Origin: Luteibacter rhizovicinus
GTDB taxonomy: Bacteria; Pseudomonadota; Gammaproteobacteria; Xanthomonadales; Rhodanobacteraceae
Direction of reading: 5' to 3'
NCBI RefSeq assembly: GCF_004342265.1
Contig: NZ_SMCS01000003.1
Span: 434,001 to 498,000, forward strand
Length of the DNA: 64,000 bases
The translations under genes were made by a program, and so were the position numbers. This document shows, piece after piece, positions 1 through 64,000 of this stretch. The notes under the pieces are model-generated. The model made no database searches and had not been told where the DNA came from. It saw only the letters and a program-made list of their open reading frames with translations. Every line of letters starts with the position of its first letter. Position 1 is the first letter of the stretch.

Positions 1-3000
1 GTGTGACGAACCACGATGGCGTCCAGTTCACGCGTATCGACGTCGCGGGCTTCGAACCAGAATTCGAGTTCGGCGCGATAGCGCATCGGGTCGTCGAGAG
101 ACGCCAGCGTCACGGCACCGCCATCGGGCAAGGCCAGCGGTGTCGTCAGCAACGCGAACAGCCACTCATAAAGCGGTTCGATGAAAGCCGTCCAGACGCG
201 TCGCTCGCAACGGCGCGCCACCGCATCGCGCAGGCCAGCGGGATCGGCGGCGACATGGGCGAAGCCTTCTTCCGCGATCCATTCCAGCAGGTCATGCAGG
301 AAGGTGCCCGGCTCGGCACCCCGAGGGAATGCATGGATACCCTGGCTTTCCCTTGCCGGCTCGACAAGTTCGCTCACGTACTCGGCGACGATATCTTCCT
401 CGGGCGTATCCGGCGCCGGATAGTCGGCAACCGGCTCGTCCCCGTGGCGCAACGCGCTGTAGCTTGCGATCCACCAGCGCGGGGGCGGCGGAAGCGTACT
501 TACACGCGCGGGGCCCGGCACCGGAAGCGCGGTACGCGGCGAGAATGCACGATCGTCCGGCGCGGGCATGTAAGTCACGGCGATGGAGGGCTCACCCGAG
601 GCAAGCGCCGTTAGCAAACCGGCGATCTGCCCGTTGTCGATTTCCGCGCCCCCCGTCAGCAGGTGGCCGAATGCACTCTTGTGCAATTGCGGCTTGTTCG
701 CCCGTTGCGCGCAGACCGGCGCGATGCCGAGCCAGCACGCATGACGCGCACGCGTAAGTGCGACGTACAGGAGTCGAAGATCTTCCTGCAGCGCCGCGCG
801 CTCCGCTGCCTCCTTGGCGTGCGCGACACCATCCCCGGCGTCGCTGGCGGAAGCACCGAGCAGTTCGATACGCGTACCGGCTTCCGCATCGTGATAACGG
901 TAACCGCCACCCGACGACCTGCCGAACGCACAAACGAAGGGAAGGAAAACCAGTGGGTACTCGAGTCCTTTGGATTTGTGCACGGTGACGACCTTCACCA
1001 GATCGGCATCGCTTTCCAGACGCACAATGGTTTCGTCGCCCGTCGCAGCCCGTGCGTCCGAAAGCGCCTCGCCCAGATAGCGAATAAGCGCGAGCTCACC
1101 GTCGAGCGTCGAGGCCGCCTGCTGCAACAATTCAGCCAGATGCAGCAGATTGGTCAACGCACGCTCGCCGCCGTCGCTGGCGAGCAACCGCGACGGCAGG
1201 TCGAAAATGTGCAGCAGCCGATGCAGCATGGCCAGCACGCCGCGCTGCTGCCATGTATCGCGCAGTTCGAGAAATTCGCGACCGCGACGTTCCCAATGCC
1301 GTTCGTCCGCGTTGAGCCGCGCCAGCTCACCCAGACCCAACGCCAGCGTCCGGGTAGCGAGCGCCGCACGCATATGGCGATCGGACGCCGGTTCGGCGCA
1401 GGCGCGCAACCAGAACAGCACGTCGCGGGCTTCCTGACTGTCGAGCACCGAATCGCGATCCGACAGGAATACGCTGCGGACACGGCGTGCGGATAGCGCA
1501 CTGCGAATCTCCGCAGCTTCGACATGACTGCGAACGAGTACGGCGATATCGCGCGGGAGCAACGGCGTCAGCACGCCGGACGCATCGACGAAGCCTCCCT
1601 GCCCTTCATCGGCGGCGGTGAGCAGCCGCACGATCTCGCTCGCGCATGCTTCGGCCATCTGTGCGCGATAGTCGCGCACGCCGACCGGCGCCTCGTCGTC
1701 GAGCAGCCAGAGAGTCAGCGCTTTCTGCTCCGTGCCGTGAACGACGAAGCGCTCGTCGCGCCCCTTCGCCTGGACGGAAGCGAACGGCAGGCCCCGATCG
1801 TCGAAATGGAACGCGCCGGTCGCATGCCGTTCGCCATGCGCGAATACCGCATTGACCGCGGCTACCATGGCATGCGTCGAGCGATGATTCGTATCGAGCC
1901 CGTAGCGCGGCGACATGGCTTCGTCGCGCGCTCCCAGGTAAGTATGGATATCCGCGCCGCGAAAAGCGTAGATCGCCTGCTTCGGGTCGCCGATAAGCAG
2001 CAACGCCGTGCCGGCTCCGGTCGATTCGTGCATGTAGATGGCGCGGAAAATCCGGTATTGCAGCGGATCGGTGTCCTGGAACTCATCGATCAGCGCCAGC
2101 AGATACTGCTCGCGAATCGTGCCGGCCAGTTCCGGCCCGGCGGGTCCGGCAAGTGCGCGATCCAGCCGCAACAGAAGATCGTCGAAACCCATCTGCGCGC
2201 GGCGACGCTTCTGGGCCTCGAAGCGTTCGCGCACCCGGTCGAGCGCATCGGCCAGCACGGCATGCCGGATTTCGGGACGTGCCGCGCGGCCTTCGGCCCA
2301 ATGCTCCAGCGCGGCGAACACGGGATGCTCGGGCCGTACGGCTTTCTTGCCCGTGGCCTTCGCAAGTCGCGATACCGAGAAGCGTGCGGGGTCCACACCG
2401 GCCATATCGCCGGTCGCGGCCCAATGCCGCATCGCCACCAGTTCGGCTGCCACACGGTCGGGCTTGTACCAACCGTTATGCAGCGTCTTATTGCGGACCG
2501 CCTCTGTAAGCAACGCCTCGATACGTGCAGCATCGGCCAACCAGGATGCCCGTGCGTCCGATGCGCGCGCCTCGTCCTCTTGCCGCCAGCGAGCGCGATC
2601 GGCGAACAATGCCTGCAGATCGTCCGCCGCGGGTAGCGGCTCGCCGTTGACAAGCAGGGTCGCCTCGCCACGCGAGAGCAGCGGCCGAAGCGACCGCAGC
2701 AAGGCGTCGGGCGACGACCATTCGGAAAGTACGGCTTCCACTTCGGCGTCGGCTAACGGGTAGAAGGTCTGGCGCCAGTAATCGCGAACGCACTCGGCGA
2801 GCAATTCGCCATCTTCCGGTTCCAGCGTCTGCGCGAAAGGGTGACCGCTGCCAAACGCATGCTGGGTAAGCATGCGCTGGGACCATCCGTGAATGGTGAA
2901 GATGGCGGCTTCGTCCATCCACTGCGCTGCCAGCTCGAGCTGTCGTGCACATCCCGCGTGCTGTTCCGAGGGATATGCCGCCATCAGATCGACAAGAAAT

Positions 3001-3269
3001 TCATCCGGTTTTGCGCGCCCGCGAAACGCACGCGCCGCATGAACCAGCCGTGCGCGGATACGTTCGCGCAATTCCTGCGTGGCGGCTTCCGTAAACGTGA
3101 CGACAAGAATGCGCGGCGGCAGCAGCGGCTCGCGCAGTCCGTGACCGAGTACGGCGCGCACGTAGAGTGCCGCGATCGTCCAGGTCTTGCCCGTGCCGGC
3201 GCTGGCCTCGATGAGCCGGACGCCCGCAAGCGGAAGCTCCAGCGGACGCAGGATTTCCATGGCGCTCAT
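1..3269 (-). CDS. recB: Exodeoxyribonuclease V (RecBCD) subunit beta, 3' end cut by window edge
   Basis: This is the helicase-nuclease subunit of RecBCD, which processes double-strand breaks and loads RecA. The minus-strand frame opens with ATG at 3269 and stays open to the window edge, giving about 1089 codons of the roughly 1200 usual for the family. Visible SF1 helicase motifs are Walker A ASAGTGKT (residues 22-29), FTEAATQELRERI, the DExx-type ALIDEFQDTDPLQ, GDPKQAIYAFRGAD, VHKSKGLEYPL and LYVALTRARH. The start of the C-terminal nuclease domain is present (GTFLHDLLEW). The catalytic Asp/Asp/Lys cluster should lie beyond position 1 and cannot be checked. The start ATG overlaps the recC stop (ATGA), so translation is coupled to recC. 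recD would be expected just outside the window. Confidence 0.95.
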   Translation of the reverse strand, partial: MSAMEILRPLELPLAGVRLIEASAGTGKTWTIAALYVRAVLGHGLREPLLPPRILVVTFTEAATQELRERIRARLVHAARAFRGRAKPDEFLVDLMAAYPSEQHAGCARQLELAAQWMDEAAIFTIHGWSQRMLTQHAFGSGHPFAQTLEPEDGELLAECVRDYWRQTFYPLADAEVEAVLSEWSSPDALLRSLRPLLSRGEATLLVNGEPLPAADDLQALFADRARWRQEDEARASDARASWLADAARIEALLTEAVRNKTLHNGWYKPDRVAAELVAMRHWAATGDMAGVDPARFSVSRLAKATGKKAVRPEHPVFAALEHWAEGRAARPEIRHAVLADALDRVRERFEAQKRRRAQMGFDDLLLRLDRALAGPAGPELAGTIREQYLLALIDEFQDTDPLQYRIFRAIYMHESTGAGTALLLIGDPKQAIYAFRGADIHTYLGARDEAMSPRYGLDTNHRSTHAMVAAVNAVFAHGERHATGAFHFDDRGLPFASVQAKGRDERFVVHGTEQKALTLWLLDDEAPVGVRDYRAQMAEACASEIVRLLTAADEGQGGFVDASGVLTPLLPRDIAVLVRSHVEAAEIRSALSARRVRSVFLSDRDSVLDSQEARDVLFWLRACAEPASDRHMRAALATRTLALGLGELARLNADERHWERRGREFLELRDTWQQRGVLAMLHRLLHIFDLPSRLLASDGGERALTNLLHLAELLQQAASTLDGELALIRYLGEALSDARAATGDETIVRLESDADLVKVVTVHKSKGLEYPLVFLPFVCAFGRSSGGGYRYHDAEAGTRIELLGASASDAGDGVAHAKEAAERAALQEDLRLLYVALTRARHACWLGIAPVCAQRANKPQLHKSAFGHLLTGGAEIDNGQIAGLLTALASGEPSIAVTYMPAPDDRAFSPRTALPVPGPARVSTLPPPPRWWIASYSALRHGDEPVADYPAPDTPEEDIVAEYVSELVEPARESQGIHAFPRGAEPGTFLHDLLEWIAEEGFAHVAADPAGLRDAVARRCERRVWTAFIEPLYEWLFALLTTPLALPDGGAVTLASLDDPMRYRAELEFWFEARDVDTRELDAIVVRH

Positions 3270-6200
3270 GCGCCGCCCTCCACGCGCGCGATGTCGAACA
3301 CATCGCGATACGGTGCCAGCCAGCGCGAAAGACCGGCGCGATCCAGCGACGTGAAATCCGGATAGCTGCGAATGAGATAGGGGTCGTCATCCACTTCGCC
3401 GCGGCGCCAGTCGCTGGACGATTCATACGTCGCACGTGCCGCGTCGCGACCACTCTGCGGATCGTCCGGCCGTTCCGCCGCCACCCAGGCCAGCGCCGTC
3501 TTCGCGGCAACCGGCAACGGCCCACGCATGCCTTCGCGCCATGCCGCGATCAATGTCTGGAGCATCGCGCGCGCCATGTCCGTGTCGACCGGATCGAGAA
3601 CGACGGTAGCGTCGGGTCCGATAAAGCGCGTCTGCAAGGCCATGCCTGCCGCTTGCGCAACGAGATGGTCGACCCAAGGCGCCAGCAGCCGATGCCACTT
3701 CGGCTTGCCCTCCGTATCGAGTACCGACGAGGGCGAAAGAATGAACGATGCAAGCTCGTTCGCCGCGCTGGAACGCAGATCGGCCAGCCAGTCCTCGATG
3801 ACGACATCCCCGACTACGACGCGAAGCTCACGCTTGCCGGCGTCGTTCGGCCATGCGCGGCAAGCCGTCAGATATCGCGCGTGCACCGCCGTGGCTGTCG
3901 CCTCGATATCGCGCAGTACCGGTGTCGCGAATCCGGCGAGCGGCAACACACCTTGCCGGCGCAGCGCCGTCGCGGCATCGGCGATGGCCGCTTCCGCTGT
4001 TGCTGCATCGCCACGCAATGCGGCGCGCAGCAACGTGTCCGCCATGGTGTGCCGGTCGAGGCCGTTGGCGACGAATGGCTCGATATCGTCGTTACCGACA
4101 TCGTCCAGATCGAAGCGAACGCCCAGACGCAGATTGAAGAATTCGCGTACGGGATGGCGGAGGAATCGCCGCAGCACCCCTAACGACACCGGCCCTTCGA
4201 CAACCAGCGGCGGCAACGCATCGACGGATGCGACCGCGGCCGCTTCGTGCGCCTGTCGCCATTCGCGCGCATAAGTGAACAGGCGGGCATCGCCGCCAAC
4301 GAAATAGTCGCGACTGAAGGGCTGCAGCGGATGAACCACCGTGAGCTGGGCCAGCACGTCGTCGGACGCCGCACCACGCCAGCCCGCCGCGAGATAGTCG
4401 CGCAGCTGCCCGAGCAGCACCGAGGGCGCGCGTTCGGAATTGTCCCGCGCGCTTCGCCCCACCCAGCCGATGTGCAGCGCGTCGCGGGCGGAAAGCAACG
4501 CTTCGAGGAAAAGATAGCGGTCGTCCTCGCGACGCGACCGGTCGCCGGGACGCCATGCACCCGCCCGCGACATCAGGTCGAAATCCATGGGTGGACGGGC
4601 ACGCGGATAGTCCCCGTCGTTCATCCCCAGCAGGCATACGACACGAAACGGAATCGCACGCATCGGCATCAGCGTGCCGAAACTCACGGCGCCGGCGAGA
4701 AAACGCTGCGATAGCGACCCCTGGTCGAACAGGGTCAGCCATGCTTCGCGGACCACGGCCAGCGGAAGCGCCTCGACCAGACCGCCGTCCGCGCAGGCGC
4801 GCTGCCATTGTTCCAGCGCATCCTCGAGACGGACGATCCGTGCGGCATCTTCCCGGTCGATACCACTGAAGAAGTCGCCAAGCAGCGCACGCAGACGCAC
4901 GCCCCACTCCTCCGGCGTGGCAGGCGTCGTCATCGCCGCCCAGTGCACGGCGAGACGATCGAGCAGATCGGCCAGCGGGCCGACAAGCGCGGCGTCGAGG
5001 CCACCGACCTCGTCATAGGGTTCGATATCGCCCCAGGCCTCGCCCGAGCCCACGGCATAACCCAGCAACATGCGACGCAAGCCGAAGAGCCAGGTGTTCT
5101 GCGTCACGGCGGGCAGGTCCAGCGAGGAACGCTGCGCCGCATCCAGTCCCCAGCGAATACCGGCGCCTTCGATCCAGCGATGCAGGACAGGCAATGCGGC
5201 GGCGTCCAGATTAAAGCGCGCGCGAACGGCGGCGACATCGATCAGGTCGATCACATCGCTGACGGTGAAGCGCGATTCGGGCATGCCGAGCAACATATCC
5301 AGCGCCATCACCAGCGGCACCGTGCCGCGCGCGGTACGGTCGGCGACGCTGAAGGGAATGAATCGCGGATCGTCGCGATCGATGCGGCCGAATACCGCCT
5401 CGATGTGCGGTCCGTAGGTTTCGATATCCGGCACCATGACGATGACATCGCGCGGCATGATCGGATCGCCACGGCTCGCCGCGTCGGCGAAGCGCGCCAG
5501 CAACTGGTCGTGCAGGATTTCCACTTCTCGCTGCGGACCGTGCGCGACGTGGAAGGCGATCGACGTATCGGAGATAGCCACCACGGGACGCGATGCGTCG
5601 TCGACAGGCAACGGTTCCAGATCGAGCACCGCGCGCTGCACCTGCGCCAGCAGATGTTGTCCCTCCGGTTCGTCGAACAGGTCGATGCGCTGCTCCCACG
5701 CCGTGAACCGCTCGCGATAACCGTCCGCGTGATCGAATTCGTCCAGCAGGCGGATATAGTCGCGCCCCTGCTTCCCCCATGCCGCGAGCAGCGGATGCGC
5801 GTGCAAATGCAGGTCGTCGCCGGAAGGCAGCGCCGGCATCCCCGGTTTCTGCGTCTGACGGCGGCGCTCGGCGCGCAGCAGTTCGCGATCTTCGACGATG
5901 TCCGCCCAGTAATGCCGGCACGGATTCATCACGACCATCAGCACCTGACACCAGCGGGATAGCGCGGACAACGCCTCCAGCGTCTGTCGCGGCAGGGACG
6001 ACATACCGAAAACGACGATGCGTCGCGGGAGCGCGCGCGGACGGCTATCCGCCGTGCTTACCGCATGCAGGAACGCCTGATGTACCGCCGCGCGATGGCT
6101 GTGCGCAGCGTCGGGGCCGACGTCCTCCAGCAGCACGCGCCACAACGCGGCCTGCCAGCGATCGTTCGGCGGCATGGCGAGGCGGCTGCCGCGAGCATCG

Positions 6201-6721
6201 TCGCGAAGTACGTCCTCGCCAGCCGCCCAATCGTCGAGCCAGTCCGCCCGGTAAACCTGGTACTGGTCGTAAAGATCGGCGAGACGTTCGGCCAGTTGGT
6301 AGCGCTTACGCGCATCGTCGTCGCCGCCGAGGAACGCGGCCAGCGGCGCGAACACGGGCTCGTCGAGACGATGCGGCAGCAATCGCATTAACCGCCAGAC
6401 GAGGCGCGACTTGTCGAATGGCGATTCCGGCGGCACGGCGTCGCGGCCCAGGACGGCGCGATAGGCCACCCAGAGGAAACGCCCGGGCAACTGCACGTCC
6501 ACCGCCGCGCTGATACCGAGGCCTCCCGTATCGCGGTCGCGCGCCAGCGCCAGTTTGAACCACTGGGCAATACCGTTGCTCTGGACGAGGACGACCTCGT
6601 TCTCCAGCGGCGCCAGCGGCTCGCGCTGTAGCCAGGCCGCGAGCACGTCGCGCAGTTCCTCCAGGCGATTGCCGTGAAGAACCATGAATCCCGGCGTTAC
6701 CGCCTCGCTGCGCTCGATCAA
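3266..6721 (-). CDS. recC: Exodeoxyribonuclease V subunit gamma
   Basis: RecC is the subunit of RecBCD that recognises Chi and splits the duplex; it has a dead nuclease fold. The 1151-residue product is near the family length (about 1120). Its N-terminal part contains VLHGNRLEELRD and VQSNGIAQWFKLALA, typical of RecC. The frame opens with TTG at 6721, preceded by a GGAG box 7 nt upstream. An ATG at 6685 (MVLHGNRL) aligns better with the E. coli N-terminus but has a poorer ribosome site, so the exact start is open. It is the first gene of a recC-recB pair overlapping by 4 nt. No ptrA-like gene sits between them, unlike in E. coli. Confidence 0.95.
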   Translation of the reverse strand: MIERSEAVTPGFMVLHGNRLEELRDVLAAWLQREPLAPLENEVVLVQSNGIAQWFKLALARDRDTGGLGISAAVDVQLPGRFLWVAYRAVLGRDAVPPESPFDKSRLVWRLMRLLPHRLDEPVFAPLAAFLGGDDDARKRYQLAERLADLYDQYQVYRADWLDDWAAGEDVLRDDARGSRLAMPPNDRWQAALWRVLLEDVGPDAAHSHRAAVHQAFLHAVSTADSRPRALPRRIVVFGMSSLPRQTLEALSALSRWCQVLMVVMNPCRHYWADIVEDRELLRAERRRQTQKPGMPALPSGDDLHLHAHPLLAAWGKQGRDYIRLLDEFDHADGYRERFTAWEQRIDLFDEPEGQHLLAQVQRAVLDLEPLPVDDASRPVVAISDTSIAFHVAHGPQREVEILHDQLLARFADAASRGDPIMPRDVIVMVPDIETYGPHIEAVFGRIDRDDPRFIPFSVADRTARGTVPLVMALDMLLGMPESRFTVSDVIDLIDVAAVRARFNLDAAALPVLHRWIEGAGIRWGLDAAQRSSLDLPAVTQNTWLFGLRRMLLGYAVGSGEAWGDIEPYDEVGGLDAALVGPLADLLDRLAVHWAAMTTPATPEEWGVRLRALLGDFFSGIDREDAARIVRLEDALEQWQRACADGGLVEALPLAVVREAWLTLFDQGSLSQRFLAGAVSFGTLMPMRAIPFRVVCLLGMNDGDYPRARPPMDFDLMSRAGAWRPGDRSRREDDRYLFLEALLSARDALHIGWVGRSARDNSERAPSVLLGQLRDYLAAGWRGAASDDVLAQLTVVHPLQPFSRDYFVGGDARLFTYAREWRQAHEAAAVASVDALPPLVVEGPVSLGVLRRFLRHPVREFFNLRLGVRFDLDDVGNDDIEPFVANGLDRHTMADTLLRAALRGDAATAEAAIADAATALRRQGVLPLAGFATPVLRDIEATATAVHARYLTACRAWPNDAGKRELRVVVGDVVIEDWLADLRSSAANELASFILSPSSVLDTEGKPKWHRLLAPWVDHLVAQAAGMALQTRFIGPDATVVLDPVDTDMARAMLQTLIAAWREGMRGPLPVAAKTALAWVAAERPDDPQSGRDAARATYESSSDWRRGEVDDDPYLIRSYPDFTSLDRAGLSRWLAPYRDVFDIARVEGGA

Positions 6722-6788
6722 GTCCAGGCTCCGTATGACCTCGTGGCCCGCCCATGGTCGCCCCGGACGGTCTTGGATTCCGCGATCG

Positions 6789-7208
6789 TCAGAACGGCTT
6801 GGCGATCACCAGGAAGATGATCGCCAGCAGCAGGAACACCGGAAGTTCGTTGAGGATGCGCAGCGTGCGCACGACGGGCAAGGCACCGCCGGCGGCATAC
6901 CGCTTCAACATGCGTCCCGACAGGATGTAGGAAATGAACAGGATGACCACGAGGGTCAGTTTCGCGTGCAACCAGCCACCGCCAATGCCGAAATACAGCC
7001 GGAGCGTCAGGCCGAAGATCAGCGCGAAGCCGAACATGATGTGCCCGAAGCGATACAACCGGCGCCCCATCAGATCCAGCCGTGCACGCACCGCCGGTTC
7101 GTCGCCCGCTTCAGCCAGGTTGATCAGGATGCGCGGCAGATAGAAAGCCGCCGCCATCCAGGCCATGACGAAGAGGATGTGCAGGGACTTGATCCACTGA
7201 TAGGCCAC
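6789..7208 (-). CDS. HemJ/CopD-like membrane protein (UPF0093-type)
   Basis: This 139-residue polytopic protein begins with a hydrophobic helix containing SLHILFVMAWMAAAFYLPR. That matches the HemJ family, which oxidises protoporphyrinogen IX in many bacteria lacking HemG/HemY; some databases label it CopD-like. Four membrane segments are apparent (about residues 8-28, 55-75, 80-100 and 118-138). The conserved early His (H10) and the RLYRFGHIMFG segment are present. The GTG start at 7208 is supported by GGAG 6 nt upstream. Function as a protoporphyrinogen oxidase is inferred from the family only. Confidence 0.8.
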   Translation of the reverse strand: MAYQWIKSLHILFVMAWMAAAFYLPRILINLAEAGDEPAVRARLDLMGRRLYRFGHIMFGFALIFGLTLRLYFGIGGGWLHAKLTLVVILFISYILSGRMLKRYAAGGALPVVRTLRILNELPVFLLLAIIFLVIAKPF

Positions 7209-7310
7209 GGCGCGCTCCGACGAATAAAACCGAAGTGTACCGCCCCGGCCGGGGGCCCTGGGGCAACACCCCGAAACGCTTGCCTCATCCTGCAGGAGCG
7301 CCCCACCGTG

Positions 7311-7475
7311 TCAGGCTTTCTTGAGGAACTCGGTCTTCAGCACCAGTACGCTCTTGCCCTCGCGAACCTCGACGGCCGCCTTGTCGTCGGTGAGGTGGAT
7401 ACCCCTGAACAGCTTGCCGCGCTTGAGCGTCAACGAGGCGCCCTTGACCTTCAGATCCTTGATCACGGTGACCGA
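7311..7475 (-). pseudogene. 5'-truncated phnA/yjdM remnant
   Basis: The frame ending with TGA at 7311 encodes SVTVIKDLKVKGAS...LKTEFLKKA. This is the C-terminal half of PhnA/YjdM proteins, small zinc-ribbon proteins historically named from the phosphonate locus. The N-terminal zinc ribbon is missing. Immediately upstream, at 7481, lies the stop codon of an unrelated secreted-protein gene, and no start codon or ribosome site precedes the homology. The simplest reading is that the 5' half was removed when the neighbouring paralogue pair arrived. The fragment is unlikely to be translated. Confidence 0.7.
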
Positions 7476-7480
7476 ACGGA

Positions 7481-7999
7481 CTAGCTGCCAGGAACGAAAA
7501 CGTCGACGTACGGCGCTTCACCAGGCCGCTTGAGATAGTGCATTTCCAGACGGACCTGCGAAGGATCGTGGAAAAAACCGGGCTTCAGTTCGACGACGAA
7601 TTCGCTGGAAAGATTGAAGCGGGGAGCAAATCCGGCAAAGTTGTAGCTGAAGCTACCCTCCGCCCCATCGGAAATCGAGCGCACGGGCTGGGTCGGATCC
7701 TCGTCGGTGAACGGATCGAAGCCCCACGAATAGAGGGCAGGTGGACTGATGAACAGCGTCCACGACGCTACACGGACCGCTTTGTCGCCGATACTGTAGA
7801 CAAGCAGACCGTCATCCGACAGTCCGAGCCCTTCTAACGATTCGGGACTGTGTGTCGACATGCCCGAAAGCTGGTAACGAATCCGGTATGGCGCCACGGA
7901 AACCACCTCTTCCGTGTACGTCGAGTATTCGCTGAATGCCTCCTCGGCGGAAGCTGAAAACGAAAAAGCGGCAATCGTGGCTACGGCAAGCATCTTCAT
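7481..7999 (-). CDS. Secreted protein of unknown function, downstream paralogue
   Basis: This 172-residue protein starts at ATG 7999 and has a signal peptide (MKMLAVATIAAFSFSASA). The mature part shares with its upstream neighbour the segments YTEEVVSVAPYRIRYQLSG, SWGFDPF.DEDPTQPVRS and LSSEFVVELKPGFFHDPS.VRL, so the two are tandem duplicates. I do not recognise the family. The chosen start makes ATGA with the stop of the upstream copy (7996-7998), whereas a longer frame from 8014 has no such support. The C-terminus abuts the phnA relic. No transmembrane helix is seen beyond the signal, so periplasmic or exported location is inferred. Confidence 0.8.
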   Translation of the reverse strand: MKMLAVATIAAFSFSASAEEAFSEYSTYTEEVVSVAPYRIRYQLSGMSTHSPESLEGLGLSDDGLLVYSIGDKAVRVASWTLFISPPALYSWGFDPFTDEDPTQPVRSISDGAEGSFSYNFAGFAPRFNLSSEFVVELKPGFFHDPSQVRLEMHYLKRPGEAPYVDVFVPGS

Positions 8000-8559
8000 A
8001 GCCGCGGCTCCCATCCCGAAAAAACCGATTGAGTGCCGTCCGCGCGAAGAAAGACATCGATGTATGGTGCGTTCGGATCGGCCAGATAGACCATTTGCAA
8101 ACGAACGAGCGAGGGATCGTGGAAGAAGCCAGGCTTCAGCTCTACGACGAATTCGCTTGAGAGGCGAAGGCTGGGGACTTCACCATGCATTTCGATATCG
8201 AAGCCTCCGCCGGCAACACTCGAAACCGAACGGATCGGATGGGTGGGATCGGCGTCGACGGCTGGGTCGAAACCCCATGCATAGGATGCCGGACCCGCGA
8301 CGACGAGCGCCCGCGAATGCAGCATGATTTCCTTGCCCGCCACGGCATAAACCACCGTGCCATCCCCCGAAAGCCCAAGCCGCCCCAGGTCGTCCGGCCC
8401 GTGGGGCGTCTGGCCGGCAAGACGATAACGAACACGGAAAGGAGCGACGGAAAGCACTTCTTCCGTATAGCTAGTGCCAGTACTGAACGACGTGGCGCCG
8501 ACGACAGGCGCATCGAACGCGGCGAATGCCGCCATGGTCGTTGCAAAAAGTAACTTCAT
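7996..8559 (-). CDS. Secreted protein of unknown function, upstream paralogue
   Basis: This 187-residue protein starts at ATG 8559 with a GGAAG ribosome site 6 nt upstream. The N-terminus (MKLLFATTMAAFAAFDAP) looks like a signal peptide. The mature region repeats the motifs of the next gene: YTEEVLSVAPFRVRYRLAG, AWGFDPAVDADPTHPIRS and LSSEFVVELKPGFFHDPSLVRL. The invariant Phe-His-Asp of PGFFHDPS and the shared Trp-Gly-Phe-Asp-Pro are the best candidates for functional residues. The two genes overlap by 4 nt and probably act together. No family assignment is possible from sequence reading alone. Confidence 0.8.
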   Translation of the reverse strand: MKLLFATTMAAFAAFDAPVVGATSFSTGTSYTEEVLSVAPFRVRYRLAGQTPHGPDDLGRLGLSGDGTVVYAVAGKEIMLHSRALVVAGPASYAWGFDPAVDADPTHPIRSVSSVAGGGFDIEMHGEVPSLRLSSEFVVELKPGFFHDPSLVRLQMVYLADPNAPYIDVFLRADGTQSVFSGWEPRL

Positions 8560-8675
8560 GCGTGACTTCCGTTTGCCGAGGAGGCACGCATCGTGCCCGC
8601 ATGGCGGATACGCGACGACGGAAAGCGTCACATTCCTCGCATGAACAACCCGGACGTCTCAGAGACCACAAACGA

Positions 8676-8703
8676 AAAGAGGAACCATCGCTGGCTCCTC
8701 TTT
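8676..8703 (-). terminator. Rho-independent terminator after tRNA-Val
   Basis: The stem AAAGAGGA/TCCTCTTT is followed on the minus strand by TTTTCG, 40 nt past the tRNA 3' end. It also separates the tRNA from the paralogue pair. Confidence 0.75.
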
Positions 8704-8742
8704 GCTGGTCTTTCTGGCTTCTTCCCACTTTCCTGCAGAAAG

Positions 8743-8817
8743 TGGTGGGCGGTACAAGGATCGAACTTGTGACCCCTACCATGTCAAGGTAGTGCTCTAC
8801 CGCTGAGCTAACCGCCC
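8743..8817 (-). tRNA. tRNA-Val(GAC)
   Basis: Read on the minus strand this 75-nt gene has acceptor stem GGGCGGT/ACCGCCC, a D arm with AGCTCAGCGGTAGAGC, anticodon stem CTACC/GGTAG around loop TTGACAT (anticodon GAC, valine), T arm with GTTCGATCC, and an encoded CCA end. Confidence 0.95.
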
Positions 8818-8893
8818 GGAAGAGCTGCGCAGTTTACCGGCCGTCCAGGGCCTTCGCAAGAGGTCCGCCGGATTTTTTTCCCGGCAAAACCGG

Positions 8894-10933
8894 TCAGCGC
8901 AGCGCCCGCTCCCGCAAGCGGTGGATTTCGTCGCGGATTTTGCCCGCTTCCTCGAACTCCAGGTTTTCCGCGTGCTTATACATCTTCGCCTCAAGCTTCT
9001 TGATGGCGGATGAGGCCTGCTCGGGGCTGAGCGCGGCGTAATCGGCGGCCTCTTCCGCAATTTTCCGACGTTCCTTGGCCTGCTTCCCGCCACGGCCGCC
9101 GCGCGAGCCCACATCGGCACGCGCTCCCTCCATGATGTCGGCAATGCGCCGGACCACCGTCGTGGGGGTGATGCCGTTGGCCTCGTTGTATTCGACCTGC
9201 TTCTCGCGGCGCCGGGCGGTTTCGTCGATCGCCGCCTTCATGGACTTGGTAATCTCGTCGGCGTAGAGAATCGCCTTGCCGCGCACGTTACGCGCCGCAC
9301 GGCCGATGGTCTGGATCAGCGAACCGGTCGAGCGCAGGAAGCCCTCCTTGTCGGCATCCAGGATCGCCACGAGCGACACCTCGGGCATGTCGAGACCTTC
9401 GCGCAGGAGGTTGATGCCCACCAGCACGTCGAATTCGCCCAGGCGGAGGTCGCGAATGATTTCCGTACGCTCCACCGTTTCGATGTCCGAGTGGAGATAG
9501 CGGACCTTCACGTCGTGCTCGGACAAATAATCGGTGAGGTTTTCCGACATGCGCTTGGTCAGCGTCGTCACCAATACGCGGTCGCCTATCGCGACGCGTT
9601 TGCGAATCTCGCCGAGCAGGTCGTCGACCTGCGTACGCACCGGCCGCACTTCCACCTCGGGATCGATCAGGCCGGTCGGGCGCACGACCAGTTCGACGAT
9701 ATTGTCGTCCGAGCGATCCAGTTCGTACATGCGCGGCGTGGCCGACACATAAATGGCACGTGGCGCACGACGCTCCCATTCTTCGAAACGTAGCGGACGA
9801 TTGTCCATCGCCGACGGCAGGCGGAAACCGAACTCCACCAGCGTCTCCTTGCGCGACCGGTCGCCTTTGTACATGGCGCCCAGCTGCGGCACCGTGACAT
9901 GCGATTCGTCGACCACCATCAAGGCGTCCGGCGGCAGGTAATCGAACAAGGTCGGCGGCGGCTCGCCGGCACCGCGACGTGTCAGATGACGCGAGTAGTT
10001 CTCGATGCCCTGGCAGTAACCCACTTCCAGCATCATCTCCAGATCGAAACGCGTGCGCTGTTCCAGGCGCTGCGCTTCGACGAGTTTGTTGTCGCGATAC
10101 AGCTGCTCCAGACGCTCGGACAGTTCGACCTTGATGGTCTCCATCGCGTTGAGCACACTTTCGCGGGTACTCGCGTAATGTGTTTTCGGATACACCGTAT
10201 AACGCGGCACCTTGCGCAGCACTTCGCCGGTCAGCGGGTCGAACAGCGACAGGTTCTCGACCTCGCCGTCGAACAGTTCGATGCGAAGCGCTTCGGTTTC
10301 CGACTCGGCCGGAAAGACATCCACGATTTCGCCGCGCACGCGATAAGTACCGCGACGCAGCTCCATTTCGTTGCGCGAGTACTGCAGCTCGGTCAGCTGG
10401 CGGATCAGTGCACGCTGCTCGATCCGCTCGCCGCGCGCGAGGATCAGGCGCAGGCTGAGGTAATCCTCCGGATCGCCCAGACCGTAGATCGCGGACACGG
10501 TGGCCACGATCAACGAATCCTTGCGCGACAGCAGGGCCTTCGTCGCCGCGAGCCGCATCTGTTCGATGTGGTCGTTGATGCTGGCGTCCTTCTCGATGAA
10601 GGTATCCGACGCGACCACATAGGCTTCGGGCTGGTAGTAGTCGTAATAGCTGACGAAGTACTCCACCGCGTTATGCGGGAAGAACTCCTTGAACTCGCCA
10701 TATAGCTGCGCCGCCAGCGTCTTGTTCGGCGCGAGCACCAGCGTCGGCTTCTGGATCTGCTCGACGACGTTCGCAATGGTGAAAGTCTTGCCGGAACCGG
10801 TCACGCCGAGCAGGGTCTGGGCGGCGAGGCCCGACTCGAAACCATCGGTCAGTCGACGAATCGCTTCGGGCTGATCGCCCGACGGCTTGTAAGGGGAAAC
10901 GAGCTGGAATCGGTCGGTCATGGCGGCTGACAT
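8894..10933 (-). CDS. uvrB: Excinuclease ABC subunit B
   Basis: UvrB is the damage-verification helicase of nucleotide excision repair; it receives DNA from UvrA and recruits UvrC. The product has 679 residues (E. coli: 673). Seen in order are Walker A GVTGSGKT (residues 43-50), the beta-hairpin [16 protein letters not shown], the helicase motifs [14 protein letters not shown] and QTIGRAARN, and the C-terminal UVR motif ([20 protein letters not shown]) that binds UvrC. An internal Met5 is an alternative start. It is transcribed away from a pseudopilin gene. No clear LexA box was found by eye upstream. Confidence 0.97.
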
Positions 10934-11057
10934 GGGGGCTCGGCCCCTGAGTTTAAATCGAGAATGCCCACCGAGTGTGGGGGCCTTGTCACGCCCGCCT
11001 CAGGCCGCTAGCCCGATGCCCTGCCCCTGGCCGCCAAGCGAGGATGGCCGCTTTCAC

Positions 11058-11627
11058 ATGGAAGTCAGGGCCGTGGATCGCAAGCGCCAGCAAGGCTTCA
11101 CCTGGATCGAACTCATGGTGGCGCTGGCCATCGTAGGCATGCTCGTCGCGATGGCTGCGCCGTCTCTTTCGCGAATGAGCGCGGAATGGCGGATCCGGAG
11201 CGTTCGCGACGCCCTGCTGGAATCCGTACAACAGGCGCGCGCCATGGCGCTATTCGGCCGAACAAAAGTACGGATTTGCCCCAACGATGCGCAACGGCAC
11301 TGCGAGCCATCCTCACGCGACTGGCAACAGGGCTGGAGTATCGAGGTGGAGCGTGCTGACAAATGGTCGCCCTGGCGGATACGCCAGCCCCTGCCCCGGG
11401 GAATTCAGGCAATCACGCTAAAGCGAAGGACATTGCCCGCATTCACCCCCAAGGGAGCGGCCTCCGGCACCAATCTGACCATCGCCATCTGCGCGCCCGG
11501 CAAGGCGGTCCACGCGGAAGTCGTCAGGATCGCCATGTCCGGCCGGGCCCGCAGCGAGCGCGCTACGGACGAAGAGATACGGCACTGCGTGCAGAAAGTT
11601 GCACATTTCGATGAACCAGACTCTTGA
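11058..11627 (+). CDS. GspH/FimT-type pseudopilin
   Basis: This 189-residue type IV pilin-like minor pseudopilin has a short leader (MEVRAVDRKRQQG), the prepilin-peptidase site G13/F14 and a hydrophobic helix WIELMVALAIVGMLVAMAAP. The +5 Glu needed for processing and assembly is present. The +3 position is Trp rather than the usual Leu (GFTWIE). The C-terminal domain resembles GspH/FimT and has Cys residues near RICPNDAQRHC and IRHCVQ. The frame is open upstream to 10920, but the leader argues for the ATG at 11058; its ribosome site is weak. No other secretion or pilus genes are adjacent, so it is an orphan here. Confidence 0.8.
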   Translation: MEVRAVDRKRQQGFTWIELMVALAIVGMLVAMAAPSLSRMSAEWRIRSVRDALLESVQQARAMALFGRTKVRICPNDAQRHCEPSSRDWQQGWSIEVERADKWSPWRIRQPLPRGIQAITLKRRTLPAFTPKGAASGTNLTIAICAPGKAVHAEVVRIAMSGRARSERATDEEIRHCVQKVAHFDEPDS

Positions 11628-11664
11628 CACCCACCCGACAGTTCCACAAAATACGCGACTCGCT

Positions 11665-11741
11665 GCCCGAATAGCTCAGCTGGTTAGAGCACTTGACTGT
11701 TAATCAGGGGGTCGCTGGTTCGAGTCCAGCTTCGGGCGCCA
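11665..11741 (+). tRNA. tRNA-Asn(GTT)
   Basis: This 77-nt gene has acceptor stem GCCCGAA/TTCGGGC, a D arm AGCTCAGCTGGTTAGAGC, anticodon arm TTGACTGTTAATCAG with anticodon GTT (asparagine), T arm GGTTCGAGTCC and an encoded CCA. Confidence 0.95.
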
Positions 11742-11747
11742 TATAAG

Positions 11748-11779
11748 AAAAGGCTTGCAGAGATGCAGGCCTTTTTCTT
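11748..11779. terminator. Bidirectional terminator between tRNA-Asn and map
   Basis: The stem AAAAGGCTTGCA/TGCAGGCCTTTT is followed by TCTTTT on the plus strand and by TTTTCTTA on the minus strand, so it can end both tRNA-Asn and the convergent map transcript. Confidence 0.7.
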
Positions 11780-11799
11780 TTGTCTATAGCAGGGGTTAT

Positions 11800-12546
11800 C
11801 TACGGAACCGTCATAAGCAACGGACCGTCCCGCGTCACTACCAACGTATGTTCGTACTGAGCGGCTATATGTCCGGGCTCCCCGTACAAGGTCCAGCCAT
11901 CATCGCCGTCATGTGCCCAACGTCCTCCTGTCGAGAGGAACGGTTCGATGGTAATAACCTGTCCTTCGTGCAGGCGTCGACGCTCGCGGGGATCGTCAAA
12001 GCCCGGAATAAATTCGGGCTCTTCGTGCAACGCGCGACCCACGCCATGACTGCCGAGATTGCGCACGCACTGCAGCCCGTGAGCGCGGGCCGTTCGCTCG
12101 ATCGCCGCGCCAATGCCCCTCAACGGCGCACCGGTGCGCACCTGATCGAGCGCTGCCTGCAGCGCCGCCTTCGCACCGACGCAGACGCGACGCTGGGCAT
12201 CGGTAGGCGTTCCCAGAACGAAACTCCCGCCCGTATCGCCGAAAAAACCATCCAGTTCGGCGGAAACGTCGACATTGACCAGATCGCCATGTTGCAGCCG
12301 ATAACTTCCCGGCACGCCATGGGCAAGCTGCTCGTTGACGCTGATGCAGGTCGCACCGGGGAAGTTATAGGTCAGTTCGGGTGCGGAGCGCGCGCCAGCC
12401 TGTTCCAACAGCCGACGGCCGTATTGATCGAGCGACAACGTCGTCATGCCAGGCTGCGCATGACGCTGCATCGCATCGAGTACACGAGCGACGAGCTTAC
12501 CTACACGCTGCAGACCGGCGAGTTCTTCCGGAGTTTGGATCGTCAT
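11800..12546 (-). CDS. map: Type I methionine aminopeptidase
   Basis: It removes the initiator methionine from nascent proteins. The 248-residue product from ATG 12546 (MTIQTPEEL) has the family length. The five metal ligands can be followed: Asp in VNVDVSAELDG, Asp in FFGDTGGSF, His in GSHGVG, Glu in TIEPF and Glu in AQYEHT. A frame extension to 12633 adds a non-conserved N-terminus and was not used. It is convergent with tRNA-Asn and separated from it by a shared terminator. rpsB, its common partner in many proteobacteria, is not adjacent, so this may be a second or relocated copy. Confidence 0.93.
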   Translation of the reverse strand: MTIQTPEELAGLQRVGKLVARVLDAMQRHAQPGMTTLSLDQYGRRLLEQAGARSAPELTYNFPGATCISVNEQLAHGVPGSYRLQHGDLVNVDVSAELDGFFGDTGGSFVLGTPTDAQRRVCVGAKAALQAALDQVRTGAPLRGIGAAIERTARAHGLQCVRNLGSHGVGRALHEEPEFIPGFDDPRERRRLHEGQVITIEPFLSTGGRWAHDGDDGWTLYGEPGHIAAQYEHTLVVTRDGPLLMTVP

Positions 12547-12635
12547 GGACGCGGCCAGATAGTGGGCCTGCAGTCTATGTGCTGAATACACGATCTGGTA
12601 TCCGATTGTAAGAACTGAATTTTTTGCCACCACAG

Positions 12636-12767
12636 CTATGCCGAAGGCACGCCATCCGTATCCGGATCAGGACCCGGCTTCTCGATGGGCCTGTCCGCAT
12701 AATCGTCGGGCTCTGGCACAGGCGCGCCCTTATCCGTCTCTCGTACTTTGCGATGTTCGTGCGCCAT
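12636..12767 (-). CDS. Small acidic proline-rich protein, 43 residues, unknown
   Basis: This short gene starts MAHEHRKVRETDKG and ends DPDTDGVPSA. It is preceded by an almost ideal ribosome site, GAGGAGG, 8 nt upstream of the ATG at 12767. The C-terminal half is Pro/Asp-rich (PEPDDYADRPIEKPGPDPDT) and probably disordered. It has no membrane segment and no cysteine. It ends 90 nt before map on the same strand and could be cotranscribed. The strong ribosome site is the main argument that it is real; a homology search would be needed to name it. Confidence 0.6.
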   Translation of the reverse strand: MAHEHRKVRETDKGAPVPEPDDYADRPIEKPGPDPDTDGVPSA

Positions 12768-12935
12768 ATCGCTCACCTCCTCAGTTCACGGAACATCCTC
12801 GTCCCCTGCGCGTTTCAGTGAGGTGAGCGGGACGACGCGTCGTCCATCCACGTTCAGCGAACAGTCTGCTATCCATCACCGAATAGGCACACGCAACACT
12901 CCAAGGTATTCGCCAACGGAATGGCGGGAGTGCCC

Positions 12936-13121
12936 ATGAGCGAGAAGGTATTTGTGTACAAAGGATGCCGGGCCGATATCCGCTACGACACCGAACGCGA
13001 CGAGTACTTCGCAACGATCGAAGTGCGCGGCTGGCGCTTCAAAGCGCGGGGAGCGACAGCGCCGGCGGTCGCCTCGGAAGTCCAGGCGATCGTCGATCGG
13101 CTGGATCCTCATCGCCGCTGA
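12936..13121 (+). CDS. Small hypothetical protein, 61 residues
   Basis: The ATG at 12936 (MSEKVFVYKGC) is preceded by GGGAG 5 nt upstream; a start at 12921 is possible but lacks such a site. The predicted protein alternates short strands and a helix: VFVYKGCRADIRYD, YFATIEVRGWRFKARG, then a helix APAVASEVQAIVDRL. This looks like a small compact beta-beta-alpha domain, reminiscent of HicB-like or double-stranded-RNA-binding-like folds, but no family is recognised. It is divergent from the 43-residue gene and convergent with ppnN, with a shared terminator hairpin just after its stop. Confidence 0.65.
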   Translation: MSEKVFVYKGCRADIRYDTERDEYFATIEVRGWRFKARGATAPAVASEVQAIVDRLDPHRR

Positions 13122-13124
13122 ATC

Positions 13125-13149
13125 GGGGCGCCGCATTGCGCGGCGCCCC
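13125..13149. terminator. Bidirectional terminator hairpin
   Basis: The stem GGGGCGCCG/CGGCGCCCC lies 3 nt after the small plus-strand gene and 5 nt after the ppnN stop. The U-tract is weak on both sides (CTTATT on plus). Confidence 0.55.
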
Positions 13150-13154
13150 GCTTA

Positions 13155-14555
13155 TTACGCTGTGCGAACGACGTAGCAGGGTTCGTACGCGGAGCCGCCG
13201 GGCAGCTTCATGCGGTGCTGCACGACGAACGCTTTAAGCAGATCGTCCAGCGCACGCATGATGTCGGCTTCGCCGTCGATCACGAACGGGCCGTTCTGCT
13301 CGATGGCGCGAACGCCCTCCTCCTTCACGTTGCCCGCGACGATGCCCGAGAACGCGCGACGCAGATCGGCCGCCAGCTCATGACGCGGACGGCCGCGATG
13401 CAGTGCAAGTGCCGCCATGGCTTCGTGCGTCGGACGGAACGGACGCTGGAAGGCGAGAGGAATATTCAGCGCCCAGTTGAAGAAGAACGCGTCCTTGTTA
13501 TCGAGGCGGTGATTGCGCACCTTGTCGATGCCCGCAACCATTGCATGCGCCACTGCCGCCGGATCGTCGACGATGATCTGGTAATACTTCGCCACCTCGT
13601 CGCCGAGCGCCAGCCGCAGGAAACGGTCGATCTGCTCGAAATAGGCGGCGGACGCACGCGGCCCCGTGAAGATCAGCGGGAACGGACGCCCCTGATTGTC
13701 CGGATGCAGCAGGATGCCCAGCATGTAGAGGATTTCCTCTGCCGTGCCGACGCCGCCCGGGAAAACGATGATGCCATGCCCCAGACGCACGAACGCTTCG
13801 AGACGCTTCTCGATGTCCGGCATGATCACGAGGTTGTTCACGATCGGATTCGGCGACTCCGCGGCGATGATGCCCGGCTCCGTGATGCCGATGTAACGAT
13901 TGTTGCGGCGACGCTGCTTGGCGTGCGCAATGGTCGCGCCCTTCATCGGGCCCTTCATCGCGCCCGGGCCGCAACCCGTGCAGATATCCATGCCGCGCAG
14001 GCCGAGCTGATACCCGACGCGCTTGGTGTATTCGTATTCGTCGCGATTGATCGAATGACCGCCCCAGCACACCACCAGGTTCGGATCGACCTGCGGACGC
14101 ATCATGCGCGCGTTGCGCAGGATCTCGAAAACCGCGTGGGTGATACCGACGGTATCGTCCAGATCGAAACCGCCCGATTCAAGCTGCGCGGCGACATAGA
14201 CGATATCGCGCACGACAGCGACCAGCAGCTCGTTGATACCGCGGATGATGCGGCCATCGACGAACGCCTGATCCGGCGCGTTCTTCAGCTCGATCTTGAT
14301 GCCGCGATCTTCCTGCAACACCTGGATATCGAAGTTCGGGTACTGCTCGAAGATGGTGCCCGGGTCGTCACTGAGATTGCCCGACGTGAGTACCGCCAGC
14401 GCGCAGCGCCGCAGCAGCGCATGCAGGCCCGATCCGCTCGCGTCGCGCAGGCGCGCAACCTCGTTGCGGGAAAGGATGTCGAGACCACCGGCCGGCGAGA
14501 TACGGGCACTTACCGTCTTACCCGACACTGGCGCCACCGCTTGATATGCATTCAT
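13155..14555 (-). CDS. ppnN: Nucleotide 5'-monophosphate nucleosidase (LOG family, PpnN/YgdH)
   Basis: PpnN hydrolyses the N-glycosidic bond of purine and pyrimidine nucleoside monophosphates and is (p)ppGpp-responsive in E. coli. The 466-residue product matches the family (E. coli: 454) including the flanking N- and C-terminal domains that distinguish PpnN from short LOG proteins. The LOG core shows GCGPGAMKGPMKGA (residues 194-207) and PGGVGTAEE (266-274). It stands alone, downstream of nothing on its strand, and ends at a hairpin shared with the convergent small gene. Confidence 0.93.
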   Translation of the reverse strand: MNAYQAVAPVSGKTVSARISPAGGLDILSRNEVARLRDASGSGLHALLRRCALAVLTSGNLSDDPGTIFEQYPNFDIQVLQEDRGIKIELKNAPDQAFVDGRIIRGINELLVAVVRDIVYVAAQLESGGFDLDDTVGITHAVFEILRNARMMRPQVDPNLVVCWGGHSINRDEYEYTKRVGYQLGLRGMDICTGCGPGAMKGPMKGATIAHAKQRRRNNRYIGITEPGIIAAESPNPIVNNLVIMPDIEKRLEAFVRLGHGIIVFPGGVGTAEEILYMLGILLHPDNQGRPFPLIFTGPRASAAYFEQIDRFLRLALGDEVAKYYQIIVDDPAAVAHAMVAGIDKVRNHRLDNKDAFFFNWALNIPLAFQRPFRPTHEAMAALALHRGRPRHELAADLRRAFSGIVAGNVKEEGVRAIEQNGPFVIDGEADIMRALDDLLKAFVVQHRMKLPGGSAYEPCYVVRTA

Positions 14556-14661
14556 CGAATTACTTCTCCTGACCGCGTCTTAGCGGCGAACCCGGCTCCG
14601 GTACGGGAGCCGACCGCATAGGATCACGCGTGGTTTGGCCTGGGTCAAGGCAAAGACAGGC

Positions 14662-14693
14662 AAAAAAAAGCCGGTGCCCTTTCGGACACCGGC
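14662..14693 (-). terminator. Rho-independent terminator of the TonB-dependent receptor gene
   Basis: On the minus strand the stem GCCGGTGTCC/GGGCACCGGC is followed directly by an uninterrupted run of 8 T, 27 nt after the stop codon. Confidence 0.9.
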
Positions 14694-14719
14694 ATTCCTA
14701 TCGCTGTAAAGCCAATGAC

Positions 14720-17700
14720 TTAGAACGTGTACTTCAGCGTCGCCAGCACCGACCAGCGCTGGGTCGGGCCGTTCAGCTCGTCGGCGCGCGGGAGGTCAAG
14801 CGGCTTGTAGTTGCCGTTGCCGTCCTGGTAGGTCGACTTGCTGAGGTCGTAGATGTACTGACCCTGCGCGTTCACACCGGCCACGTCGGCCAGGTTGCGG
14901 ACGAGTGGGAAGCTGGCGCGGTGATCGACGCCCCACGACTTCTTGATCATGTTGCCGACGTTGTAGATGTCGAAACGGATCTCGCCCTTGTTGCCCTTGA
15001 ACAGGCCCGGGATTTCCTGACGGAAGCTCAGGTCGATCTGGTTGATCCAGGGAGAACGAGCGCCGTTGCGGCGAGCAACCGAGCCAGAGTGATCGTTGAG
15101 GTAGCTGTTGTTCTCGATGTAGTTGAAGAACGAATCACGAACCGACTGCGGCGTATTGGCGGTGAAGGCCACTTCGCCACGCTTCGGGATATACGCGAGG
15201 TCGGAGACGAAACCGTCGCCGTTCGCGTCGTTACCGAAGCGCCAGCTGTACGGAGCACCGGAGTGACCGTCGTAGAACATCGACGCGCTGGTCGCGTAGT
15301 CGCCGAAGAAGCGATGCTGCCAGGTCAGCGAAGCGATGACGCGCTTAGGCACCGAGTAGTTCGAGGTCTCGGCATTTTCGGTGTTCGGGTTGACCCACAC
15401 GTTGTTGCTGAAGTTCGAACGCGCGACGCTCGACGTACCCGGATTCAGTTCGGTCGAGCGGCTCCAGGTGAAGCCGATCATGCCGAAGAGGTCCTGGTTG
15501 AACGTCTTCTTCAACGACAGGGCGAGGCTGTCCGCGCTGCCGCGGCTGCTGTTACCCAGGTTGATGACGGCGTCGGAGAACGACTTGTTCGAGTTGGCGC
15601 GAGCCGTATTGCCTGTCGCGTTCGGACTTGCATTCCACGTCTTCAGGTAAACGTTACGGCCATCGGGCAGCGTACCCGTCGGCGTACCGATGTTCAGATC
15701 GGTATAGAAGATCGCGTTGCGGTTCTTCAGGTGCTCGTAGTCGGCCGTGAAAATCAGGCCCCACCACGGCAGCTCCTTGTCGAGGCCGATGGACATCTTC
15801 CAGACGCTGGGCAGCTGAATGTTCTGCGAGACGGTATTGACCGTCATCGTCGCGCCGTTCTGACCCAGGACCGGGTTGCGGCCCGGAGCATTCTGGTTGT
15901 TCGGATCGGCGCTGAATGCAGGCAGCTGAGCCAACGTGTTGCAGGACGTCTGCGTCGTACCGCAGTTGTACTGCACCTGCTGCACACCCGTGTTCTGATA
16001 GATGTTGCCGAGCCAGACGCTGGGCGGGCTGGCGATGAACAGGCCGGCGCCACCACGCAGCTGCATCATGCGTTCGGTGTTGAAGTTGTAGTTGAACGAC
16101 ATGCGCGGCTGAACCTGACGGTTGCCGTTGATCGTGTACTGGTTCGTCTGGCCGAAACCGCCCTGACCGTAGCCGCCCGAAACAGCGCAGTTGATGCTGG
16201 GGTCGGCAAAAGCCACACCCGGCGCAGCGTTGAAGCACGAGTTGTATGTCGGCTTGTCGCTCGTGCGCGGGATGTCGACACGGAAGCCGTACTGCACGGA
16301 CAGGTTAGGCGTTACCGCCCAAGTGTCCTGCAGGAAGATACCGTAGTTCTTCATCTGGAAGTTCGCGGCAACGTCGTTCAGACCGAAACCCGGCGCCGGC
16401 GCGTTGTAGCGATACTGGAAGTACGTGCCGGTCGGGCTGGTGGCCGCCTTCTGGAAGTCCGCGATGCTATTGAAGATATAGCTACCGAACGCGTTCTGCA
16501 GGAACAGGTTGTAGTAGTTGCCGCGTTCGAAATCGGCACCACCCTTAAGGGTGTGGTCGCCGAGATACAGGGTACCGGCCCACGCGGCGTTGAACGTCTT
16601 CACGCGCAGGATATTGGCCTGGCTGGAATACTCCGTACCGAACTCGACGCCGGGCTGCGATGTGCTGGAACCCTGACCCGTCGGACGAACCGTAATATCC
16701 GGCGCGTTAACGCCGTTGTACGGACCACGGACCTGATTGAAGTCCGAGTACGAAATGGTCGTGTCGGTCGAGAAGACATCGGACCAGTCGTCGTAGAAGT
16801 GCAGTGCATAGCCCTTGTTGTCGACGTTGGTCTTGTACCAGCCGCTCGACAGCACCAGAGTGGTGTTCGTGCCCGTGATGATGGGCTTGTTTTCTTTGGT
16901 CTGGTTGTACGTGAAGCTGGCACGGTGGTTGTCCGTGATGTTCCAGTCGATCTTGGCGAGGTAACGCTTGTCCTGCAGATCGCTGTTGCCGCCGCTGGTC
17001 GAGCCCGGATCAAGACCCATGCCCTTCGCAATGTTGGTGATCTGATCGACATCGCTCTGCTTCAGACCCTTGACCTCGGTCGCCGCACCCGAACCCTGCA
17101 CGCCGTACTGCGACGACGGGCCGATCTGCTTGCTCTTCTCGTACGAAGCGAAGAAGAACAGCTTGTCCTTGATGATGGGACCGCCCAACGTCGCACCGGC
17201 CGTCCACTGGCGACGGAAGCCGCCGTACGACTGGTTGTTGTAGTCGGCGATCATGTCGTCGCGGTTCTGGAACGCGTAGTACGTCGAACCGTGGAACTCG
17301 TTCGTGCCGCTCTTGGTGACGGCATTGACGATGGCGCCCACGCCGCGGCGGGTGGCCACGTCGTAGTTGGCCGTCGAGATGTTGTATTCCTCGATCGTGT
17401 CCTGCGAGATCGGCGTGCCAAGTGTCGGCAGGCCGTTCGCGTTCAGGCCGAACGGATCGTTCGCGCTGACGGAGTCGACCGTGATGTTGTTGTAACGGCT
17501 GTTCTGGCCCACGGCCGAAATCTCGCCGCGGTCGCGGTCGGAGATGACGATGCGCGGATCCATGCGGACGATGTTCTGGATCGAACGACCCGGGGTCGGC
17601 TGCGCTTCGATCTCGCGACGCGAGATGTTCGTGCTGATGCCCTTGTTTTCCGGCGTGAACGTCTGACCGAGCGTGCTGGCCGACACCGTCACGCCTTCGA

Positions 17701-18070
17701 GCGCCTGCGCGGACGCCGAAGCGGCGGTGGCGGCGCTGAGGTTGATCGACGAGGTCTGCGCAAGCTGCAGGTAGACGTCGTGCTGCTCGGCGACCGACTG
17801 GCCACTGGCATTGGTTGCGGTCACATCGAACGGACCGCCGACGCGCAGGCCCTGCGCGGCGTAACGACCGTCGGCATCGGTGGTTACGACCTTGGTGGTG
17901 CCCGACGGTTCATGGACGACGCGCACGGTTGCATTGGCAACCGGCTTGCCGCTCGCATCGACGACGCGGCCGGCGATAGCGGACGAGGTGTCCTGGGCGA
18001 AAGCGGGAGCGGCGGCCAGCAGCGATGCGATGGCGAGCGGCAACAGTTTGGCGCGGATTCGGCTATTCAT
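14720..18070 (-). CDS. Oar-like TonB-dependent outer-membrane receptor with carboxypeptidase-regulatory domain
   Basis: This 1116-residue outer-membrane protein starts at ATG 18070 with a signal peptide (LLPLAIASLLAAAPAFAQ). The N-terminal extension is a CarboxypepD_reg-like domain (SSAIAGRVVDASGKPVANAT). A plug domain with ISRREIEAQPTPGRSIQNIV and a long beta-barrel follow, ending in WSVLATLKYTF with the terminal Phe typical of outer-membrane barrels. The pattern is that of Oar/adhesin-type TonB-dependent receptors common in Xanthomonadales; the substrate cannot be told. The frame continues upstream to 18145, but the signal peptide fixes the start. It is monocistronic, with a strong terminator after it and a 9-bp hairpin in its leader. 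Confidence 0.9.
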   Translation of the reverse strand: MNSRIRAKLLPLAIASLLAAAPAFAQDTSSAIAGRVVDASGKPVANATVRVVHEPSGTTKVVTTDADGRYAAQGLRVGGPFDVTATNASGQSVAEQHDVYLQLAQTSSINLSAATAASASAQALEGVTVSASTLGQTFTPENKGISTNISRREIEAQPTPGRSIQNIVRMDPRIVISDRDRGEISAVGQNSRYNNITVDSVSANDPFGLNANGLPTLGTPISQDTIEEYNISTANYDVATRRGVGAIVNAVTKSGTNEFHGSTYYAFQNRDDMIADYNNQSYGGFRRQWTAGATLGGPIIKDKLFFFASYEKSKQIGPSSQYGVQGSGAATEVKGLKQSDVDQITNIAKGMGLDPGSTSGGNSDLQDKRYLAKIDWNITDNHRASFTYNQTKENKPIITGTNTTLVLSSGWYKTNVDNKGYALHFYDDWSDVFSTDTTISYSDFNQVRGPYNGVNAPDITVRPTGQGSSTSQPGVEFGTEYSSQANILRVKTFNAAWAGTLYLGDHTLKGGADFERGNYYNLFLQNAFGSYIFNSIADFQKAATSPTGTYFQYRYNAPAPGFGLNDVAANFQMKNYGIFLQDTWAVTPNLSVQYGFRVDIPRTSDKPTYNSCFNAAPGVAFADPSINCAVSGGYGQGGFGQTNQYTINGNRQVQPRMSFNYNFNTERMMQLRGGAGLFIASPPSVWLGNIYQNTGVQQVQYNCGTTQTSCNTLAQLPAFSADPNNQNAPGRNPVLGQNGATMTVNTVSQNIQLPSVWKMSIGLDKELPWWGLIFTADYEHLKNRNAIFYTDLNIGTPTGTLPDGRNVYLKTWNASPNATGNTARANSNKSFSDAVINLGNSSRGSADSLALSLKKTFNQDLFGMIGFTWSRSTELNPGTSSVARSNFSNNVWVNPNTENAETSNYSVPKRVIASLTWQHRFFGDYATSASMFYDGHSGAPYSWRFGNDANGDGFVSDLAYIPKRGEVAFTANTPQSVRDSFFNYIENNSYLNDHSGSVARRNGARSPWINQIDLSFRQEIPGLFKGNKGEIRFDIYNVGNMIKKSWGVDHRASFPLVRNLADVAGVNAQGQYIYDLSKSTYQDGNGNYKPLDLPRADELNGPTQRWSVLATLKYTF

Positions 18071-18123
18071 TAATGGTCGACCCTGTGGCTTCTTAACGAG
18101 ATTTTTTTGGCCGGACGACGCCG

Positions 18124-18145
18124 ATGCCTGGCAAGGGCCAGGCAT
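18124..18145 (-). other. Hairpin in the 5' leader of the TonB-dependent receptor gene
   Basis: ATGCCTGGC/GCCAGGCAT forms a perfect 9-bp stem with a 4-nt loop, 54 nt before the start codon. It is not followed by a U-tract in the sense direction. It could be a regulatory leader element or a chance palindrome. Confidence 0.3.
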
Positions 18146-18341
18146 TTCGGGTCTTCGGGCTATTCCCCAACTATCTGACTTACACCGCGCCCGTGATGCC
18201 GATCACGTTCCTATGGATGACGCGCAAGTTGTTAAGCCGACTTTAACGGCATTGTATGACAGATTTGTAACCGTTTCACGCCAAATCTACGAAATACCAC
18301 TTTTTCATGCGGCAGCACCCCTGGCCGCATAAGACTGATTC

Positions 18342-20054
18342 CTAAGAATTTTTACCCAGGTACCGGGCGCGTTTCGCAGGCTTGAGAGAAGCCAGATCAA
18401 GCATAACCAATCCGTCGACGCATCCGGAGAAGCCGGGATCCTCGCCGAAGTCAAGAAATTGCACGCCTTCCGGATCGACCAGGTCGACGTACTGGCGATA
18501 AAGCACCGGCAGGGTCACGCCAAGGGCGTCCAGACGATGCTTGAGGCGAACCAGGCCCGTTGCCGGGTCGAGGCCCGCCAGTTCGGCGCGCACGACGTCG
18601 ATGACGGCTGGCGAGATGACGAACGGCTGCCGCGCGGCGGCAAGGCCCGAGACGCCGAAGTAATGCTGATGGGCAGCGGCAATCCATTCGCGGGCTTCGC
18701 GCGGCATGCTGACCGACATGCTCACGGGACCGAACAGGTAGCGCAATTCGGGACGACGCTGCAGATACAGGCCGATGCCCTGCCACAGCTGATCCAGCGC
18801 ACGCGAACGCCAGTACGCCGGAGCGATGAAGCTGCGACCCAGCTCCAGACCCTGCGCCAGGCGCGATTCGAGCGCCGGCGAATAATCGAAGAGGCTCGAC
18901 GTATACAGCGCGGACATGCCCCGCTCGCCGATCAACTTGCCGCCGTGCCCGAAGCGGTACGCACCGACGATGCGCAACGCCTTGGCGTCCCACAGCACAA
19001 GGTGTTCGTAATGCGGATCGTAGGCGTCCAGATCGCGGCGCATGCCGGTCCCCTCGCCCACGCGACGGAACGTCAGCTCGCGCAGACGTCCGATTTCGCG
19101 CAAGGCGGGACTGTCGACCGATCCCTGCAGGAGCAGAATCTGTTTGTTGTCCGGCAGATCGGCCAGCACCTCGGCCTTCGCCAGATCGGCAACGATTCGC
19201 TCGACCGGTTCGGGATGGGCGAGCGGCGTCTGTCCGCCGAAGATCAGGCCGCGATGACGGCCCACGCGATAAACGTGGCGACGCATCAGCTTCGCCGCAC
19301 GCTCGGCGGAACCGCCGCTGCGAAGCTTGAGTTCGTCGGCACCGATCAGCGCGCCGATACGGAAGCCCACGCGCTGACGACGCTGCGCCGTGGCTTCGCG
19401 CGGCAGCATGGCGGTGCCCAGCGGCTTCGCCAGCATCGACAAGCCATAGAACATCGCGGAGTTGCGCGCGGCGATATGCACGGGCAGCACGGGCACGCCC
19501 ATGCGCATGGCGATGCGCGCGAAACCGTCGGACCACTGCCCGTCGCGCACGCCGCCGGGACGGACGCGCGACACTTCGCCGGCAGGGAAAATAACCAGGA
19601 CTTCGTTCGCTTCTAGGGCACGGAAAATACCGCGCATTTTCGACGCTGCGCCCTTGCCGAAGACGTCGACCGGCAACAGCAGCGGGCCGAGTTGCGGCAC
19701 CGCCGCGAGTACGTCGTTACCCAGGATGCGCACATCGCGACGCACCGAACCGATCAACTGCAACAGCGCGATGGCGTCGACCATCCCAAGCGGATGATTC
19801 GCGACGACGATCAGCGGACCTTCGACGGGAATGTTCTCGCGCTCGCGTTCGGTGACGCGGCAGCTGACGCCCAGATAGTCCAGCGTGCGCTCGCAGAAGT
19901 CGAAACCCTGCGCCGTGCCGGCATGATCCAGCGTCTGGTTGAAGCGGGTTTCGTGGGCCAGCTTTTCCAGCATGCCGGCCACGGGCTTGAAGATGCGTGG
20001 ATGCTGCGCCAGCCACGGAATACGATCGGTAAGAGCCTGTTCGATACTCAGCAT
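18342..20054 (-). CDS. Bifunctional acyltransferase: PlsC-type N-domain fused to GNAT-type (OlsB-like) C-domain
   Basis: The 570-residue product starts at ATG 20054 behind AAGGAG 6 nt upstream. Residues about 50-290 form a lysophospholipid-acyltransferase domain with VVANHPLGMVD (His87, Asp93) and FPAGEVSR. Residues about 320-540 resemble the OlsB/hemolysin-type acyl-transferase (LRELTFRRVGEGTG, DPHYEHLVLWD, YLFGPVSMS). This order, acyltransferase first and OlsB-like second, is that described for OlsF, which makes ornithine lipids in one polypeptide. OlsF-like function is an inference. No cysteine pair, membrane helix or partner gene is obvious. Confidence 0.8.
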   Translation of the reverse strand: MLSIEQALTDRIPWLAQHPRIFKPVAGMLEKLAHETRFNQTLDHAGTAQGFDFCERTLDYLGVSCRVTERERENIPVEGPLIVVANHPLGMVDAIALLQLIGSVRRDVRILGNDVLAAVPQLGPLLLPVDVFGKGAASKMRGIFRALEANEVLVIFPAGEVSRVRPGGVRDGQWSDGFARIAMRMGVPVLPVHIAARNSAMFYGLSMLAKPLGTAMLPREATAQRRQRVGFRIGALIGADELKLRSGGSAERAAKLMRRHVYRVGRHRGLIFGGQTPLAHPEPVERIVADLAKAEVLADLPDNKQILLLQGSVDSPALREIGRLRELTFRRVGEGTGMRRDLDAYDPHYEHLVLWDAKALRIVGAYRFGHGGKLIGERGMSALYTSSLFDYSPALESRLAQGLELGRSFIAPAYWRSRALDQLWQGIGLYLQRRPELRYLFGPVSMSVSMPREAREWIAAAHQHYFGVSGLAAARQPFVISPAVIDVVRAELAGLDPATGLVRLKHRLDALGVTLPVLYRQYVDLVDPEGVQFLDFGEDPGFSGCVDGLVMLDLASLKPAKRARYLGKNS

Positions 20055-20305
20055 GACCTGCTCCTTGAATTTGAACGGCCGTCGTGGCCCGGGGCGCATC
20101 TTGCGTGACGGAACATAAAGGCGGACATCCTTTTCGTCGATGTCGCACGAACCGGGTCGTGTATCGGCATGGCTTTGTTTCGCTGGTCCAGACAACCTCC
20201 CCGCCGTACGGCCCATCCCGGCCACTCCCCGGCATGCTGCTGCCCAATTATGACAGCAAGGTGATCGTTAGGGGCCGGATGAGGTCGAAGGGGCCGAAAA
20301 AGCCG

Positions 20306-20914
20306 TCAGACCCCGGTATGCAGGTAGGCGGACAGCCCGGTCAGGAACATCTGCACGGATAGCGCGATGAGGAGCATGCCCATCAGGCGCTCCATGGCCG
20401 TGAGCACGCTTTCGCCCAGCCATTTGAACAGATAAGTGGAGCTCAGCAGGATCACCGCCGTGGCCAGCCACGCCAGGAACAGCGCCATCCCCCACTCGGC
20501 CGTGCGTCCGGGCTGCGAATTGGTCAGGAGCAGCAACGCCGCCATGGCCGACGGCCCGGCCACGCCGGGGATCGCCATGGGCACGATAAAGGGCTCGCCC
20601 TCACCCGGCTTACCGAACACGCCGCCATCGACAGGCGGGAACACCATCCGGATACCGATAAGGAAAAGCACAATGCCGCCGGCGATGCTTACCGACTCCT
20701 GCCGCAGCTGCAGCAATTTGAGGATGTACTGACCGCCGAGCAGAAAGGCCACCAGCACGAACAGCGCGATCAGCAGCTCGCGCACCATGACCTTGCGGCG
20801 CCGCTGCGGAGGCACGTCTTTCAACAGGGCCAGGAACAACGGGATATTGCCCAGCGGGTCCATGATCAGGAACAGCAGGATTCCTGCGGACAACGTGGTC
20901 ATCTGCGCTTCCAT
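20306..20914 (-). CDS. MarC-family integral membrane protein
   Basis: This 202-residue protein has six predicted membrane helices and begins MEAQMTTLSAGILLFLIMDP. The helix-1 segment LIMDPLGNIPLFLALL and the later VPMAIPGVAGPSAM are typical of the MarC/YhgN family, whose transport role is unsettled. The start has AAAGGAGG 9 nt upstream. It is the last gene of grxD-SDR-marC, with only 25 nt after the SDR stop. Confidence 0.9.
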   Translation of the reverse strand: MEAQMTTLSAGILLFLIMDPLGNIPLFLALLKDVPPQRRRKVMVRELLIALFVLVAFLLGGQYILKLLQLRQESVSIAGGIVLFLIGIRMVFPPVDGGVFGKPGEGEPFIVPMAIPGVAGPSAMAALLLLTNSQPGRTAEWGMALFLAWLATAVILLSSTYLFKWLGESVLTAMERLMGMLLIALSVQMFLTGLSAYLHTGV

Positions 20915-20939
20915 GGAATGCTTCCTCCTTTAAGGATGC

Positions 20940-21713
20940 TCAGTGGGCGTCGCGCAGGTTGAGGATGCTGCCGCGAGCGGCGGCACCCCCGGCGGACAGC
21001 AGCCACACCGCCGCCTCGGCGGCTTCGGTCGGCTGCGGTTTCTGCAAGGTGTCTTCGCCGTAATAAGCGGAGCGGCGCAACGACGTGCGCATCGGCATGG
21101 GCAGCAGCGCGTGGATGCGCAGGGTGCCTTTGCCGTTTTCCGCGTGCAGGATCGTGGCCATGCGCTCGAGACCAGCCTTCGACACGCCGTAAGCACCCCA
21201 ATGCGCGCGCGACACCAGGTCCGCGTCGTCGAGCACGAAGACGACAGCGCTGTCCGGCGCCGCATTGAGCAACGGCATGCATGCCTGGGTAAGCGCGAAC
21301 GGCGCCGATACATTGACCTGCATGGCACGCAGCCAATCGTCCGGCTTGTGCATGGCGATGGGCGTCAGCTCGTTGAAATGCGCGGCGGCATGCACGATGC
21401 CGTCGAGCCTGCCCAGGTCCGCCTCGATGCCATCGGCCAGCGCGGCATAGTCGGCCGGCGTCGCGCTTTCCAGATCCAGCGGATGGATCACCGGCTGCGG
21501 GCCACCCAGCGCGACGAGTTCGTCATACAGCTTTTCGAGCGAACGCAGCTTGCGGCCGGAGATCACCACGGTGGCGCCCGCGCGTACCGCGGCGCGGGCC
21601 ACTTCGCCACCAAGGCCACCCGTTACGCCGGTAACCAGGATCACGCGACCGCTCAGCGAGTCCGCCGCGGGCGCGAACTCCGACGGCAGACGCGAGGACA
21701 CAAGCCCGCTCAC
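20940..21713 (-). CDS. Short-chain dehydrogenase/reductase (YciK-like)
   Basis: This 257-residue oxidoreductase has the NAD(P)-binding TGVTGGLGGEVARAA motif near residue 30. Later come the VHAAAHF region (NNAG equivalent) and the active-site YGVSK (Tyr and Lys spaced by three) near residue 175. The sequence around AHWGAYGVSKAGLERMA resembles YciK. The start is a GTG at 21713 overlapping the grxD stop (GTGA), with GGAG 8 nt upstream; frames from 21788 would extend into grxD and were rejected. The substrate is unknown. Confidence 0.88.
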   Translation of the reverse strand: MSGLVSSRLPSEFAPAADSLSGRVILVTGVTGGLGGEVARAAVRAGATVVISGRKLRSLEKLYDELVALGGPQPVIHPLDLESATPADYAALADGIEADLGRLDGIVHAAAHFNELTPIAMHKPDDWLRAMQVNVSAPFALTQACMPLLNAAPDSAVVFVLDDADLVSRAHWGAYGVSKAGLERMATILHAENGKGTLRIHALLPMPMRTSLRRSAYYGEDTLQKPQPTEAAEAAVWLLSAGGAAARGSILNLRDAH

Positions 21714-22033
21714 GAATCCTGCTCCGACACATCGGCCGCCATGCGCTTCAGCTCGCCCGCCTTGTGTAAATCCTCGATGATGTCGCACCCGCCGATCAGT
21801 TCACCCTGGATGAACAATTGCGGGAAGGTCGGCCAGTTCGAATACTGCGGCAGGCTGGCGCGGATCTGCGGTTCTTCCAGCACGTTGACCGCGAAGAAGG
21901 CTGCACCGGCGGCTTCCAGAGCCTGGACGGCGCGGCTGGAGAATCCGCACATGGGGAATTCCGGCGTGCCCTTCATGAAAAGAACGATGGGATGATCTTT
22001 CATGATGCGCTTGATTTGATCGACAACGTCCAT
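21710..22033 (-). CDS. grxD: Monothiol glutaredoxin (Grx4 type)
   Basis: This 107-residue monothiol glutaredoxin, which binds and delivers [2Fe-2S] clusters, has the signature CGFS at residues 29-32, TFPQLFIQGELIGGCD, and a Lys in FMKGTP that contacts glutathione. The length and start (ATG 22033) are standard. It leads the grxD-SDR-marC operon and is divergent from sodB, so iron and oxidative-stress functions share this intergenic region. Confidence 0.96.
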   Translation of the reverse strand: MDVVDQIKRIMKDHPIVLFMKGTPEFPMCGFSSRAVQALEAAGAAFFAVNVLEEPQIRASLPQYSNWPTFPQLFIQGELIGGCDIIEDLHKAGELKRMAADVSEQDS

Positions 22034-22139
22034 AGCTCAAATTCATCATTAGAATGCTGATAGTCCCGTAGTGTAGCAGTGAGCGCACCCGCGCCCTGCT
22101 CCGCTTATTCAACCCCAGCCAACGCTAAGGAGTCCCCTG

Positions 22140-22718
22140 ATGGCGATCGAGCTTCCCCCGCTTCCCTATGAAAAGAACGCCCTCGAGCCGAATATTTCGG
22201 CCGAGACGCTCGAGTACCACTACGGCAAGCATCATCAGGCGTATGTGACCAATCTCAACAACCTCATCAAGGGTACGGAGTTCGAGAACGCCGGCCTTGT
22301 CGACATCGTGAAGAAGTCGTCGGGCGGTATTTTCAACAACGCGGCCCAGGTCTGGAACCACACGTTCTACTGGAATTCGATGTCGCCCAAGTCGACGGGC
22401 GCACCCAGCGGCAAGCTGGCCGATGCCATCGACAAGGCCTTCGGTTCGTTCGACAAGTTCAAGGAAGAATTCACCAAGAGCGCCGTCGGCAACTTCGGCT
22501 CTGGCTGGACCTGGCTGGTGCAGCGCCCGGATGGCTCGCTCGGCATCGTCAACACGTCGAACGCCGCCACGCCGATCACCGGCAGCGACAAGCCGCTGTT
22601 CACCGCCGACGTGTGGGAACACGCTTACTACATCGACTACCGCAACGCCCGTCCGAAGTATCTGGAGGCGTTCTGGAACCTGGTCAACTGGGAATTCGCG
22701 GCCAGCAACCTGGCCTGA
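22140..22718 (+). CDS. sodB: Iron superoxide dismutase
   Basis: It dismutates superoxide in the cytoplasm. The 192-residue product has the four metal ligands His27, His74 ([10 protein letters not shown]), Asp157 and His161 (DVWEHAYY). The [11 protein letters not shown] segment is characteristic of the iron rather than the manganese form. The start ATG at 22140 follows an AAGGAG box. It is divergent from grxD and ends in a strong terminator. Confidence 0.97.
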
Positions 22719-22723
22719 TTCCG

Positions 22724-22755
22724 AAAAAAAGGGCGGCCTCGGCCGCCCTTTTTTT
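22724..22755. terminator. Terminator after sodB
   Basis: The 8-bp stem GGGCGGCC/GGCCGCCC with a 2-nt loop is followed by 7 T; an A-run upstream means it could also act on minus-strand transcripts. Confidence 0.92.
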
Positions 22756-22803
22756 GCCATGAATTTACTCAGGATATTGATCCCTGATCTCTGCTCTCTG
22801 CTC

Positions 22804-22942
22804 TCTGTGGGAGCGCGCCTGCGCGCGAAAGCCTACGGAGCGAGGAAGCCCGATACTCGCATCGCAAGCCCAAACTACAGGCTACGGATGTCACGAACGG
22901 CATCTCCGCTCCGTAGGCTTTCGCGCGCAGGCGCGCTCCCAC
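22804..22942. repeat. Palindromic intergenic element, copy A
   Basis: About 36-bp terminal inverted repeats (core GGGAGCGCGCCTGCGCGC, then GAAAGCCTACGGAGCG) flank a roughly 65-bp centre. The element lies between convergent sodB and purK. The centre is homologous to those of copies B (28747-28893, same orientation) and C (34267-34414, inverted). Confidence 0.85.
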
Positions 22943-22967
22943 GGAAGGGCAAGAAGCAGACGCCCGC

Positions 22968-24122
22968 TCAGCCCAGCAAATCAACCGCCGGCTGCGCCTG
23001 CTCTTCCCGCCCAAGCGCTCCGGCAATACTCACCAGCCGCTCGCGCAGCGAGCCGGCATCCGGCGCGCAAATCGTCGCGTGACCCACCTTCCGGCCGACG
23101 CGCGCTTCCTTGCCGTAGTCGTGCCAGTGACCGTCGACCGCTTCCAGCACCGGACGCGCATCGGGCATGTCGCCGATCCAGTTGAACATCGCCGCGCAGC
23201 CGCGCGCTCCCGTATCGCCCAGCGGCATGCCGAGTACGGCGCGAATGTGATTTTCGAACTGGCTGGTATGCGCGCCTTCGATGGTCCAGTGCCCCGAGTT
23301 ATGCACTCGCGGCGCCATTTCGTTGCCCAGCAGCTCGCCGTTGCGGACGAAAAGCTCCAGCGCGAAAACGCCAACGTAATTCAGGCGCTCGGCCAGCGTC
23401 CGCGCATGAGCGGTCGCGGCTTCGTGCAGCGCGTCGGACGTATCCGGCGCCGGTGCCAGGCTAAGCGACAGCACGCCGTCGGTATGCCAGTTGCGCGTCA
23501 GCGGCCAGATGCGGAATTCGCCATGGCGGCCACGCACCGCCACGACGGAAAGCTCCCGCTCGAACGGCACGAACGCTTCCAGAATCAGCCCATGGGCCGC
23601 CGCGGGCGCGCCCAGCGCTTCCCATGCGGCATCGGCGTCCGCCGCCGAACGCAGCCGGAACTGCCCTTTGCCGTCATAGCCCAGGCGTCGCGTCTTCAGA
23701 ATGGCCGGCGCACCGACCACAGCCAGGGCGCGGTCAAGGTCTTCGCGGGTATCCACCGGCATGAATTCCGGCGTATTCAGGCCGCATTCGCGGAAAAGCG
23801 TCTTTTCGGCAAGACGGTCCTGCGCGATAGCCAACGCCTGCGGCGCCGGGAATACGCCGACCTGGCTGGCCAATCGCTCGGCCGTCTCGGCCGGCACGTT
23901 CTCGAAATCGAAGGTCACGACGTCGACCTGCGAGGCGAAGTCAGCCAGCGCGGCATCGTCGTTCCAGTCGGCGACCAGCAACTGGGTCACCTGACCGGCG
24001 CAAGCATCCGCCGAGCTGTCGACGACCAGCGTACGCACCCCGAGCGGCGCGGCGGCGATGCTGAGCATACGGGCCAGCTGGCCGCCGCCCAGAATGCCCA
24101 CTACGGGAAGGCGGCGGGTCAC
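22968..24122 (-). CDS. purK: 5-(carboxyamino)imidazole ribonucleotide synthase
   Basis: PurK is the ATP-grasp enzyme that carboxylates AIR to N5-CAIR in purine synthesis. The 384-residue product begins [20 protein letters not shown], with a GTG at 24122 overlapping the purE stop (GTGA). ATP-grasp features include [31 protein letters not shown] and [13 protein letters not shown] longer open frame continues upstream through purE in the wrong frame and is not real. Confidence 0.96.
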
Positions 24123-24634
24123 TTGCGCGGGTCCGGGTTGTCCAGCACGGTCTGGGTCTGTTCGTCGCGGAACGCGTCGAGCGCGGCGGCAACCGCGGGA
24201 TCGTGCAGGGCGAGTACCGAGGCCGCCATCAGGGCGGCGTTGATCGCGCCAGCCCGGCCGATAGCCAGCGTACCTACGGGCACGCCCGCCGGCATCTGGG
24301 CGATCGACAGCAGGGAATCCATGCCGTTCAGCGCCTTGGACTGCACCGGCACGCCGAAAACCGGAAGACGGGTCTTGGCCGAGATCATGCCCGGGAGGTG
24401 GGCTGCCCCGCCCGCGCCGGCGATGATGACCTGGATTCCCCGGCCGATCGCGGTGTCCGCGTAGTCGAAGAGCAGGTCCGGCGTCCGGTGCGCCGAGACG
24501 ACGCGAACCTCGTGCACGATGCCCAGCCGGGTCAGGGTGGCGGAGGCATGCTCCATCGTTTCCCAGTCCGAACGCGAACCCATTACCACGCCGACACGCG
24601 GTGCCGTCGCCTCGTCTGCTGCATTGGAAGTCAT
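24119..24634 (-). CDS. purE: N5-carboxyaminoimidazole ribonucleotide mutase
   Basis: PurE converts N5-CAIR to CAIR, the step after PurK. The 171-residue product from ATG 24634 contains [22 protein letters not shown] and the GGAAHLPGM segment of class I PurE. An in-frame TTG 15 nt upstream is a less likely start. It forms a tightly coupled purE-purK pair and is divergent from the Trm112-like gene. Confidence 0.96.
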
Positions 24635-24705
24635 GGCCGGAGCACCCAAAAATCGCTATTGTAAGGACATTCCCGGCTACAGGCATGGGCTAGACAGCCC
24701 ACCAT

Positions 24706-24996
24706 ATGGACAAGCGTCTCCTAGACATCCTCTGCTGCCCGGTCAGCAAGCGCCCTCTGCGCCCTTTGACGACCGCTGAACTCGAATCCCTCAACGCCGC
24801 CATTCGCGCCGATTCCGTCGATACGGTGGCGGGCGAACGTGTCGTCGAAGCCCTGGGCGAAGGTCTGGTAACCACCGACGTCAAAGTAATCTATCGTGTG
24901 GACGACGGCATTCCTGTCATGCTGCCCGAGCAGGGTATCGGCACCACCCAGCTCAATGGCTTTCCATCGGCCGCGGGTGTTGCACAGAATCCGTGA
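24706..24996 (+). CDS. Trm112/YcaR-family protein (UPF0434)
   Basis: This 96-residue protein begins MDKRLLDILCCPVSKRPL and ends the domain with VDDGIPVMLPE, both typical of the Trm112-like UPF0434 family. The second Cys of the usual CPxC zinc knuckle is Ser here and the distal Cys pair is absent, while an insertion of about 20 residues occupies the middle. It therefore probably does not bind zinc in the standard way; I believe xanthomonad homologues share this. A role as an activator of a methyltransferase or another enzyme is only inferred. Confidence 0.85.
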   Translation: MDKRLLDILCCPVSKRPLRPLTTAELESLNAAIRADSVDTVAGERVVEALGEGLVTTDVKVIYRVDDGIPVMLPEQGIGTTQLNGFPSAAGVAQNP

Positions 24997-25073
24997 CCGT
25001 GGTCACAACTGAAGTTCGAACTGCCCGGACAATGAGTTTCCGGGCGGGGGCCAAGCAAAATCCAGGGTGAGCG

Positions 25074-27371
25074 ATGAGTAACGCCAGCGAGCCGTCCAAC
25101 GTCGTTGACCTGAGCCAGCGGCTCGACCCGCGGAGCGAGCGCGTGGGCGCTCTCCTCGTCACCGTTCGCGGCATCGCCACCAAGCGGCTGCACGCGCTTG
25201 CCAGCAACATGTTCGAGAACATCGACGACGCCTTGTTCGACCTGGCCGAAAAAGCCGAGAACAATGCGGCCCAGACCCAGTTCTTCGACGGCATGCGCGA
25301 AGTTCGCAAAAAGCGGGCGATCGTCGAACGCACCTTCCTCGGCCAGGTCGCTCGCGACCTCGCCGATTTCTCCACCGGCCGCCTGCGCAGCACGGATGGC
25401 GAAGGCTCCTCGCGTCCGCCCGCGAACGTCGAACTCAGCCTCGTCGGCGAGAGCGAACTGGAAGAAACGCTGGCCATCACCAGCATGATCGGCAAGAACG
25501 AGTCGCGCCTGGCGCGCGCCCTTTTCGCCGTGAATCAGCGCCTGTCCGTCATCTGCGGCGGCAATCGCATGGACGACGCCACGAACCCGGTGGGTCCGGC
25601 ATCGCTGGCCAACGCATTCAAGCAGGCCATGCGCGAGCTGACCGTCGAGGTCCGCGTCCGCCTCATCATCTACAAGCTCTTCGACCGTTATGTGCTTGCC
25701 GGTATCGACGAGCTCTACGACGACATCAATAACGAACTGGCGAACGCCGGTGTGTTGCCGCAGCTGCGGCACGAAGTGGCCGGCCGACGCACCGACGCGC
25801 CGACACCCAGCTCCGTTGCGTCCGGCGAAGCTCGCCCTGTCGCCGGTGCCAGTGCCGATCATGGCGCCCCCATTACCGACGCGGCCGCCGCCGAATTCAT
25901 GCAGTCGCTGCATGCGCTGTTCATCGCGCGCCGCGGTGCGATGCACGATGGCCTCGTTGCCGCGGCCCCGGTACCGACGGGTCCGATGCCCAGTGCAGCG
26001 GAGCTGCTCGGCGCACTGACGCTGTTGCAAAGCCAGATCGCCAGCCTGCCGCTCGCGAGCGGGCCGATCGTGACGCAGGCCGACGTCTCCCGGGATGTTG
26101 CCCACCTGAAGGAACAACTGCTCACGCAGATCGGGCAGTTGCGCGGCCAGAGCTCCGCCCAGGTATCGGGCGTGGACGAGGACACCATCGATCTGGTGGG
26201 CATGCTCTTCGAGTTCATCCTCGAGGATCACAACCTGCCCGCCGAAATGCAGGTCCTGCTTGCACGTCTGCAGATCCCCTACCTCAAGGTCGCCCTGCTC
26301 GACCGGCGCATGTTCGCGCACAAGTCTCATCCGGCGCGGCAACTGCTCGATGCCCTGGCGGATGCCGCCAAGGGCTGGTCCACCGAATCCGATCGCGATG
26401 GGCGCCTGTTCGACAAGACGAAGTCCATCGTCGAACAGCTGCTGCACGACTTCGACGACGACGTCGACATCTTCAATCGTCTGGCCACCGAGCTTCAGGA
26501 ATTCCTCGACGTCAGCCGCCGCCGTGCGGAACTGGCCGAACAGCGCGTCGCCGAATCCACCCGTGGCCGCGAGAAACTGGAGCAGGCGCGTCGCCGCGCC
26601 GCGCAGGAAATCGTCGGTCGCATTGGCGAAGAGTCGCTGCCGCCGCTGATCTACGGCGTGCTGACTCGCGCCTGGGCCAACTACATTGTCCTCACCCTGC
26701 TCCGCCAGGGCGAGGACTCCAACGAATTCCGCGAATCGCTGCGCTTTATCGCCGACTTCATCACCAGCGCACGCCCGGCTCACGATGCGGCCGACCGCCG
26801 CGAACTTCGCCTGATGCTACCCGGCATCGAGCGTTCGCTGCGCAAGGGACTCGCCAGCGTCGCGTTCCAGGACGCCGATACCGAACAGCTCCTCGGCCAG
26901 TTGCACGCCTTCTACCGGCAGCAGTTGGGCGAAACGGCGACCGATGCCGACTCCGAAACGATCATCGCCAGTGTCATGCCGCTGCCCGACGCCATTGCCG
27001 CCATCGACGTACCCGTCGTCGAGCCGGTCGAGGAAGACGAGGCCGACACACTGTCCGATGAAGCCTTCGACGAACGTTATCTCGCCCAGGCCCGCGAACT
27101 GAAGGTCGGTCAGTGGCTGGAATTCGTCGCCGAGGACGGTGCTGCCGAACGCGCCAAGCTTTCGTGGGTCAGCCCGATCAGCGGGCGCTATCTCTTCGTC
27201 AATCGCCGCGGCCTCAAGGTCGCGGACCACAGCCTTGCCGGCCTTGCCGCCGCCTTCGGCTCGGGCGCGGCACGGGTCCTCGACTCGTCGCTGCTCTTCG
27301 ATCGCGCGATGGATGCCATCGTCGAACGTCTGCGCAAGCCCGAACCCGCTCCGGAATCGACTACCGAATGA
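25074..27371 (+). CDS. DUF1631-family protein
   Basis: This large cytoplasmic protein (765 residues) belongs to the DUF1631 family, of unknown function and widespread in beta- and gammaproteobacteria. The N-terminus is helical (LHALASNMFENIDDALFDLA). The middle contains IYKLFDRYVLAGIDELYDDIN, and the C-terminal part has LKVGQWLEFV and RAKLSWVSPISGRYLFVNR, which recalls a PilZ-like beta barrel. A long Ala-rich linker lies near residues 235-300. Its stop overlaps the nadC start (ATGA). Confidence 0.85.
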   Translation: MSNASEPSNVVDLSQRLDPRSERVGALLVTVRGIATKRLHALASNMFENIDDALFDLAEKAENNAAQTQFFDGMREVRKKRAIVERTFLGQVARDLADFSTGRLRSTDGEGSSRPPANVELSLVGESELEETLAITSMIGKNESRLARALFAVNQRLSVICGGNRMDDATNPVGPASLANAFKQAMRELTVEVRVRLIIYKLFDRYVLAGIDELYDDINNELANAGVLPQLRHEVAGRRTDAPTPSSVASGEARPVAGASADHGAPITDAAAAEFMQSLHALFIARRGAMHDGLVAAAPVPTGPMPSAAELLGALTLLQSQIASLPLASGPIVTQADVSRDVAHLKEQLLTQIGQLRGQSSAQVSGVDEDTIDLVGMLFEFILEDHNLPAEMQVLLARLQIPYLKVALLDRRMFAHKSHPARQLLDALADAAKGWSTESDRDGRLFDKTKSIVEQLLHDFDDDVDIFNRLATELQEFLDVSRRRAELAEQRVAESTRGREKLEQARRRAAQEIVGRIGEESLPPLIYGVLTRAWANYIVLTLLRQGEDSNEFRESLRFIADFITSARPAHDAADRRELRLMLPGIERSLRKGLASVAFQDADTEQLLGQLHAFYRQQLGETATDADSETIIASVMPLPDAIAAIDVPVVEPVEEDEADTLSDEAFDERYLAQARELKVGQWLEFVAEDGAAERAKLSWVSPISGRYLFVNRRGLKVADHSLAGLAAAFGSGAARVLDSSLLFDRAMDAIVERLRKPEPAPESTTE

Positions 27372-28243
27372 CCGTAAGCAATGTCTCCGCACTGGCGGAC
27401 GCCCTGCCTTCCGCCGCGCAGATCCATGCCGACGTCGAGCGCGCCCTCGCCGAAGATATCGGTAGCGGCGACGCCACCGCCGACCTGCTGCCGGCCGATG
27501 GCCGCGCTACCGCCGTACTTACCTGCCGCGAAAACGCGGTGCTGGCCGGCACGGCTTGGTTCGATGCCTGCTTTCGTCAGCTGGACCCGTCCGTACGCAT
27601 TACCTGGAACGCCGTCGATGGCGACCGCGTGCCTGCGGGGAGCCGCCTTTGCGAACTCCACGGACTGGCCCGTGCGCTGGTCACGGCCGAGCGCTCCGCC
27701 CTGAATTTCCTGCAACTGCTATCGGCGACGGCCACGGTGACGGCGCGTTACGTCGACGCCCTCGCCGGTACGCGCACCCGCATACTCGACACGCGCAAGA
27801 CGCTGCCTGGCTTGCGTCTCGCACAGAAGTACGCCGTGCGCTGCGGCGGCGGCGTCAATCATCGCGTCGGCCTGTTCGATGCGATGCTGGTCAAGGAAAA
27901 CCATATCGCCGCAGCGGGCGGCATCGCAGCCGCCGTGCGCATCGGCCGGCAGAAGCATCCCGGCCTGTTGCTGGAAGTGGAAGTCGAAAACCACGCGGAA
28001 CTCGAAGAAGCGCTGGCCGCCGGCGTCGACCGCGTGATGCTGGACAACTTCACGCCGTCCCAGCTCATGGAGGCCGTGCGCTTCGTCGACGGACGCGTCT
28101 CGCTGGAGGTTTCCGGCAACGTGGAAATCGACACCATCCGCGCCATTGCCGACACGGGTGTCGATTTCATCTCCAGCGGCGCCCTGACCAAGCACGTCCG
28201 GGCCATCGATCTGTCGCTTCGACTCAGCATGGACGCTCAATAA
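27368..28243 (+). CDS. nadC: Nicotinate-nucleotide pyrophosphorylase (carboxylating)
   Basis: NadC makes nicotinate mononucleotide from quinolinate and PRPP in NAD synthesis. The 291-residue product starts at ATG 27368, overlapping the DUF1631 stop. Signature segments are EDIGSGDATADLLP, ERSALNFLQLLS, DTRKTLPGLRLAQKYAV, GGGVNHRVGLFDAMLVKENH and EVEVENHAELEEAL. The frame is open further upstream inside the DUF1631 gene, but the family start is the one given. Confidence 0.97.
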   Translation: MTVSNVSALADALPSAAQIHADVERALAEDIGSGDATADLLPADGRATAVLTCRENAVLAGTAWFDACFRQLDPSVRITWNAVDGDRVPAGSRLCELHGLARALVTAERSALNFLQLLSATATVTARYVDALAGTRTRILDTRKTLPGLRLAQKYAVRCGGGVNHRVGLFDAMLVKENHIAAAGGIAAAVRIGRQKHPGLLLEVEVENHAELEEALAAGVDRVMLDNFTPSQLMEAVRFVDGRVSLEVSGNVEIDTIRAIADTGVDFISSGALTKHVRAIDLSLRLSMDAQ

Positions 28244-28292
28244 CGCGAGCTGTGCCCTTGCGACGCGTCGCCGGCGACCACACACTCGAGTC

Positions 28293-28700
28293 ATGACTTC
28301 CTTCACCGATCTGTTCTGGCTACTGCTGCTCGGCGGCATCATCGGCGCGTGGATGAAACTCACCCGTGCCCGCGAGGTAGCCGCACGCGAGGCACAAGCG
28401 CTGTGTCAGCGCCACGGCCTGCAGTTGCTGGATCAGAGCGTCGGCCTGCGCGGCATCCGGCTACGGCGATTTGGCGACGGGCGTCGACTGGAACGCTGTT
28501 ACGGCTTCGAAGTCAGCGGCGACGGGCAGACGCGCGAGGCTGCGCGGCTCTGGATGTCCCAGGGTGTCGTGACGGGCTTCAGCCTGCCCACGCGGGACGC
28601 CCGCGAGCTGGAATCGGTAGTGGCGACGCAGACGAGCCTCGGCGGGCCACAGGAGAGCAACGTGGTGTCGCTGGCCGACAGGCGCCAGACACGGCATTGA
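28293..28700 (+). CDS. DUF3301-family membrane-anchored protein
   Basis: This 135-residue protein has one N-terminal membrane helix (FWLLLLGGIIGAWMKLT) and a soluble domain with LCQRHGLQLLDQSVGLRGIRLRR and RCYGFEVSGDG. These fit the DUF3301 family found near NAD and stringent-response genes in gammaproteobacteria. Its function is unknown. It follows nadC by 49 nt in the same direction and may be cotranscribed. Confidence 0.8.
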   Translation: MTSFTDLFWLLLLGGIIGAWMKLTRAREVAAREAQALCQRHGLQLLDQSVGLRGIRLRRFGDGRRLERCYGFEVSGDGQTREAARLWMSQGVVTGFSLPTRDARELESVVATQTSLGGPQESNVVSLADRRQTRH

Positions 28701-28746
28701 GACCGTAGATTCGAACGCCACAGATTTACAAGCGCGGTTCTTTTGC

Positions 28747-28893
28747 TCTCTGTGGGAGCGCGCCTGCGCGCGAAAGCCTACAGGGCGAGGACGCATCAGG
28801 CTCACATCGCGAGCTCACTATCTCAGTCGGAAATGCCACGTATGGCATCTACGCTCCGTAGGCTTTCGCGCGCAGGCGCGCTCCCACAGAGAG
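28747..28893. repeat. Palindromic intergenic element, copy B
   Basis: It has the same ends as copy A (GGGAGCGCGCCTGCGCGC and its complement) around a related centre (ATGCCACGTATGGCATCTAC). It lies between the convergent DUF3301 gene and sspB. Confidence 0.85.
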
Positions 28894-28965
28894 CTGGAGT
28901 AGAGCTGCGGCTAGAGCTAGAGAGCCGCGCCTCACCCGGAGACCGACGTAAGCCGGCTTGCCGGC

Positions 28966-29415
28966 TTACTTCACCACCCGCAAATGCGGCGCGCCGCGCT
29001 TCGGGCGATCGTCGTCGCCACCGGTCTGCGGCGGCTCGGCATCTTCGGAAGACTCCACGGCGCTGGCCGGAATCGGGTCCGCTTCGTCGGCCGGGAACAT
29101 CATGCCCTGCCCGTTTTCCTGCGCATAGAGCGCGAGAACGGCCACGATGGGAATGCTGATGGACTGGCTGACGCCCGAGAAACGCGCCTGAAAACTTATG
29201 CGATCGTTGCCCAGGTCGAGGTTGGCCACCGCGCGCATGGCCAGATTCAGCACAACCTGCCCGTTCTTGATGACATGTGACGGCACCTTCACGCCCGGCT
29301 GCGCCGCATCGACCAGCACGTACGGGGTGAGGCCGTTATCGCTGATCCAGTCGTAGATGGCGCGCAGCAGGTAGGGGCGATTGGAGGTCATACCCGGGGT
29401 TTCGTTCGTATCCAT
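28966..29415 (-). CDS. sspB: ClpXP adaptor SspB
   Basis: SspB tethers ssrA-tagged proteins to ClpX. The 149-residue product has the folded domain (RPYLLRAIYDWISDNGLTPY, NLAMRAVANLDLGND, ARFSGVSQSISIPI) and an acidic flexible tail. It ends in a short conserved segment (RGAPHLRVVK) that corresponds to the ClpX-binding tail. ATG 29415 is preceded by GAGGACAGGT; Met9 is an alternative. It follows sspA on the same strand, the standard order, with a 138-nt gap. Confidence 0.93.
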   Translation of the reverse strand: MDTNETPGMTSNRPYLLRAIYDWISDNGLTPYVLVDAAQPGVKVPSHVIKNGQVVLNLAMRAVANLDLGNDRISFQARFSGVSQSISIPIVAVLALYAQENGQGMMFPADEADPIPASAVESSEDAEPPQTGGDDDRPKRGAPHLRVVK

Positions 29416-29520
29416 GCTACCTGTCCTCGTCTTTCCCGCCGGTCGGTCGGGCGCACCCGTACCCCGGCAGGGCAAGGTTCTGGGACGAGAGTGTATGCGA
29501 TACGCCGCACTGGGGCTACG

Positions 29521-29555
29521 AAAAGGGCCAGGGACGCCCTGAAAACAGCGTCCCT
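29521..29555 (-). terminator. Possible terminator after sspA
   Basis: The stem AGGGACGC/GCGTCCCT overlaps the sspA stop and is followed on the minus strand by GGCCCTTTTCG. It may attenuate read-through into sspB. Confidence 0.45.
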
Positions 29556-30180
29556 ACAGGTCGCGCATCGTCCGCTCTTCGGCGGTCAGGCTGCGCGCGA
29601 AACCCTGGCTGTGGAACAACCTTTCGCCGTAATCCATGATGGGCTTGCCCTCTTTGCCCAGGTCGACCTTCAGCCATGGAAGCCGCCACACGACCGGCGC
29701 CACCAGGCAGTCGATCAGGCTCATTTCCGGGTTCAGGAAGAATTTCGACGCCTTGAACAACGGCAGCGCCATCAACAGGTGCTCACGCAGCCGCTTTCGG
29801 GCGGCGTCGGCCGGCTTGCCGCCCGCGCGGACGACATCGATCTCGGGCAGCCAGTCGCTTTCGATACGCAATGCCGCGATACGCAGGCGCGCCCGCGACA
29901 GGGGATCGATCGGCATCAGCGGCGGGTGCGGATAGCGCTCGTCGAGGTATTCACACACCACGGACGGGCCGTAGAGCGTGAGATCGCGATCCACCAGCGT
30001 CGGCAGCGTGCCATAGGGATTGAGGTCGAGCAGATCGGCCGGACGCTCGTCCGGAGTAACCACGATGCGATCGTAGGTAACGCCCTTAGCGGCGAGAACC
30101 AGACGCGTACGGTGACTCTGTACATCGTCTGCTGTGGTGTACAGCGCCAACACTGTACGCGAACGTGCGCTTTGAACCAT
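29554..30180 (-). CDS. sspA: Stringent starvation protein A
   Basis: SspA is a GST-fold, RNA-polymerase-associated protein active in stationary phase. The 208-residue product from ATG 30180 has the thioredoxin-like N-domain (LALYTTADDVQSHRTRLVLAAKG), the PYGTLPTLVDRDLTLYGPS cis-Pro region and a helical C-domain. A frame extension to 30249 has no conserved sequence and crosses the petC terminator. GGAG lies 9-10 nt upstream of the chosen start. Confidence 0.93.
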   Translation of the reverse strand: MVQSARSRTVLALYTTADDVQSHRTRLVLAAKGVTYDRIVVTPDERPADLLDLNPYGTLPTLVDRDLTLYGPSVVCEYLDERYPHPPLMPIDPLSRARLRIAALRIESDWLPEIDVVRAGGKPADAARKRLREHLLMALPLFKASKFFLNPEMSLIDCLVAPVVWRLPWLKVDLGKEGKPIMDYGERLFHSQGFARSLTAEERTMRDL

Positions 30181-30210
30181 GGCGTCGATCTCCCTCCCCA
30201 GCCGGCCGCA

Positions 30211-30241
30211 CAAACGAAACGGGGCGGCATTGCGCCGCCCC
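30211..30241 (-). terminator. Terminator between petC and sspA
   Basis: On the minus strand the 8-bp stem GGGGCGGC/GCCGCCCC is followed by GTTTCGTTTG, 9 nt past the petC stop. Confidence 0.75.
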
Positions 30242-30249
30242 GTGATCAA

Positions 30250-30996
30250 TCAATGTACATCTTTCCAGTACTCATGCTTCAACAGATAAGCAAGGAAGGT
30301 AAAGCCCGCAAGGAAGAGCAGCACCCAGACGCCGATGGACTGGCGCTCCAGGGCCGCTGGCTCCGCGGCGTATTCGAGGAACGTCGTCAGGTCGCGTGTT
30401 GCTCCCCTGAACTGCTCCGGGGTCATGCGACCGGGCTGCGACAGCTCGAGCTTCTCGATCGAGGCGTCGTGACCGGGCGTGGCTTCGGAATGCACCGCGA
30501 CCTGAATGCCCTGCAGTTCCCACAACGGGTTCGGCATGGATGCATTCGGGAACACCGTGTTGTTCCAGCCCACCGGCCGGGTCGGGTCCAGGTAGAACGA
30601 GTTGAGGTAGTTGTAGATCCAGTCCACGCCCTTGGCGCGAGCTTCCAGCGAAAGATCCGGCGGATCCTTGCCGAACCACGACTTCGCCGACTCGGCCGGC
30701 ATATGCGAAATGACCGGCTCGCCGAACTTCGCGCCCGTGAAGTTGAGGTTGTTCATCACCTCGTCTTCGCTGAGGCCGAGGTCGCTGGCCATACGCGAAT
30801 AGCGCACGTACTTCAGCGAATGGCAGCCCACGCAGTAGTTGAAGAACAACTTGGCGCCACGCTGCAGCGACGCTTTGTCGCTGACGTTGGTGCCGGCGGT
30901 CGGGAGTTCCGCGCCGCCTTCGTTGGCCAGAGCCGATACGGAGCCGACCAGGAGGCCGAACGCCAGGGCGATAGAGGAAAAATACCGCTTAGTCAT
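30250..30996 (-). CDS. petC: Ubiquinol-cytochrome c reductase, cytochrome c1
   Basis: This is the haem-c subunit of the bc1 complex. The 248-residue protein has a signal peptide (SSIALAFGLLVGSVSALA), the haem-binding CVGCH, an axial Met in the later SHMPAES or ASMPNP region, and a C-terminal membrane anchor (SIGVWVLLFLAGFTFLAYLL) ending YWKDVH. It overlaps petB by 8 nt and is followed by a terminator. Confidence 0.96.
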   Translation of the reverse strand: MTKRYFSSIALAFGLLVGSVSALANEGGAELPTAGTNVSDKASLQRGAKLFFNYCVGCHSLKYVRYSRMASDLGLSEDEVMNNLNFTGAKFGEPVISHMPAESAKSWFGKDPPDLSLEARAKGVDWIYNYLNSFYLDPTRPVGWNNTVFPNASMPNPLWELQGIQVAVHSEATPGHDASIEKLELSQPGRMTPEQFRGATRDLTTFLEYAAEPAALERQSIGVWVLLFLAGFTFLAYLLKHEYWKDVH

Positions 30997-32290
30997 GCGT
31001 CGTCACCCGTTCCGGAACCGGCTTCGTCTTTTCGAAACCGAAGTGCGTATACACCCACAGGAAGATAAAGAAGCCGAAGTAGCCCAGGACCATCAGGCGA
31101 CCGAAGGCGTTCTCCCACGTTGTGACGTCGGCGCTCGGGAACCATTCCGGAATCAGTTCGGCCGTGACGCCCGCACCCACCATGCCCAAGGCAAGGAAGG
31201 AAACGACCAGCACACCGAGCGCGATACGGAAGCCCAGGCCGCGGTAACGCACCGAGCGCACTTCACCGCGGTCGAGCCACGGCAGCAGCGCCAGCAGCAG
31301 GATCGCGCCGAACATGCCCAGCACGCCCCAGATCGCCGTACCGAAATAGGACGGGATCATGCGCAGGATCGCGTAGAACGGCGTGAAGTACCACGACGGC
31401 TTGATGTGGCTTGGCGTAACGAGATTGTTCGCCGGCGTGAAGTTGTCGTGCTCGAGGAACCAGCCACCGAACGTCGGCGCGAAGAAGATGATGAACGCGG
31501 CGATCATCAGGAAGAAGCCGACGCCCACGAGATCCTTCACGGTGTAGTACGGGTGGAACGGGATGCCGTCGGCCGGCTTGTTCGCGTCCCAGCGATTGCC
31601 CTTCGGGCCATGCTTGACGTCGTTGCCGTCCGGGTTGTTCGAGCCCACTTCATGCAGCGCCGCGATGTGCAGCACCACCAGCAGAAGCAGCACGAGCGGC
31701 AGCGCGATGACGTGCAGTGCGAAGAAGCGGTTCAGCGTGGCATCGGCCGGCAGGAAGTCGCCCATGATCCATTCCACCAGCGCGTGGCCGATGTACGGGA
31801 TGGTGCCGAACAGCGAGATGATGACCTTCGCGCCCCAGAAGGACATGTTGCCCCACGGCAGCACGTAGCCCATGAAGGCTTCCGCCATCAGGACCAGGAA
31901 GATCAACATGCCGAGGATCCACACGAGTTCGCGCGGACGCTTGAACGAGCCGTACATGATGCCGCGGAACATATGCAGGAACACGACGACGAAGAATAGC
32001 GACGCGCCCGTGGAGTGCATGTAGCGGATCAGCCAGCCCCATTCCACGTCACGCATGATGTACTCGACCGAGTTGAACGCTTCGAGCGCACTGGTCTTGT
32101 AATTCATCGTGAGGAAGATGCCGGTCACGATCTGGTTGACGAGAACCAGGATCGCCAGCGAACCGAAGTAGTACCAGAGGTTGAAGTTCTTCGGTGCGTA
32201 GTATTCGGTCATGTGCGCGCGGTACATGGGCATGAGGCCCGGTGCGCGCTCGGTGAACCAGTTGCCCAGACGGGCCATTGCCTTAGCCAT
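30989..32290 (-). CDS. petB: Ubiquinol-cytochrome c reductase, cytochrome b
   Basis: This is the di-haem membrane subunit of bc1. The 433-residue protein has eight or more helices. Haem His pairs are visible in MHSTGASLFFVVVFLHMFRG and FALHVIALPLVLLLLVVLH. The quinol-site tetrad usually written PEWY reads PSWY here (KPSWYFTPFYAILR). petA stop and petB start share one base (TGATG), so the genes are coupled. Confidence 0.97.
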   Translation of the reverse strand: MAKAMARLGNWFTERAPGLMPMYRAHMTEYYAPKNFNLWYYFGSLAILVLVNQIVTGIFLTMNYKTSALEAFNSVEYIMRDVEWGWLIRYMHSTGASLFFVVVFLHMFRGIMYGSFKRPRELVWILGMLIFLVLMAEAFMGYVLPWGNMSFWGAKVIISLFGTIPYIGHALVEWIMGDFLPADATLNRFFALHVIALPLVLLLLVVLHIAALHEVGSNNPDGNDVKHGPKGNRWDANKPADGIPFHPYYTVKDLVGVGFFLMIAAFIIFFAPTFGGWFLEHDNFTPANNLVTPSHIKPSWYFTPFYAILRMIPSYFGTAIWGVLGMFGAILLLALLPWLDRGEVRSVRYRGLGFRIALGVLVVSFLALGMVGAGVTAELIPEWFPSADVTTWENAFGRLMVLGYFGFFIFLWVYTHFGFEKTKPVPERVTTHD

Positions 32291-32889
32291 CAGCCGGCCT
32301 CCTGCGGATCGACACCGATCTGGATGTGGGTGTCATCGACGAAGTGGTACGGCGGCACCGGCAGGTTCTTCGGCGCGGGAACGCCGCTGAACACACGGCC
32401 GGCCAGGTCGTAACGCGACTTGTGGCACGGGCAATAGAAACCGCCCTTCCAGTTGGCGTCGAACGGCTCCGGCTTGATGTCGGGCACGAAGTCGGGCACG
32501 CAACCCAGGTGGGTACACAGACCGATCACCACCAGCCACTCGGGCTTGAGGGAGCGGACTTCGTTCTGCGCGTACTTCGGCTGCTGGTCGGGGTCAGTCG
32601 ACTTCGGGTCGAGGAGCCGGGGTTCGAGACCCGGCAGCTGGGCCAGCTGGTCCTTGGTACGGTTGACCACGAACACAGGCAGGCTGCGCCACGCGAAGGT
32701 CACCTTCTGGCCGGCCTCGATGGCACTGATGTCGACCGTGACTGGTGCACCCGCCGCCTTCGCCCGCGCACTGGGCTCCCACGACTTGATAAAAGGCACG
32801 ACCGCCGCGACAACTCCCACACCACCAACCACTGCTGTGGTTGCTGTGAGGAAGCGACGGCGACCATGATCGACGACTTCGTTCGCCAT
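32290..32889 (-). CDS. petA: Ubiquinol-cytochrome c reductase, Rieske iron-sulfur subunit
   Basis: This 199-residue Rieske protein carries an N-terminal twin-arginine-like signal anchor ([22 protein letters not shown]). The two cluster-binding boxes CTHLGC and CPCHKS are present, separated as usual, with the cluster-site Tyr in SRYD. It heads petA-petB-petC and is divergent from the DegS-like gene across a 176-nt intergenic region that should hold both promoters. Confidence 0.96.
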
Positions 32890-33065
32890 CAGGCTCTCCG
32901 GAACTTATGCCATTGAGATGCGGAAGCACTCCCCTTCGCTTACCGCATGCGAATTCGGCTACCGCAAAAATCGCGTTAGTGTAGCGTCAGCCCCCGCGAC
33001 GTACAATAAAACTGAACGTCACCCCCAGTCGACCGCGGCTCGTGCTGGCGCCGCGACTCGCGACC

Positions 33066-34256
33066 ATGGACTCCAAAGCTTCCACGATGAATTACGCCGC
33101 CCGCACGCTAGCCTTCGTTGCCCGCTTCGTCGTCCTCGGACTGGCCGTCGCCTTCATCGTCGGACTTTTCTGGCCGGGCAGCGGCTCGATGCTTCGTTCG
33201 CACCTCGCTTCCGTACGCCCCCTGGCGGTGGCGCCCATGCCCGATGGCCCCGCGTCGTATGCCGACGCCGTGGCCAAGGCCGCGCCCTCGGTCGTCAACA
33301 TCTATGCGAACAAAATGGTCACGGAGCAGCCGCGCGAGCTGTACTCCGACCCGGTCCTGCAACGCATCTTCAGCGTACCCACCGGCCCGGCACGTACGCG
33401 TCGCCAGCAGAACCTGGGCTCGGGCGTCATCGTCAAGGAGGATGGCTACGTCCTGACCAACAACCACGTCATCGCCAACGCCGACGATATCCAGGTTTTG
33501 CTCTATGACGGGCGCGTGGCCAAGGCGCAGGTGGTCGGATCGGACGAAGAAACCGATCTGGCGGTGCTGCGCGTCGATGCCGGCAACCTGCCGGCCATCC
33601 CTATGTCCGAGGAAGGCGTCAAGCCACGCGTGGGCGACGTCGTGCTCGCCATCGGCAATCCCTTCGGCATCGGCCAGACCGTAACCATGGGCATCGTCAG
33701 CGCCATTGGCCGGCAGCTGAACCTGTCGAGCCTGGAGAACTTCATCCAGACCGACGCGGCCATCAATTTCGGCAATTCGGGTGGCGCGCTGGTCAATGCG
33801 CACGGCGAACTGGTCGGGATCAATACGTCGCTGATCGGTCAGGCCGTTGGCGCGGAAGGTATCGGCTTCGCCATCCCGGTCAGCAGCGCCCGCGAAGTTC
33901 TCGACCAGATCGTGCAGACGGGCCATGTCGTCCGCGGATGGATCGGCGCCGACTATGGCGCCATCAGCATATCGGCGGACAGCGGCCTGCCTTCGGCGGC
34001 TCGAGGCGTCGTGGTCAACGAAGTGTCCCCGGGCGGCCCCGCCGCACGCGCCGGCATCCAGCCGCGCGACGTCCTGCTTAAGCTGGGAAGCGAAGACATC
34101 CTCGATGCGTCCGACCTGCGCCGCCACGAGGCCTCGCTGAAGCCGGGCACGGCCGTGGAGGTTTCCGGACTGCGCAATGGCGCTCATTTCACGGCCAGCA
34201 TCACCCCGACCCAACGCCCGCCGACACCGATGCAGCCGCTGCGGAAGGTGCAGTAG
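33066..34256 (+). CDS. DegS/HtrA-family trypsin-like serine protease with one PDZ domain
   Basis: This 396-residue inner-membrane-anchored protease has one N-terminal helix (residues 16-37) and no cleavable signal. The protease domain has the triad His134 (TNNHVIA), Asp164 (ETDLAVLRV) and Ser238 (NFGNSGGAL). A single PDZ domain follows (GVVVNEVSPGGPAARAGIQPRD), then a Pro-rich tail. One membrane anchor and one PDZ domain fit DegS, the sensor protease of the sigma-E pathway, better than DegP/DegQ. Start ATG 33066 has no strong ribosome site; 33042 and 33087 are possible. Confidence 0.88.
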   Translation: MDSKASTMNYAARTLAFVARFVVLGLAVAFIVGLFWPGSGSMLRSHLASVRPLAVAPMPDGPASYADAVAKAAPSVVNIYANKMVTEQPRELYSDPVLQRIFSVPTGPARTRRQQNLGSGVIVKEDGYVLTNNHVIANADDIQVLLYDGRVAKAQVVGSDEETDLAVLRVDAGNLPAIPMSEEGVKPRVGDVVLAIGNPFGIGQTVTMGIVSAIGRQLNLSSLENFIQTDAAINFGNSGGALVNAHGELVGINTSLIGQAVGAEGIGFAIPVSSAREVLDQIVQTGHVVRGWIGADYGAISISADSGLPSAARGVVVNEVSPGGPAARAGIQPRDVLLKLGSEDILDASDLRRHEASLKPGTAVEVSGLRNGAHFTASITPTQRPPTPMQPLRKVQ

Positions 34257-34266
34257 AGCGGCACAT

Positions 34267-34414
34267 CTCTGTGGGAGCGCGCCTGCGCGCGAAAGCCAAC
34301 GGAGCGGCGATGCTGCGGGTGGCATCCGCAGCCCGTAGATCGGGCTCGCGGATGTGAGTATCCGGCTTCCTTGCCCTGTTGGCTTTCGCGCGCAGGCGCG
34401 CTCCCACAGAGAGC
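34267..34414. repeat. Palindromic intergenic element, copy C (inverted)
   Basis: It has the same GGGAGCGCGCCTGCGCGC ends. The centre, read as its complement, matches copy A (GAAGCC.GATACTC.CATC). It lies between the convergent degS-like gene and the lytic transglycosylase gene. Confidence 0.85.
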
Positions 34415-34438
34415 AGGACGTCCCCAAAATTGCCCTGT

Positions 34439-35578
34439 TCAGGCCCCGCGATCGGCCAACGGCACATTGCCGGTCGTCGGCTGCGAGGCCTTGATCGAAT
34501 CGCCGTAGCGCTTGCGCAACTGCCCTACACGCTCGACGTAAACCCGGGTTTCGTCGTACGGCGGCACGCCGTTGTACTTCTGCACCGCCCCGGGTCCGGC
34601 GTTGTACGCTGCCGCTGCCAGCTTCTCGTTGCCGTTGAAGCTCTTCAGCAACAGCGCGAGATAACGCGCACCGCCGCGAATGTTCTGGCTGGCATCGAAG
34701 GCATCCATGACCCCCATATCCCGGGCAGTCCCCGGAATCAGCTGCATCAACCCCTGCGCGCCCTTGATCGACAGCGCACGCGGATTGAACGCGCTCTCGG
34801 CATGGATGATGGCCCGCAGCAGCGCCTCGTCCACGCCGAACTCGCCGCTGGCGGAATGGATGGCGTCGCCATAAGCCGTCAGATTCAGCGCGACGCTGTT
34901 CCAGTTGATCGGCGAGTGCAGGTCACAGGCCGCGCAGGTAGCGATATAGGTGAAGAGCATCGTGACCGCATGCCCCTTCACCCCACCCGGTTTGACGTTG
35001 GTGTATTCGACGCCGCCGTCCGCACGATCGACGCGGTAAACCGCGCCACGCAGGACCCGCGAGCCTTTCGCCGACAAGGATGCATCGGCCACGTCGGGCA
35101 ACGGCGCCGCGCCGGCGGCGGATTCCTTGTAGTCCCACTGGCCTTTCCGCACGGGAGCCGCCGGTGCGGCCTCGGGCGTGTCGATCTTTGCGGTCGCCAG
35201 AACAGGTGTGGCAGCGGGAGCTTCGACGGAAGCCGTGACGCCGGTGAAACTCGCGACAATCGGAGTCTCGACGGAGGCCGTAACGCCGGCCAAACTTGCG
35301 ACGGGCGCGGCAGCCATGGCAACCGGTTTTTTCGCGGGCCGGGCCGGGCCGGTACCGCCGATGCGCTTACAGTCCTTAAAACCGTCGACATGCCCGGTAA
35401 ATACCGTTTCGCCGCTAGCTCCGGCGCAGCGATAGAGCGCCTCGGCCGAAACGGGCGCTGCCACGAGACCCGCCAGCAAGACACAGCCATACGCGGCCCT
35501 TATAAGGACCGTCGCGAGAATCGGGAAACAACGGGCATTGCGGCCGGCGCATTCCCCTGAGCGTGCGGCTTGGACCAT
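34439..35578 (-). CDS. Secreted lytic transglycosylase (SLT family 1) with DUF4124-like N-domain
   Basis: This 379-residue murein hydrolase is probably periplasmic. After a signal sequence ([21 protein letters not shown]) comes a DUF4124-like segment ([16 protein letters not shown]). Next is a low-complexity Ala/Thr/Val linker with repeated GVTASVE, a second DUF4124-like stretch ([15 protein letters not shown]), and the SLT domain. That domain has the catalytic Glu in [10 protein letters not shown], then [10 protein letters not shown] and [12 protein letters not shown] 35578 was chosen because the signal peptide follows; the frame is open to 35716. Confidence 0.9.
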
Positions 35579-35736
35579 GGGCGCGAGTGTGCCCGAGCCC
35601 CCTTCCCCTGCCAAGTGTTCCAGGTCGCAAAACAGAGCCCAAGTCATTGATTGGCCGAGGTGCCTGTGGTCAGCGTCCGGCAGCCGGCGTAAACTGCGCG
35701 GTTCGACGTGTCCCACGTATCCCGGTAAAAAAGCCC

Positions 35737-37089
35737 ATGAGCGGCAAGCTTTTCATCAAGACCCACGGTTGCCAGATGAACGAGTACGACTCGGCCAAGA
35801 TGGCCGACGTGCTCAAGGCGTCGCACGGCCTCGAACTCACGCAGGACGAGTCCGAAGCCGACGTCATCCTCATCAACACTTGCTCCATTCGCGAAAAGGC
35901 GCAGGAAAAGGTCTTCAGCCAGCTCGGTCGCTGGAAGGAACACAAGCGCGGCGGCAAGCCGGTGCTGATCGGCGTGGGCGGCTGCGTGGCGTCGCAGGAA
36001 GGCGAGTCCATCCTCAAGCGCGCGCCGTACGTGGACCTGGTGTTCGGCCCGCAGACGCTGCATCGCCTGCCCCAGATGATCGAAGCCAACCGTGCCAGCG
36101 GCAAGGCGCAGATCGATATCAGCTTTCCGGAAATCGAGAAGTTCGACCGTCTGCCCGAGCCGCGCGCCGAAGGCCCGACCGCTTTCGTCTCGATCATGGA
36201 AGGCTGCTCGAAGTACTGCTCGTACTGCGTCGTGCCTTATACGCGCGGCGAAGAACTCAGCCGTCCGTTCGACGACGTCATCGTGGAAGTGGCCCAGCTC
36301 GCCGAACAGGGCGTGCGCGAGGTCAACCTGCTGGGCCAGAACGTCAACGCGTATCGCGGCCCCATGCACGACGGCAGCATCGCCGACCTGGCCGTACTGA
36401 TCCACGCCATCGCGCAGATCGACGGCATCGGCCGCATTCGCTTCACCACCTCGCATCCGCTGGAGTTCTCCGACTCGCTGATCGAGGCTTATGCCAACGT
36501 GCCTCAGCTGGCGAACTATCTGCACCTGCCCGTGCAGGCCGGATCGGACCGCATTCTTTCGGCGATGAAGCGCGGCTATACCGCGTTCGAATTCAAGCAG
36601 CGCATCCGCAAACTGCGCGCCGTGCGTCCGGACATCTGCGTCTCGTCCGACTTCATCGTGGGCTTCCCCGGCGAAACCGACGAGGATTTCGAAAAGACGA
36701 TGAAGCTCATCGACGATGTCGGTTTCGACCAGAGCTTCTCTTTCATCTTCTCCTCGCGCCCCGGCACGCCGGCGGCGAATCTGCCCGACGAGACGACGGC
36801 CGAGGTCAAGCACGCACGACTGACGCGCCTGCAAGCCGCCATCAACGAGAACGCGCGCAAGATCAACGCAGCCATGGTCGGCACCGTGCAGCGCGTACTG
36901 GTCGAAAAACCCAGTCGCAAGGATCCGAACGAAATGACCGGGCGCACCGAAAACATGCGCTACGTGAATTTCCCGGGCCATGCACGCATGATCGGCCAGT
37001 TCGTGGACGTCGTGATTACCGAAGCGATGTCGAACTCGCTGCGCGGTCGCGTGCGGCTGGACGACGAGGTCATGGCGCAGGCTTCATGA
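35737..37089 (+). CDS. miaB: tRNA-2-methylthio-N6-isopentenyladenosine37 synthase
   Basis: MiaB is the radical-SAM methylthiotransferase acting on A37 of tRNAs reading U-starting codons. The 450-residue product has the N-terminal cluster cysteines C12, C49 and C83, the radical-SAM motif CSKYCSYC (C157, C161, C164) and a C-terminal TRAM domain. ATG 35737 is the conserved start although the frame is open upstream. It is the first gene of a chain with 4-nt overlaps. Confidence 0.97.
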
Positions 37090-37580
37090 CCGACGCTACG
37101 GCGATTCGCGAAATCGGCGCGGACGAATTCGAACGCGCGTGGTCGATTTTTTCGACCATCATTGCCAGCGGCGACACGTATTCGTATCCACCGGACCTTA
37201 GCCTGGCGCAGGCACGAGACATGTGGACGACCGCACCGGCGCGCTGCTTCTTCGCCGAGCGCGGCGGCGACGTACTCGGCATCTACACCATCCGCCCCAA
37301 CCAGATCGGCCTTGGCGATCATGTCGCCAACGGCAGTTACATGGTGTCGCCGGAAGCGCGCGGCATGGGCATCGCTTCGGCGATGTGCGAACACTCCCTG
37401 GAACAGGCGCGTCGCGCGGGCTTCACGGCGATGCAGTTCAACATCGTGGTCAGCACCAACCGCACCGCTGTGCGACTGTGGCAGAAACACGGCTTTACCA
37501 TCGTGGGCACCGTGCCTGGCGCATTCCGCCACGCAACGCTGGGCCCGACCGACATCTATGTGATGCATCGATACCTATGA
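37086..37580 (+). CDS. GNAT-family N-acetyltransferase
   Basis: This 164-residue GNAT protein has the acetyl-CoA-binding segment [17 protein letters not shown] and a C-terminal [23 protein letters not shown] motif. The substrate is unknown; homologues with [12 protein letters not shown] are annotated only as N-acetyltransferases. It overlaps miaB and phoH by 4 nt each, so it is translationally embedded between two genes that are adjacent in many gammaproteobacteria. Confidence 0.9.
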
Positions 37581-38563
37581 CCACTAACGGCCTTTCGCAA
37601 CGCGATTTCACTCTCGAGCCCGAAGACAACACCCGTCTGGCGAATCTCTGCGGCCCGTTCGACGAACACATCCGCCAGATCGAACTGCGCCTGGGTCTGG
37701 AAATCGATCATCGCGGCAACCTGTTCCGCGTCATCGCCGACGATGAAGCGGCCCGCGCCGGCGAGCGGGTCATCCGCGCGCTGTACGACGCCACGGAGAA
37801 CGAAGCGCTGACCGGCGCCATCGTGAACCTGCATCTGGCCGAGTCCGGTATCGACGCACTGGTGGAGCAGGCCGCCGAATCCGCGCAGGACGTCTCGATC
37901 AAGGTGAAGCGCGGCGTGATCAAGGGCCGCGGCCCGAACCAGGCGCGCTACCTGCACGCCATCACCACGCACGACATCAACTTCGGCGTCGGCCCGGCCG
38001 GCACCGGCAAGACCTATCTGGCCGTCGCCAGTGCCGTCGAAGCGCTGGAAGCCAATCGCGTGCAGCGCGTGCTGCTGGTCCGCCCCGCGGTCGAAGCCGG
38101 CGAAAAGCTCGGCTTCCTGCCGGGCGATCTCAGCCAGAAAATCGATCCGTATCTGCGCCCGCTGTACGACGCGCTTTACGAAATGGTCGGCTTCGAAAAA
38201 GTCGCCAAGCTGATCGAGCGCAACGTCATCGAGATCGCGCCACTGGCCTATATGCGCGGCCGCACCCTCAACGACTCCTACGTCATCCTCGACGAGGCGC
38301 AGAACACCACCGTCGAGCAGATGAAGATGTTCCTGACTCGCATCGGCTTCGGCTCGGTCGCGGTGATCACGGGCGACGTCTCGCAGGTCGACCTGCCCCG
38401 GCATATTCGCTCGGGCCTGCGTCATGCCATCGAAGTACTGCGTGGCGTGGACGGCATCAGCTTCACCTTTTTCACCTCCCGCGACGTGGTCCGCCATCCG
38501 CTGGTCGCGAAGATCGTCCGCGCGTACGAAGCCTTCGAGCAGAGCGCCGAGGCGCAGAAGTGA
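37577..38563 (+). CDS. ybeZ: PhoH-family ATPase (YbeZ)
   Basis: This 328-residue PhoH-like P-loop ATPase, associated with the endonuclease YbeY in rRNA handling, has Walker A GPAGTGKT (139-146) and Walker B VILDEAQN (DEAQ 239-242). An N-terminal KH/R3H-like region ([17 protein letters not shown]) precedes the core. It overlaps both neighbours by 4 nt. Confidence 0.96.
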
Positions 38564-39024
38564 GCGAGCCGGTCGTCGCCGTCGGCTACGCCGTTCCCCG
38601 CAAGGGCGTGCCCGCCCCCGCCAGCTTCCGCCGCTGGGTCGCGGCCGCCCTGACCGGCGCGCGTCGGCGCAAGCCGGCCGAGTTGGCCATCCGTATCGTG
38701 GACATCGAAGAAGGCCAGGCCCTCAACCTGCAATACCGGGGCCGGGACTACGCCACCAATGTGCTGTCCTTCCCCGCCGACCTGCCGCCGGGCCTCAACC
38801 TGCCGCTGATCGGCGACCTGGTCATCTGCGCCCCCGTCGTGGCCCGCGAAGCCGCCGAACAGGGCAAGCCCGAGGCCCACCACTGGGCGCACATGACCAT
38901 CCATGGCGTACTGCACCTGCTCGGCCACGACCACATCGTGGAAGCCGAGGCCGAGAAAATGGAGGCGCTGGAAACACGCATCCTGGCAGGACTGGGTATC
39001 CCGGACCCCTACGAAGCCCCGTGA
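38560..39024 (+). CDS. ybeY: Endoribonuclease YbeY (16S rRNA maturation)
   Basis: This 154-residue metal-dependent RNase has the signature [11 protein letters not shown] with zinc ligands His115, His119 and His125, and the earlier YATNVLSFP. The start is a GTG at 38560 overlapping the ybeZ stop. In many relatives corC follows directly; here a minus-strand gene separates them. Confidence 0.96.
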
Positions 39025-39110
39025 TGAGCTAATGCTGCCAAGGTTTCCCGGCGCCTGTTCCGATGCCTTGCGGCAACGGCGGCGTGGCCTGATTTTTCAG
39101 GCGCTGCCAT

Positions 39111-39896
39111 TCATGCCTTCGGCTTGCGGAACTTCAGTACGAACTGGTCCGTATGACCCCGAATTTCGGGAGCGAATACGAGCTGTTCGTGACTGTCCTT
39201 CGGGTTGCCGAGAAGGTCGCTGCGAGCCTCCAGAACAAAACCTGCCGCCTGTACCTGGGCGATGACCTTGGCCGGATCGATCCGGTGCAAGGTCTTTGCA
39301 TCCTGCTCGCCCGAACCCGCCTTGGCGACGTGGTCGATCACCATATAGATGCCGCCGGGCTTCAACGCCTTGAATGCGGCGGCGTCCATTTTGGCTGTTT
39401 CTTCGGCACCGCTCGTGCCGGCAACGGCAAAGACGCTGACCGCGCCATAGACATCGTGGTAGTTCTGCGAGGTCCAGATGACGTCGAGCGGTTCGTCTCC
39501 GCCGATCCGATCGTAAGGGCGGATCACCAGTGTGGTGTTGCTGTATGCGGGATCGGCAATCAACGCCTTGATATCGTCGAGCTTCTTCGGAACAGCCTGG
39601 GCAAAGCTGTCCGGAAAGACAGCATAAACATGCCCCTTGGGTCCGACGACCTTGCTGAAGATGCGTGTGAAATAGCCGCCACCCGGGATCAGATCGGCCA
39701 CCTTGTCGCCAGGCTTAATGCCCGCGAAGGCGATCAGTTCGGCCGGTTTGCGGTCCTGATCCCGCTTCGTATCGGCCGCCGGCCGCGCATGGTCCGCCAC
39801 CGCCGCCAACACATAGGCCGGCGGCGCCTGCCCCTCAGCCAGCGCGAGCGTGGTGGTTCCAAGGAAGAGACAGCCAGCCAACAAAAGCTTGTTCAT
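39111..39896 (-). CDS. Secreted class I SAM-dependent methyltransferase-like protein (COG4798 type)
   Basis: This 261-residue protein has a clear signal peptide (MNKLLLAGCLFLGTTTLALA) from ATG 39896, with GGAG 10 nt upstream. The mature part resembles class I methyltransferases: motif I DLIPGGGYFTRIF, the later VIWTSQNYHDVYG, and ALKPGGIYMVIDHVA. Such proteins are called predicted methyltransferases, but export would place them away from SAM, so activity in the periplasm is doubtful. The gene interrupts the usual ybeY-corC adjacency on the opposite strand. Confidence 0.85.
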   Translation of the reverse strand: MNKLLLAGCLFLGTTTLALAEGQAPPAYVLAAVADHARPAADTKRDQDRKPAELIAFAGIKPGDKVADLIPGGGYFTRIFSKVVGPKGHVYAVFPDSFAQAVPKKLDDIKALIADPAYSNTTLVIRPYDRIGGDEPLDVIWTSQNYHDVYGAVSVFAVAGTSGAEETAKMDAAAFKALKPGGIYMVIDHVAKAGSGEQDAKTLHRIDPAKVIAQVQAAGFVLEARSDLLGNPKDSHEQLVFAPEIRGHTDQFVLKFRKPKA

Positions 39897-40273
39897 GATT
39901 GCGTTGCTCCGGAAGTGGGGGCGGGGTGGATTTGTCGTTGGCAGCGAAATCGCCTTACCCATTGGCGAGGGCTGATTGCGTATTTCAGTCGTTACAAAGT
40001 GACATGACCGTGTATTGGCGTTTGCTATTGCAAAGATGCCGGCAAAATCCTTGAGCGCCTCCTTTCGACGGCGCCGCAAGGCTTCCCGGACCTCCCATTT
40101 CGTCTATATCGCCCCAGAGAGCCCGCCTCCGCCCCACAGGGAGCCGATAAAGGCCCCCAAAGGTCGGACAATGGCTCCCCGCAACGGCGTCGCCGCCCCT
40201 TCGCCCCTGAACCGTCATCCAAATTCCGCTAGACTGGCCTCCCGCCCGGTTCCGGGCAGCGCATACAAGAGTA
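39897..40273. other. Intergenic region, no gene seen
   Basis: This 377-nt stretch lies between the divergent methyltransferase-like and corC genes. It should hold both promoters. I saw no RNA gene, strong hairpin or repeat; frames crossing it lack coding features. Confidence 0.6.
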
Positions 40274-41125
40274 ATGAACGAGGACCCTGGCAGTACCAGT
40301 GGCCCGACTCACCGTTCCTGGTGGGATCGACTGGGCCACATGTTTTCCGGCGAGCCACGCAACCGCGATGAACTGATCGAGGAACTGCGCGCCGCCCAGG
40401 CCAACGGCCTGCTTTCCAACGACACCCTGACCATGGTCGAGGGTGCGATCAAGGTGACCGAGCTCAGCGTCGACGATGTCATGGTGCCCCGGGCCCAGAT
40501 CGTCATGCTTTCCGCCGACGCTCCCCTTTCCGACATCCTTCCCATCGTCGTCGAATCGGGCCACTCCCGCTTCCCCGTGCATGGCGACGACAAGGACGAA
40601 ATCCTCGGCATCCTGCTTGCCAAGGACATCCTGAAGTACTTCGGCCAGAGCGAAGCCGGCGACGTCCGCGCCCTGCTCCGTCCGGCCGTGCTCATTCCCG
40701 AATCCATGCGCCTGAACGTGCTGCTGGCCGAGTTCCGGCTCACCCGCAACCACATGGCGCTGGTGGTCGACGAATACGGCGGCGTGGCTGGCCTGATCAC
40801 GATCGAGGACGTTCTCGAACAGATCGTCGGCGAAATCGACGACGAGCACGACGACGAGGAAGAACCCATCCTGGTCCACACGCTGGACGACGGTGGCTTC
40901 GCCGTGAGCGCGCTCACGCCCATCGCCGACTTCAACGAACACGCTGGCGCCAGCTTCTCCGACGAGGAATTCGATACGGTAGGCGGCATGATCACCTCCG
41001 AATTCGGGCACCTGCCGGAAGCCGGCGAGGAAATCGCCGTGGGCGACTTCGTATTCCGCGTCACCGAAGCCGACGACCGCCGCGTGCAGCAGTTCCACGT
41101 GTCGCGCAAATCCAACGAGAGCTGA
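40274..41125 (+). CDS. corC: CorC/HlyC-family CBS-domain protein
   Basis: This 283-residue cytoplasmic protein has two CBS domains (TELSVDDVMVPRAQIVML and the LRPAVLIPESMRLNVLL half) and a C-terminal transporter-associated domain (FDTVGGMITSEFGHLPEAGE). It lacks the membrane DUF21 domain, as in E. coli CorC. The family is linked to magnesium and cobalt efflux. It starts at ATG 40274 and is followed after 11 nt by the DUF4105 gene. Confidence 0.93.
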   Translation: MNEDPGSTSGPTHRSWWDRLGHMFSGEPRNRDELIEELRAAQANGLLSNDTLTMVEGAIKVTELSVDDVMVPRAQIVMLSADAPLSDILPIVVESGHSRFPVHGDDKDEILGILLAKDILKYFGQSEAGDVRALLRPAVLIPESMRLNVLLAEFRLTRNHMALVVDEYGGVAGLITIEDVLEQIVGEIDDEHDDEEEPILVHTLDDGGFAVSALTPIADFNEHAGASFSDEEFDTVGGMITSEFGHLPEAGEEIAVGDFVFRVTEADDRRVQQFHVSRKSNES

Positions 41126-41136
41126 GCCACCGCCCG

Positions 41137-42336
41137 ATGCGCCACTTCCTGATCGCCCTGTTGCTGCTGTGCCTTGTGCCGGCAGCCCGCGCCGGTATCG
41201 CCGACGCACCCGCCGCCCATCTGGAAGTGTCGCTGCTGACCTACGGGCCGGGCGCGATCTACTGGGAACGCTTCGGCCACGATGCCATCGAGCTGAAAGA
41301 CACGGTCAGCGGCGAAGCCGTCGCGTTCAACTACGGCGTCTTCGACTTCGACGAATCGGGTTTCTTCGTCAACTTCGCGCGCGGCCGCATGAGCTACCGC
41401 ATGGATGCGGAAAGCACCGAATCCGATGTGTCGTTCTATAGCGGCGAAGGGCGCAAGGTCACGCGTCAGCGCCTGAATCTGGACGATGCGCAGAAAACGA
41501 AACTGCGCCATTTCCTGTTCTGGAACATCCAGCCGGAAAACGCGCGCTACAACTACGACTACTACGCGGACAACTGCACCACGCGCGTCCGCGACGCATT
41601 GAATGATGCACTCGACGGCGCACTCGGTCCACCGCTGCACGAGCGTACGGGCGGCATGACGTATCGCGAGCAGACCGCCCGCCTGATGAGCAACGCCCCC
41701 GCGCTGATGCTGGCCATGGATCTCGGCCTTGGCCCCTACGCGGACCAGCCGATGAATGCGTGGAAAGAAAGCTTCCTGCCCATGGTGCTGGAAGACGAAT
41801 TCCGCACGATCAAGCTACCGAACGGTCAGCCACTGGTGCAGGACGAACAGGTCCTGGCGCCCAACCGCCTCGATCCGCCGCCGGAGCAGGCGCCCGATCT
41901 GCGCTGGCCGCTGCTGCTCGCCGGCCTGCTGCTGGCCGTTCCGCTGATCCTTCCCGCCTTCACCCGCTCACGCGCCGCACGTATCGCCTTCGTCACGGCG
42001 GGCACGGTCTTCACCGTATTCACCGGCATCGCCGGTGTGGTGATGATCCTGCTATGGGCCGTCACCCTGCACCATTCGGCATGGGCCAATGCCAACCTGT
42101 TGCTGTACCAGCCGCTGGCCTTCCTGCTGCTGCCCGCGATCTGGCGCATGCGGCGTGTCGACGGCCGCGTGGGTTCGTTCGCGCGCCGCATCCTGCTGCT
42201 ATCGGTCGCCGCAGCCGTCATCGCCTTGCTAGCGCACCTGATCCCGGGCTTCATCCAGCGCAACATGCCGTGGATCCTATTCGCCCTGCCCGGCTGGCTA
42301 GCGCTGTTCGTCTCGATGCGTCGCGAACCGGCCTGA
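41137..42336 (+). CDS. DUF4105 (Lnb N-terminal-like) membrane protein
   Basis: This 399-residue protein has a signal peptide (FLIALLLLCLVPAARA). A periplasmic domain follows with LTYGPGAIYWERFGHDAIEL, FNYGVFDFDE and YYADNCTTRVRDAL, characteristic of DUF4105. The C-terminal third has four or five membrane helices. The His/Asp and the NC in DNCTTR look like a papain-type cysteine-hydrolase site, but the function is unknown. It is close behind corC, probably the same transcript. Confidence 0.85.
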   Translation: MRHFLIALLLLCLVPAARAGIADAPAAHLEVSLLTYGPGAIYWERFGHDAIELKDTVSGEAVAFNYGVFDFDESGFFVNFARGRMSYRMDAESTESDVSFYSGEGRKVTRQRLNLDDAQKTKLRHFLFWNIQPENARYNYDYYADNCTTRVRDALNDALDGALGPPLHERTGGMTYREQTARLMSNAPALMLAMDLGLGPYADQPMNAWKESFLPMVLEDEFRTIKLPNGQPLVQDEQVLAPNRLDPPPEQAPDLRWPLLLAGLLLAVPLILPAFTRSRAARIAFVTAGTVFTVFTGIAGVVMILLWAVTLHHSAWANANLLLYQPLAFLLLPAIWRMRRVDGRVGSFARRILLLSVAAAVIALLAHLIPGFIQRNMPWILFALPGWLALFVSMRREPA

Positions 42337-42390
42337 ACGGGTCTGCACGATACGATTGCCCTGTCACATGGGCAGCGTCATCATGCGCGT

Positions 42391-43410
42391 ATGACCTATC
42401 CCAATGCGCTGTACGAAACCCAGCCTGCCACCGGCAACGGCATGGTCATCAACTGCGTCGCCTATAGCACCGGCGGTCGCCGCATCGGCGACATCAGCAT
42501 CGACGACATCAGCGACGTACTGAAACAGCCCGACACCTTCGTCTGGATCGGCCTGCACGAACCCGACGAATCCCTGCTGCTGAAACTGCAGGAAGAATTC
42601 GACCTGCACGATCTGGCCATCGAAGATGCCCAGCACGCCCATCAGCGCACCAAGATCGAAGTCTACGGCGACTCGCTCTTCATCGTCGCGCAGACAGCCC
42701 AGGTCGTCGGCGGCAACATCGCCTTCGGTGAAACCCAGATCTTCGTCGGCCAACGCTACTTCGTCACCGTGCGCCACGGCGCGTCGCTGTCCTACGCACC
42801 CGCGCGCCGCAGCTGCGAACAATCGCCCGAACTGCTGGCCATGGGCCCGAGCTACGCGCTGTACGCCGTACTCGACTTCATCGTCGACAACTTCCTGCCC
42901 ATCGTCCGCGACTTCAGGGAAGAACTGCACAAGCTGGAAAACGACATCTTCGCCGAGACATACAACCGGCAAACCATCAAACGCCTCTACGACATGCAGC
43001 GCGAACTGATGACCTTGCGTCTTGCCGTCGTACCGCTACAGGATATCGTCGCCCAGCTCGTCCGCCTGCACCCCCACCTCATCCACGACGAACTGCGCGC
43101 TTACTTCCGCGACATCTACGACCACGTCTTCCGCGTCAACGAATCCATCAACGCCATGCGCGAAATGATCGGCGCCGCCATCAGCGTCAATCTGGCGCTG
43201 GTGACCTTCGGTCAGAACGAAGTCATGAAAAAGCTTGCGGGCTGGGCCGCGATGCTCGCCGCACCGACGTTGATTACGAGCTGGTACGGCATGAACTTCG
43301 TGCACATGCCCGAGCTGGATAAGCCGTGGGCATATCCGGCGATTACATGTCTGGTGGCCTGCATTGTCGGCGGCATCTTCATGGCGCTGAAGCGGAATCG
43401 CTGGTTTTAG
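42391..43410 (+). CDS. corA: CorA-family magnesium/cobalt transporter
   Basis: This 339-residue protein has the long N-terminal cytoplasmic domain, the helical stalk and two C-terminal membrane helices. The selectivity motif GMN is in SWYGMNFVHMPELDKPWAYP, and the C-terminus is basic (KRNRWF). It lies after corC and DUF4105 in the same direction, so the three may form a metal-homeostasis unit. Met18 is an alternative start. Confidence 0.93.
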   Translation: MTYPNALYETQPATGNGMVINCVAYSTGGRRIGDISIDDISDVLKQPDTFVWIGLHEPDESLLLKLQEEFDLHDLAIEDAQHAHQRTKIEVYGDSLFIVAQTAQVVGGNIAFGETQIFVGQRYFVTVRHGASLSYAPARRSCEQSPELLAMGPSYALYAVLDFIVDNFLPIVRDFREELHKLENDIFAETYNRQTIKRLYDMQRELMTLRLAVVPLQDIVAQLVRLHPHLIHDELRAYFRDIYDHVFRVNESINAMREMIGAAISVNLALVTFGQNEVMKKLAGWAAMLAAPTLITSWYGMNFVHMPELDKPWAYPAITCLVACIVGGIFMALKRNRWF

Positions 43411-43660
43411 GCAATTCGGCGCATCGCCCTCCCTAACGCCGCATTCGCGGCGTCCCGCAAAAGCTCCCGGTGCATGCATGGCAAGGTTGACGAGACAACA
43501 CCCGCCGGCACCGCCCTCCGACACGCCTAGCATCCAGCGGTGACGCCGCCCCAACACACACCTACAACCAAAGGTGTATTCCACGATGCCAACGATCAGC
43601 CTAGCGTTGAGCACATGCATAAAGGATGCGAAATAAACCGCGCATCAAAAGGTTGGGTCT

Positions 43661-44569
43661 ATGCGCCTTGGCCTGGTAGCCAATCATCTGCATCACAGCC
43701 ATCCGAAAGCGGCACTGTTTCGCTGGCTTCACCGCTGCGAAACAGGCATCCGCGAACTGAATCTTGGATTGCATACCGTCGGAGGCACGCACGACGCGAT
43801 CGCCCGCGCCGGATGCCTGACCAACTACCCCGCACTACGTCGCTATCCCAGCGGCCATGAAGGCGGATTGGTAAAACTGGTAGCCGGCATAGTGGGAGCC
43901 GTCGCGTCCAACGAGGTACTGGACGGCGCGATCTATCTGGTCAATCCGGTCGATGGCTCGTCGCTCTTCCCCGAAGCACTCGCACTCAAACGCCAATGCA
44001 TCGTTCACCAGAAACCCTTCCTCTCGACGGTAGCCTCAGCCTGCGACTGGGTGGAAATCGAGCGCATCCGCGCAGGCATGAAACCGGATGATGGCGCCGA
44101 TCCGCTTCACGCCATGCCATCCCAAACGATAGCGATGATTGCCCACGATGCGATGAAAGCACCGATGATGGCCTTCGCCGACAAGCATTTCGACCTGCTA
44201 TCCCGCTTCGCCTTCCGCGTCGCTACCGGCACTACCGGCAAGAGCCTCAATGAGTTGGCCCGGAAGCACGGTTGGCCAGAGGAAGCATCGTGGGTCACAT
44301 GCTACGAGAGCGGCCCGATGGGTGGCGATGCACAGATCGCCAATCTCATATTCGAACGGCGCTGCCAACGCTTACTTTTTTTCGAAAACCCACACGTACC
44401 ACACCAGCACGAGGCCGATATCCAGTTACTGGAACGTGCCGTGGCCGCCACGACCGACGATACGGTATGCATTACCTGCCCCGCCTCGGCCATCCGTTGG
44501 GCGGAGGCTGCCGAGCGACGTGCGAGGTTGCGTCCGTTACGGGTTGATTACGTCGCCGGCAAAGATTGA
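43661..44569 (+). CDS. Tandem double methylglyoxal-synthase-like protein
   Basis: This 302-residue protein is built from two methylglyoxal-synthase (MGS) halves. The C-terminal half (from about residue 152) has the family motifs MIAHDAMK, ATGTTGKS (188-195), SGPMGGD (217-223, the catalytic Asp) and VPHQHEAD (His248). The N-terminal half (1-140) has a matching layout, VANHLHHS, TVGGTHD and SGHEGGL, but the catalytic Asp position is Leu70. Ordinary MGS is about 150 residues. Activity would convert dihydroxyacetone phosphate to methylglyoxal. ATG 43661 has AAGG 9 nt upstream. It stands alone. Confidence 0.8.
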   Translation: MRLGLVANHLHHSHPKAALFRWLHRCETGIRELNLGLHTVGGTHDAIARAGCLTNYPALRRYPSGHEGGLVKLVAGIVGAVASNEVLDGAIYLVNPVDGSSLFPEALALKRQCIVHQKPFLSTVASACDWVEIERIRAGMKPDDGADPLHAMPSQTIAMIAHDAMKAPMMAFADKHFDLLSRFAFRVATGTTGKSLNELARKHGWPEEASWVTCYESGPMGGDAQIANLIFERRCQRLLFFENPHVPHQHEADIQLLERAVAATTDDTVCITCPASAIRWAEAAERRARLRPLRVDYVAGKD

Positions 44570-44592
44570 GTATCGGTTGTGGCAGGTATCCG

Positions 44593-44658
44593 GCTATAGA
44601 GTCAGAGTGATTTTTGACTCATCGTTTGGAGTCTGCGAGGACAAGTACCTCTAAAAAA
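44593..44658. repeat. Truncated copy of the GGGTCAGAG MITE-like element
   Basis: This 66-bp segment aligns without gaps to 46602-46667 and differs at 8 positions, all transitions. It keeps the left end (AGTCAGAGTGATTTTTG) but loses the right inverted repeat after the A-run. Confidence 0.75.
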
Positions 44659-44726
44659 CATCTCTTCCCCTCCAATCGCATGGCGCCTCGCCCGATAAAT
44701 CGCTACGCCTCAAACCCCTCACCGTC

Positions 44727-44746
44727 ATTCCTGCGCAGGCAGGAAT
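44727..44746. repeat. Small palindromic repeat unit
   Basis: ATTCCTGC/GCAGGAAT is an 8-bp stem with a 4-nt loop, in the context CACCGTCATTCC...GGAATCCAGCG. This is the form of a REP-type unit common between proteobacterial genes. Confidence 0.5.
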
Positions 44747-44991
44747 CCAGCGCGATGCATCCGGCTATCACACCAAAACAACATCGGCTCTTCGGGCACC
44801 ATACGAACCACACACACGTCCGCATTGCGAACCCACCCAAACAACTCAGACTAATCTGAAAATCGCACCGAAATAACGAAACAGTATTGACCCACCACCC
44901 ACACACACCGATCCTCACCACGTCGCCGCACAACGGCGACCGGGCAGAGCAGCCTGTGTTTCGCGGAAGGCGCGGAAAGGTGTCGTCTCAA

Positions 44992-45123
44992 ACGATACTT
45001 TTCTGCGTCGCGTATCGTCACGCCGCTCCTTACGGCGGGCGTGTCGGGCAAGCTTCGGCTTGGCCGGGTTCCTTTCGCACCGGTACTGCTCTCTCGGCAC
45101 GCCCGCCACCTCACGGTGGCGGG
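44992..45123 (+). other. Candidate structured leader RNA with mutually exclusive stems
   Basis: Stems found by hand: ACGATAC/GTATCGT (44992-44998 with 45012-45018); CGCCG/CGGCG (45021-45025 with 45033-45037); a 10-bp long-range stem GGCGGGCGTG/CACGCCCGCC (45034-45043 with 45098-45107) enclosing CAAGC-TTCG-GCTTG; and a 9-bp hairpin CCCGCCACC/GGTGGCGGG (45102-45123). The long-range stem and the last hairpin share 45102-45107 and exclude each other. The element ends 26 nt before the start codon of the CxxC gene. Confidence 0.45.
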
Positions 45124-45149
45124 TCATCCCGAACTGAAAGGATGCAGAC

Positions 45150-45404
45150 ATGACAAGCGAAGAAACTACCGCCGCGCAAGCGAGCCACGAGGCAAGCACG
45201 ACCATTCCCTGTCCGCTTTGTGCGGGCGCGCGTCGTATCGAGGCGTCCGACGTAGATCAAGCCATCGTCGACCGACTGGAAGCACTTCAGGGATTCAGCG
45301 ATGTCGTCAGACAAGCCGCGCAGTTGATCGCTTCGACCGTGACCGAACTCGGGCTATTAAGCGCTACGCCCACGTTCGAAACGGCGCCACGTCGCGATCA
45401 ATAG
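45150..45404 (+). CDS. Small CxxC protein, 84 residues, unknown
   Basis: ATG 45150 is preceded by AAAGG about 8 nt upstream. The protein has one CPLCAGARRIEASDVD segment, a single CxxC knuckle like those of small zinc or chaperone-like proteins. A helical stretch follows (VDRLEALQGFSDVVRQAAQLIAS) and then a disordered tail. Only one Cys pair is present, so metal binding would need a dimer or a partner. No family is recognised. Its leader is unusually structured, and it lies between the MGS-like gene and the end of the Rhs array, convergent with the latter. Confidence 0.6.
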   Translation: MTSEETTAAQASHEASTTIPCPLCAGARRIEASDVDQAIVDRLEALQGFSDVVRQAAQLIASTVTELGLLSATPTFETAPRRDQ

Positions 45405-45532
45405 CGAAGCCCAAAATCGACAACGACAGAGCAATGAAACTAAAGTCCGCGCTGAAGACGGGATCAAGGAGGGGGTCCTACCAATCCCTTCCGGCTTAGC
45501 TCAAAAGACTCTTTTCTAACGAGCCCTGATGC

Positions 45533-45856
45533 TCAGCGAAGAATAATCCAGAGCACGGCTATAACGATGAGCACACCTGCCATGGATGCAAAAAAACTCA
45601 CTACTCCACCTAGTACGTATTTTCTTGCTCTGATTCCTCGTTCGTTTAACAGTGATGGCGAGAAGATAACGTTCATAGGGTTCCATAGCGTACTTTTTGA
45701 GTACGCTTGTCTATCGTCGCGAAAGCTAAAAACCATTCGCATTGCGAAGAAAATTATCCACAAAATAGACAGCCCACCAACAATACACAGTGCGACAAAG
45801 ACGTAAATGAGAAAATGAGAAAATATGTACAGGGCACAATCTCCAGTTAATGACAC
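45533..45856 (-). CDS. Two-TM membrane protein, candidate immunity partner of the displaced Rhs tip
   Basis: This 107-residue protein has two hydrophobic segments (residues about 10-40 and 80-106) and a polar, basic loop (FRDDRQAYSKSTLWNP). It starts with GTG at 45856, overlapping the last 10 nt of the upstream Rhs fragment. Its base composition is visibly AT-richer than the flanking genes, as expected of acquired DNA. A small membrane gene overlapping the 3' end of an Rhs tip suggests an immunity protein against a membrane-acting toxin. This is inference; no family is recognised. Confidence 0.55.
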   Translation of the reverse strand: MSLTGDCALYIFSHFLIYVFVALCIVGGLSILWIIFFAMRMVFSFRDDRQAYSKSTLWNPMNVIFSPSLLNERGIRARKYVLGGVVSFFASMAGVLIVIAVLWIILR

Positions 45857-46566
45857 TTCGAGCCGAAGTGATCACTGAACCACCCTTCAGCATCCTGAAG
45901 TCCAAAATGTCCGCTTTGGGTCGTAGTCAAAGAAGCCCCAGCGAGCAACCCGAGCCCTAAACCGACCGAGCCACTGCCTGTCAGATTGGGATCAACAGCA
46001 ACGCTACCGGTACATTGAAAGGTTCCACCACTTAGATTCGCATCTACAGTTTGACCGCTGAGATTGCTCGACGAGCCGGGAACATAGCCACCGCTTATGC
46101 CGACGCCAATATTGGCACCTATACCCCCTCCCACAGAACCGTAGACGCCTACATCGAAACCTCCAGCACCATAACTTACATAGAGACCGCCTCCGGCCGT
46201 GAATCCACCGCCGGCAATAGCGCTGACGTTCGCGCCAAGAGTCAAATTGGTCAGTTCGAGAGGGTCGATGCCAATTAGGGGGTTATTTATCACATACGCG
46301 TAGGTAGATTTTCCTCCGAACAAGCCCATTGGATCGCTCTGAACATACCGTCCCGACGCAGCCTCGTAGTCACGGTGGACGTTATATGCGAGGCCTGACT
46401 CCGCATCGAAGTACTGCCCGGGAAAGCGCAGATTGAGTGCGTAGGCATTGAGGGAGAGCGGTGCCGCTTCACAGAAAGAATCACTCGCGCAAGGCCATTG
46501 CCACTGTACTGCGCCTGTGACATTTGTGACCACGCGCGGAGAGCCGAGACCATCGGCACGTACATA
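45847..46566 (-). pseudogene. Displaced (orphan) Rhs C-terminal end with variable tip
   Basis: The fragment begins inside the conserved Rhs core (YVRADGLGSPRVVTN), continues with LNLRFPGQYFDAESGLAYN and SGRYVQSDPMG, and passes the core end (IDPLEL). It then enters a 134-residue glycine-rich tip (from TNLTLGANVS to DHFGSKCH). The core part is close to the intact Rhs protein at 47229-51842, but the tip is unrelated. The frame is closed by a TAG just upstream and has no proper start; only an internal GTG at 46533 without a ribosome site is available. It is probably silent, serving as a reservoir of an alternative or former tip. Confidence 0.75.
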
Positions 46567-46607
46567 GCTGACGGTAGCCAGCCGTGGTACCGCTGCGATT
46601 AGCTATA

Positions 46608-46679
46608 GGGTCAGAGTGATTTTTGACTCGCCGCCTGGAGCCTGCGAGGACAAGCACCTCTGAAAAATGACTCTGACCC
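46608..46679. repeat. 72-bp MITE-like element with 18-bp inverted ends
   Basis: The ends GGGTCAGAGTGATTTTTG and GAAAAATGACTCTGACCC are inverted repeats with one mismatch. The centre is GC-rich (GGAGCCTGCGAGGACAAG). It lies exactly upstream of the displaced Rhs core and supplies the in-frame stop. A truncated relative is at 44593-44658. Confidence 0.75.
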
Positions 46680-46773
46680 CTTTGGTCCAGAGATCAGGCC
46701 GATGGCCCCAACGTTCATCGGCAGAGCTGTTCCCCATTCAGATCGGCAGGCAAGCATTGGTGACTGGACCGTA

Positions 46774-47232
46774 TTAAGAACAGTAAGCCGGAGACGCCGT
46801 GTGATACGTCCACACAAGTCCCACGTGAGTCTGAGAGCCGGTGCCAGTAGGGCTCGATTCAACTGTCAAACTGGTCCCGTGCTTGCAAAAGACTGCGATC
46901 CTGCTTGATTTTTGGTCTTCCGAAAAAAGAGTCCACCCTAACTCCGGAGCGACACTTTTGTACCTATTTACCACTTGTTCGGGGGAGGCTGTGCTTTCGA
47001 GAAGGCCGGTTACCCCGATGGATGAACTGCGATCAAATTTTTTTATGTTGCCTATCAGATCAACCCCATACGGAAGTTTTTCCATCTCGAGGCTTAATGC
47101 CTCGACTGTCGGCCTTGGCCTTTCGATCGATTCAGTTTTCCCGCGCCACCACTGCCAAGCCTCGAGGCTCAAGACTGCAATGAACACAACAGCAAAAACA
47201 AGCTGTGCAATCAAGCGTGCCGTCGGATTCAC
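46774..47232 (-). CDS. Membrane-anchored candidate immunity protein of the intact Rhs
   Basis: This 152-residue protein has one N-terminal helix (LIAQLVFAVVFIAVLSLEAW) followed by a soluble domain with SPEQVVNRYKSVAPELGW and SSRIAVFCKHGTSLTVES. That topology would place the domain in the periplasm. GTG 47232 overlaps the Rhs stop (GTGA), the coupling expected of a toxin-immunity pair. The family is not recognised. Position, coupling and the parallel gene at 45533-45856 are the evidence for immunity function. Confidence 0.65.
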   Translation of the reverse strand: MNPTARLIAQLVFAVVFIAVLSLEAWQWWRGKTESIERPRPTVEALSLEMEKLPYGVDLIGNIKKFDRSSSIGVTGLLESTASPEQVVNRYKSVAPELGWTLFSEDQKSSRIAVFCKHGTSLTVESSPTGTGSQTHVGLVWTYHTASPAYCS

Positions 47233-50200
47233 CAGCTCAATCCCGTGCTCAATACCGGCACATTGTTCTCCACGGCCTGATAAGACCCTCCGGGTGTGCC
47301 AAAACCCGTTTCAAGAGACGACCCAGATGAATTGTACGAGATACCGCCCCCGAGACCATAGAAGCCCGAGGCTCCCGTTGATGCGCCATTGACGAAGTCA
47401 TCCACCGCAGCCGCAGAATGGTCGCAGCCGGATAGCAGCCCGCTCGTAACAGACCCTCCGAACTTACCGCTTACCATGTTGGCTGCACCCGTATATGCGG
47501 CACCAAAACCGATATACAGAGCTCCACTTCGTGTCAGGGTCAGACTCAAGGTTCCCACGTACGTTCCTATGGACGCATGGTAATAGTCTGGTGCCGCAGG
47601 TGGAGGCCGCCCCCAGAATCCTGGGTTATACATCGCTGCACTATCGTCGAGCCCCAAGGGATCCATAGATACCAGTGGCGTATTGTGCGAATAGATGTAT
47701 GTCCCCGGCCCTGCGGTGATGCCTATCGGGTCGCTCTGCAAGTATCTTCCGGATGCAGCATCGTAGTCACGATGGATGTTGTAGGCCATGCCGGATTCTG
47801 CGTCGAAGTACTGCCCCGGGAAGCGGAGGTTGAGCGTATAACTCGTCGCAGATACCGGTGTATTCTCTCCGAACGGATTGCTGGCGTAGGGCAACTGCCA
47901 CAATGTGGCGCTTGACCCATTCGTGACCACCCGCGGAGACCCAAGACCATCGGCATAGACATAGTTGATACCAGTGACGGTACCGTCCTGATCAACAATG
48001 CTGACTGGCAGGTCGTCCATCCAGACGTAGTCCCGCGTGGTGGTGCCGACGCTTTCAGTAAGTAGGTGGCTTGCCTCGTCGTAGTCAAACCGGGTTGTGA
48101 CACCACCGGCCGTCTTCTGGATGCGCTGACCCAGGGCATTGAGCACGTAGGTACCGACGGTAGTACCGCTGTTCTGAACGACCGTGAGGCGGTTACGCTG
48201 GTTGTAGCCATAACCGAACGCTCCGGAGGCCAGCACGTTGGCAGTCGTGTTGCCACGTGCGTCAACCTCGCGCGTGGTCGTGCCTACTCCTGTCAGACGG
48301 TGCGTGCCGCTTTGGTAGCTATACGTGCCGGCCAGCAGTCCCGGTGCGGTCTTCGACAACCGGTCACCGGTCTTGTTATAGGTGTATGCCTCAATGGCCG
48401 CTCCACTTCCGCTATTGACGTTGGTCAGGCGGTAAAGCGGGTCATAGACGTATGTCTCCGTGGCAGGGCTCGCTCTCACCGTGTCGCCCAGAGCGGTGAC
48501 ATTGCCCATGGTGTCCCGGGCAAGATGCAGGGAGAACGCCGTGCTTGCGATGTCGGTTAGCTGACCATTGGCATCGTAGGTACGCGTGACCGTCTGGCCG
48601 TTGCCGAGCACGTAGCTGGCAATCGAACCGAAGGGCCGATAAATAACATTGGATGCGACTGTGGTCGCTGTGCCGCCGGAGGGCGTGGCCGCAACCGTGG
48701 TAATGCGGCCATTCGCGTCGCGGGCATAGGTCACCACTGTGCCGTTAGAGGTGCTTGTCGAGCTGAGCCGGTTGCCAAGCGTCCAGGTGTAGCTGGTCGT
48801 GGTGGTCACGGTGCCGACGGTCTGCTGCTTCTTGATCACGTTCCCGCGTTGGTCGTAGCAGTAAATGATGCCGCCACTGCCTTCGATGACGCGGGTCAAC
48901 CGTCCGTTACCCGCACTGCCCGTGCAACCGGTAACCGAGTCTGCTTCGTCGAATTTGTACGCAACGTTGAGCGTCGTGTCGGGGTAGGTAATCGCAGTCA
49001 AACGACCCACCGCGTCGAAGGTCGACGTCGTGGCGATGTTGGTCGCATCGACTGAACTGGTCGGGTTGCCGCCAATATCGAACCCGCGCGTAGTGGTTCC
49101 CGTATCGGGACTGTGCAGGCCGGTAACGTTGCCGAGCGCATCGATGTCGTATGTCGTGTTCAGGCCATCCGGATCACTGAATCCTGTCACCCGATCGAGG
49201 GCATCGAAGGTCCTCACCGATTGGCTGTTTGCCGTGGCGGTGTTCGTCCCCTGATAGTCCTTGAGGGTGCTGACCAGCCGGTTCAGACCATCGAAGACCT
49301 GCTTACGCTGGACGGACAGACCATCTTGGCTGTGCACAAGATTGCCGTTGCCATCAAAGCTGTCGGTAAAGCCGGCACTGAAAACGGTACGGTTCAAGCC
49401 ATCGCTCAGCGTCATGAGCTGGCCGAGGGTATTGAACGTGCGGCCGAGCGAACGCGTCACGACGCCAGTTGGATCCTGCACCTGTTCACTCGTCCGATTG
49501 CCGCCGGCATCCAGCGTGTAGTGAATGCGATTGCCCAGCGCATCGGTGATATCGGTCAGGTGGTGAGCGGCGTCATACGTGTATGTCACGGTGACACCGT
49601 CTGCATCCCTGACCTGATGAACGGTGCCATCCGCGTTGTAGGTGACGGTGGTGATTGCATCTAATGCAGAAGCAGTACCCGATGCGTTTGCGCGCACGGT
49701 CGTCGTTGCCAGCCAACCACGCGGCGTATACGTAAAGTCGGTCAAGACTCCATTGGGGTCCTTGACGCGGGTAACTCGTCCGGCCTTGTCGTAAGAGATA
49801 TAGGTCGTGACCAGACCCATACCGTCGGCGACGGACTTGAGGTCGCCAAGGTGATGGCAGGAGCCGCCGAGTGTCGCGCAACCTGATTCGTCTGTGGTGA
49901 GGTAGTAAGCGTAAGACAGCGTGTCGGTCACATCCGTGCGTGGCCCGTCGACCGTCAGCAGAAGGCCGAGGAGCGGGCAGGTCGTCGTGTCGACCAAGGA
50001 GCAGTAGGTCATCAGCGAGCGGCGGACGCTGGCCGGCGCGGTGCCCGAGGCCGAGCAGGTGTAGGAGGGAGCAGCGACCGGGTCGATGAGGCAGGCGGCC
50101 GTGGTCAGGCCACTTGCGTTGTAGTCCCAACCCTCTTTGCTGACCAGGTTACCGGCATTGTCTTTGACGGTGCGAAGAAGCGGCACACGCAGGGTGGTGT

Positions 50201-51842
50201 TCCATGTGGTGTCGATGGTGCGCTGGTCGGGCTTGCCTTGGGCGTCGACCTTCTGGGTCATCAATCCGTTGGCGTCATACGTCACCGCCGTGACGTTGCC
50301 ATTGAAGTCGGTGTAGGTCGCCGGACGGCTGTTCGCATCATAAGTACGGGTTTGGAAAGGCTGGCCGCATTCGCCGCATGGCTTGTCGAGGGTCGCTACA
50401 CGAGCAAGGCCCTGGACCATGGTGTAAGCCTGATGCGAGCCCCCTCCCAAGGGATAAGTCACGTCCGACGTACCATCGGCATTGTAAGTAATCGAGATCT
50501 TTCCGACCCCTGCCGAAAATTGCGTCGACGTGGCCCGCCCCAGGCTGTCGAACGCCGTGTCCTCATAACGAACACCGTTTTCGTCGACAATTCCGGTCAT
50601 GGCCAACGGCAGGTTGCCACTGTTACTCAGTGCGAACTCGTTATAGAGATACTGGCGAGTCTTCCCATCGGGATACTGTACAAAAGTGAGATTGCCTGCG
50701 CTGTCGTACGTATACACCAAGGTGCCGCCGTCCGGCTCAGTGATCTGGCGAACGCGTGCATCGGAGTTATACGTGAGCGACAGTTGGCGACCATTCGGTG
50801 CCGTCACCGTAAGAAGCAGGCCGGGCTTGGGTGCCACGGTGGCGTCGGTTGATGCGTCGCTATAAGCGAGCGTTGCTACTTGTCCAGTCTGATCCTGGAT
50901 AGTGAGGAGACGCCCATCGGCGCTGTAAGTCTCTGAATGATGTAGCGCAGCCACGCTCAACGTATAGCCGATAGCGTGGCCTTGGGAGTCATCGGTTTCG
51001 GTCAACAGGTCAGGGTTATTTGCCGTCGTGGTCCAAGTTGCACCACTCGTCTTTTGGAACGTCTCACGAACGCCATTAGGACGATTCACGACAAGCGTAG
51101 GCGCACCATCGCTATAGCGAGAAAGGCTGCGGTTGAAGGAGTGGCTCCAACGCGAGCCCATCGACGTGGAGATGCCTGACGGAGAACTATTGTAGAAGCG
51201 ACGGAAGGTCAGCCATGGGTCCGGAGTGAAATCATCCTCCTGGATGTACTTGTTGCCAGTGGCTGTATTGATAGGATCACCGGCTTGCGGCAGTCCAAGC
51301 TCTGACGCACCTTGTGTTTGTTCGCAAGAGGGACTGCCGGCGCCACTCTTGCCGCCGTCGCCGTCGTGTCCCTCGCCACCGTCACAGCCCGCGCCTGGGC
51401 CATTGTTTTGTCCGGGTTCGTAGTCGCCAAACTGACATCCGTAAGAACCAGCGTGTGAAGGGTCCTCACCCCAGTGATAGCCGGCATCACACGTGTATAT
51501 CGAATAAGAAGCGAAGTTCGTGTACAGCAGCTCGGGAGGCCAACCGGGAAGGGGAATAACACAATGCGCGTCTGCCACCATTTGGGTGGTATGCAACGGC
51601 GGATTGTATGAATCCCCCGAGGGATCTTCTCGCCAGTCGGCCAGCCAGCAGTACTCGGGTGACCCGACTGATGAAAAGTATGAGGTCCACGCGGCAGCCG
51701 TTGCGTTCTCCGTCCACGCCTGAGCGGTAGGGCCGTCCCACTGGCGCCGGGTTCCATCAAAGGTGCTTACGGCGTTGTAATTTTGTGCGTCAAGCAGAGG
51801 AGAAAGAAGGGACAACACGAGAAAAATCCATATCCTTTTCAT
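47229..51842 (-). CDS. Rhs/YD-repeat protein with Sec signal peptide and variable C-terminal tip
   Basis: This 1537-residue polymorphic-toxin-type protein starts at ATG 51842, with GGAG 7 nt upstream. It has a Sec signal peptide (MKRIWIFLVLSLLSPLLDA), a Gly/Asp-rich linker (about 140-175), and a DUF6531-like domain (GDPINTATGNKYIQEDDF). About 1000 residues of YD repeats follow, then the RHS core (YADGLGSPRVVTN, GQYFDAESGMAYN, SMDPLGLDD). After residue ~1400 comes a 137-residue tip, rich in Gly, Ser and Tyr (SGALYIGFGAAYTGA, GFYGLGGGISYNSSG), without recognised motifs. No PAAR, VgrG or type VI gene is near, and the Sec signal suggests a WapA-like export route. Confidence 0.9.
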   Translation of the reverse strand: MKRIWIFLVLSLLSPLLDAQNYNAVSTFDGTRRQWDGPTAQAWTENATAAAWTSYFSSVGSPEYCWLADWREDPSGDSYNPPLHTTQMVADAHCVIPLPGWPPELLYTNFASYSIYTCDAGYHWGEDPSHAGSYGCQFGDYEPGQNNGPGAGCDGGEGHDGDGGKSGAGSPSCEQTQGASELGLPQAGDPINTATGNKYIQEDDFTPDPWLTFRRFYNSSPSGISTSMGSRWSHSFNRSLSRYSDGAPTLVVNRPNGVRETFQKTSGATWTTTANNPDLLTETDDSQGHAIGYTLSVAALHHSETYSADGRLLTIQDQTGQVATLAYSDASTDATVAPKPGLLLTVTAPNGRQLSLTYNSDARVRQITEPDGGTLVYTYDSAGNLTFVQYPDGKTRQYLYNEFALSNSGNLPLAMTGIVDENGVRYEDTAFDSLGRATSTQFSAGVGKISITYNADGTSDVTYPLGGGSHQAYTMVQGLARVATLDKPCGECGQPFQTRTYDANSRPATYTDFNGNVTAVTYDANGLMTQKVDAQGKPDQRTIDTTWNTTLRVPLLRTVKDNAGNLVSKEGWDYNASGLTTAACLIDPVAAPSYTCSASGTAPASVRRSLMTYCSLVDTTTCPLLGLLLTVDGPRTDVTDTLSYAYYLTTDESGCATLGGSCHHLGDLKSVADGMGLVTTYISYDKAGRVTRVKDPNGVLTDFTYTPRGWLATTTVRANASGTASALDAITTVTYNADGTVHQVRDADGVTVTYTYDAAHHLTDITDALGNRIHYTLDAGGNRTSEQVQDPTGVVTRSLGRTFNTLGQLMTLSDGLNRTVFSAGFTDSFDGNGNLVHSQDGLSVQRKQVFDGLNRLVSTLKDYQGTNTATANSQSVRTFDALDRVTGFSDPDGLNTTYDIDALGNVTGLHSPDTGTTTRGFDIGGNPTSSVDATNIATTSTFDAVGRLTAITYPDTTLNVAYKFDEADSVTGCTGSAGNGRLTRVIEGSGGIIYCYDQRGNVIKKQQTVGTVTTTTSYTWTLGNRLSSTSTSNGTVVTYARDANGRITTVAATPSGGTATTVASNVIYRPFGSIASYVLGNGQTVTRTYDANGQLTDIASTAFSLHLARDTMGNVTALGDTVRASPATETYVYDPLYRLTNVNSGSGAAIEAYTYNKTGDRLSKTAPGLLAGTYSYQSGTHRLTGVGTTTREVDARGNTTANVLASGAFGYGYNQRNRLTVVQNSGTTVGTYVLNALGQRIQKTAGGVTTRFDYDEASHLLTESVGTTTRDYVWMDDLPVSIVDQDGTVTGINYVYADGLGSPRVVTNGSSATLWQLPYASNPFGENTPVSATSYTLNLRFPGQYFDAESGMAYNIHRDYDAASGRYLQSDPIGITAGPGTYIYSHNTPLVSMDPLGLDDSAAMYNPGFWGRPPPAAPDYYHASIGTYVGTLSLTLTRSGALYIGFGAAYTGAANMVSGKFGGSVTSGLLSGCDHSAAAVDDFVNGASTGASGFYGLGGGISYNSSGSSLETGFGTPGGSYQAVENNVPVLSTGLSW

Positions 51843-52329
51843 CAGTGCGCTCCACCGTTAAATGCATGATTAGCGCTATGGCGACCGCCGTGGCTTCCGT
51901 AGCGCGCGTCGCCCAACAGCGGGATGTGATCAAAAAGTCTCGTGAGGTACCTGTGCCTACCCCTCCAAAAGGCAATCTGCGCGAGTACGGCGTCAGGACT
52001 GATCGGAGGCAGGACGTTGCAAAGCATTTTGTGCGGCATGCGGCGTCCAGACTCGAGTGATGGAGCGACGTTTACGTCGCAGCTCGGCCCAAATCCCCAA
52101 TCGTCGGGCGCGCTCGCGGCGAACGATAGGTCGAGATCATCCGAAAGTCTGTAGGGGAAATCTTACAGCGTCCGATTCGTGATCGGTTTGGCGTTGCCAA
52201 AGACGACACCATCGCCGTGAAGCAACGGCATTCCAACGGTTCACTGCGAGAGAAGGTGGGGGACCCTGGCAACTGCGGAAATCGGGACGGAGGCTGAGAT
52301 ATCCCCACGTTTCATACAGGCAGAACAAT
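51843..52329. other. Region between rhs and the IS3 relic; no confident gene
   Basis: This 487-nt stretch should contain the rhs promoter. A 65-codon minus-strand frame (51842-52039) ends in ATGA with the rhs start, but its codons and weak start do not persuade. A plus-strand stretch around 52130-52290 (RKSVGEILQRPIRDRFGV) resembles decayed coding sequence, origin unknown. Confidence 0.4.
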
Positions 52330-52889
<560 letters not shown>

Positions 52890-52929
52890 GGGCAAGCGCG
52901 CTCCTACAGGAGAGCTGCGGTTCCGATAG

Positions 52930-52961
52930 AAAAGCGGCGACCCATGGGTCGCCGCTTTTTG
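52930..52961. terminator. Terminator after the S9 peptidase gene
   Basis: The palindrome AAAAGCGGCGACCC/GGGTCGCCGCTTTTT, 7 nt past the stop, has A and T flanks suitable for termination in both directions. Confidence 0.85.
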
Positions 52962-52967
52962 TCTTCT

Positions 52968-55055
52968 CTATTTAGCCGCTGGAGCCGTCCACTGCTTCAA
53001 CCACGCATTCACCGTCTCATGCCACTGCACGCTGTTCTGCGGCTTCAACACCCAGTGATTTTCATCCGGGAAGTGCAGCAACTTGCTCGGAATACCGCGA
53101 CGCTGTAGCGCCGTAAATGCACCAAGCCCCTGCGTATCGGGAATACGGAAGTCCTTGCCGCTGTGGATGACAAGCATCGGTACGCGCCAGTCCTTCACAT
53201 GATTGATCGGATTGAAGCGCTCATAGTTCTCAGGATGGTCGTACTGCGTACCGCCGTTCTCTTTCTCTTCGAACCAGAGTTCTTCGGTGTCGTAGTACAT
53301 GGCGCGTGCGTCGAAGACACCGTCGTGGTCGATGAGGCACTTCCACGGCTCGTTCCACACGCCGGCGATCCAGTAGACCATATAGCCGCCGTAGCTGGCG
53401 CCGAGCGCGCAGGCGCGGCTTCCATCGAGGAAGCTGTATTTACCTAGCGCCGCTTTCCAGCCCTGCTGCAGATCGATCAGCGGCTTGCCGCCCCAGTCGC
53501 CAGAGATGGCATCGGTGAATGCCTGGCCGTAGCCGGTGGAGCCATGGAAGTTGACGGTGACTACCGCGAAGCCCTGGCCCGCGTATGTCTGCGCGTTCCA
53601 GCGATAGCTCCAGCTATTGGTCATCGCGCCCTGCGGGCCGCCGTGGATGATGAAGGCGACCGGATAGGTCTTGCCGCGCTTGTAGCCAACCGGCTTGACC
53701 ACGTAGCCCTGCACGGTTTCTTCGTTGGCACCCTTGAACGTGAAGAACTCAAAGTCGCCGGTCTGGGCGTTCTTCATGCGCTTCGCGTTGTAATGCGTCA
53801 CCTGCTTCAGGCTCTTGCCACGAAGGTCGGCCGTATACAGATCGGCCGGATGCTTGAGATCGTCGCGCGACAGCAGCAGACGCGTTGCGCCGCTGGCGTC
53901 GAATGCACCAACCGAGCCTTCGGTGACCAGCGTCGTGACCTTACCCGTCGCCGTGTCGATAGCGAACAGCGGGTGCTGACCGTTGTCGTCGGCGGTGGTG
54001 TAAAGCGTCTTGCCGTCGCGCGAAATCTGCAACGCACCGGCAGAACGGTCCCAGTCGGGCGCGACTTCGCGCTTCGTGCCACTGGCGAGATCCAGCGCCA
54101 TGATGCCGAAACGGTCGGCCTCGGAACCCGGCTCCTTCATCGCCGTGTAGTACAGCGTCTTGCCATCGGGCGAAGACAACGGGTTCGCGTCCCACGCCTC
54201 GTTCGCTTCGGTCAGGTTGACCGGCGCAGCAGAACCATCGACCGGCACGCTGAAGATGTCGAAGTTGGTCGACCACGGTTCCGTCTTGCCGGCGATGCGC
54301 GCGTCGAAGTAGACCGTGCGGCCATCGGGTGAGAACGAGAATTCGTCGTCGCCACCGAAGGGCTTGCTCGGCACGTCGCCGTCGATGCCGCGACTGAGCA
54401 GTACCGGCGGCGAACCGGCGGTGACGTCGGCGACGTAGAGCTGCGCGCGACGGCCATCGGCCCAGGTGTCCCAGTGGCGTACGAACAGCTTGTCGTACAC
54501 AGTGCCGGTGGATTTGTCTTTCTCGCGACCGTCCAGACGCTCCTTGGTGCAGGCAAGGTCGGCGCAGTCGGTGAAGACGTCGAAGGTCAGCAGCAGCTTC
54601 GAGCCATCCGGCGAGAGCTTGTAGCTATTGACGTCGATGGGCGCGTCGGTGACGGCCTGACCGGCGCCAGCGGCGAGGTTCAGCCCCTTGCCCGAGGTTC
54701 CCAGCGTGCGACGCCAGACCTGGGCCACGCCATCCTTCGGCGCGGCATAGAACAGCGACTGGCCATCGGGCGCCCAGCGCGGCGACGAGCCCTTGTCCAC
54801 GACCTTCACCGGTTGGCCGACCCTGTCCAGATCCAGCACGTAGATCGCCGTGACGCCCTTATTGGCGGCGTAATCGGTCGTGCGGACGGTATAGGCGGCG
54901 TAGTGGCCATCGGGCGACAGCTGCGGATCGCCCACGCGATCCATCATGACCAGATCGCGGATGGAGAACGGGTGCGGCGCGGCGGTATCGGTATCCGCGG
55001 CCCAGACCGGGCTGGCCGCGAGCGCGAGGGCTAGCGCGGCGAACAGAGGCTTCAT
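52968..55055 (-). CDS. Secreted S9-family prolyl oligopeptidase (acylaminoacyl-peptidase/DPP5-like)
   Basis: This 695-residue exported peptidase has a signal peptide (MKPLFAALALALAASPVWA), then a seven-bladed beta-propeller region with repeated SPDG motifs (QLSPDGHYAAY, WAPDGQSLFY, FSPDGRTVYF). The C-terminal alpha/beta-hydrolase domain has the triad Ser554 (GASYGGYM), Asp635 (SGKDFRIPD) and His667 (DENHWV). It probably releases dipeptides or amino acids from peptides in the periplasm. It is divergent from a POT peptide transporter, a sensible functional pair. Confidence 0.93.
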   Translation of the reverse strand: MKPLFAALALALAASPVWAADTDTAAPHPFSIRDLVMMDRVGDPQLSPDGHYAAYTVRTTDYAANKGVTAIYVLDLDRVGQPVKVVDKGSSPRWAPDGQSLFYAAPKDGVAQVWRRTLGTSGKGLNLAAGAGQAVTDAPIDVNSYKLSPDGSKLLLTFDVFTDCADLACTKERLDGREKDKSTGTVYDKLFVRHWDTWADGRRAQLYVADVTAGSPPVLLSRGIDGDVPSKPFGGDDEFSFSPDGRTVYFDARIAGKTEPWSTNFDIFSVPVDGSAAPVNLTEANEAWDANPLSSPDGKTLYYTAMKEPGSEADRFGIMALDLASGTKREVAPDWDRSAGALQISRDGKTLYTTADDNGQHPLFAIDTATGKVTTLVTEGSVGAFDASGATRLLLSRDDLKHPADLYTADLRGKSLKQVTHYNAKRMKNAQTGDFEFFTFKGANEETVQGYVVKPVGYKRGKTYPVAFIIHGGPQGAMTNSWSYRWNAQTYAGQGFAVVTVNFHGSTGYGQAFTDAISGDWGGKPLIDLQQGWKAALGKYSFLDGSRACALGASYGGYMVYWIAGVWNEPWKCLIDHDGVFDARAMYYDTEELWFEEKENGGTQYDHPENYERFNPINHVKDWRVPMLVIHSGKDFRIPDTQGLGAFTALQRRGIPSKLLHFPDENHWVLKPQNSVQWHETVNAWLKQWTAPAAK

Positions 55056-55170
55056 AGGTTTTATCCCTTGAACTGAGGAAAGCTAGGCCAGCGACGGTAA
55101 GCGCCACGGCCGCGCGGCGCAAGTCGCCGGACTGGCATACTCCGCACACGCCGCCACAGACGGATACGGA

Positions 55171-56988
55171 ATGAGCCCCACCGAAGCCAGCACCCTGCCC
55201 CGCAACGACGAACTTTTCGGCCACCCCAAGGGGCTGTACGTCTGCTTCTTCACAGAAATGTGGGAACGCTTCTCCTTCTATGGCATGAAGGCGCTGCTGC
55301 TCCTGTACCTGACCAAGTACCACCGCTACGCCGATGGCTCGGGCTACGACCTGATTGGCGCCTATGGCGGCCTGGTCTACTGCCTGCCGGTGATCGGCGG
55401 CGTGCTGGCCGACCGCTGGCTGGGCATGCGCAAGGCCGTGGTGTTCGGCGGATTGCTGCTGGTGGCGGGCCATGCCGGCATGGCCGTCGAAGGACACGCG
55501 GCGCAGCTGGTGAACGGCGTTGTCGTGCGGGACGAAGCTTCGCTACGGGTGTTCTTCCTCTCGCTTTCGCTGATCATCATGGGCGTGGGCTTCCTGAAGC
55601 CGAATGTATCGACCATCGTCGGCAAGCTGTATCCGAAGAACGATCCGCGCCGCGACTCGGGCTTCAGCCTGTTCTATGCCGGCATCAATCTCGGCGCTCT
55701 CTTCGCGTCGCTGGTCTGCGGCTACCTCGGTGAGACGCTGGGCTGGCGTTACGGCTTCGGCGCGGCAGGAATCGGCATGCTGCTGGGGCTGGCCATGTTC
55801 CTTTGGGGCAAGAAGTACCTGCAGGGTCATGCCGAGCCACCGGACCCGGCGAAACTGCGCGAACGCGTACTGGGCATGCCACGCGAATGGCTGATTTATC
55901 TTGGCGCGGTGGCCGGACTGGTGCCGATCGCGGCGCTTATGTGGGCCGCACTCAATGGTGCTTTCTCGCTGGGCGGCGATGTCTCGCTCGCGCTGATGCT
56001 GATGATCCTGGTGCTCGCCGTCGTACTCAGCTGGTTCGTGTGGTTCGTCACGACGCAGTGCACGCGCGTGCAGCGCCAGCAGATGATCGCGCTGATCACA
56101 ATGATCTTTATGGCGCTGATCTTCTACACGCTGTACGAACAGACGTATGGCTCGTGGGTAACCTTTACCGACCGCCTGCTGACGAAGGACATCTTCCCGA
56201 GTCTGGTTCGCGTCCGTGAACCCATTGCGTGGACATCCAGCGCATGGACCAACCTCGGCCTGTTCTTTGGACAGGCACCGTGGTCGATCGTGTCGCTGGT
56301 ACTGGCGCCGGCTTCGTTCGTGATATCGGCACGATTCTCTGATCGCCACGCGGCGTCGAAAGCGCCGCGAATCGTCGTCGGCGTGGTCTTCTCGCTGATG
56401 CTGGTGTTGCTGGTGCGCGATCTGGTGATCCTGCCGCAGACGGCGGGCTCACTGACCTATCTGGGCGCCCTCTTTCTTGTATTGCTAGCCCCGTTGTTTA
56501 CGTTCTTGTGGGGCTGGCTCGGCAAGATGAATCGCGACCCGTCGAAGCCGGTCAAGAGTGCGGCAGGGCTTTTGTTCGCTGCGCTTAGCTTCGTGCCGTT
56601 GGCTTTTGCCGCGCAGCACGCCGGAGCAACGGGGGGACTCGCCAGTGTCTGGTGGCTGGTTATCGCGTATCTGATTCTGGAAGCGGGAGAGATGTGCCTG
56701 TCGCCGGTCGGGCTATCCGCCGTTACCGAGCTGTCGATGCCCAAGGTCGTCAGTCTGATGATGGGGACGTGGTTTTTGGCTACGGCGTTCTCGGAGGCAT
56801 TGGCCGCATTGTTCGGGAAGCTGGCCGCGATCGATATCGTCGAGGGACAGGCCATGAACGTCGCCGAGGCTGCCGCCAAGTACGAGCATTTGTTCTGGTT
56901 GTTGATGTGGATCGGGCTTGGGTGTGCGGCTGTGGCGTTTGCCGCGGCGCCTTGGTTGAGGCGGTGGATGCATCGGGTGGAGCGATAA
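55171..56988 (+). CDS. POT/PTR-family proton-coupled peptide transporter
   Basis: This 605-residue protein has 12-14 membrane helices and the POT signature TEMWERFSFYGMKALL near residue 30 (the ExxER proton-coupling motif). The second signature, FSLFYAGINLGALFASLVCGYLG, is also present. It imports di- and tripeptides. The length is above the typical 490-500 because of extra helices in the middle. It is divergent from the S9 peptidase gene, with about 115 nt between them. Confidence 0.93.
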   Translation: MSPTEASTLPRNDELFGHPKGLYVCFFTEMWERFSFYGMKALLLLYLTKYHRYADGSGYDLIGAYGGLVYCLPVIGGVLADRWLGMRKAVVFGGLLLVAGHAGMAVEGHAAQLVNGVVVRDEASLRVFFLSLSLIIMGVGFLKPNVSTIVGKLYPKNDPRRDSGFSLFYAGINLGALFASLVCGYLGETLGWRYGFGAAGIGMLLGLAMFLWGKKYLQGHAEPPDPAKLRERVLGMPREWLIYLGAVAGLVPIAALMWAALNGAFSLGGDVSLALMLMILVLAVVLSWFVWFVTTQCTRVQRQQMIALITMIFMALIFYTLYEQTYGSWVTFTDRLLTKDIFPSLVRVREPIAWTSSAWTNLGLFFGQAPWSIVSLVLAPASFVISARFSDRHAASKAPRIVVGVVFSLMLVLLVRDLVILPQTAGSLTYLGALFLVLLAPLFTFLWGWLGKMNRDPSKPVKSAAGLLFAALSFVPLAFAAQHAGATGGLASVWWLVIAYLILEAGEMCLSPVGLSAVTELSMPKVVSLMMGTWFLATAFSEALAALFGKLAAIDIVEGQAMNVAEAAAKYEHLFWLLMWIGLGCAAVAFAAAPWLRRWMHRVER

Positions 56989-57049
56989 AAGCCTCCCTGT
57001 GCCAAGCGGATCACACTTTGAAATCGACGGTATCGAAACACATCGCCCT

Positions 57050-57065
57050 TGGTACAGAACGTGCT
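57050..57065 (+). promoter_or_regulatory. Candidate sigma-54 promoter of the first pilin gene
   Basis: TGGTACAGAACGTGCT has the GG-N10-GC spacing of -24/-12 promoters and ends 32 nt before the start codon, a short but possible leader. Pilin genes are often RpoN/PilR-dependent. Confidence 0.3.
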
Positions 57066-57097
57066 GGCTCTTGCTCGTTTCCAGGGGAACTCACGCA

Positions 57098-57538
57098 ATG
57101 CCATCGAAGCGCTCGACAGCCGGCTTCACCTTGATCGAACTCATGATCGTGGTCGCGATTATTGCGATCCTGAGTGCAATTGCCATACCCGCTTATAAGG
57201 ACTATCTGATCCGGGCTCAGGTATCTGAGGGCGTCACACTGGCAACCGGCGCCAAGGTGGCGGTGTGGGAATTCGTCACGAATAAGGGCGCCTTTCCTTC
57301 GTCCAACGAATCGGCAGGGCTTCCCACGCCTAGCTCCATCGCAGGGAAGTACGTATCGACGGTTGAAGTGAAGAGTAGTGGGACTATCGAGGTTGGATTC
57401 AACCAACCGGATACCAACGACTCGTTACAGAAAAGCATTCTGGTTCTGTCGCCGGTCAACAATGGGGGCAGTATCGGCTGGACGTGCAAAGGGAGTATCA
57501 ATAGCCGCTACCTTCCCACCTCGTGCCGCCCAACATGA
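57098..57538 (+). CDS. Type IV major-pilin-like protein, copy 1
   Basis: This 146-residue type IVa pilin has leader MPSKRSTAG cut before Phe10, Glu14 (+5), and the standard helix FTLIELMIVVAIIAILSAIA. The C-terminal cysteine pair (WTCKGSINSRYLPTSC) defines the D-loop. ATG 57098 has AGGGGA 9 nt upstream; the longer frame from 56999 was rejected. It shares helix and D-loop layout with the next pilin but differs in the central domain. Confidence 0.9.
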   Translation: MPSKRSTAGFTLIELMIVVAIIAILSAIAIPAYKDYLIRAQVSEGVTLATGAKVAVWEFVTNKGAFPSSNESAGLPTPSSIAGKYVSTVEVKSSGTIEVGFNQPDTNDSLQKSILVLSPVNNGGSIGWTCKGSINSRYLPTSCRPT

Positions 57539-57686
57539 CATTTAACGTCACTGTATGACGCGGTACGTCACATCACGATAATCCGTCAACTTCCTGAATC
57601 CACGAAATATTCCTGTTGCTTGCCAATCGTGACACCGGGCACAATCCGGCTACCCGCATTGTGCGGGAATACGCCAGCCGCGACGT

Positions 57687-57702
57687 GGCATGCACGATGC
57701 AA
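57687..57702 (+). promoter_or_regulatory. Candidate sigma-54 promoter of the second pilin gene
   Basis: TGGCATGCACGATGCA matches the -24/-12 pattern TGGCAC-N5-TTGCW with GG-N10-GC spacing, about 130 nt before the start codon. This leaves a long leader, as is common for pilA. Confidence 0.45.
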
Positions 57703-57834
57703 GCTTTGCGGCGAGCTTCCTGGTCGTTCCTGACCAAAGGCAAGTGAGGGAGTACCGGAGTCGTACGGCTTCGGAACTAGGGCTCAGGGGGCATCACTTT
57801 TTTTCGGTTAGCTAACCAAGTACGAGGAATCTCC

Positions 57835-58296
57835 ATGAAGAACATCCAGAAGGGCTTCACGCTCATCGAACTGATGATCGTCGTCGCCATCATCGCGATC
57901 CTGGCTGCCATCGCCATCCCGCAGTACCAGAACTACATCATCCGCACCCAGGTGTCGGAAGGTATGAACCTCGCTGACGGTGCAAAGACGGCCGTTGCAG
58001 AGTTCTATAACAACAAGGGTAAATATCCGGCCAACAACGGTTCTGCCGGCCTCCCCGCGACTGCCGCGTCGATCAGCGGTAAATACGTGCAGGGCGTCAC
58101 AAATACCTCTGGCGTGATCGTAGCGACGTTCGGCAATGAATCGAACTCGAAGCTGAACGGAAAGATCATTGCCCTTTCGCCGTACGACCTGGGTGGCTCC
58201 ATCAGCTGGAACTGCAAGGCTGCGAGCACTGGCGCGGCCGCTGCGAAGGGAACCTACGTCGACGAAGCTTACCTGCCGACGTCCTGCCGCAAGTAA
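57835..58296 (+). CDS. pilA: Type IV major pilin, copy 2
   Basis: This 153-residue pilin has the short leader MKNIQKG cut before Phe8, Glu12 (+5), and helix FTLIELMIVVAIIAILAAIA. The D-loop cysteines are in SWNCKAAS and YLPTSCRK. GAGG precedes the ATG by 7 nt. The long leader with a candidate sigma-54 promoter and the strong terminator suggest this is the abundant main pilin. Confidence 0.93.
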   Translation: MKNIQKGFTLIELMIVVAIIAILAAIAIPQYQNYIIRTQVSEGMNLADGAKTAVAEFYNNKGKYPANNGSAGLPATAASISGKYVQGVTNTSGVIVATFGNESNSKLNGKIIALSPYDLGGSISWNCKAASTGAAAAKGTYVDEAYLPTSCRK

Positions 58297-58318
58297 TCTT
58301 GCCCGCATGATCGAAGAA

Positions 58319-58347
58319 GGGGCCGCTCGTCGGTCCCTTTTTTTTTA
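58319..58347 (+). terminator. Terminator after pilin copy 2
   Basis: The imperfect stem GGGGCCG/CGGTCCC is followed by nine T. It separates the pilin from the membrane glycosyltransferase-like genes. Confidence 0.8.
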
Positions 58348-58359
58348 CCAGGTATCCAT

Positions 58360-60330
58360 GTGCGAATGCCGTATCTCTTCCGCTCATTTGCGATAGCCAT
58401 CGCATTCTTGCTGTTGGCATCAATTACGGCCTTCGCTTATTGGCCCGGCCTGCGCGGCCCTTTTCTTTTCGATGATGCCGCCAACCTTCCATCACTCGGC
58501 GCCCAAGGCCCGATCGACAATTCCGCGGCACTATCCAGATACCTGACCTCAGGACGGGCAGATCCGACAGGCCGCCCAGTCTCGCTTCTGAGCTTTCTTG
58601 CCGATGCGCGTGATTGGCCGGCACAACCACGCCCATTCAAACTGACCAATGTCCTGCTTCACATCGTCAACGGCTTATTGCTCACCGTATTACTAGCCAC
58701 TCTCGGTTCCGCGTTCGACCTTTCCGTCAGCCGCCGACTGATAGCCGCTGTGATCGGCGCAGCAATGTGGACGCTACACCCCCTGCTTGTGTCGACCGTT
58801 CTGTACGTCGTGCAACGCGAAGCGATGCTGCCCGCGACATTCACACTGCTCGCCATGCTGTGCTGGCTGCATGCACGAAAGCTCATGCTGCAAGGCCGCC
58901 GGGGTGGTCCCATATGGCTTCTATTGGGTGCGGGCACTTGCACCGTTCTGGCGGTGCTTTCAAAAGCCAACGGAATACTTGCCCCATTACTAATCTTGAT
59001 AACCGCAGCAGTTGTCCCCGAAGACCGCAGCGAGTACAGCCGACGTGCACGTCGCTGGACACTCACCACGATGGGACCCATTGTGGCTATCGTTCTTGCA
59101 CAACTGGCCTGGGCCGGCATCAACACCATAGGCGATGGACCGATCCCGATCCGGGGCTGGTCGGTTTCGCAACGCCTGTTCACAGAGCCCGGCATCCTCA
59201 TCGACTACCTGAGGCAACTTTGGCTCTTGAAGCCCGTGGACAGCGGCCTGTTTCACGATCAGTACCGCGCAGCTAAAAGCCCGTGGGATCCGTGGTACAC
59301 CGCCCCCGCCATAGTCGCCTGCCTTAGCGCCATCGCACTCGCATGGATTTTCAGACGTCGCTTTCCAGCAATAGCGCTGGCGATCCTGTTCTTCTTCGGC
59401 GGCCACCTGATGGAGTCGTCCTCGCTGGCACTAGAGCTTTACTTCGAGCACCGCAATTATCTGCCGTCGATGCTTATGTTCTGGCCTCTAGGATTAGTCG
59501 CAGCCCAGGTCGCATGGCGACGGGTAGCACTCCCGGTCGCTGGCGCAATCATTCTTGGCATGGCAGCTCTCACCCATGCCAGTGCACTCCTCTGGGGCAA
59601 TCCACTCGCTCAGGCTACAGAGTGGGCGCTTAACCAGCCTGACTCGCCTCGCGCACAGGCGTACGCCGCACAGGTCGAAGCAGAAGCCGGTTACCACCGA
59701 CAAGCCGTGTCGCGTATCGACGCCGCCAAAACACGTTTTGTCGATGAGCCACAGATCGCATTCAATCTGATCAATCTGCACTGTGCTGCCGGTCTTCTCA
59801 AGAAGAGCGATCTGGACTATGCAGCCACATCCCTGCGGATCGCCGGGCGGGAACCCGGCGCCTTGTTGAGCCAGTGGTTCAATGGTGCATTGGCACTCGC
59901 CCGCGCACGTCAATGCAATGGCCTCGACGAAGGAGCCCTCTCAACACTTCTGGATGCGGTGGCCTCCAACCCAAAGGTCGCTGCAATAGCGGGGCGTCGA
60001 CAGGATATTGCGCACCTGCGAGGCCAGTTGGCGCTACAGGAGGGCGACCCTCAAGCCGCGCTCGATTGGTTCAACCAGGCCCTCGCTGAAGCGCCCACTC
60101 CGGAGGCAGCGCTCGCTCAGGCTGCCACCTTGGGCGCGAGCGGATATCCTTCGCTAGGAACCAGGCATCTGGAATACTTCGATTCTTTACCCAAGGCACC
60201 CGCACACGTGATTACCGATGGCATGCCCTGGCTGCACGACAAAGTGCTGGAAAGCCAGAATTACTGGCCTAATGAGCTGACCCACCTTCGCAGCGCACTT
60301 GCTAACGAAAGCATCAGGATTCGCCAGTGA
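58360..60330 (+). CDS. Polytopic GT-C/TMTC-like membrane protein with TPR-like tail, copy 1
   Basis: This 656-residue protein has about 10 membrane helices and a soluble helical C-terminal region (from about 440) with TPR-like pairs. The first external loop holds an acidic motif (GPFLFDDAANLPSLG), the position of the catalytic Asp in GT-C glycosyltransferases. Other shared segments are HPLLVSTVLYVVQREAML and ELYFEHRNYLPSM. It resembles the TMTC/TfpW-like proteins found next to pilin genes, hence a candidate pilin glycosyltransferase. GTG 58360 was taken; ATG 58366 is possible. Confidence 0.75.
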   Translation: MRMPYLFRSFAIAIAFLLLASITAFAYWPGLRGPFLFDDAANLPSLGAQGPIDNSAALSRYLTSGRADPTGRPVSLLSFLADARDWPAQPRPFKLTNVLLHIVNGLLLTVLLATLGSAFDLSVSRRLIAAVIGAAMWTLHPLLVSTVLYVVQREAMLPATFTLLAMLCWLHARKLMLQGRRGGPIWLLLGAGTCTVLAVLSKANGILAPLLILITAAVVPEDRSEYSRRARRWTLTTMGPIVAIVLAQLAWAGINTIGDGPIPIRGWSVSQRLFTEPGILIDYLRQLWLLKPVDSGLFHDQYRAAKSPWDPWYTAPAIVACLSAIALAWIFRRRFPAIALAILFFFGGHLMESSSLALELYFEHRNYLPSMLMFWPLGLVAAQVAWRRVALPVAGAIILGMAALTHASALLWGNPLAQATEWALNQPDSPRAQAYAAQVEAEAGYHRQAVSRIDAAKTRFVDEPQIAFNLINLHCAAGLLKKSDLDYAATSLRIAGREPGALLSQWFNGALALARARQCNGLDEGALSTLLDAVASNPKVAAIAGRRQDIAHLRGQLALQEGDPQAALDWFNQALAEAPTPEAALAQAATLGASGYPSLGTRHLEYFDSLPKAPAHVITDGMPWLHDKVLESQNYWPNELTHLRSALANESIRIRQ

Positions 60331-62282
60331 CCCGCACCTGGCCCATCGCTTTGCGCGCATGGTTGCTTCTCGCCTGCATGGTAACCCTAACGGTCGCTGT
60401 ATATGCCCCAGGACTTGGAGGCGGCTTCGTCTTTGACGACTTTCCGAACATTGTGGACAACGACGGCGTAAAACCGCCTGACGCATCGATCGCAAGTCTC
60501 GTTCGGAGCGCCATGTCCTCGCCTTCCAGCGAGTTCAAACGTCCACTGGCGTCACTCAGCTTCGCCGCAAATTACCTTTCCACGGGCATGGATCCGTTTT
60601 GGATGAAAGCGACGAATGTCGTCATTCATCTGGCAAACGGGCTTCTTGTCTTCCTGCTGATGCGAGTACTCATTCGTGTCAGCGCCCGGAGCAATAAACT
60701 AACGACAACGCATGGGGATATCACCTCAGCCATTATTGCTGGCGCATGGCTGCTACTCCCCATCAACCTCACGGCCGTGCTTTACGTCGTCCAGCGGATG
60801 GAAAGCCTGGCGAACCTGTTTGTCCTGCTGGGTCTGCTCGGTTACGCGCTGGCGCGCGAGCGAATGCAGTCAAAAGACACGCGGGTAGCCGCTGTTGTCG
60901 CCGCGGCCAGCGTGATCGTTCCGACCCTGCTTGGGGCACTCGCCAAAGAAACCGCGATCATGCTCCCGCTCTACGCGTTGCTCGTGGAGGTCATCTTGTT
61001 CCGCAGTAAAACATCCGCAGGCGGCATTGACGATTCATCGCATAGCCCAAGACAAGACCTTCGTGTGTGGGCGTTTTTTGGTGTCGTTCTGGCACTTCCC
61101 ATGATCGGCGGCCTGGCCTGGCTGATGCCTGGACTACTGCGGCCCAGCGGCTGGTCGACACGTGATTTCACCATGTCGACCAGGCTACTCAGCGAAGCGC
61201 GGGTGGTTGTCGACTACATCGGCTGGACCCTGTTACCCACTCCTGGCGCCCTTTCGTTTTATCACGATGACTTCGTCGTTTCGCGCAGCCTGTTTTCACC
61301 CTGGACGACAGCTTTCTGTATTGTCGTTCTGATCGGTCTTGTATGGATTGCCACTGCGATACGGCATAAGCACCCCCTCATCAGCCTTGGCATAGCCCTT
61401 TACCTTGGCTCGCACCTGCTCACGGGAACGATTCTGCCGCTCGAGCTCATTTACGAACATCGCAACTATTTCGCGAGCATGGGATTGCTGTTGGCATGTA
61501 TTCCATTACTGACCGCACCTGATTCCGCAGTAGCAAACCGTTTTCTCGTGGCACGCTATGCGGCGCTCGCCGGGCTCATAGTTCTATGGACGGCGGTCAC
61601 CGCCATCACGTCCCATGCATGGGGAGACCCGCTGCGGCTCGCGGAGGAGCTCGGAGGCCGAGCACCGAAATCGCCACGAGCCCAGTACGAGCTTGGTCGT
61701 ACGTACATCATCTACTCGCACTACGATCCGACATCGCCCTTCACAAACATGGCCTATGCACCATTGGAGCACGCGGCATTGCTTCCGGGCTCAACCATTC
61801 TCCCAGAGCAAGCGCTCATTTTCATGAACGCTCGCATGCACCGGCCTATCGAAGATGCATGGTGGGACAGCCTCATCCGGAAACTCGGCACAAATAAGAT
61901 AGGCGTTCAAGACGAAAGTTCTCTCAGCTCCCTGACACTATGTTCGCGCAAACAAGAATGCGACCTGCCAAAACAAAGAATGGTCGACGCATTCCTCGCG
62001 GCGCTCTCTCAGGGAACTCCGAGTGGCCGCTTGATGGCCATCTACGGCGACTACGCGTGGAACGTACTTGAAGACAAGGACCTCGGGCTACGCATGACTC
62101 AAAGTGCCTCAAAAGCTCTACCAGGTGAATCGGCATACCGGATCGCGCTCATACGCATGCTAGTGGTACAGGGTAGATATGCCGAGGCAAGAGAACAGAT
62201 CGCCACGCTTGAGCATCAAAACGTCGCGGGAAGCCTCGATAGTGAAATCGAGCAACTCCGCGCACTGCCGCAGATGCGCTGA
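60327..62282 (+). CDS. Polytopic GT-C/TMTC-like membrane protein, copy 2
   Basis: This 651-residue paralogue of the preceding gene has the same architecture. The loop-1 motif is GGFVFDDFPNIVDN, then LLPINLTAVLYVVQRMESLAN, a KETAIMLPLY segment and ELIYEHRNYFASM, with a soluble C-terminal domain. The GTG start overlaps the previous stop (GTGA), so the two are made together and may act as a pair, for example on different acceptors or sugars. Sugar specificity cannot be read. Confidence 0.75.
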   Translation: MTRTWPIALRAWLLLACMVTLTVAVYAPGLGGGFVFDDFPNIVDNDGVKPPDASIASLVRSAMSSPSSEFKRPLASLSFAANYLSTGMDPFWMKATNVVIHLANGLLVFLLMRVLIRVSARSNKLTTTHGDITSAIIAGAWLLLPINLTAVLYVVQRMESLANLFVLLGLLGYALARERMQSKDTRVAAVVAAASVIVPTLLGALAKETAIMLPLYALLVEVILFRSKTSAGGIDDSSHSPRQDLRVWAFFGVVLALPMIGGLAWLMPGLLRPSGWSTRDFTMSTRLLSEARVVVDYIGWTLLPTPGALSFYHDDFVVSRSLFSPWTTAFCIVVLIGLVWIATAIRHKHPLISLGIALYLGSHLLTGTILPLELIYEHRNYFASMGLLLACIPLLTAPDSAVANRFLVARYAALAGLIVLWTAVTAITSHAWGDPLRLAEELGGRAPKSPRAQYELGRTYIIYSHYDPTSPFTNMAYAPLEHAALLPGSTILPEQALIFMNARMHRPIEDAWWDSLIRKLGTNKIGVQDESSLSSLTLCSRKQECDLPKQRMVDAFLAALSQGTPSGRLMAIYGDYAWNVLEDKDLGLRMTQSASKALPGESAYRIALIRMLVVQGRYAEAREQIATLEHQNVAGSLDSEIEQLRALPQMR

Positions 62283-62330
62283 TTTACGGCCCATTATCAA
62301 GCGCCACCCACCTTTGCCGCGACTACAGCC

Positions 62331-63506
62331 ATGAAAACCATTCGCACCCCTCTGGACCTGGCCATCAACGGAGCCGCGCCGGCATTTGCCGAGCCGCTTC
62401 ACGTAGGCCGCCCGAACGTCGGGAGTCGCGATACGTTCATGAAGCTCGCCGGCGAAATGTTCGATCGTCGGTGGTTCAGCAACAACGGCCCGCTACTTCA
62501 GGAATTCGAGAACCGTGTCGCCGCCTATCTTGGCGTGAAGCACTGCGTGGCCATGTGCAATGGGACCATTGCGCTGGAGATCGCCATCCGTGCGCTTGGA
62601 CTGACTGGCGAAGTCATCGTGCCCTCATACACTTTCGTGGCAACTGCACACGCGCTGCATTGGCAGGGCATAACTCCTGTCTTCGCCGACATCGACCCTG
62701 CGACCCACAACATCGACCCTGCCGCCGTACGCCGTATGATTACACCGCGAACGACCGGAATCATCGGCGTACATCTTTGGGGAAGGCCTGCTCCCGTCGA
62801 CGAACTTCAGGCAATCGCCAACGAGCACCGCCTACAACTGATGTTCGACGCAGCACATGCCTTCGGCTGCAGCCACAAGAACAGCATGATCGGACGTTTC
62901 GGTCGCTGCGAAGTATTGAGCTTTCATGCCACCAAATTCTTCAACACGTTCGAGGGCGGTGCTGTCGTTACCGAAGATGACGATCTGGCAGATGCCATGC
63001 GACTTATGCGCAACTTCGGCTTCGCCGGTTACGACAATGTCATTCATCCTGGAACGAACGGAAAAATGATAGAGGTTTGTGCGGCTATGGGCCTTGCCAA
63101 CCTCGACCACATTGATACGGTAATCGCCGCAAATCAGCGAAATCACAATACGTACAAATTGCTTCTGGATGCCATCCCAGGATTGGAAGTTCTTGGATAC
63201 AACAACAATGAGCACAATAACTTCCAATACGTCGTACTTGACGTTCAGGAAGCATGTCTGCGGACACGCGACGAACTCCTGGCCGTACTCGTCGCGGAGA
63301 ATGTACTTGCCCGTAAATACTTCTGGCCGGGCGTGCATCGCATGCAGCCGTACCGCGATCTTTATCCGCATGCCGGGCTAATGCTTCCGGAGACAACGGA
63401 GCTGGCAAAGCGCATGATCGTCCTGCCCACGGGCACGACACTGCCCGACGATGCCGTTGAGACAATCGCTGCAATCCTTGAACAGGCCATAGTCGGATCG
63501 ACATGA
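62331..63506 (+). CDS. DegT/DnrJ/EryC1/StrS-family sugar aminotransferase
   Basis: This 391-residue PLP enzyme probably makes a nucleotide-linked amino sugar. Evidence is the PLP lysine Lys202 in SFHATKFFNTFEGG, the DAAHAFG motif (Asp173), and the N-terminal SNNGPLLQEFE. Relatives act on dTDP- or UDP-4-/3-keto sugars in O-antigen or glycan synthesis. It follows the TMTC-like pair by 48 nt and overlaps the next gene by 4 nt. Confidence 0.9.
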   Translation: MKTIRTPLDLAINGAAPAFAEPLHVGRPNVGSRDTFMKLAGEMFDRRWFSNNGPLLQEFENRVAAYLGVKHCVAMCNGTIALEIAIRALGLTGEVIVPSYTFVATAHALHWQGITPVFADIDPATHNIDPAAVRRMITPRTTGIIGVHLWGRPAPVDELQAIANEHRLQLMFDAAHAFGCSHKNSMIGRFGRCEVLSFHATKFFNTFEGGAVVTEDDDLADAMRLMRNFGFAGYDNVIHPGTNGKMIEVCAAMGLANLDHIDTVIAANQRNHNTYKLLLDAIPGLEVLGYNNNEHNNFQYVVLDVQEACLRTRDELLAVLVAENVLARKYFWPGVHRMQPYRDLYPHAGLMLPETTELAKRMIVLPTGTTLPDDAVETIAAILEQAIVGST

Positions 63507-64000
63507 AAGTCGCGATCATGCAGCCATACTTTTTCCCGTATATCGGCTATTTCCAGCTGATGCATGCTGTCGAGAAATTCGTCATCTATGACGATGCGCA
63601 GTATATGAAAGGCGGCTGGATCAATCGCAACCGGATACTCCATACGGGAGCGCCGTTGTGGTGGTCTGCCCCGGTGACGCACGACTCTTTAAAACTGCCG
63701 ATCAACCGCCGAACTTATTCTCCTGGAAAGGAACATAGAGACCGCCTGATCCGCCAGCTGGATGCGGCCTATCGTACTGCACCGCACTTTCATTCCGTAC
63801 GTGACCTCGTCGTGGAGTGCCTTTCATTCAACAGCATCAACGTCGCCACATTCAACACCAACCTTCTGACGACTCTGGCCAGAGCGCTTGATCTGCCTTG
63901 CCAGCTACTGCTCTCATCCGACATCTCCGCCAGCGCAACCACTGGCGAGGAAAGAGTGCTCGACATATGCGAATCCCTTGGCGCTACGATCTACATCAAC
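63503..64000 (+). CDS. WbqC-family protein, 3' end cut by window edge
   Basis: The frame starts MKVAIMQPYFFPYIGYFQLM, the signature of the WbqC family, often found beside DegT aminotransferases in O-antigen clusters. It is open to the window edge (166 codons seen of about 230-240 usual). It also shows YDDAQYMKGGWINRNRI. ATG 63503 overlaps the preceding stop. Its role in sugar modification is inferred from context. Confidence 0.88.
   Translation, partial: MKVAIMQPYFFPYIGYFQLMHAVEKFVIYDDAQYMKGGWINRNRILHTGAPLWWSAPVTHDSLKLPINRRTYSPGKEHRDRLIRQLDAAYRTAPHFHSVRDLVVECLSFNSINVATFNTNLLTTLARALDLPCQLLLSSDISASATTGEERVLDICESLGATIYIN

What the first reader, a model, noticed from the sequence alone, without database searches (positions are those of the whole stretch)
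45533..51842. Rhs locus with a displaced second tip and two partner genes
Minus-strand order is: intact Rhs (1537 residues), GTGA-coupled partner, displaced Rhs core end with an unrelated tip, overlapping second partner. The core parts (DGLGSPRVVTN to DPLxL) are alike and the tips differ. That is the footprint of tip replacement by recombination in the conserved core, known for Rhs and CDI loci. The Sec signal, absence of VgrG/PAAR and xanthomonad-like setting make this an understudied variant.
Basis: partly seen in the sequence, partly recalled or inferred. Interest (0 to 1): 0.75.

Follow-up and report, generated by a model that had tools for sequence, protein, structure and literature searches.

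The report
Rhs toxin locus with spare cassette
A bacterium, probably of the genus Luteibacter, carries a large Rhs protein ending in a toxin-like tip with a likely protective partner, followed by a spare, disconnected second tip with its own partner; this layout is known from other bacteria, while the two tip-partner families are barely described and may act at the cell membrane.

Summary
The anatomy is confirmed: a Rhs protein of 1537 aa with a Sec-like N-terminus, an overlapping partner, a displaced Rhs core end without a start signal, a second tip and a second partner. It is a main Rhs-CT/partner pair plus an orphan cassette, a known arrangement. Each tip has its own partner family: the partner 1 profile hits directly downstream of 11 of 15 tip 1 loci not used to build it; 4 of 4 strong tip 2 loci have partner 2, but those four also defined it. 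Both partners look like membrane proteins. The tip 1 model resembles the Vap barrel fold; one relative weakly matches Ntox22, a predicted RNase. I favour a membrane-acting toxin, as inference. Tip exchange is visible in a sister locus: L. jiangsuensis carries tip B attached; Luteibacter sp. SG786 carries a tip 1-type tip attached and tip B displaced behind a duplicated 152-bp core with a crossover-like mosaic. In the window itself the two core ends are only 72% identical in DNA (65% in protein), no closer than to Rhs genes of other species, so a recent exchange there is not shown. A 78-nt element with two copies in the genome brackets the displaced cassette.

The parts
47229..51842 (-). Intact Rhs protein, 1537 aa: signal-peptide-like N-terminus, DUF6531, RHS/YD repeats, RHS-associated core, tip 1
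51786..51842 (-). Sec-type signal-peptide-like N-terminus (about 19 aa), judged by eye
   Evidence: no signal-peptide program was available
47664..47968 (-). Attached core end of the intact Rhs (part that is repeated downstream)
47232..47663 (-). Tip 1 (144 aa from DPLGL); AlphaFold2 model rich in strands, nearest solved folds R. equi VapB/VapG
46774..47232 (-). Partner 1 (152 aa): N-terminal TM helix plus alpha/beta domain with two Cys invariant in 9 of 9 aligned members; likely membrane-anchored immunity protein; which side the domain faces is not settled
46572..46773 (-). Linker between partner 1 and the displaced core end
46602..46680 (.). 78-nt element with terminal inverted repeats, copy 1; two copies found in the genome
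46267..46571 (-). Displaced Rhs core end (no start signal)
45847..46266 (-). Tip 2 (139 aa from DPLEL), glycine-rich; read as all-beta by eye, no model made
45533..45856 (-). Partner 2 (107 aa as annotated, GTG start uncertain): two TM segments; likely inner-membrane immunity protein; 42.0% G+C
44593..44671 (.). 78-nt element, copy 2 (88% identical over 66 nt), about 860 nt beyond partner 2; the two copies bracket the displaced cassette

Best explanation
This is an interbacterial Rhs locus of the WapA/Bcn-A type in a genome of the genus Luteibacter (genus inferred). The intact Rhs is made with a Sec-type signal, folds as a shell around its C-terminal tip, cuts the tip free at the DP-motif pair, and delivers it to neighbouring bacteria. 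Tip 1 is a small beta-barrel toxin that most likely acts on the inner membrane, from the periplasm; partner 1, anchored in the inner membrane, protects the producer. Downstream lies a stored second cassette (core end, tip 2, two-TM partner 2) without start signals. Its partner may still be expressed and protect against rivals, and the cassette could become active again by recombination in the core. Such cassettes are exchanged in this genus by crossover in the core near the DP-motifs. In the window the exchange was old, or the cassette came from a diverged Rhs lineage. Shown: anatomy, tip-partner linkage, attached/displaced alternation of relatives, a crossover-like mosaic in a sister locus. 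Inferred: secretion, cleavage, toxicity, membrane target, immunity.
For: Rhs domains. Tip 1 family in 20 of 398 order genomes, own included. Partner 1 HMM hits directly downstream of 11 of 15 tip 1 loci not used to build it, at E<=0.01, two of them weak and one behind a broken tip. Tip 2 strong in 4 of 398 genomes, own included, with partner 2 adjacent in 4 of 4 (these four built the model). Two invariant Cys in 9 of 9 partner 1 proteins, N-terminal TM by hydropathy in 7 of 9, two TM in 4 of 4 partner 2 proteins. Sister locus: flanks 94-95% identical; SG786 has 1.0 kb of new tip+partner and a 152-bp core duplication; attached and displaced copies form a mosaic against L. jiangsuensis (permutation p 0.00065). 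Tip 1 model pLDDT 76.8, pTM 0.72; Foldseek ranks 1-3 are R. equi VapB, VapB, VapG (prob 1.00, 0.99, 0.96; TM by query 0.46, 0.45, 0.43). GspD over its cut-off in the genome; Bcn-A activity was lost in an xpsD (T2SS) mutant (PMC7259588, passages).
Against: No toxicity or immunity was tested. Foldseek E-values are weak (best 0.024; none under 0.001) and TM is moderate. One tip 1 relative matches Ntox22, a predicted RNase family, at E 0.0023 (under Pfam's cut-off), which would point to a cytoplasmic target. Charges do not support a periplasmic domain of partner 1: in the window protein the 15 residues after the TM helix hold 4 basic residues against 1 before it, and in the other six with a called TM the after-side is equal or higher. 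4 of 15 independent tip 1 loci lack a partner 1 hit; 2 of 9 partner 1 proteins fall below my TM threshold. The genome holds two T6SS sheath genes, so T6SS delivery is not excluded. The window cores are too diverged to show a recent exchange. In SG786 the attached core differs from L. jiangsuensis at 28 of the 300 bases before the repeated segment, so the mosaic is not clean.
Confidence: 0.55

Rival explanations
1. The second unit did not arise by displacement of this Rhs gene's own tip but arrived as a separate cassette from another Rhs lineage, through the 78-nt repeats or illegitimate recombination.
For: Displaced and attached cores are no closer to each other (65% aa) than to Rhs cores of other species (66%, 63% and lower). 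A 78-nt element with two copies found in the genome brackets the cassette. Partner 2 is 42.0% G+C in a 61.9% window.
Against: Core fragment, tip and partner in this order are what core-mediated displacement leaves. The same kind of array arises with a core mosaic in SG786, and the three G112 core copies are 90-98% identical. The two elements are 88% identical over 66 nt, so a recent insertion is unlikely too.
Confidence: 0.35
2. Tip 1 is a distant Ntox22-type endoribonuclease acting in the cytoplasm; partner 1 is an immunity protein whose domain faces the cytoplasm.
For: 3 of 9 tip 1 members hit Ntox22 at E<=10, best 0.0023; the best one aligns over residues 28-147, profile 2-113 of 129. Zhang et al. 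2012 predict Ntox22 to be an RNase with conserved D, D, H, E, H (PMC3482391, passages). The charge pattern around the TM helix of partner 1 leans this way.
Against: The hit is under Pfam's cut-off (18.4 against 25 bits). No His column is invariant in the tip 1 alignment. The window tip itself has no hit. Two Cys invariant in 9 of 9 partners fit an oxidising compartment better.
Confidence: 0.27
3. The second unit is a decaying fossil of a duplicated Rhs gene without present use.
For: No start signal; the second DP-motif is DPLEL rather than DPLGL.
Against: Tip 2 and partner 2 frames are open and recur as a pair in 4 genomes of 3 genera; a plain duplication would carry tip 1 again.
Confidence: 0.2
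4. The tips are not toxins but surface or host-interaction domains, and the partners are assembly factors.
For: Vap proteins, the nearest folds, are host-directed virulence proteins (PMC10100859, PMC10903876, passages); no catalytic signature was found.
Against: A variable tip behind an Rhs core and DP-motif with an overlapping cognate partner is the layout of Rhs toxin/immunity pairs (PMC3150448, passages).
Confidence: 0.1

Closest known systems
Rhs orphan rhs-CT/rhsI cassettes and C-terminal displacement (Jackson 2009 PMC2935791; Poole 2011 PMC3150448; passages seen)
   Same: Main Rhs with attached tip and partner, then core fragment + unrelated tip + partner; such tips found attached in other species; exchange proposed by recombination in the core via a circle
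   Different: Cores within the window locus are 72% identical in DNA rather than identical; the gene has a Sec-like N-terminus; Jackson et al. compared Enterobacteriaceae
Bcn-A locus of Xanthomonas perforans (PMC7259588, passages seen)
   Same: Large YD-repeat Rhs/WapA protein active in the supernatant, with a downstream immunity gene predicted in the inner membrane
   Different: Bcn-A needs further genes (ORF2, ORF4); its proteins were not compared here by sequence; no orphan cassette in the passages seen
Tse5, pore-forming Rhs toxin of Pseudomonas aeruginosa (PMC10684867, passages seen)
   Same: Rhs shell delivering a C-terminal toxin to the inner membrane, preferably from the periplasmic side
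   Different: T6SS effector; its tip was not compared here by sequence
Vap family of Rhodococcus equi (PMC10100859, PMC10903876, passages seen)
   Same: Predicted tip 1 has a low-confidence N-terminal tail, four strands, a helix, then two long strand regions, which recalls the eight-stranded Vap barrel with a mid helix and disordered N-terminus; top Foldseek hits
   Different: No sequence relation found; Vaps are not Rhs tips and have no immunity partner that I know of (recalled)
Ntox22 (Pfam PF15527; PMC3482391, passages seen)
   Same: Mostly-beta polymorphic-toxin tip; weak match of one tip 1 relative over nearly the whole tip
   Different: Under cut-off; no invariant His in tip 1; listed there for T5SS proteins with no immunity named

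Membership tests
Rhs polymorphic toxin | RHS/YD repeats and RHS-associated core before a variable tip | tested here: met
   PF05593 E 1.4e-54, 12 stretches; TIGR03696 E 1.3e-17
Rhs polymorphic toxin | Paired DP-motifs (DPxGL type) at the tip boundary | tested here: met
   DPIGI at residue 1371 and DPLGL at 1394, 18 residues between; the displaced copy has DPLEL as second motif
Rhs polymorphic toxin | Tip toxic and neutralised by cognate partner | not testable with these tools
   Needs a bench assay
Rhs orphan CT/immunity cassette | Core fragment + unrelated tip + partner downstream, lacking initiation signals | tested here: met
Rhs orphan CT/immunity cassette | Related tip found attached to longer Rhs frames elsewhere | tested here: met
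   Tip 2 relative in a 729-aa frame in G144, whose Rhs may be broken further upstream; SG786 displaced tip attached in a 1520-aa frame in L. jiangsuensis
Rhs C-terminal displacement (Jackson model) | Attached and dissociated cores identical within the locus | tested here: not met
   72% over 250 nt in the window; 88% in SG786; 92% between attached and displaced copy in G112, 90-98% among its three copies
T6SS Rhs effector | PAAR/VgrG/EagR association and no Sec signal | tested here: inconclusive
   No PAAR match in P0001, Sec-like N-terminus by eye; two TssB genes elsewhere in the genome; VgrG and EagR not searched
Vap fold | Eight-stranded barrel with mid helix | tested here: inconclusive
   Model pLDDT 76.8; Foldseek prob 1.00 but E 0.024 and TM by query 0.46; VIA-align library not available
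Ntox22 | Score over Pfam cut-off | tested here: not met
   Best 18.4 bits against a cut-off of 25; the window tip has no hit

The most novel reading that the evidence does not exclude
Tip 1 founds a family of antibacterial Rhs tips with the Vap barrel fold that permeabilise the rival's inner membrane from the periplasm and are neutralised by a membrane-anchored immunity protein. The membrane-active Vap fold of R. equi would then have relatives among interbacterial polymorphic toxins. The stored second cassette carries a further membrane-directed pair.
Probability: 0.3. Interest if true: 0.68.

Novelty: new member of a known kind. Interest (0 to 1): 0.45.

Why it matters
The layout itself is established biology. 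The value lies in one tip-partner pairing that recurs in two families of a bacterial order and another in three genera of one family, both with almost no annotation in the libraries searched; in a possible link between the R. equi Vap fold and interbacterial toxins; and in a pair of related genomes where a tip exchange can be read base by base, with a mosaic of the kind that the proposed circular intermediate of Rhs diversification would leave.

Tried and rejected
Common ancestry of tip 1 and tip 2: profile comparison gives probability 0.8%; the BLASTP match was run without composition correction and is probably glycine-driven; not accepted. Solved-structure sequence searches with tip 1, partner 1 and tip 2 profiles gave nothing significant; best E 0.15, 0.94 and 0.063 (the last an Opa60 barrel). 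Viral contigs: no relative of either tip. Plasmids: no match to a Dyella tip 1 relative; P0003 matched 1110 records, none over 80% of the query, and at most 48% in the 10 rows listed, i.e. the core part. Ntox22 in 369 class genomes and 14 controls: nothing rang anywhere, so uninformative. Dispersed repeat (REP) as explanation of the 78-nt element: rejected, two copies at this threshold; its end motif has one further place elsewhere with one mismatch. It did not match the 81-nt repeat of the SG786 locus. Partner 1 fold: Foldseek's best are mixed alpha/beta proteins (e.g. DcrB, EagT6, PsbP, LppA) with TM about 0.4 or less; no assignment made. The second structure job went to partner 1, so tip 2 has no model. 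My first core-end script used a pattern that missed the window and was replaced; the first tip-listing script looked at one strand only and was replaced. I also corrected the tip 2 genera from four to three and the G112 core identities.
Full report
Observation. On the minus strand of 45533-51842 lie, in order, a 1537-aa Rhs protein, a partner gene whose GTG overlaps the Rhs stop, a stretch that repeats the end of the Rhs core, a different tip, and a second partner gene overlapping the tip's stop. Pfam and NCBIfam recognise RHS repeats, DUF6531 and the RHS-associated core in the intact protein, and NCBIfam the core again in the second unit. The second unit has no usable start: the frame is closed by a TAG at 46605 and its first start-like codon is a GTG at 46533, inside the core.

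How alike are the two core ends? They match over 250 nt at 72% (E 1e-31). That is far beyond chance but not more than family resemblance. Among 51 distinct core ends from the loci then in hand, the displaced one is 65% identical in protein to the attached one, 66% to a Rhs of another genome of the genus (G143), and 58-63% to the ten others listed; the attached one behaves the same way. So the window does not carry the signature of a recent exchange between identical cores.

Each tip has its own partner. Tip 1 relatives occur in 9 of 147 family genomes and 20 of 398 order genomes, own genome included in both. Nine tip 1 loci with their downstream neighbours gave a partner alignment with three invariant columns, W100, C116 and C151. 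A profile of it then hit directly downstream of 11 of the 15 tip 1 loci that had not been used to build it (E<=0.01; two weak, 3.8e-4 and 0.004; one of the 11 follows a broken tip; misses L088, L090, L098, L102). Tip 2 relatives are rarer: 4 strong and 3 weak of 398 genomes, the strong ones in 3 genera of one family. The four strong ones are each followed by a two-TM partner 2 relative, but these four are also the set that defined it; the three weak ones have no partner 2 hit. Partner 1 has an N-terminal TM helix in 7 of 9 by my hydropathy threshold and two Cys conserved in 9 of 9, which would fit a disulfide in the periplasm. Against this, the residues after the TM helix are as basic as those before it, or more so, in all seven (4 against 1 in the window protein), so the side of the domain is not settled. 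Partner 2 has two TM segments in 4 of 4; the 15 residues after the first are net positive in 3 of 4. Two different partners that both look like membrane proteins suggest that both tips act at the membrane. This is inference.

Tip 1 structure. An AlphaFold2 model from six sequences (window plus the loci) has mean pLDDT 76.8 and pTM 0.72: a low-confidence tail, four strands with a short helix among them, a helix at 84-92, then two long strand regions. Foldseek against the PDB puts R. equi VapB, VapB and VapG at ranks 1-3 (prob 1.00, 0.99, 0.96; E 0.024-0.057; TM by query 0.43-0.46) and VapD at rank 23. The Vap fold is an eight-stranded barrel divided by a short helix with a disordered N-terminus (PMC10903876, passages), and VapA permeabilises membranes (PMC10100859, passages). 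The likeness is suggestive, not proven: no E-value is under 0.001. Against a membrane target, 3 of 9 members touch Pfam Ntox22 at E<=10 and one reaches 0.0023 (18.4 bits, cut-off 25) over nearly the whole tip; Ntox22 was predicted to be an RNase (PMC3482391, passages). The His columns such an enzyme would need are not invariant in tip 1.

Tip exchange seen elsewhere in the genus. G089 and G062 are marked as the window's genus, hence Luteibacter for the window by inference. SG786 and L. jiangsuensis share an orthologous Rhs locus with flanks 94-95% identical on both sides. L. jiangsuensis has tip B attached. SG786 has a tip 63% identical to the window's tip 1 with its partner attached, and tip B with its partner displaced behind a second copy of 152 bp of core; about 1.0 kb is new. 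Within the 152 bp the attached copy equals L. jiangsuensis for the first 113 positions and then differs at 7 positions; the displaced copy differs at 17 positions, 12 of them in the first 113 and none in positions 144-199 that follow; beyond the copy, tip B and its partner are 93-100% identical by windows. The permutation p of 0.00065 treats sites as independent. The mosaic is not clean: the attached core differs from L. jiangsuensis at 28 of the 300 bases before the segment, and the Rhs gene as a whole is 88% identical. A single crossover with a circle carrying core end, tip, partner and linker predicts such a mosaic; it is the intermediate proposed by Jackson et al. (PMC2935791, passages). 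In G112 a displaced tip 2 relative follows a Rhs with an unrelated tip; its attached and displaced cores are 92% identical, and three core copies there 90-98%.

Short Rhs-core frames are common in the family. Among the matches listed (the list was cut), 13 outside this genome lie in open frames under 400 aa; two of these begin within 250 bases of a contig start and may be cut by it, and I did not inspect each.

Setting. The locus lies between a CorA-like gene with an mgs-like gene and an S9 peptidase. In the genus this interval is variable: of 20 stretches fetched, 12 contained both CorA and peptidase, with gaps from 88 bp to 8.7 kb and different cargo; one of the 12 (G152) holds a long Rhs in the opposite orientation. 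In G153 and G010 the mgs-like gene lies about 120 and 35 bp from the peptidase with no Rhs between; G153 has a Rhs core end on the other side of the mgs-like gene, at its contig start. A 78-nt element with terminal inverted repeats was found twice in the whole genome, at 46602-46680 and 44593-44671, bracketing the displaced cassette. Recombination between such direct copies would release a circle with the cassette; this is a hypothesis. In SG786 a different 81-nt repeat has a similar placement.

Delivery. The N-terminus reads as a Sec-type signal by eye; the protein has no PAAR match. The genome has a GspD over its cut-off and two T6SS sheath genes. Bcn-A of X. perforans, a Rhs/WapA-type bacteriocin, lost activity in an xpsD mutant (PMC7259588, passages), so type II secretion is my favoured route; it was not tested.

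Literature. Passages were seen of PMC2935791, PMC3150448, PMC7259588, PMC3482391, PMC8636562, PMC10684867, PMC10100859 and PMC10903876; no paper was read whole. Searches for Ntox22 (two papers), Vap with toxins or with Rhs (2 listed of 2; 87: 12 listed of 14) and Luteibacter/Dyella with Rhs terms (10 listed of 112) listed no title on a Vap-fold Rhs tip or on Rhs loci of this genus; that covers only the held open-access library and the listings shown.

Verdict. Real, and a member of a known kind of locus, with two little-known tip-partner families. Tip exchange is well supported in a sister locus, not in the window itself.

Noticed in passing
window 46602-46680 and 44593-44671: 78-nt element with near-perfect terminal inverted repeats in one copy, found twice in the 4.47-Mb genome, both beside the displaced cassette.
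   Followed up: partly
window 42391-55055: The CorA to S9-peptidase interval is a variable site across the genus: 88 bp in one genome, up to 8.7 kb with different cargo in others, a Rhs in opposite orientation in G152 and a Rhs-core-like 322-aa frame in G076, the latter by eye.
   Followed up: partly
window 43661-44569: Gene with a weak MGS-like domain (under cut-off), found in 4 of 23 genomes of the genus, own included, at E<=1e-40.
   Followed up: partly
L062 (G144) just after the partner 2 relative: A further displaced core end with yet another glycine-rich tip follows the tip 2/partner 2 pair; L073 (G145) has a similar one (by eye).
   Followed up: no
L069 (same genome, contig 2): Another Rhs gene with a glycine-rich tip and no ORF of 60 aa or more starting on its strand within about 600 nt downstream.
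   Followed up: no
window 52330-52539: Short frame that resembles an IS3-type transposase fragment by recall; Pfam shows no match.
   Followed up: partly
L061 (G112): The attached Rhs tip upstream of the displaced tip 2 relative looks peptidase- or amidase-like by eye, with a short partner gene.
   Followed up: no
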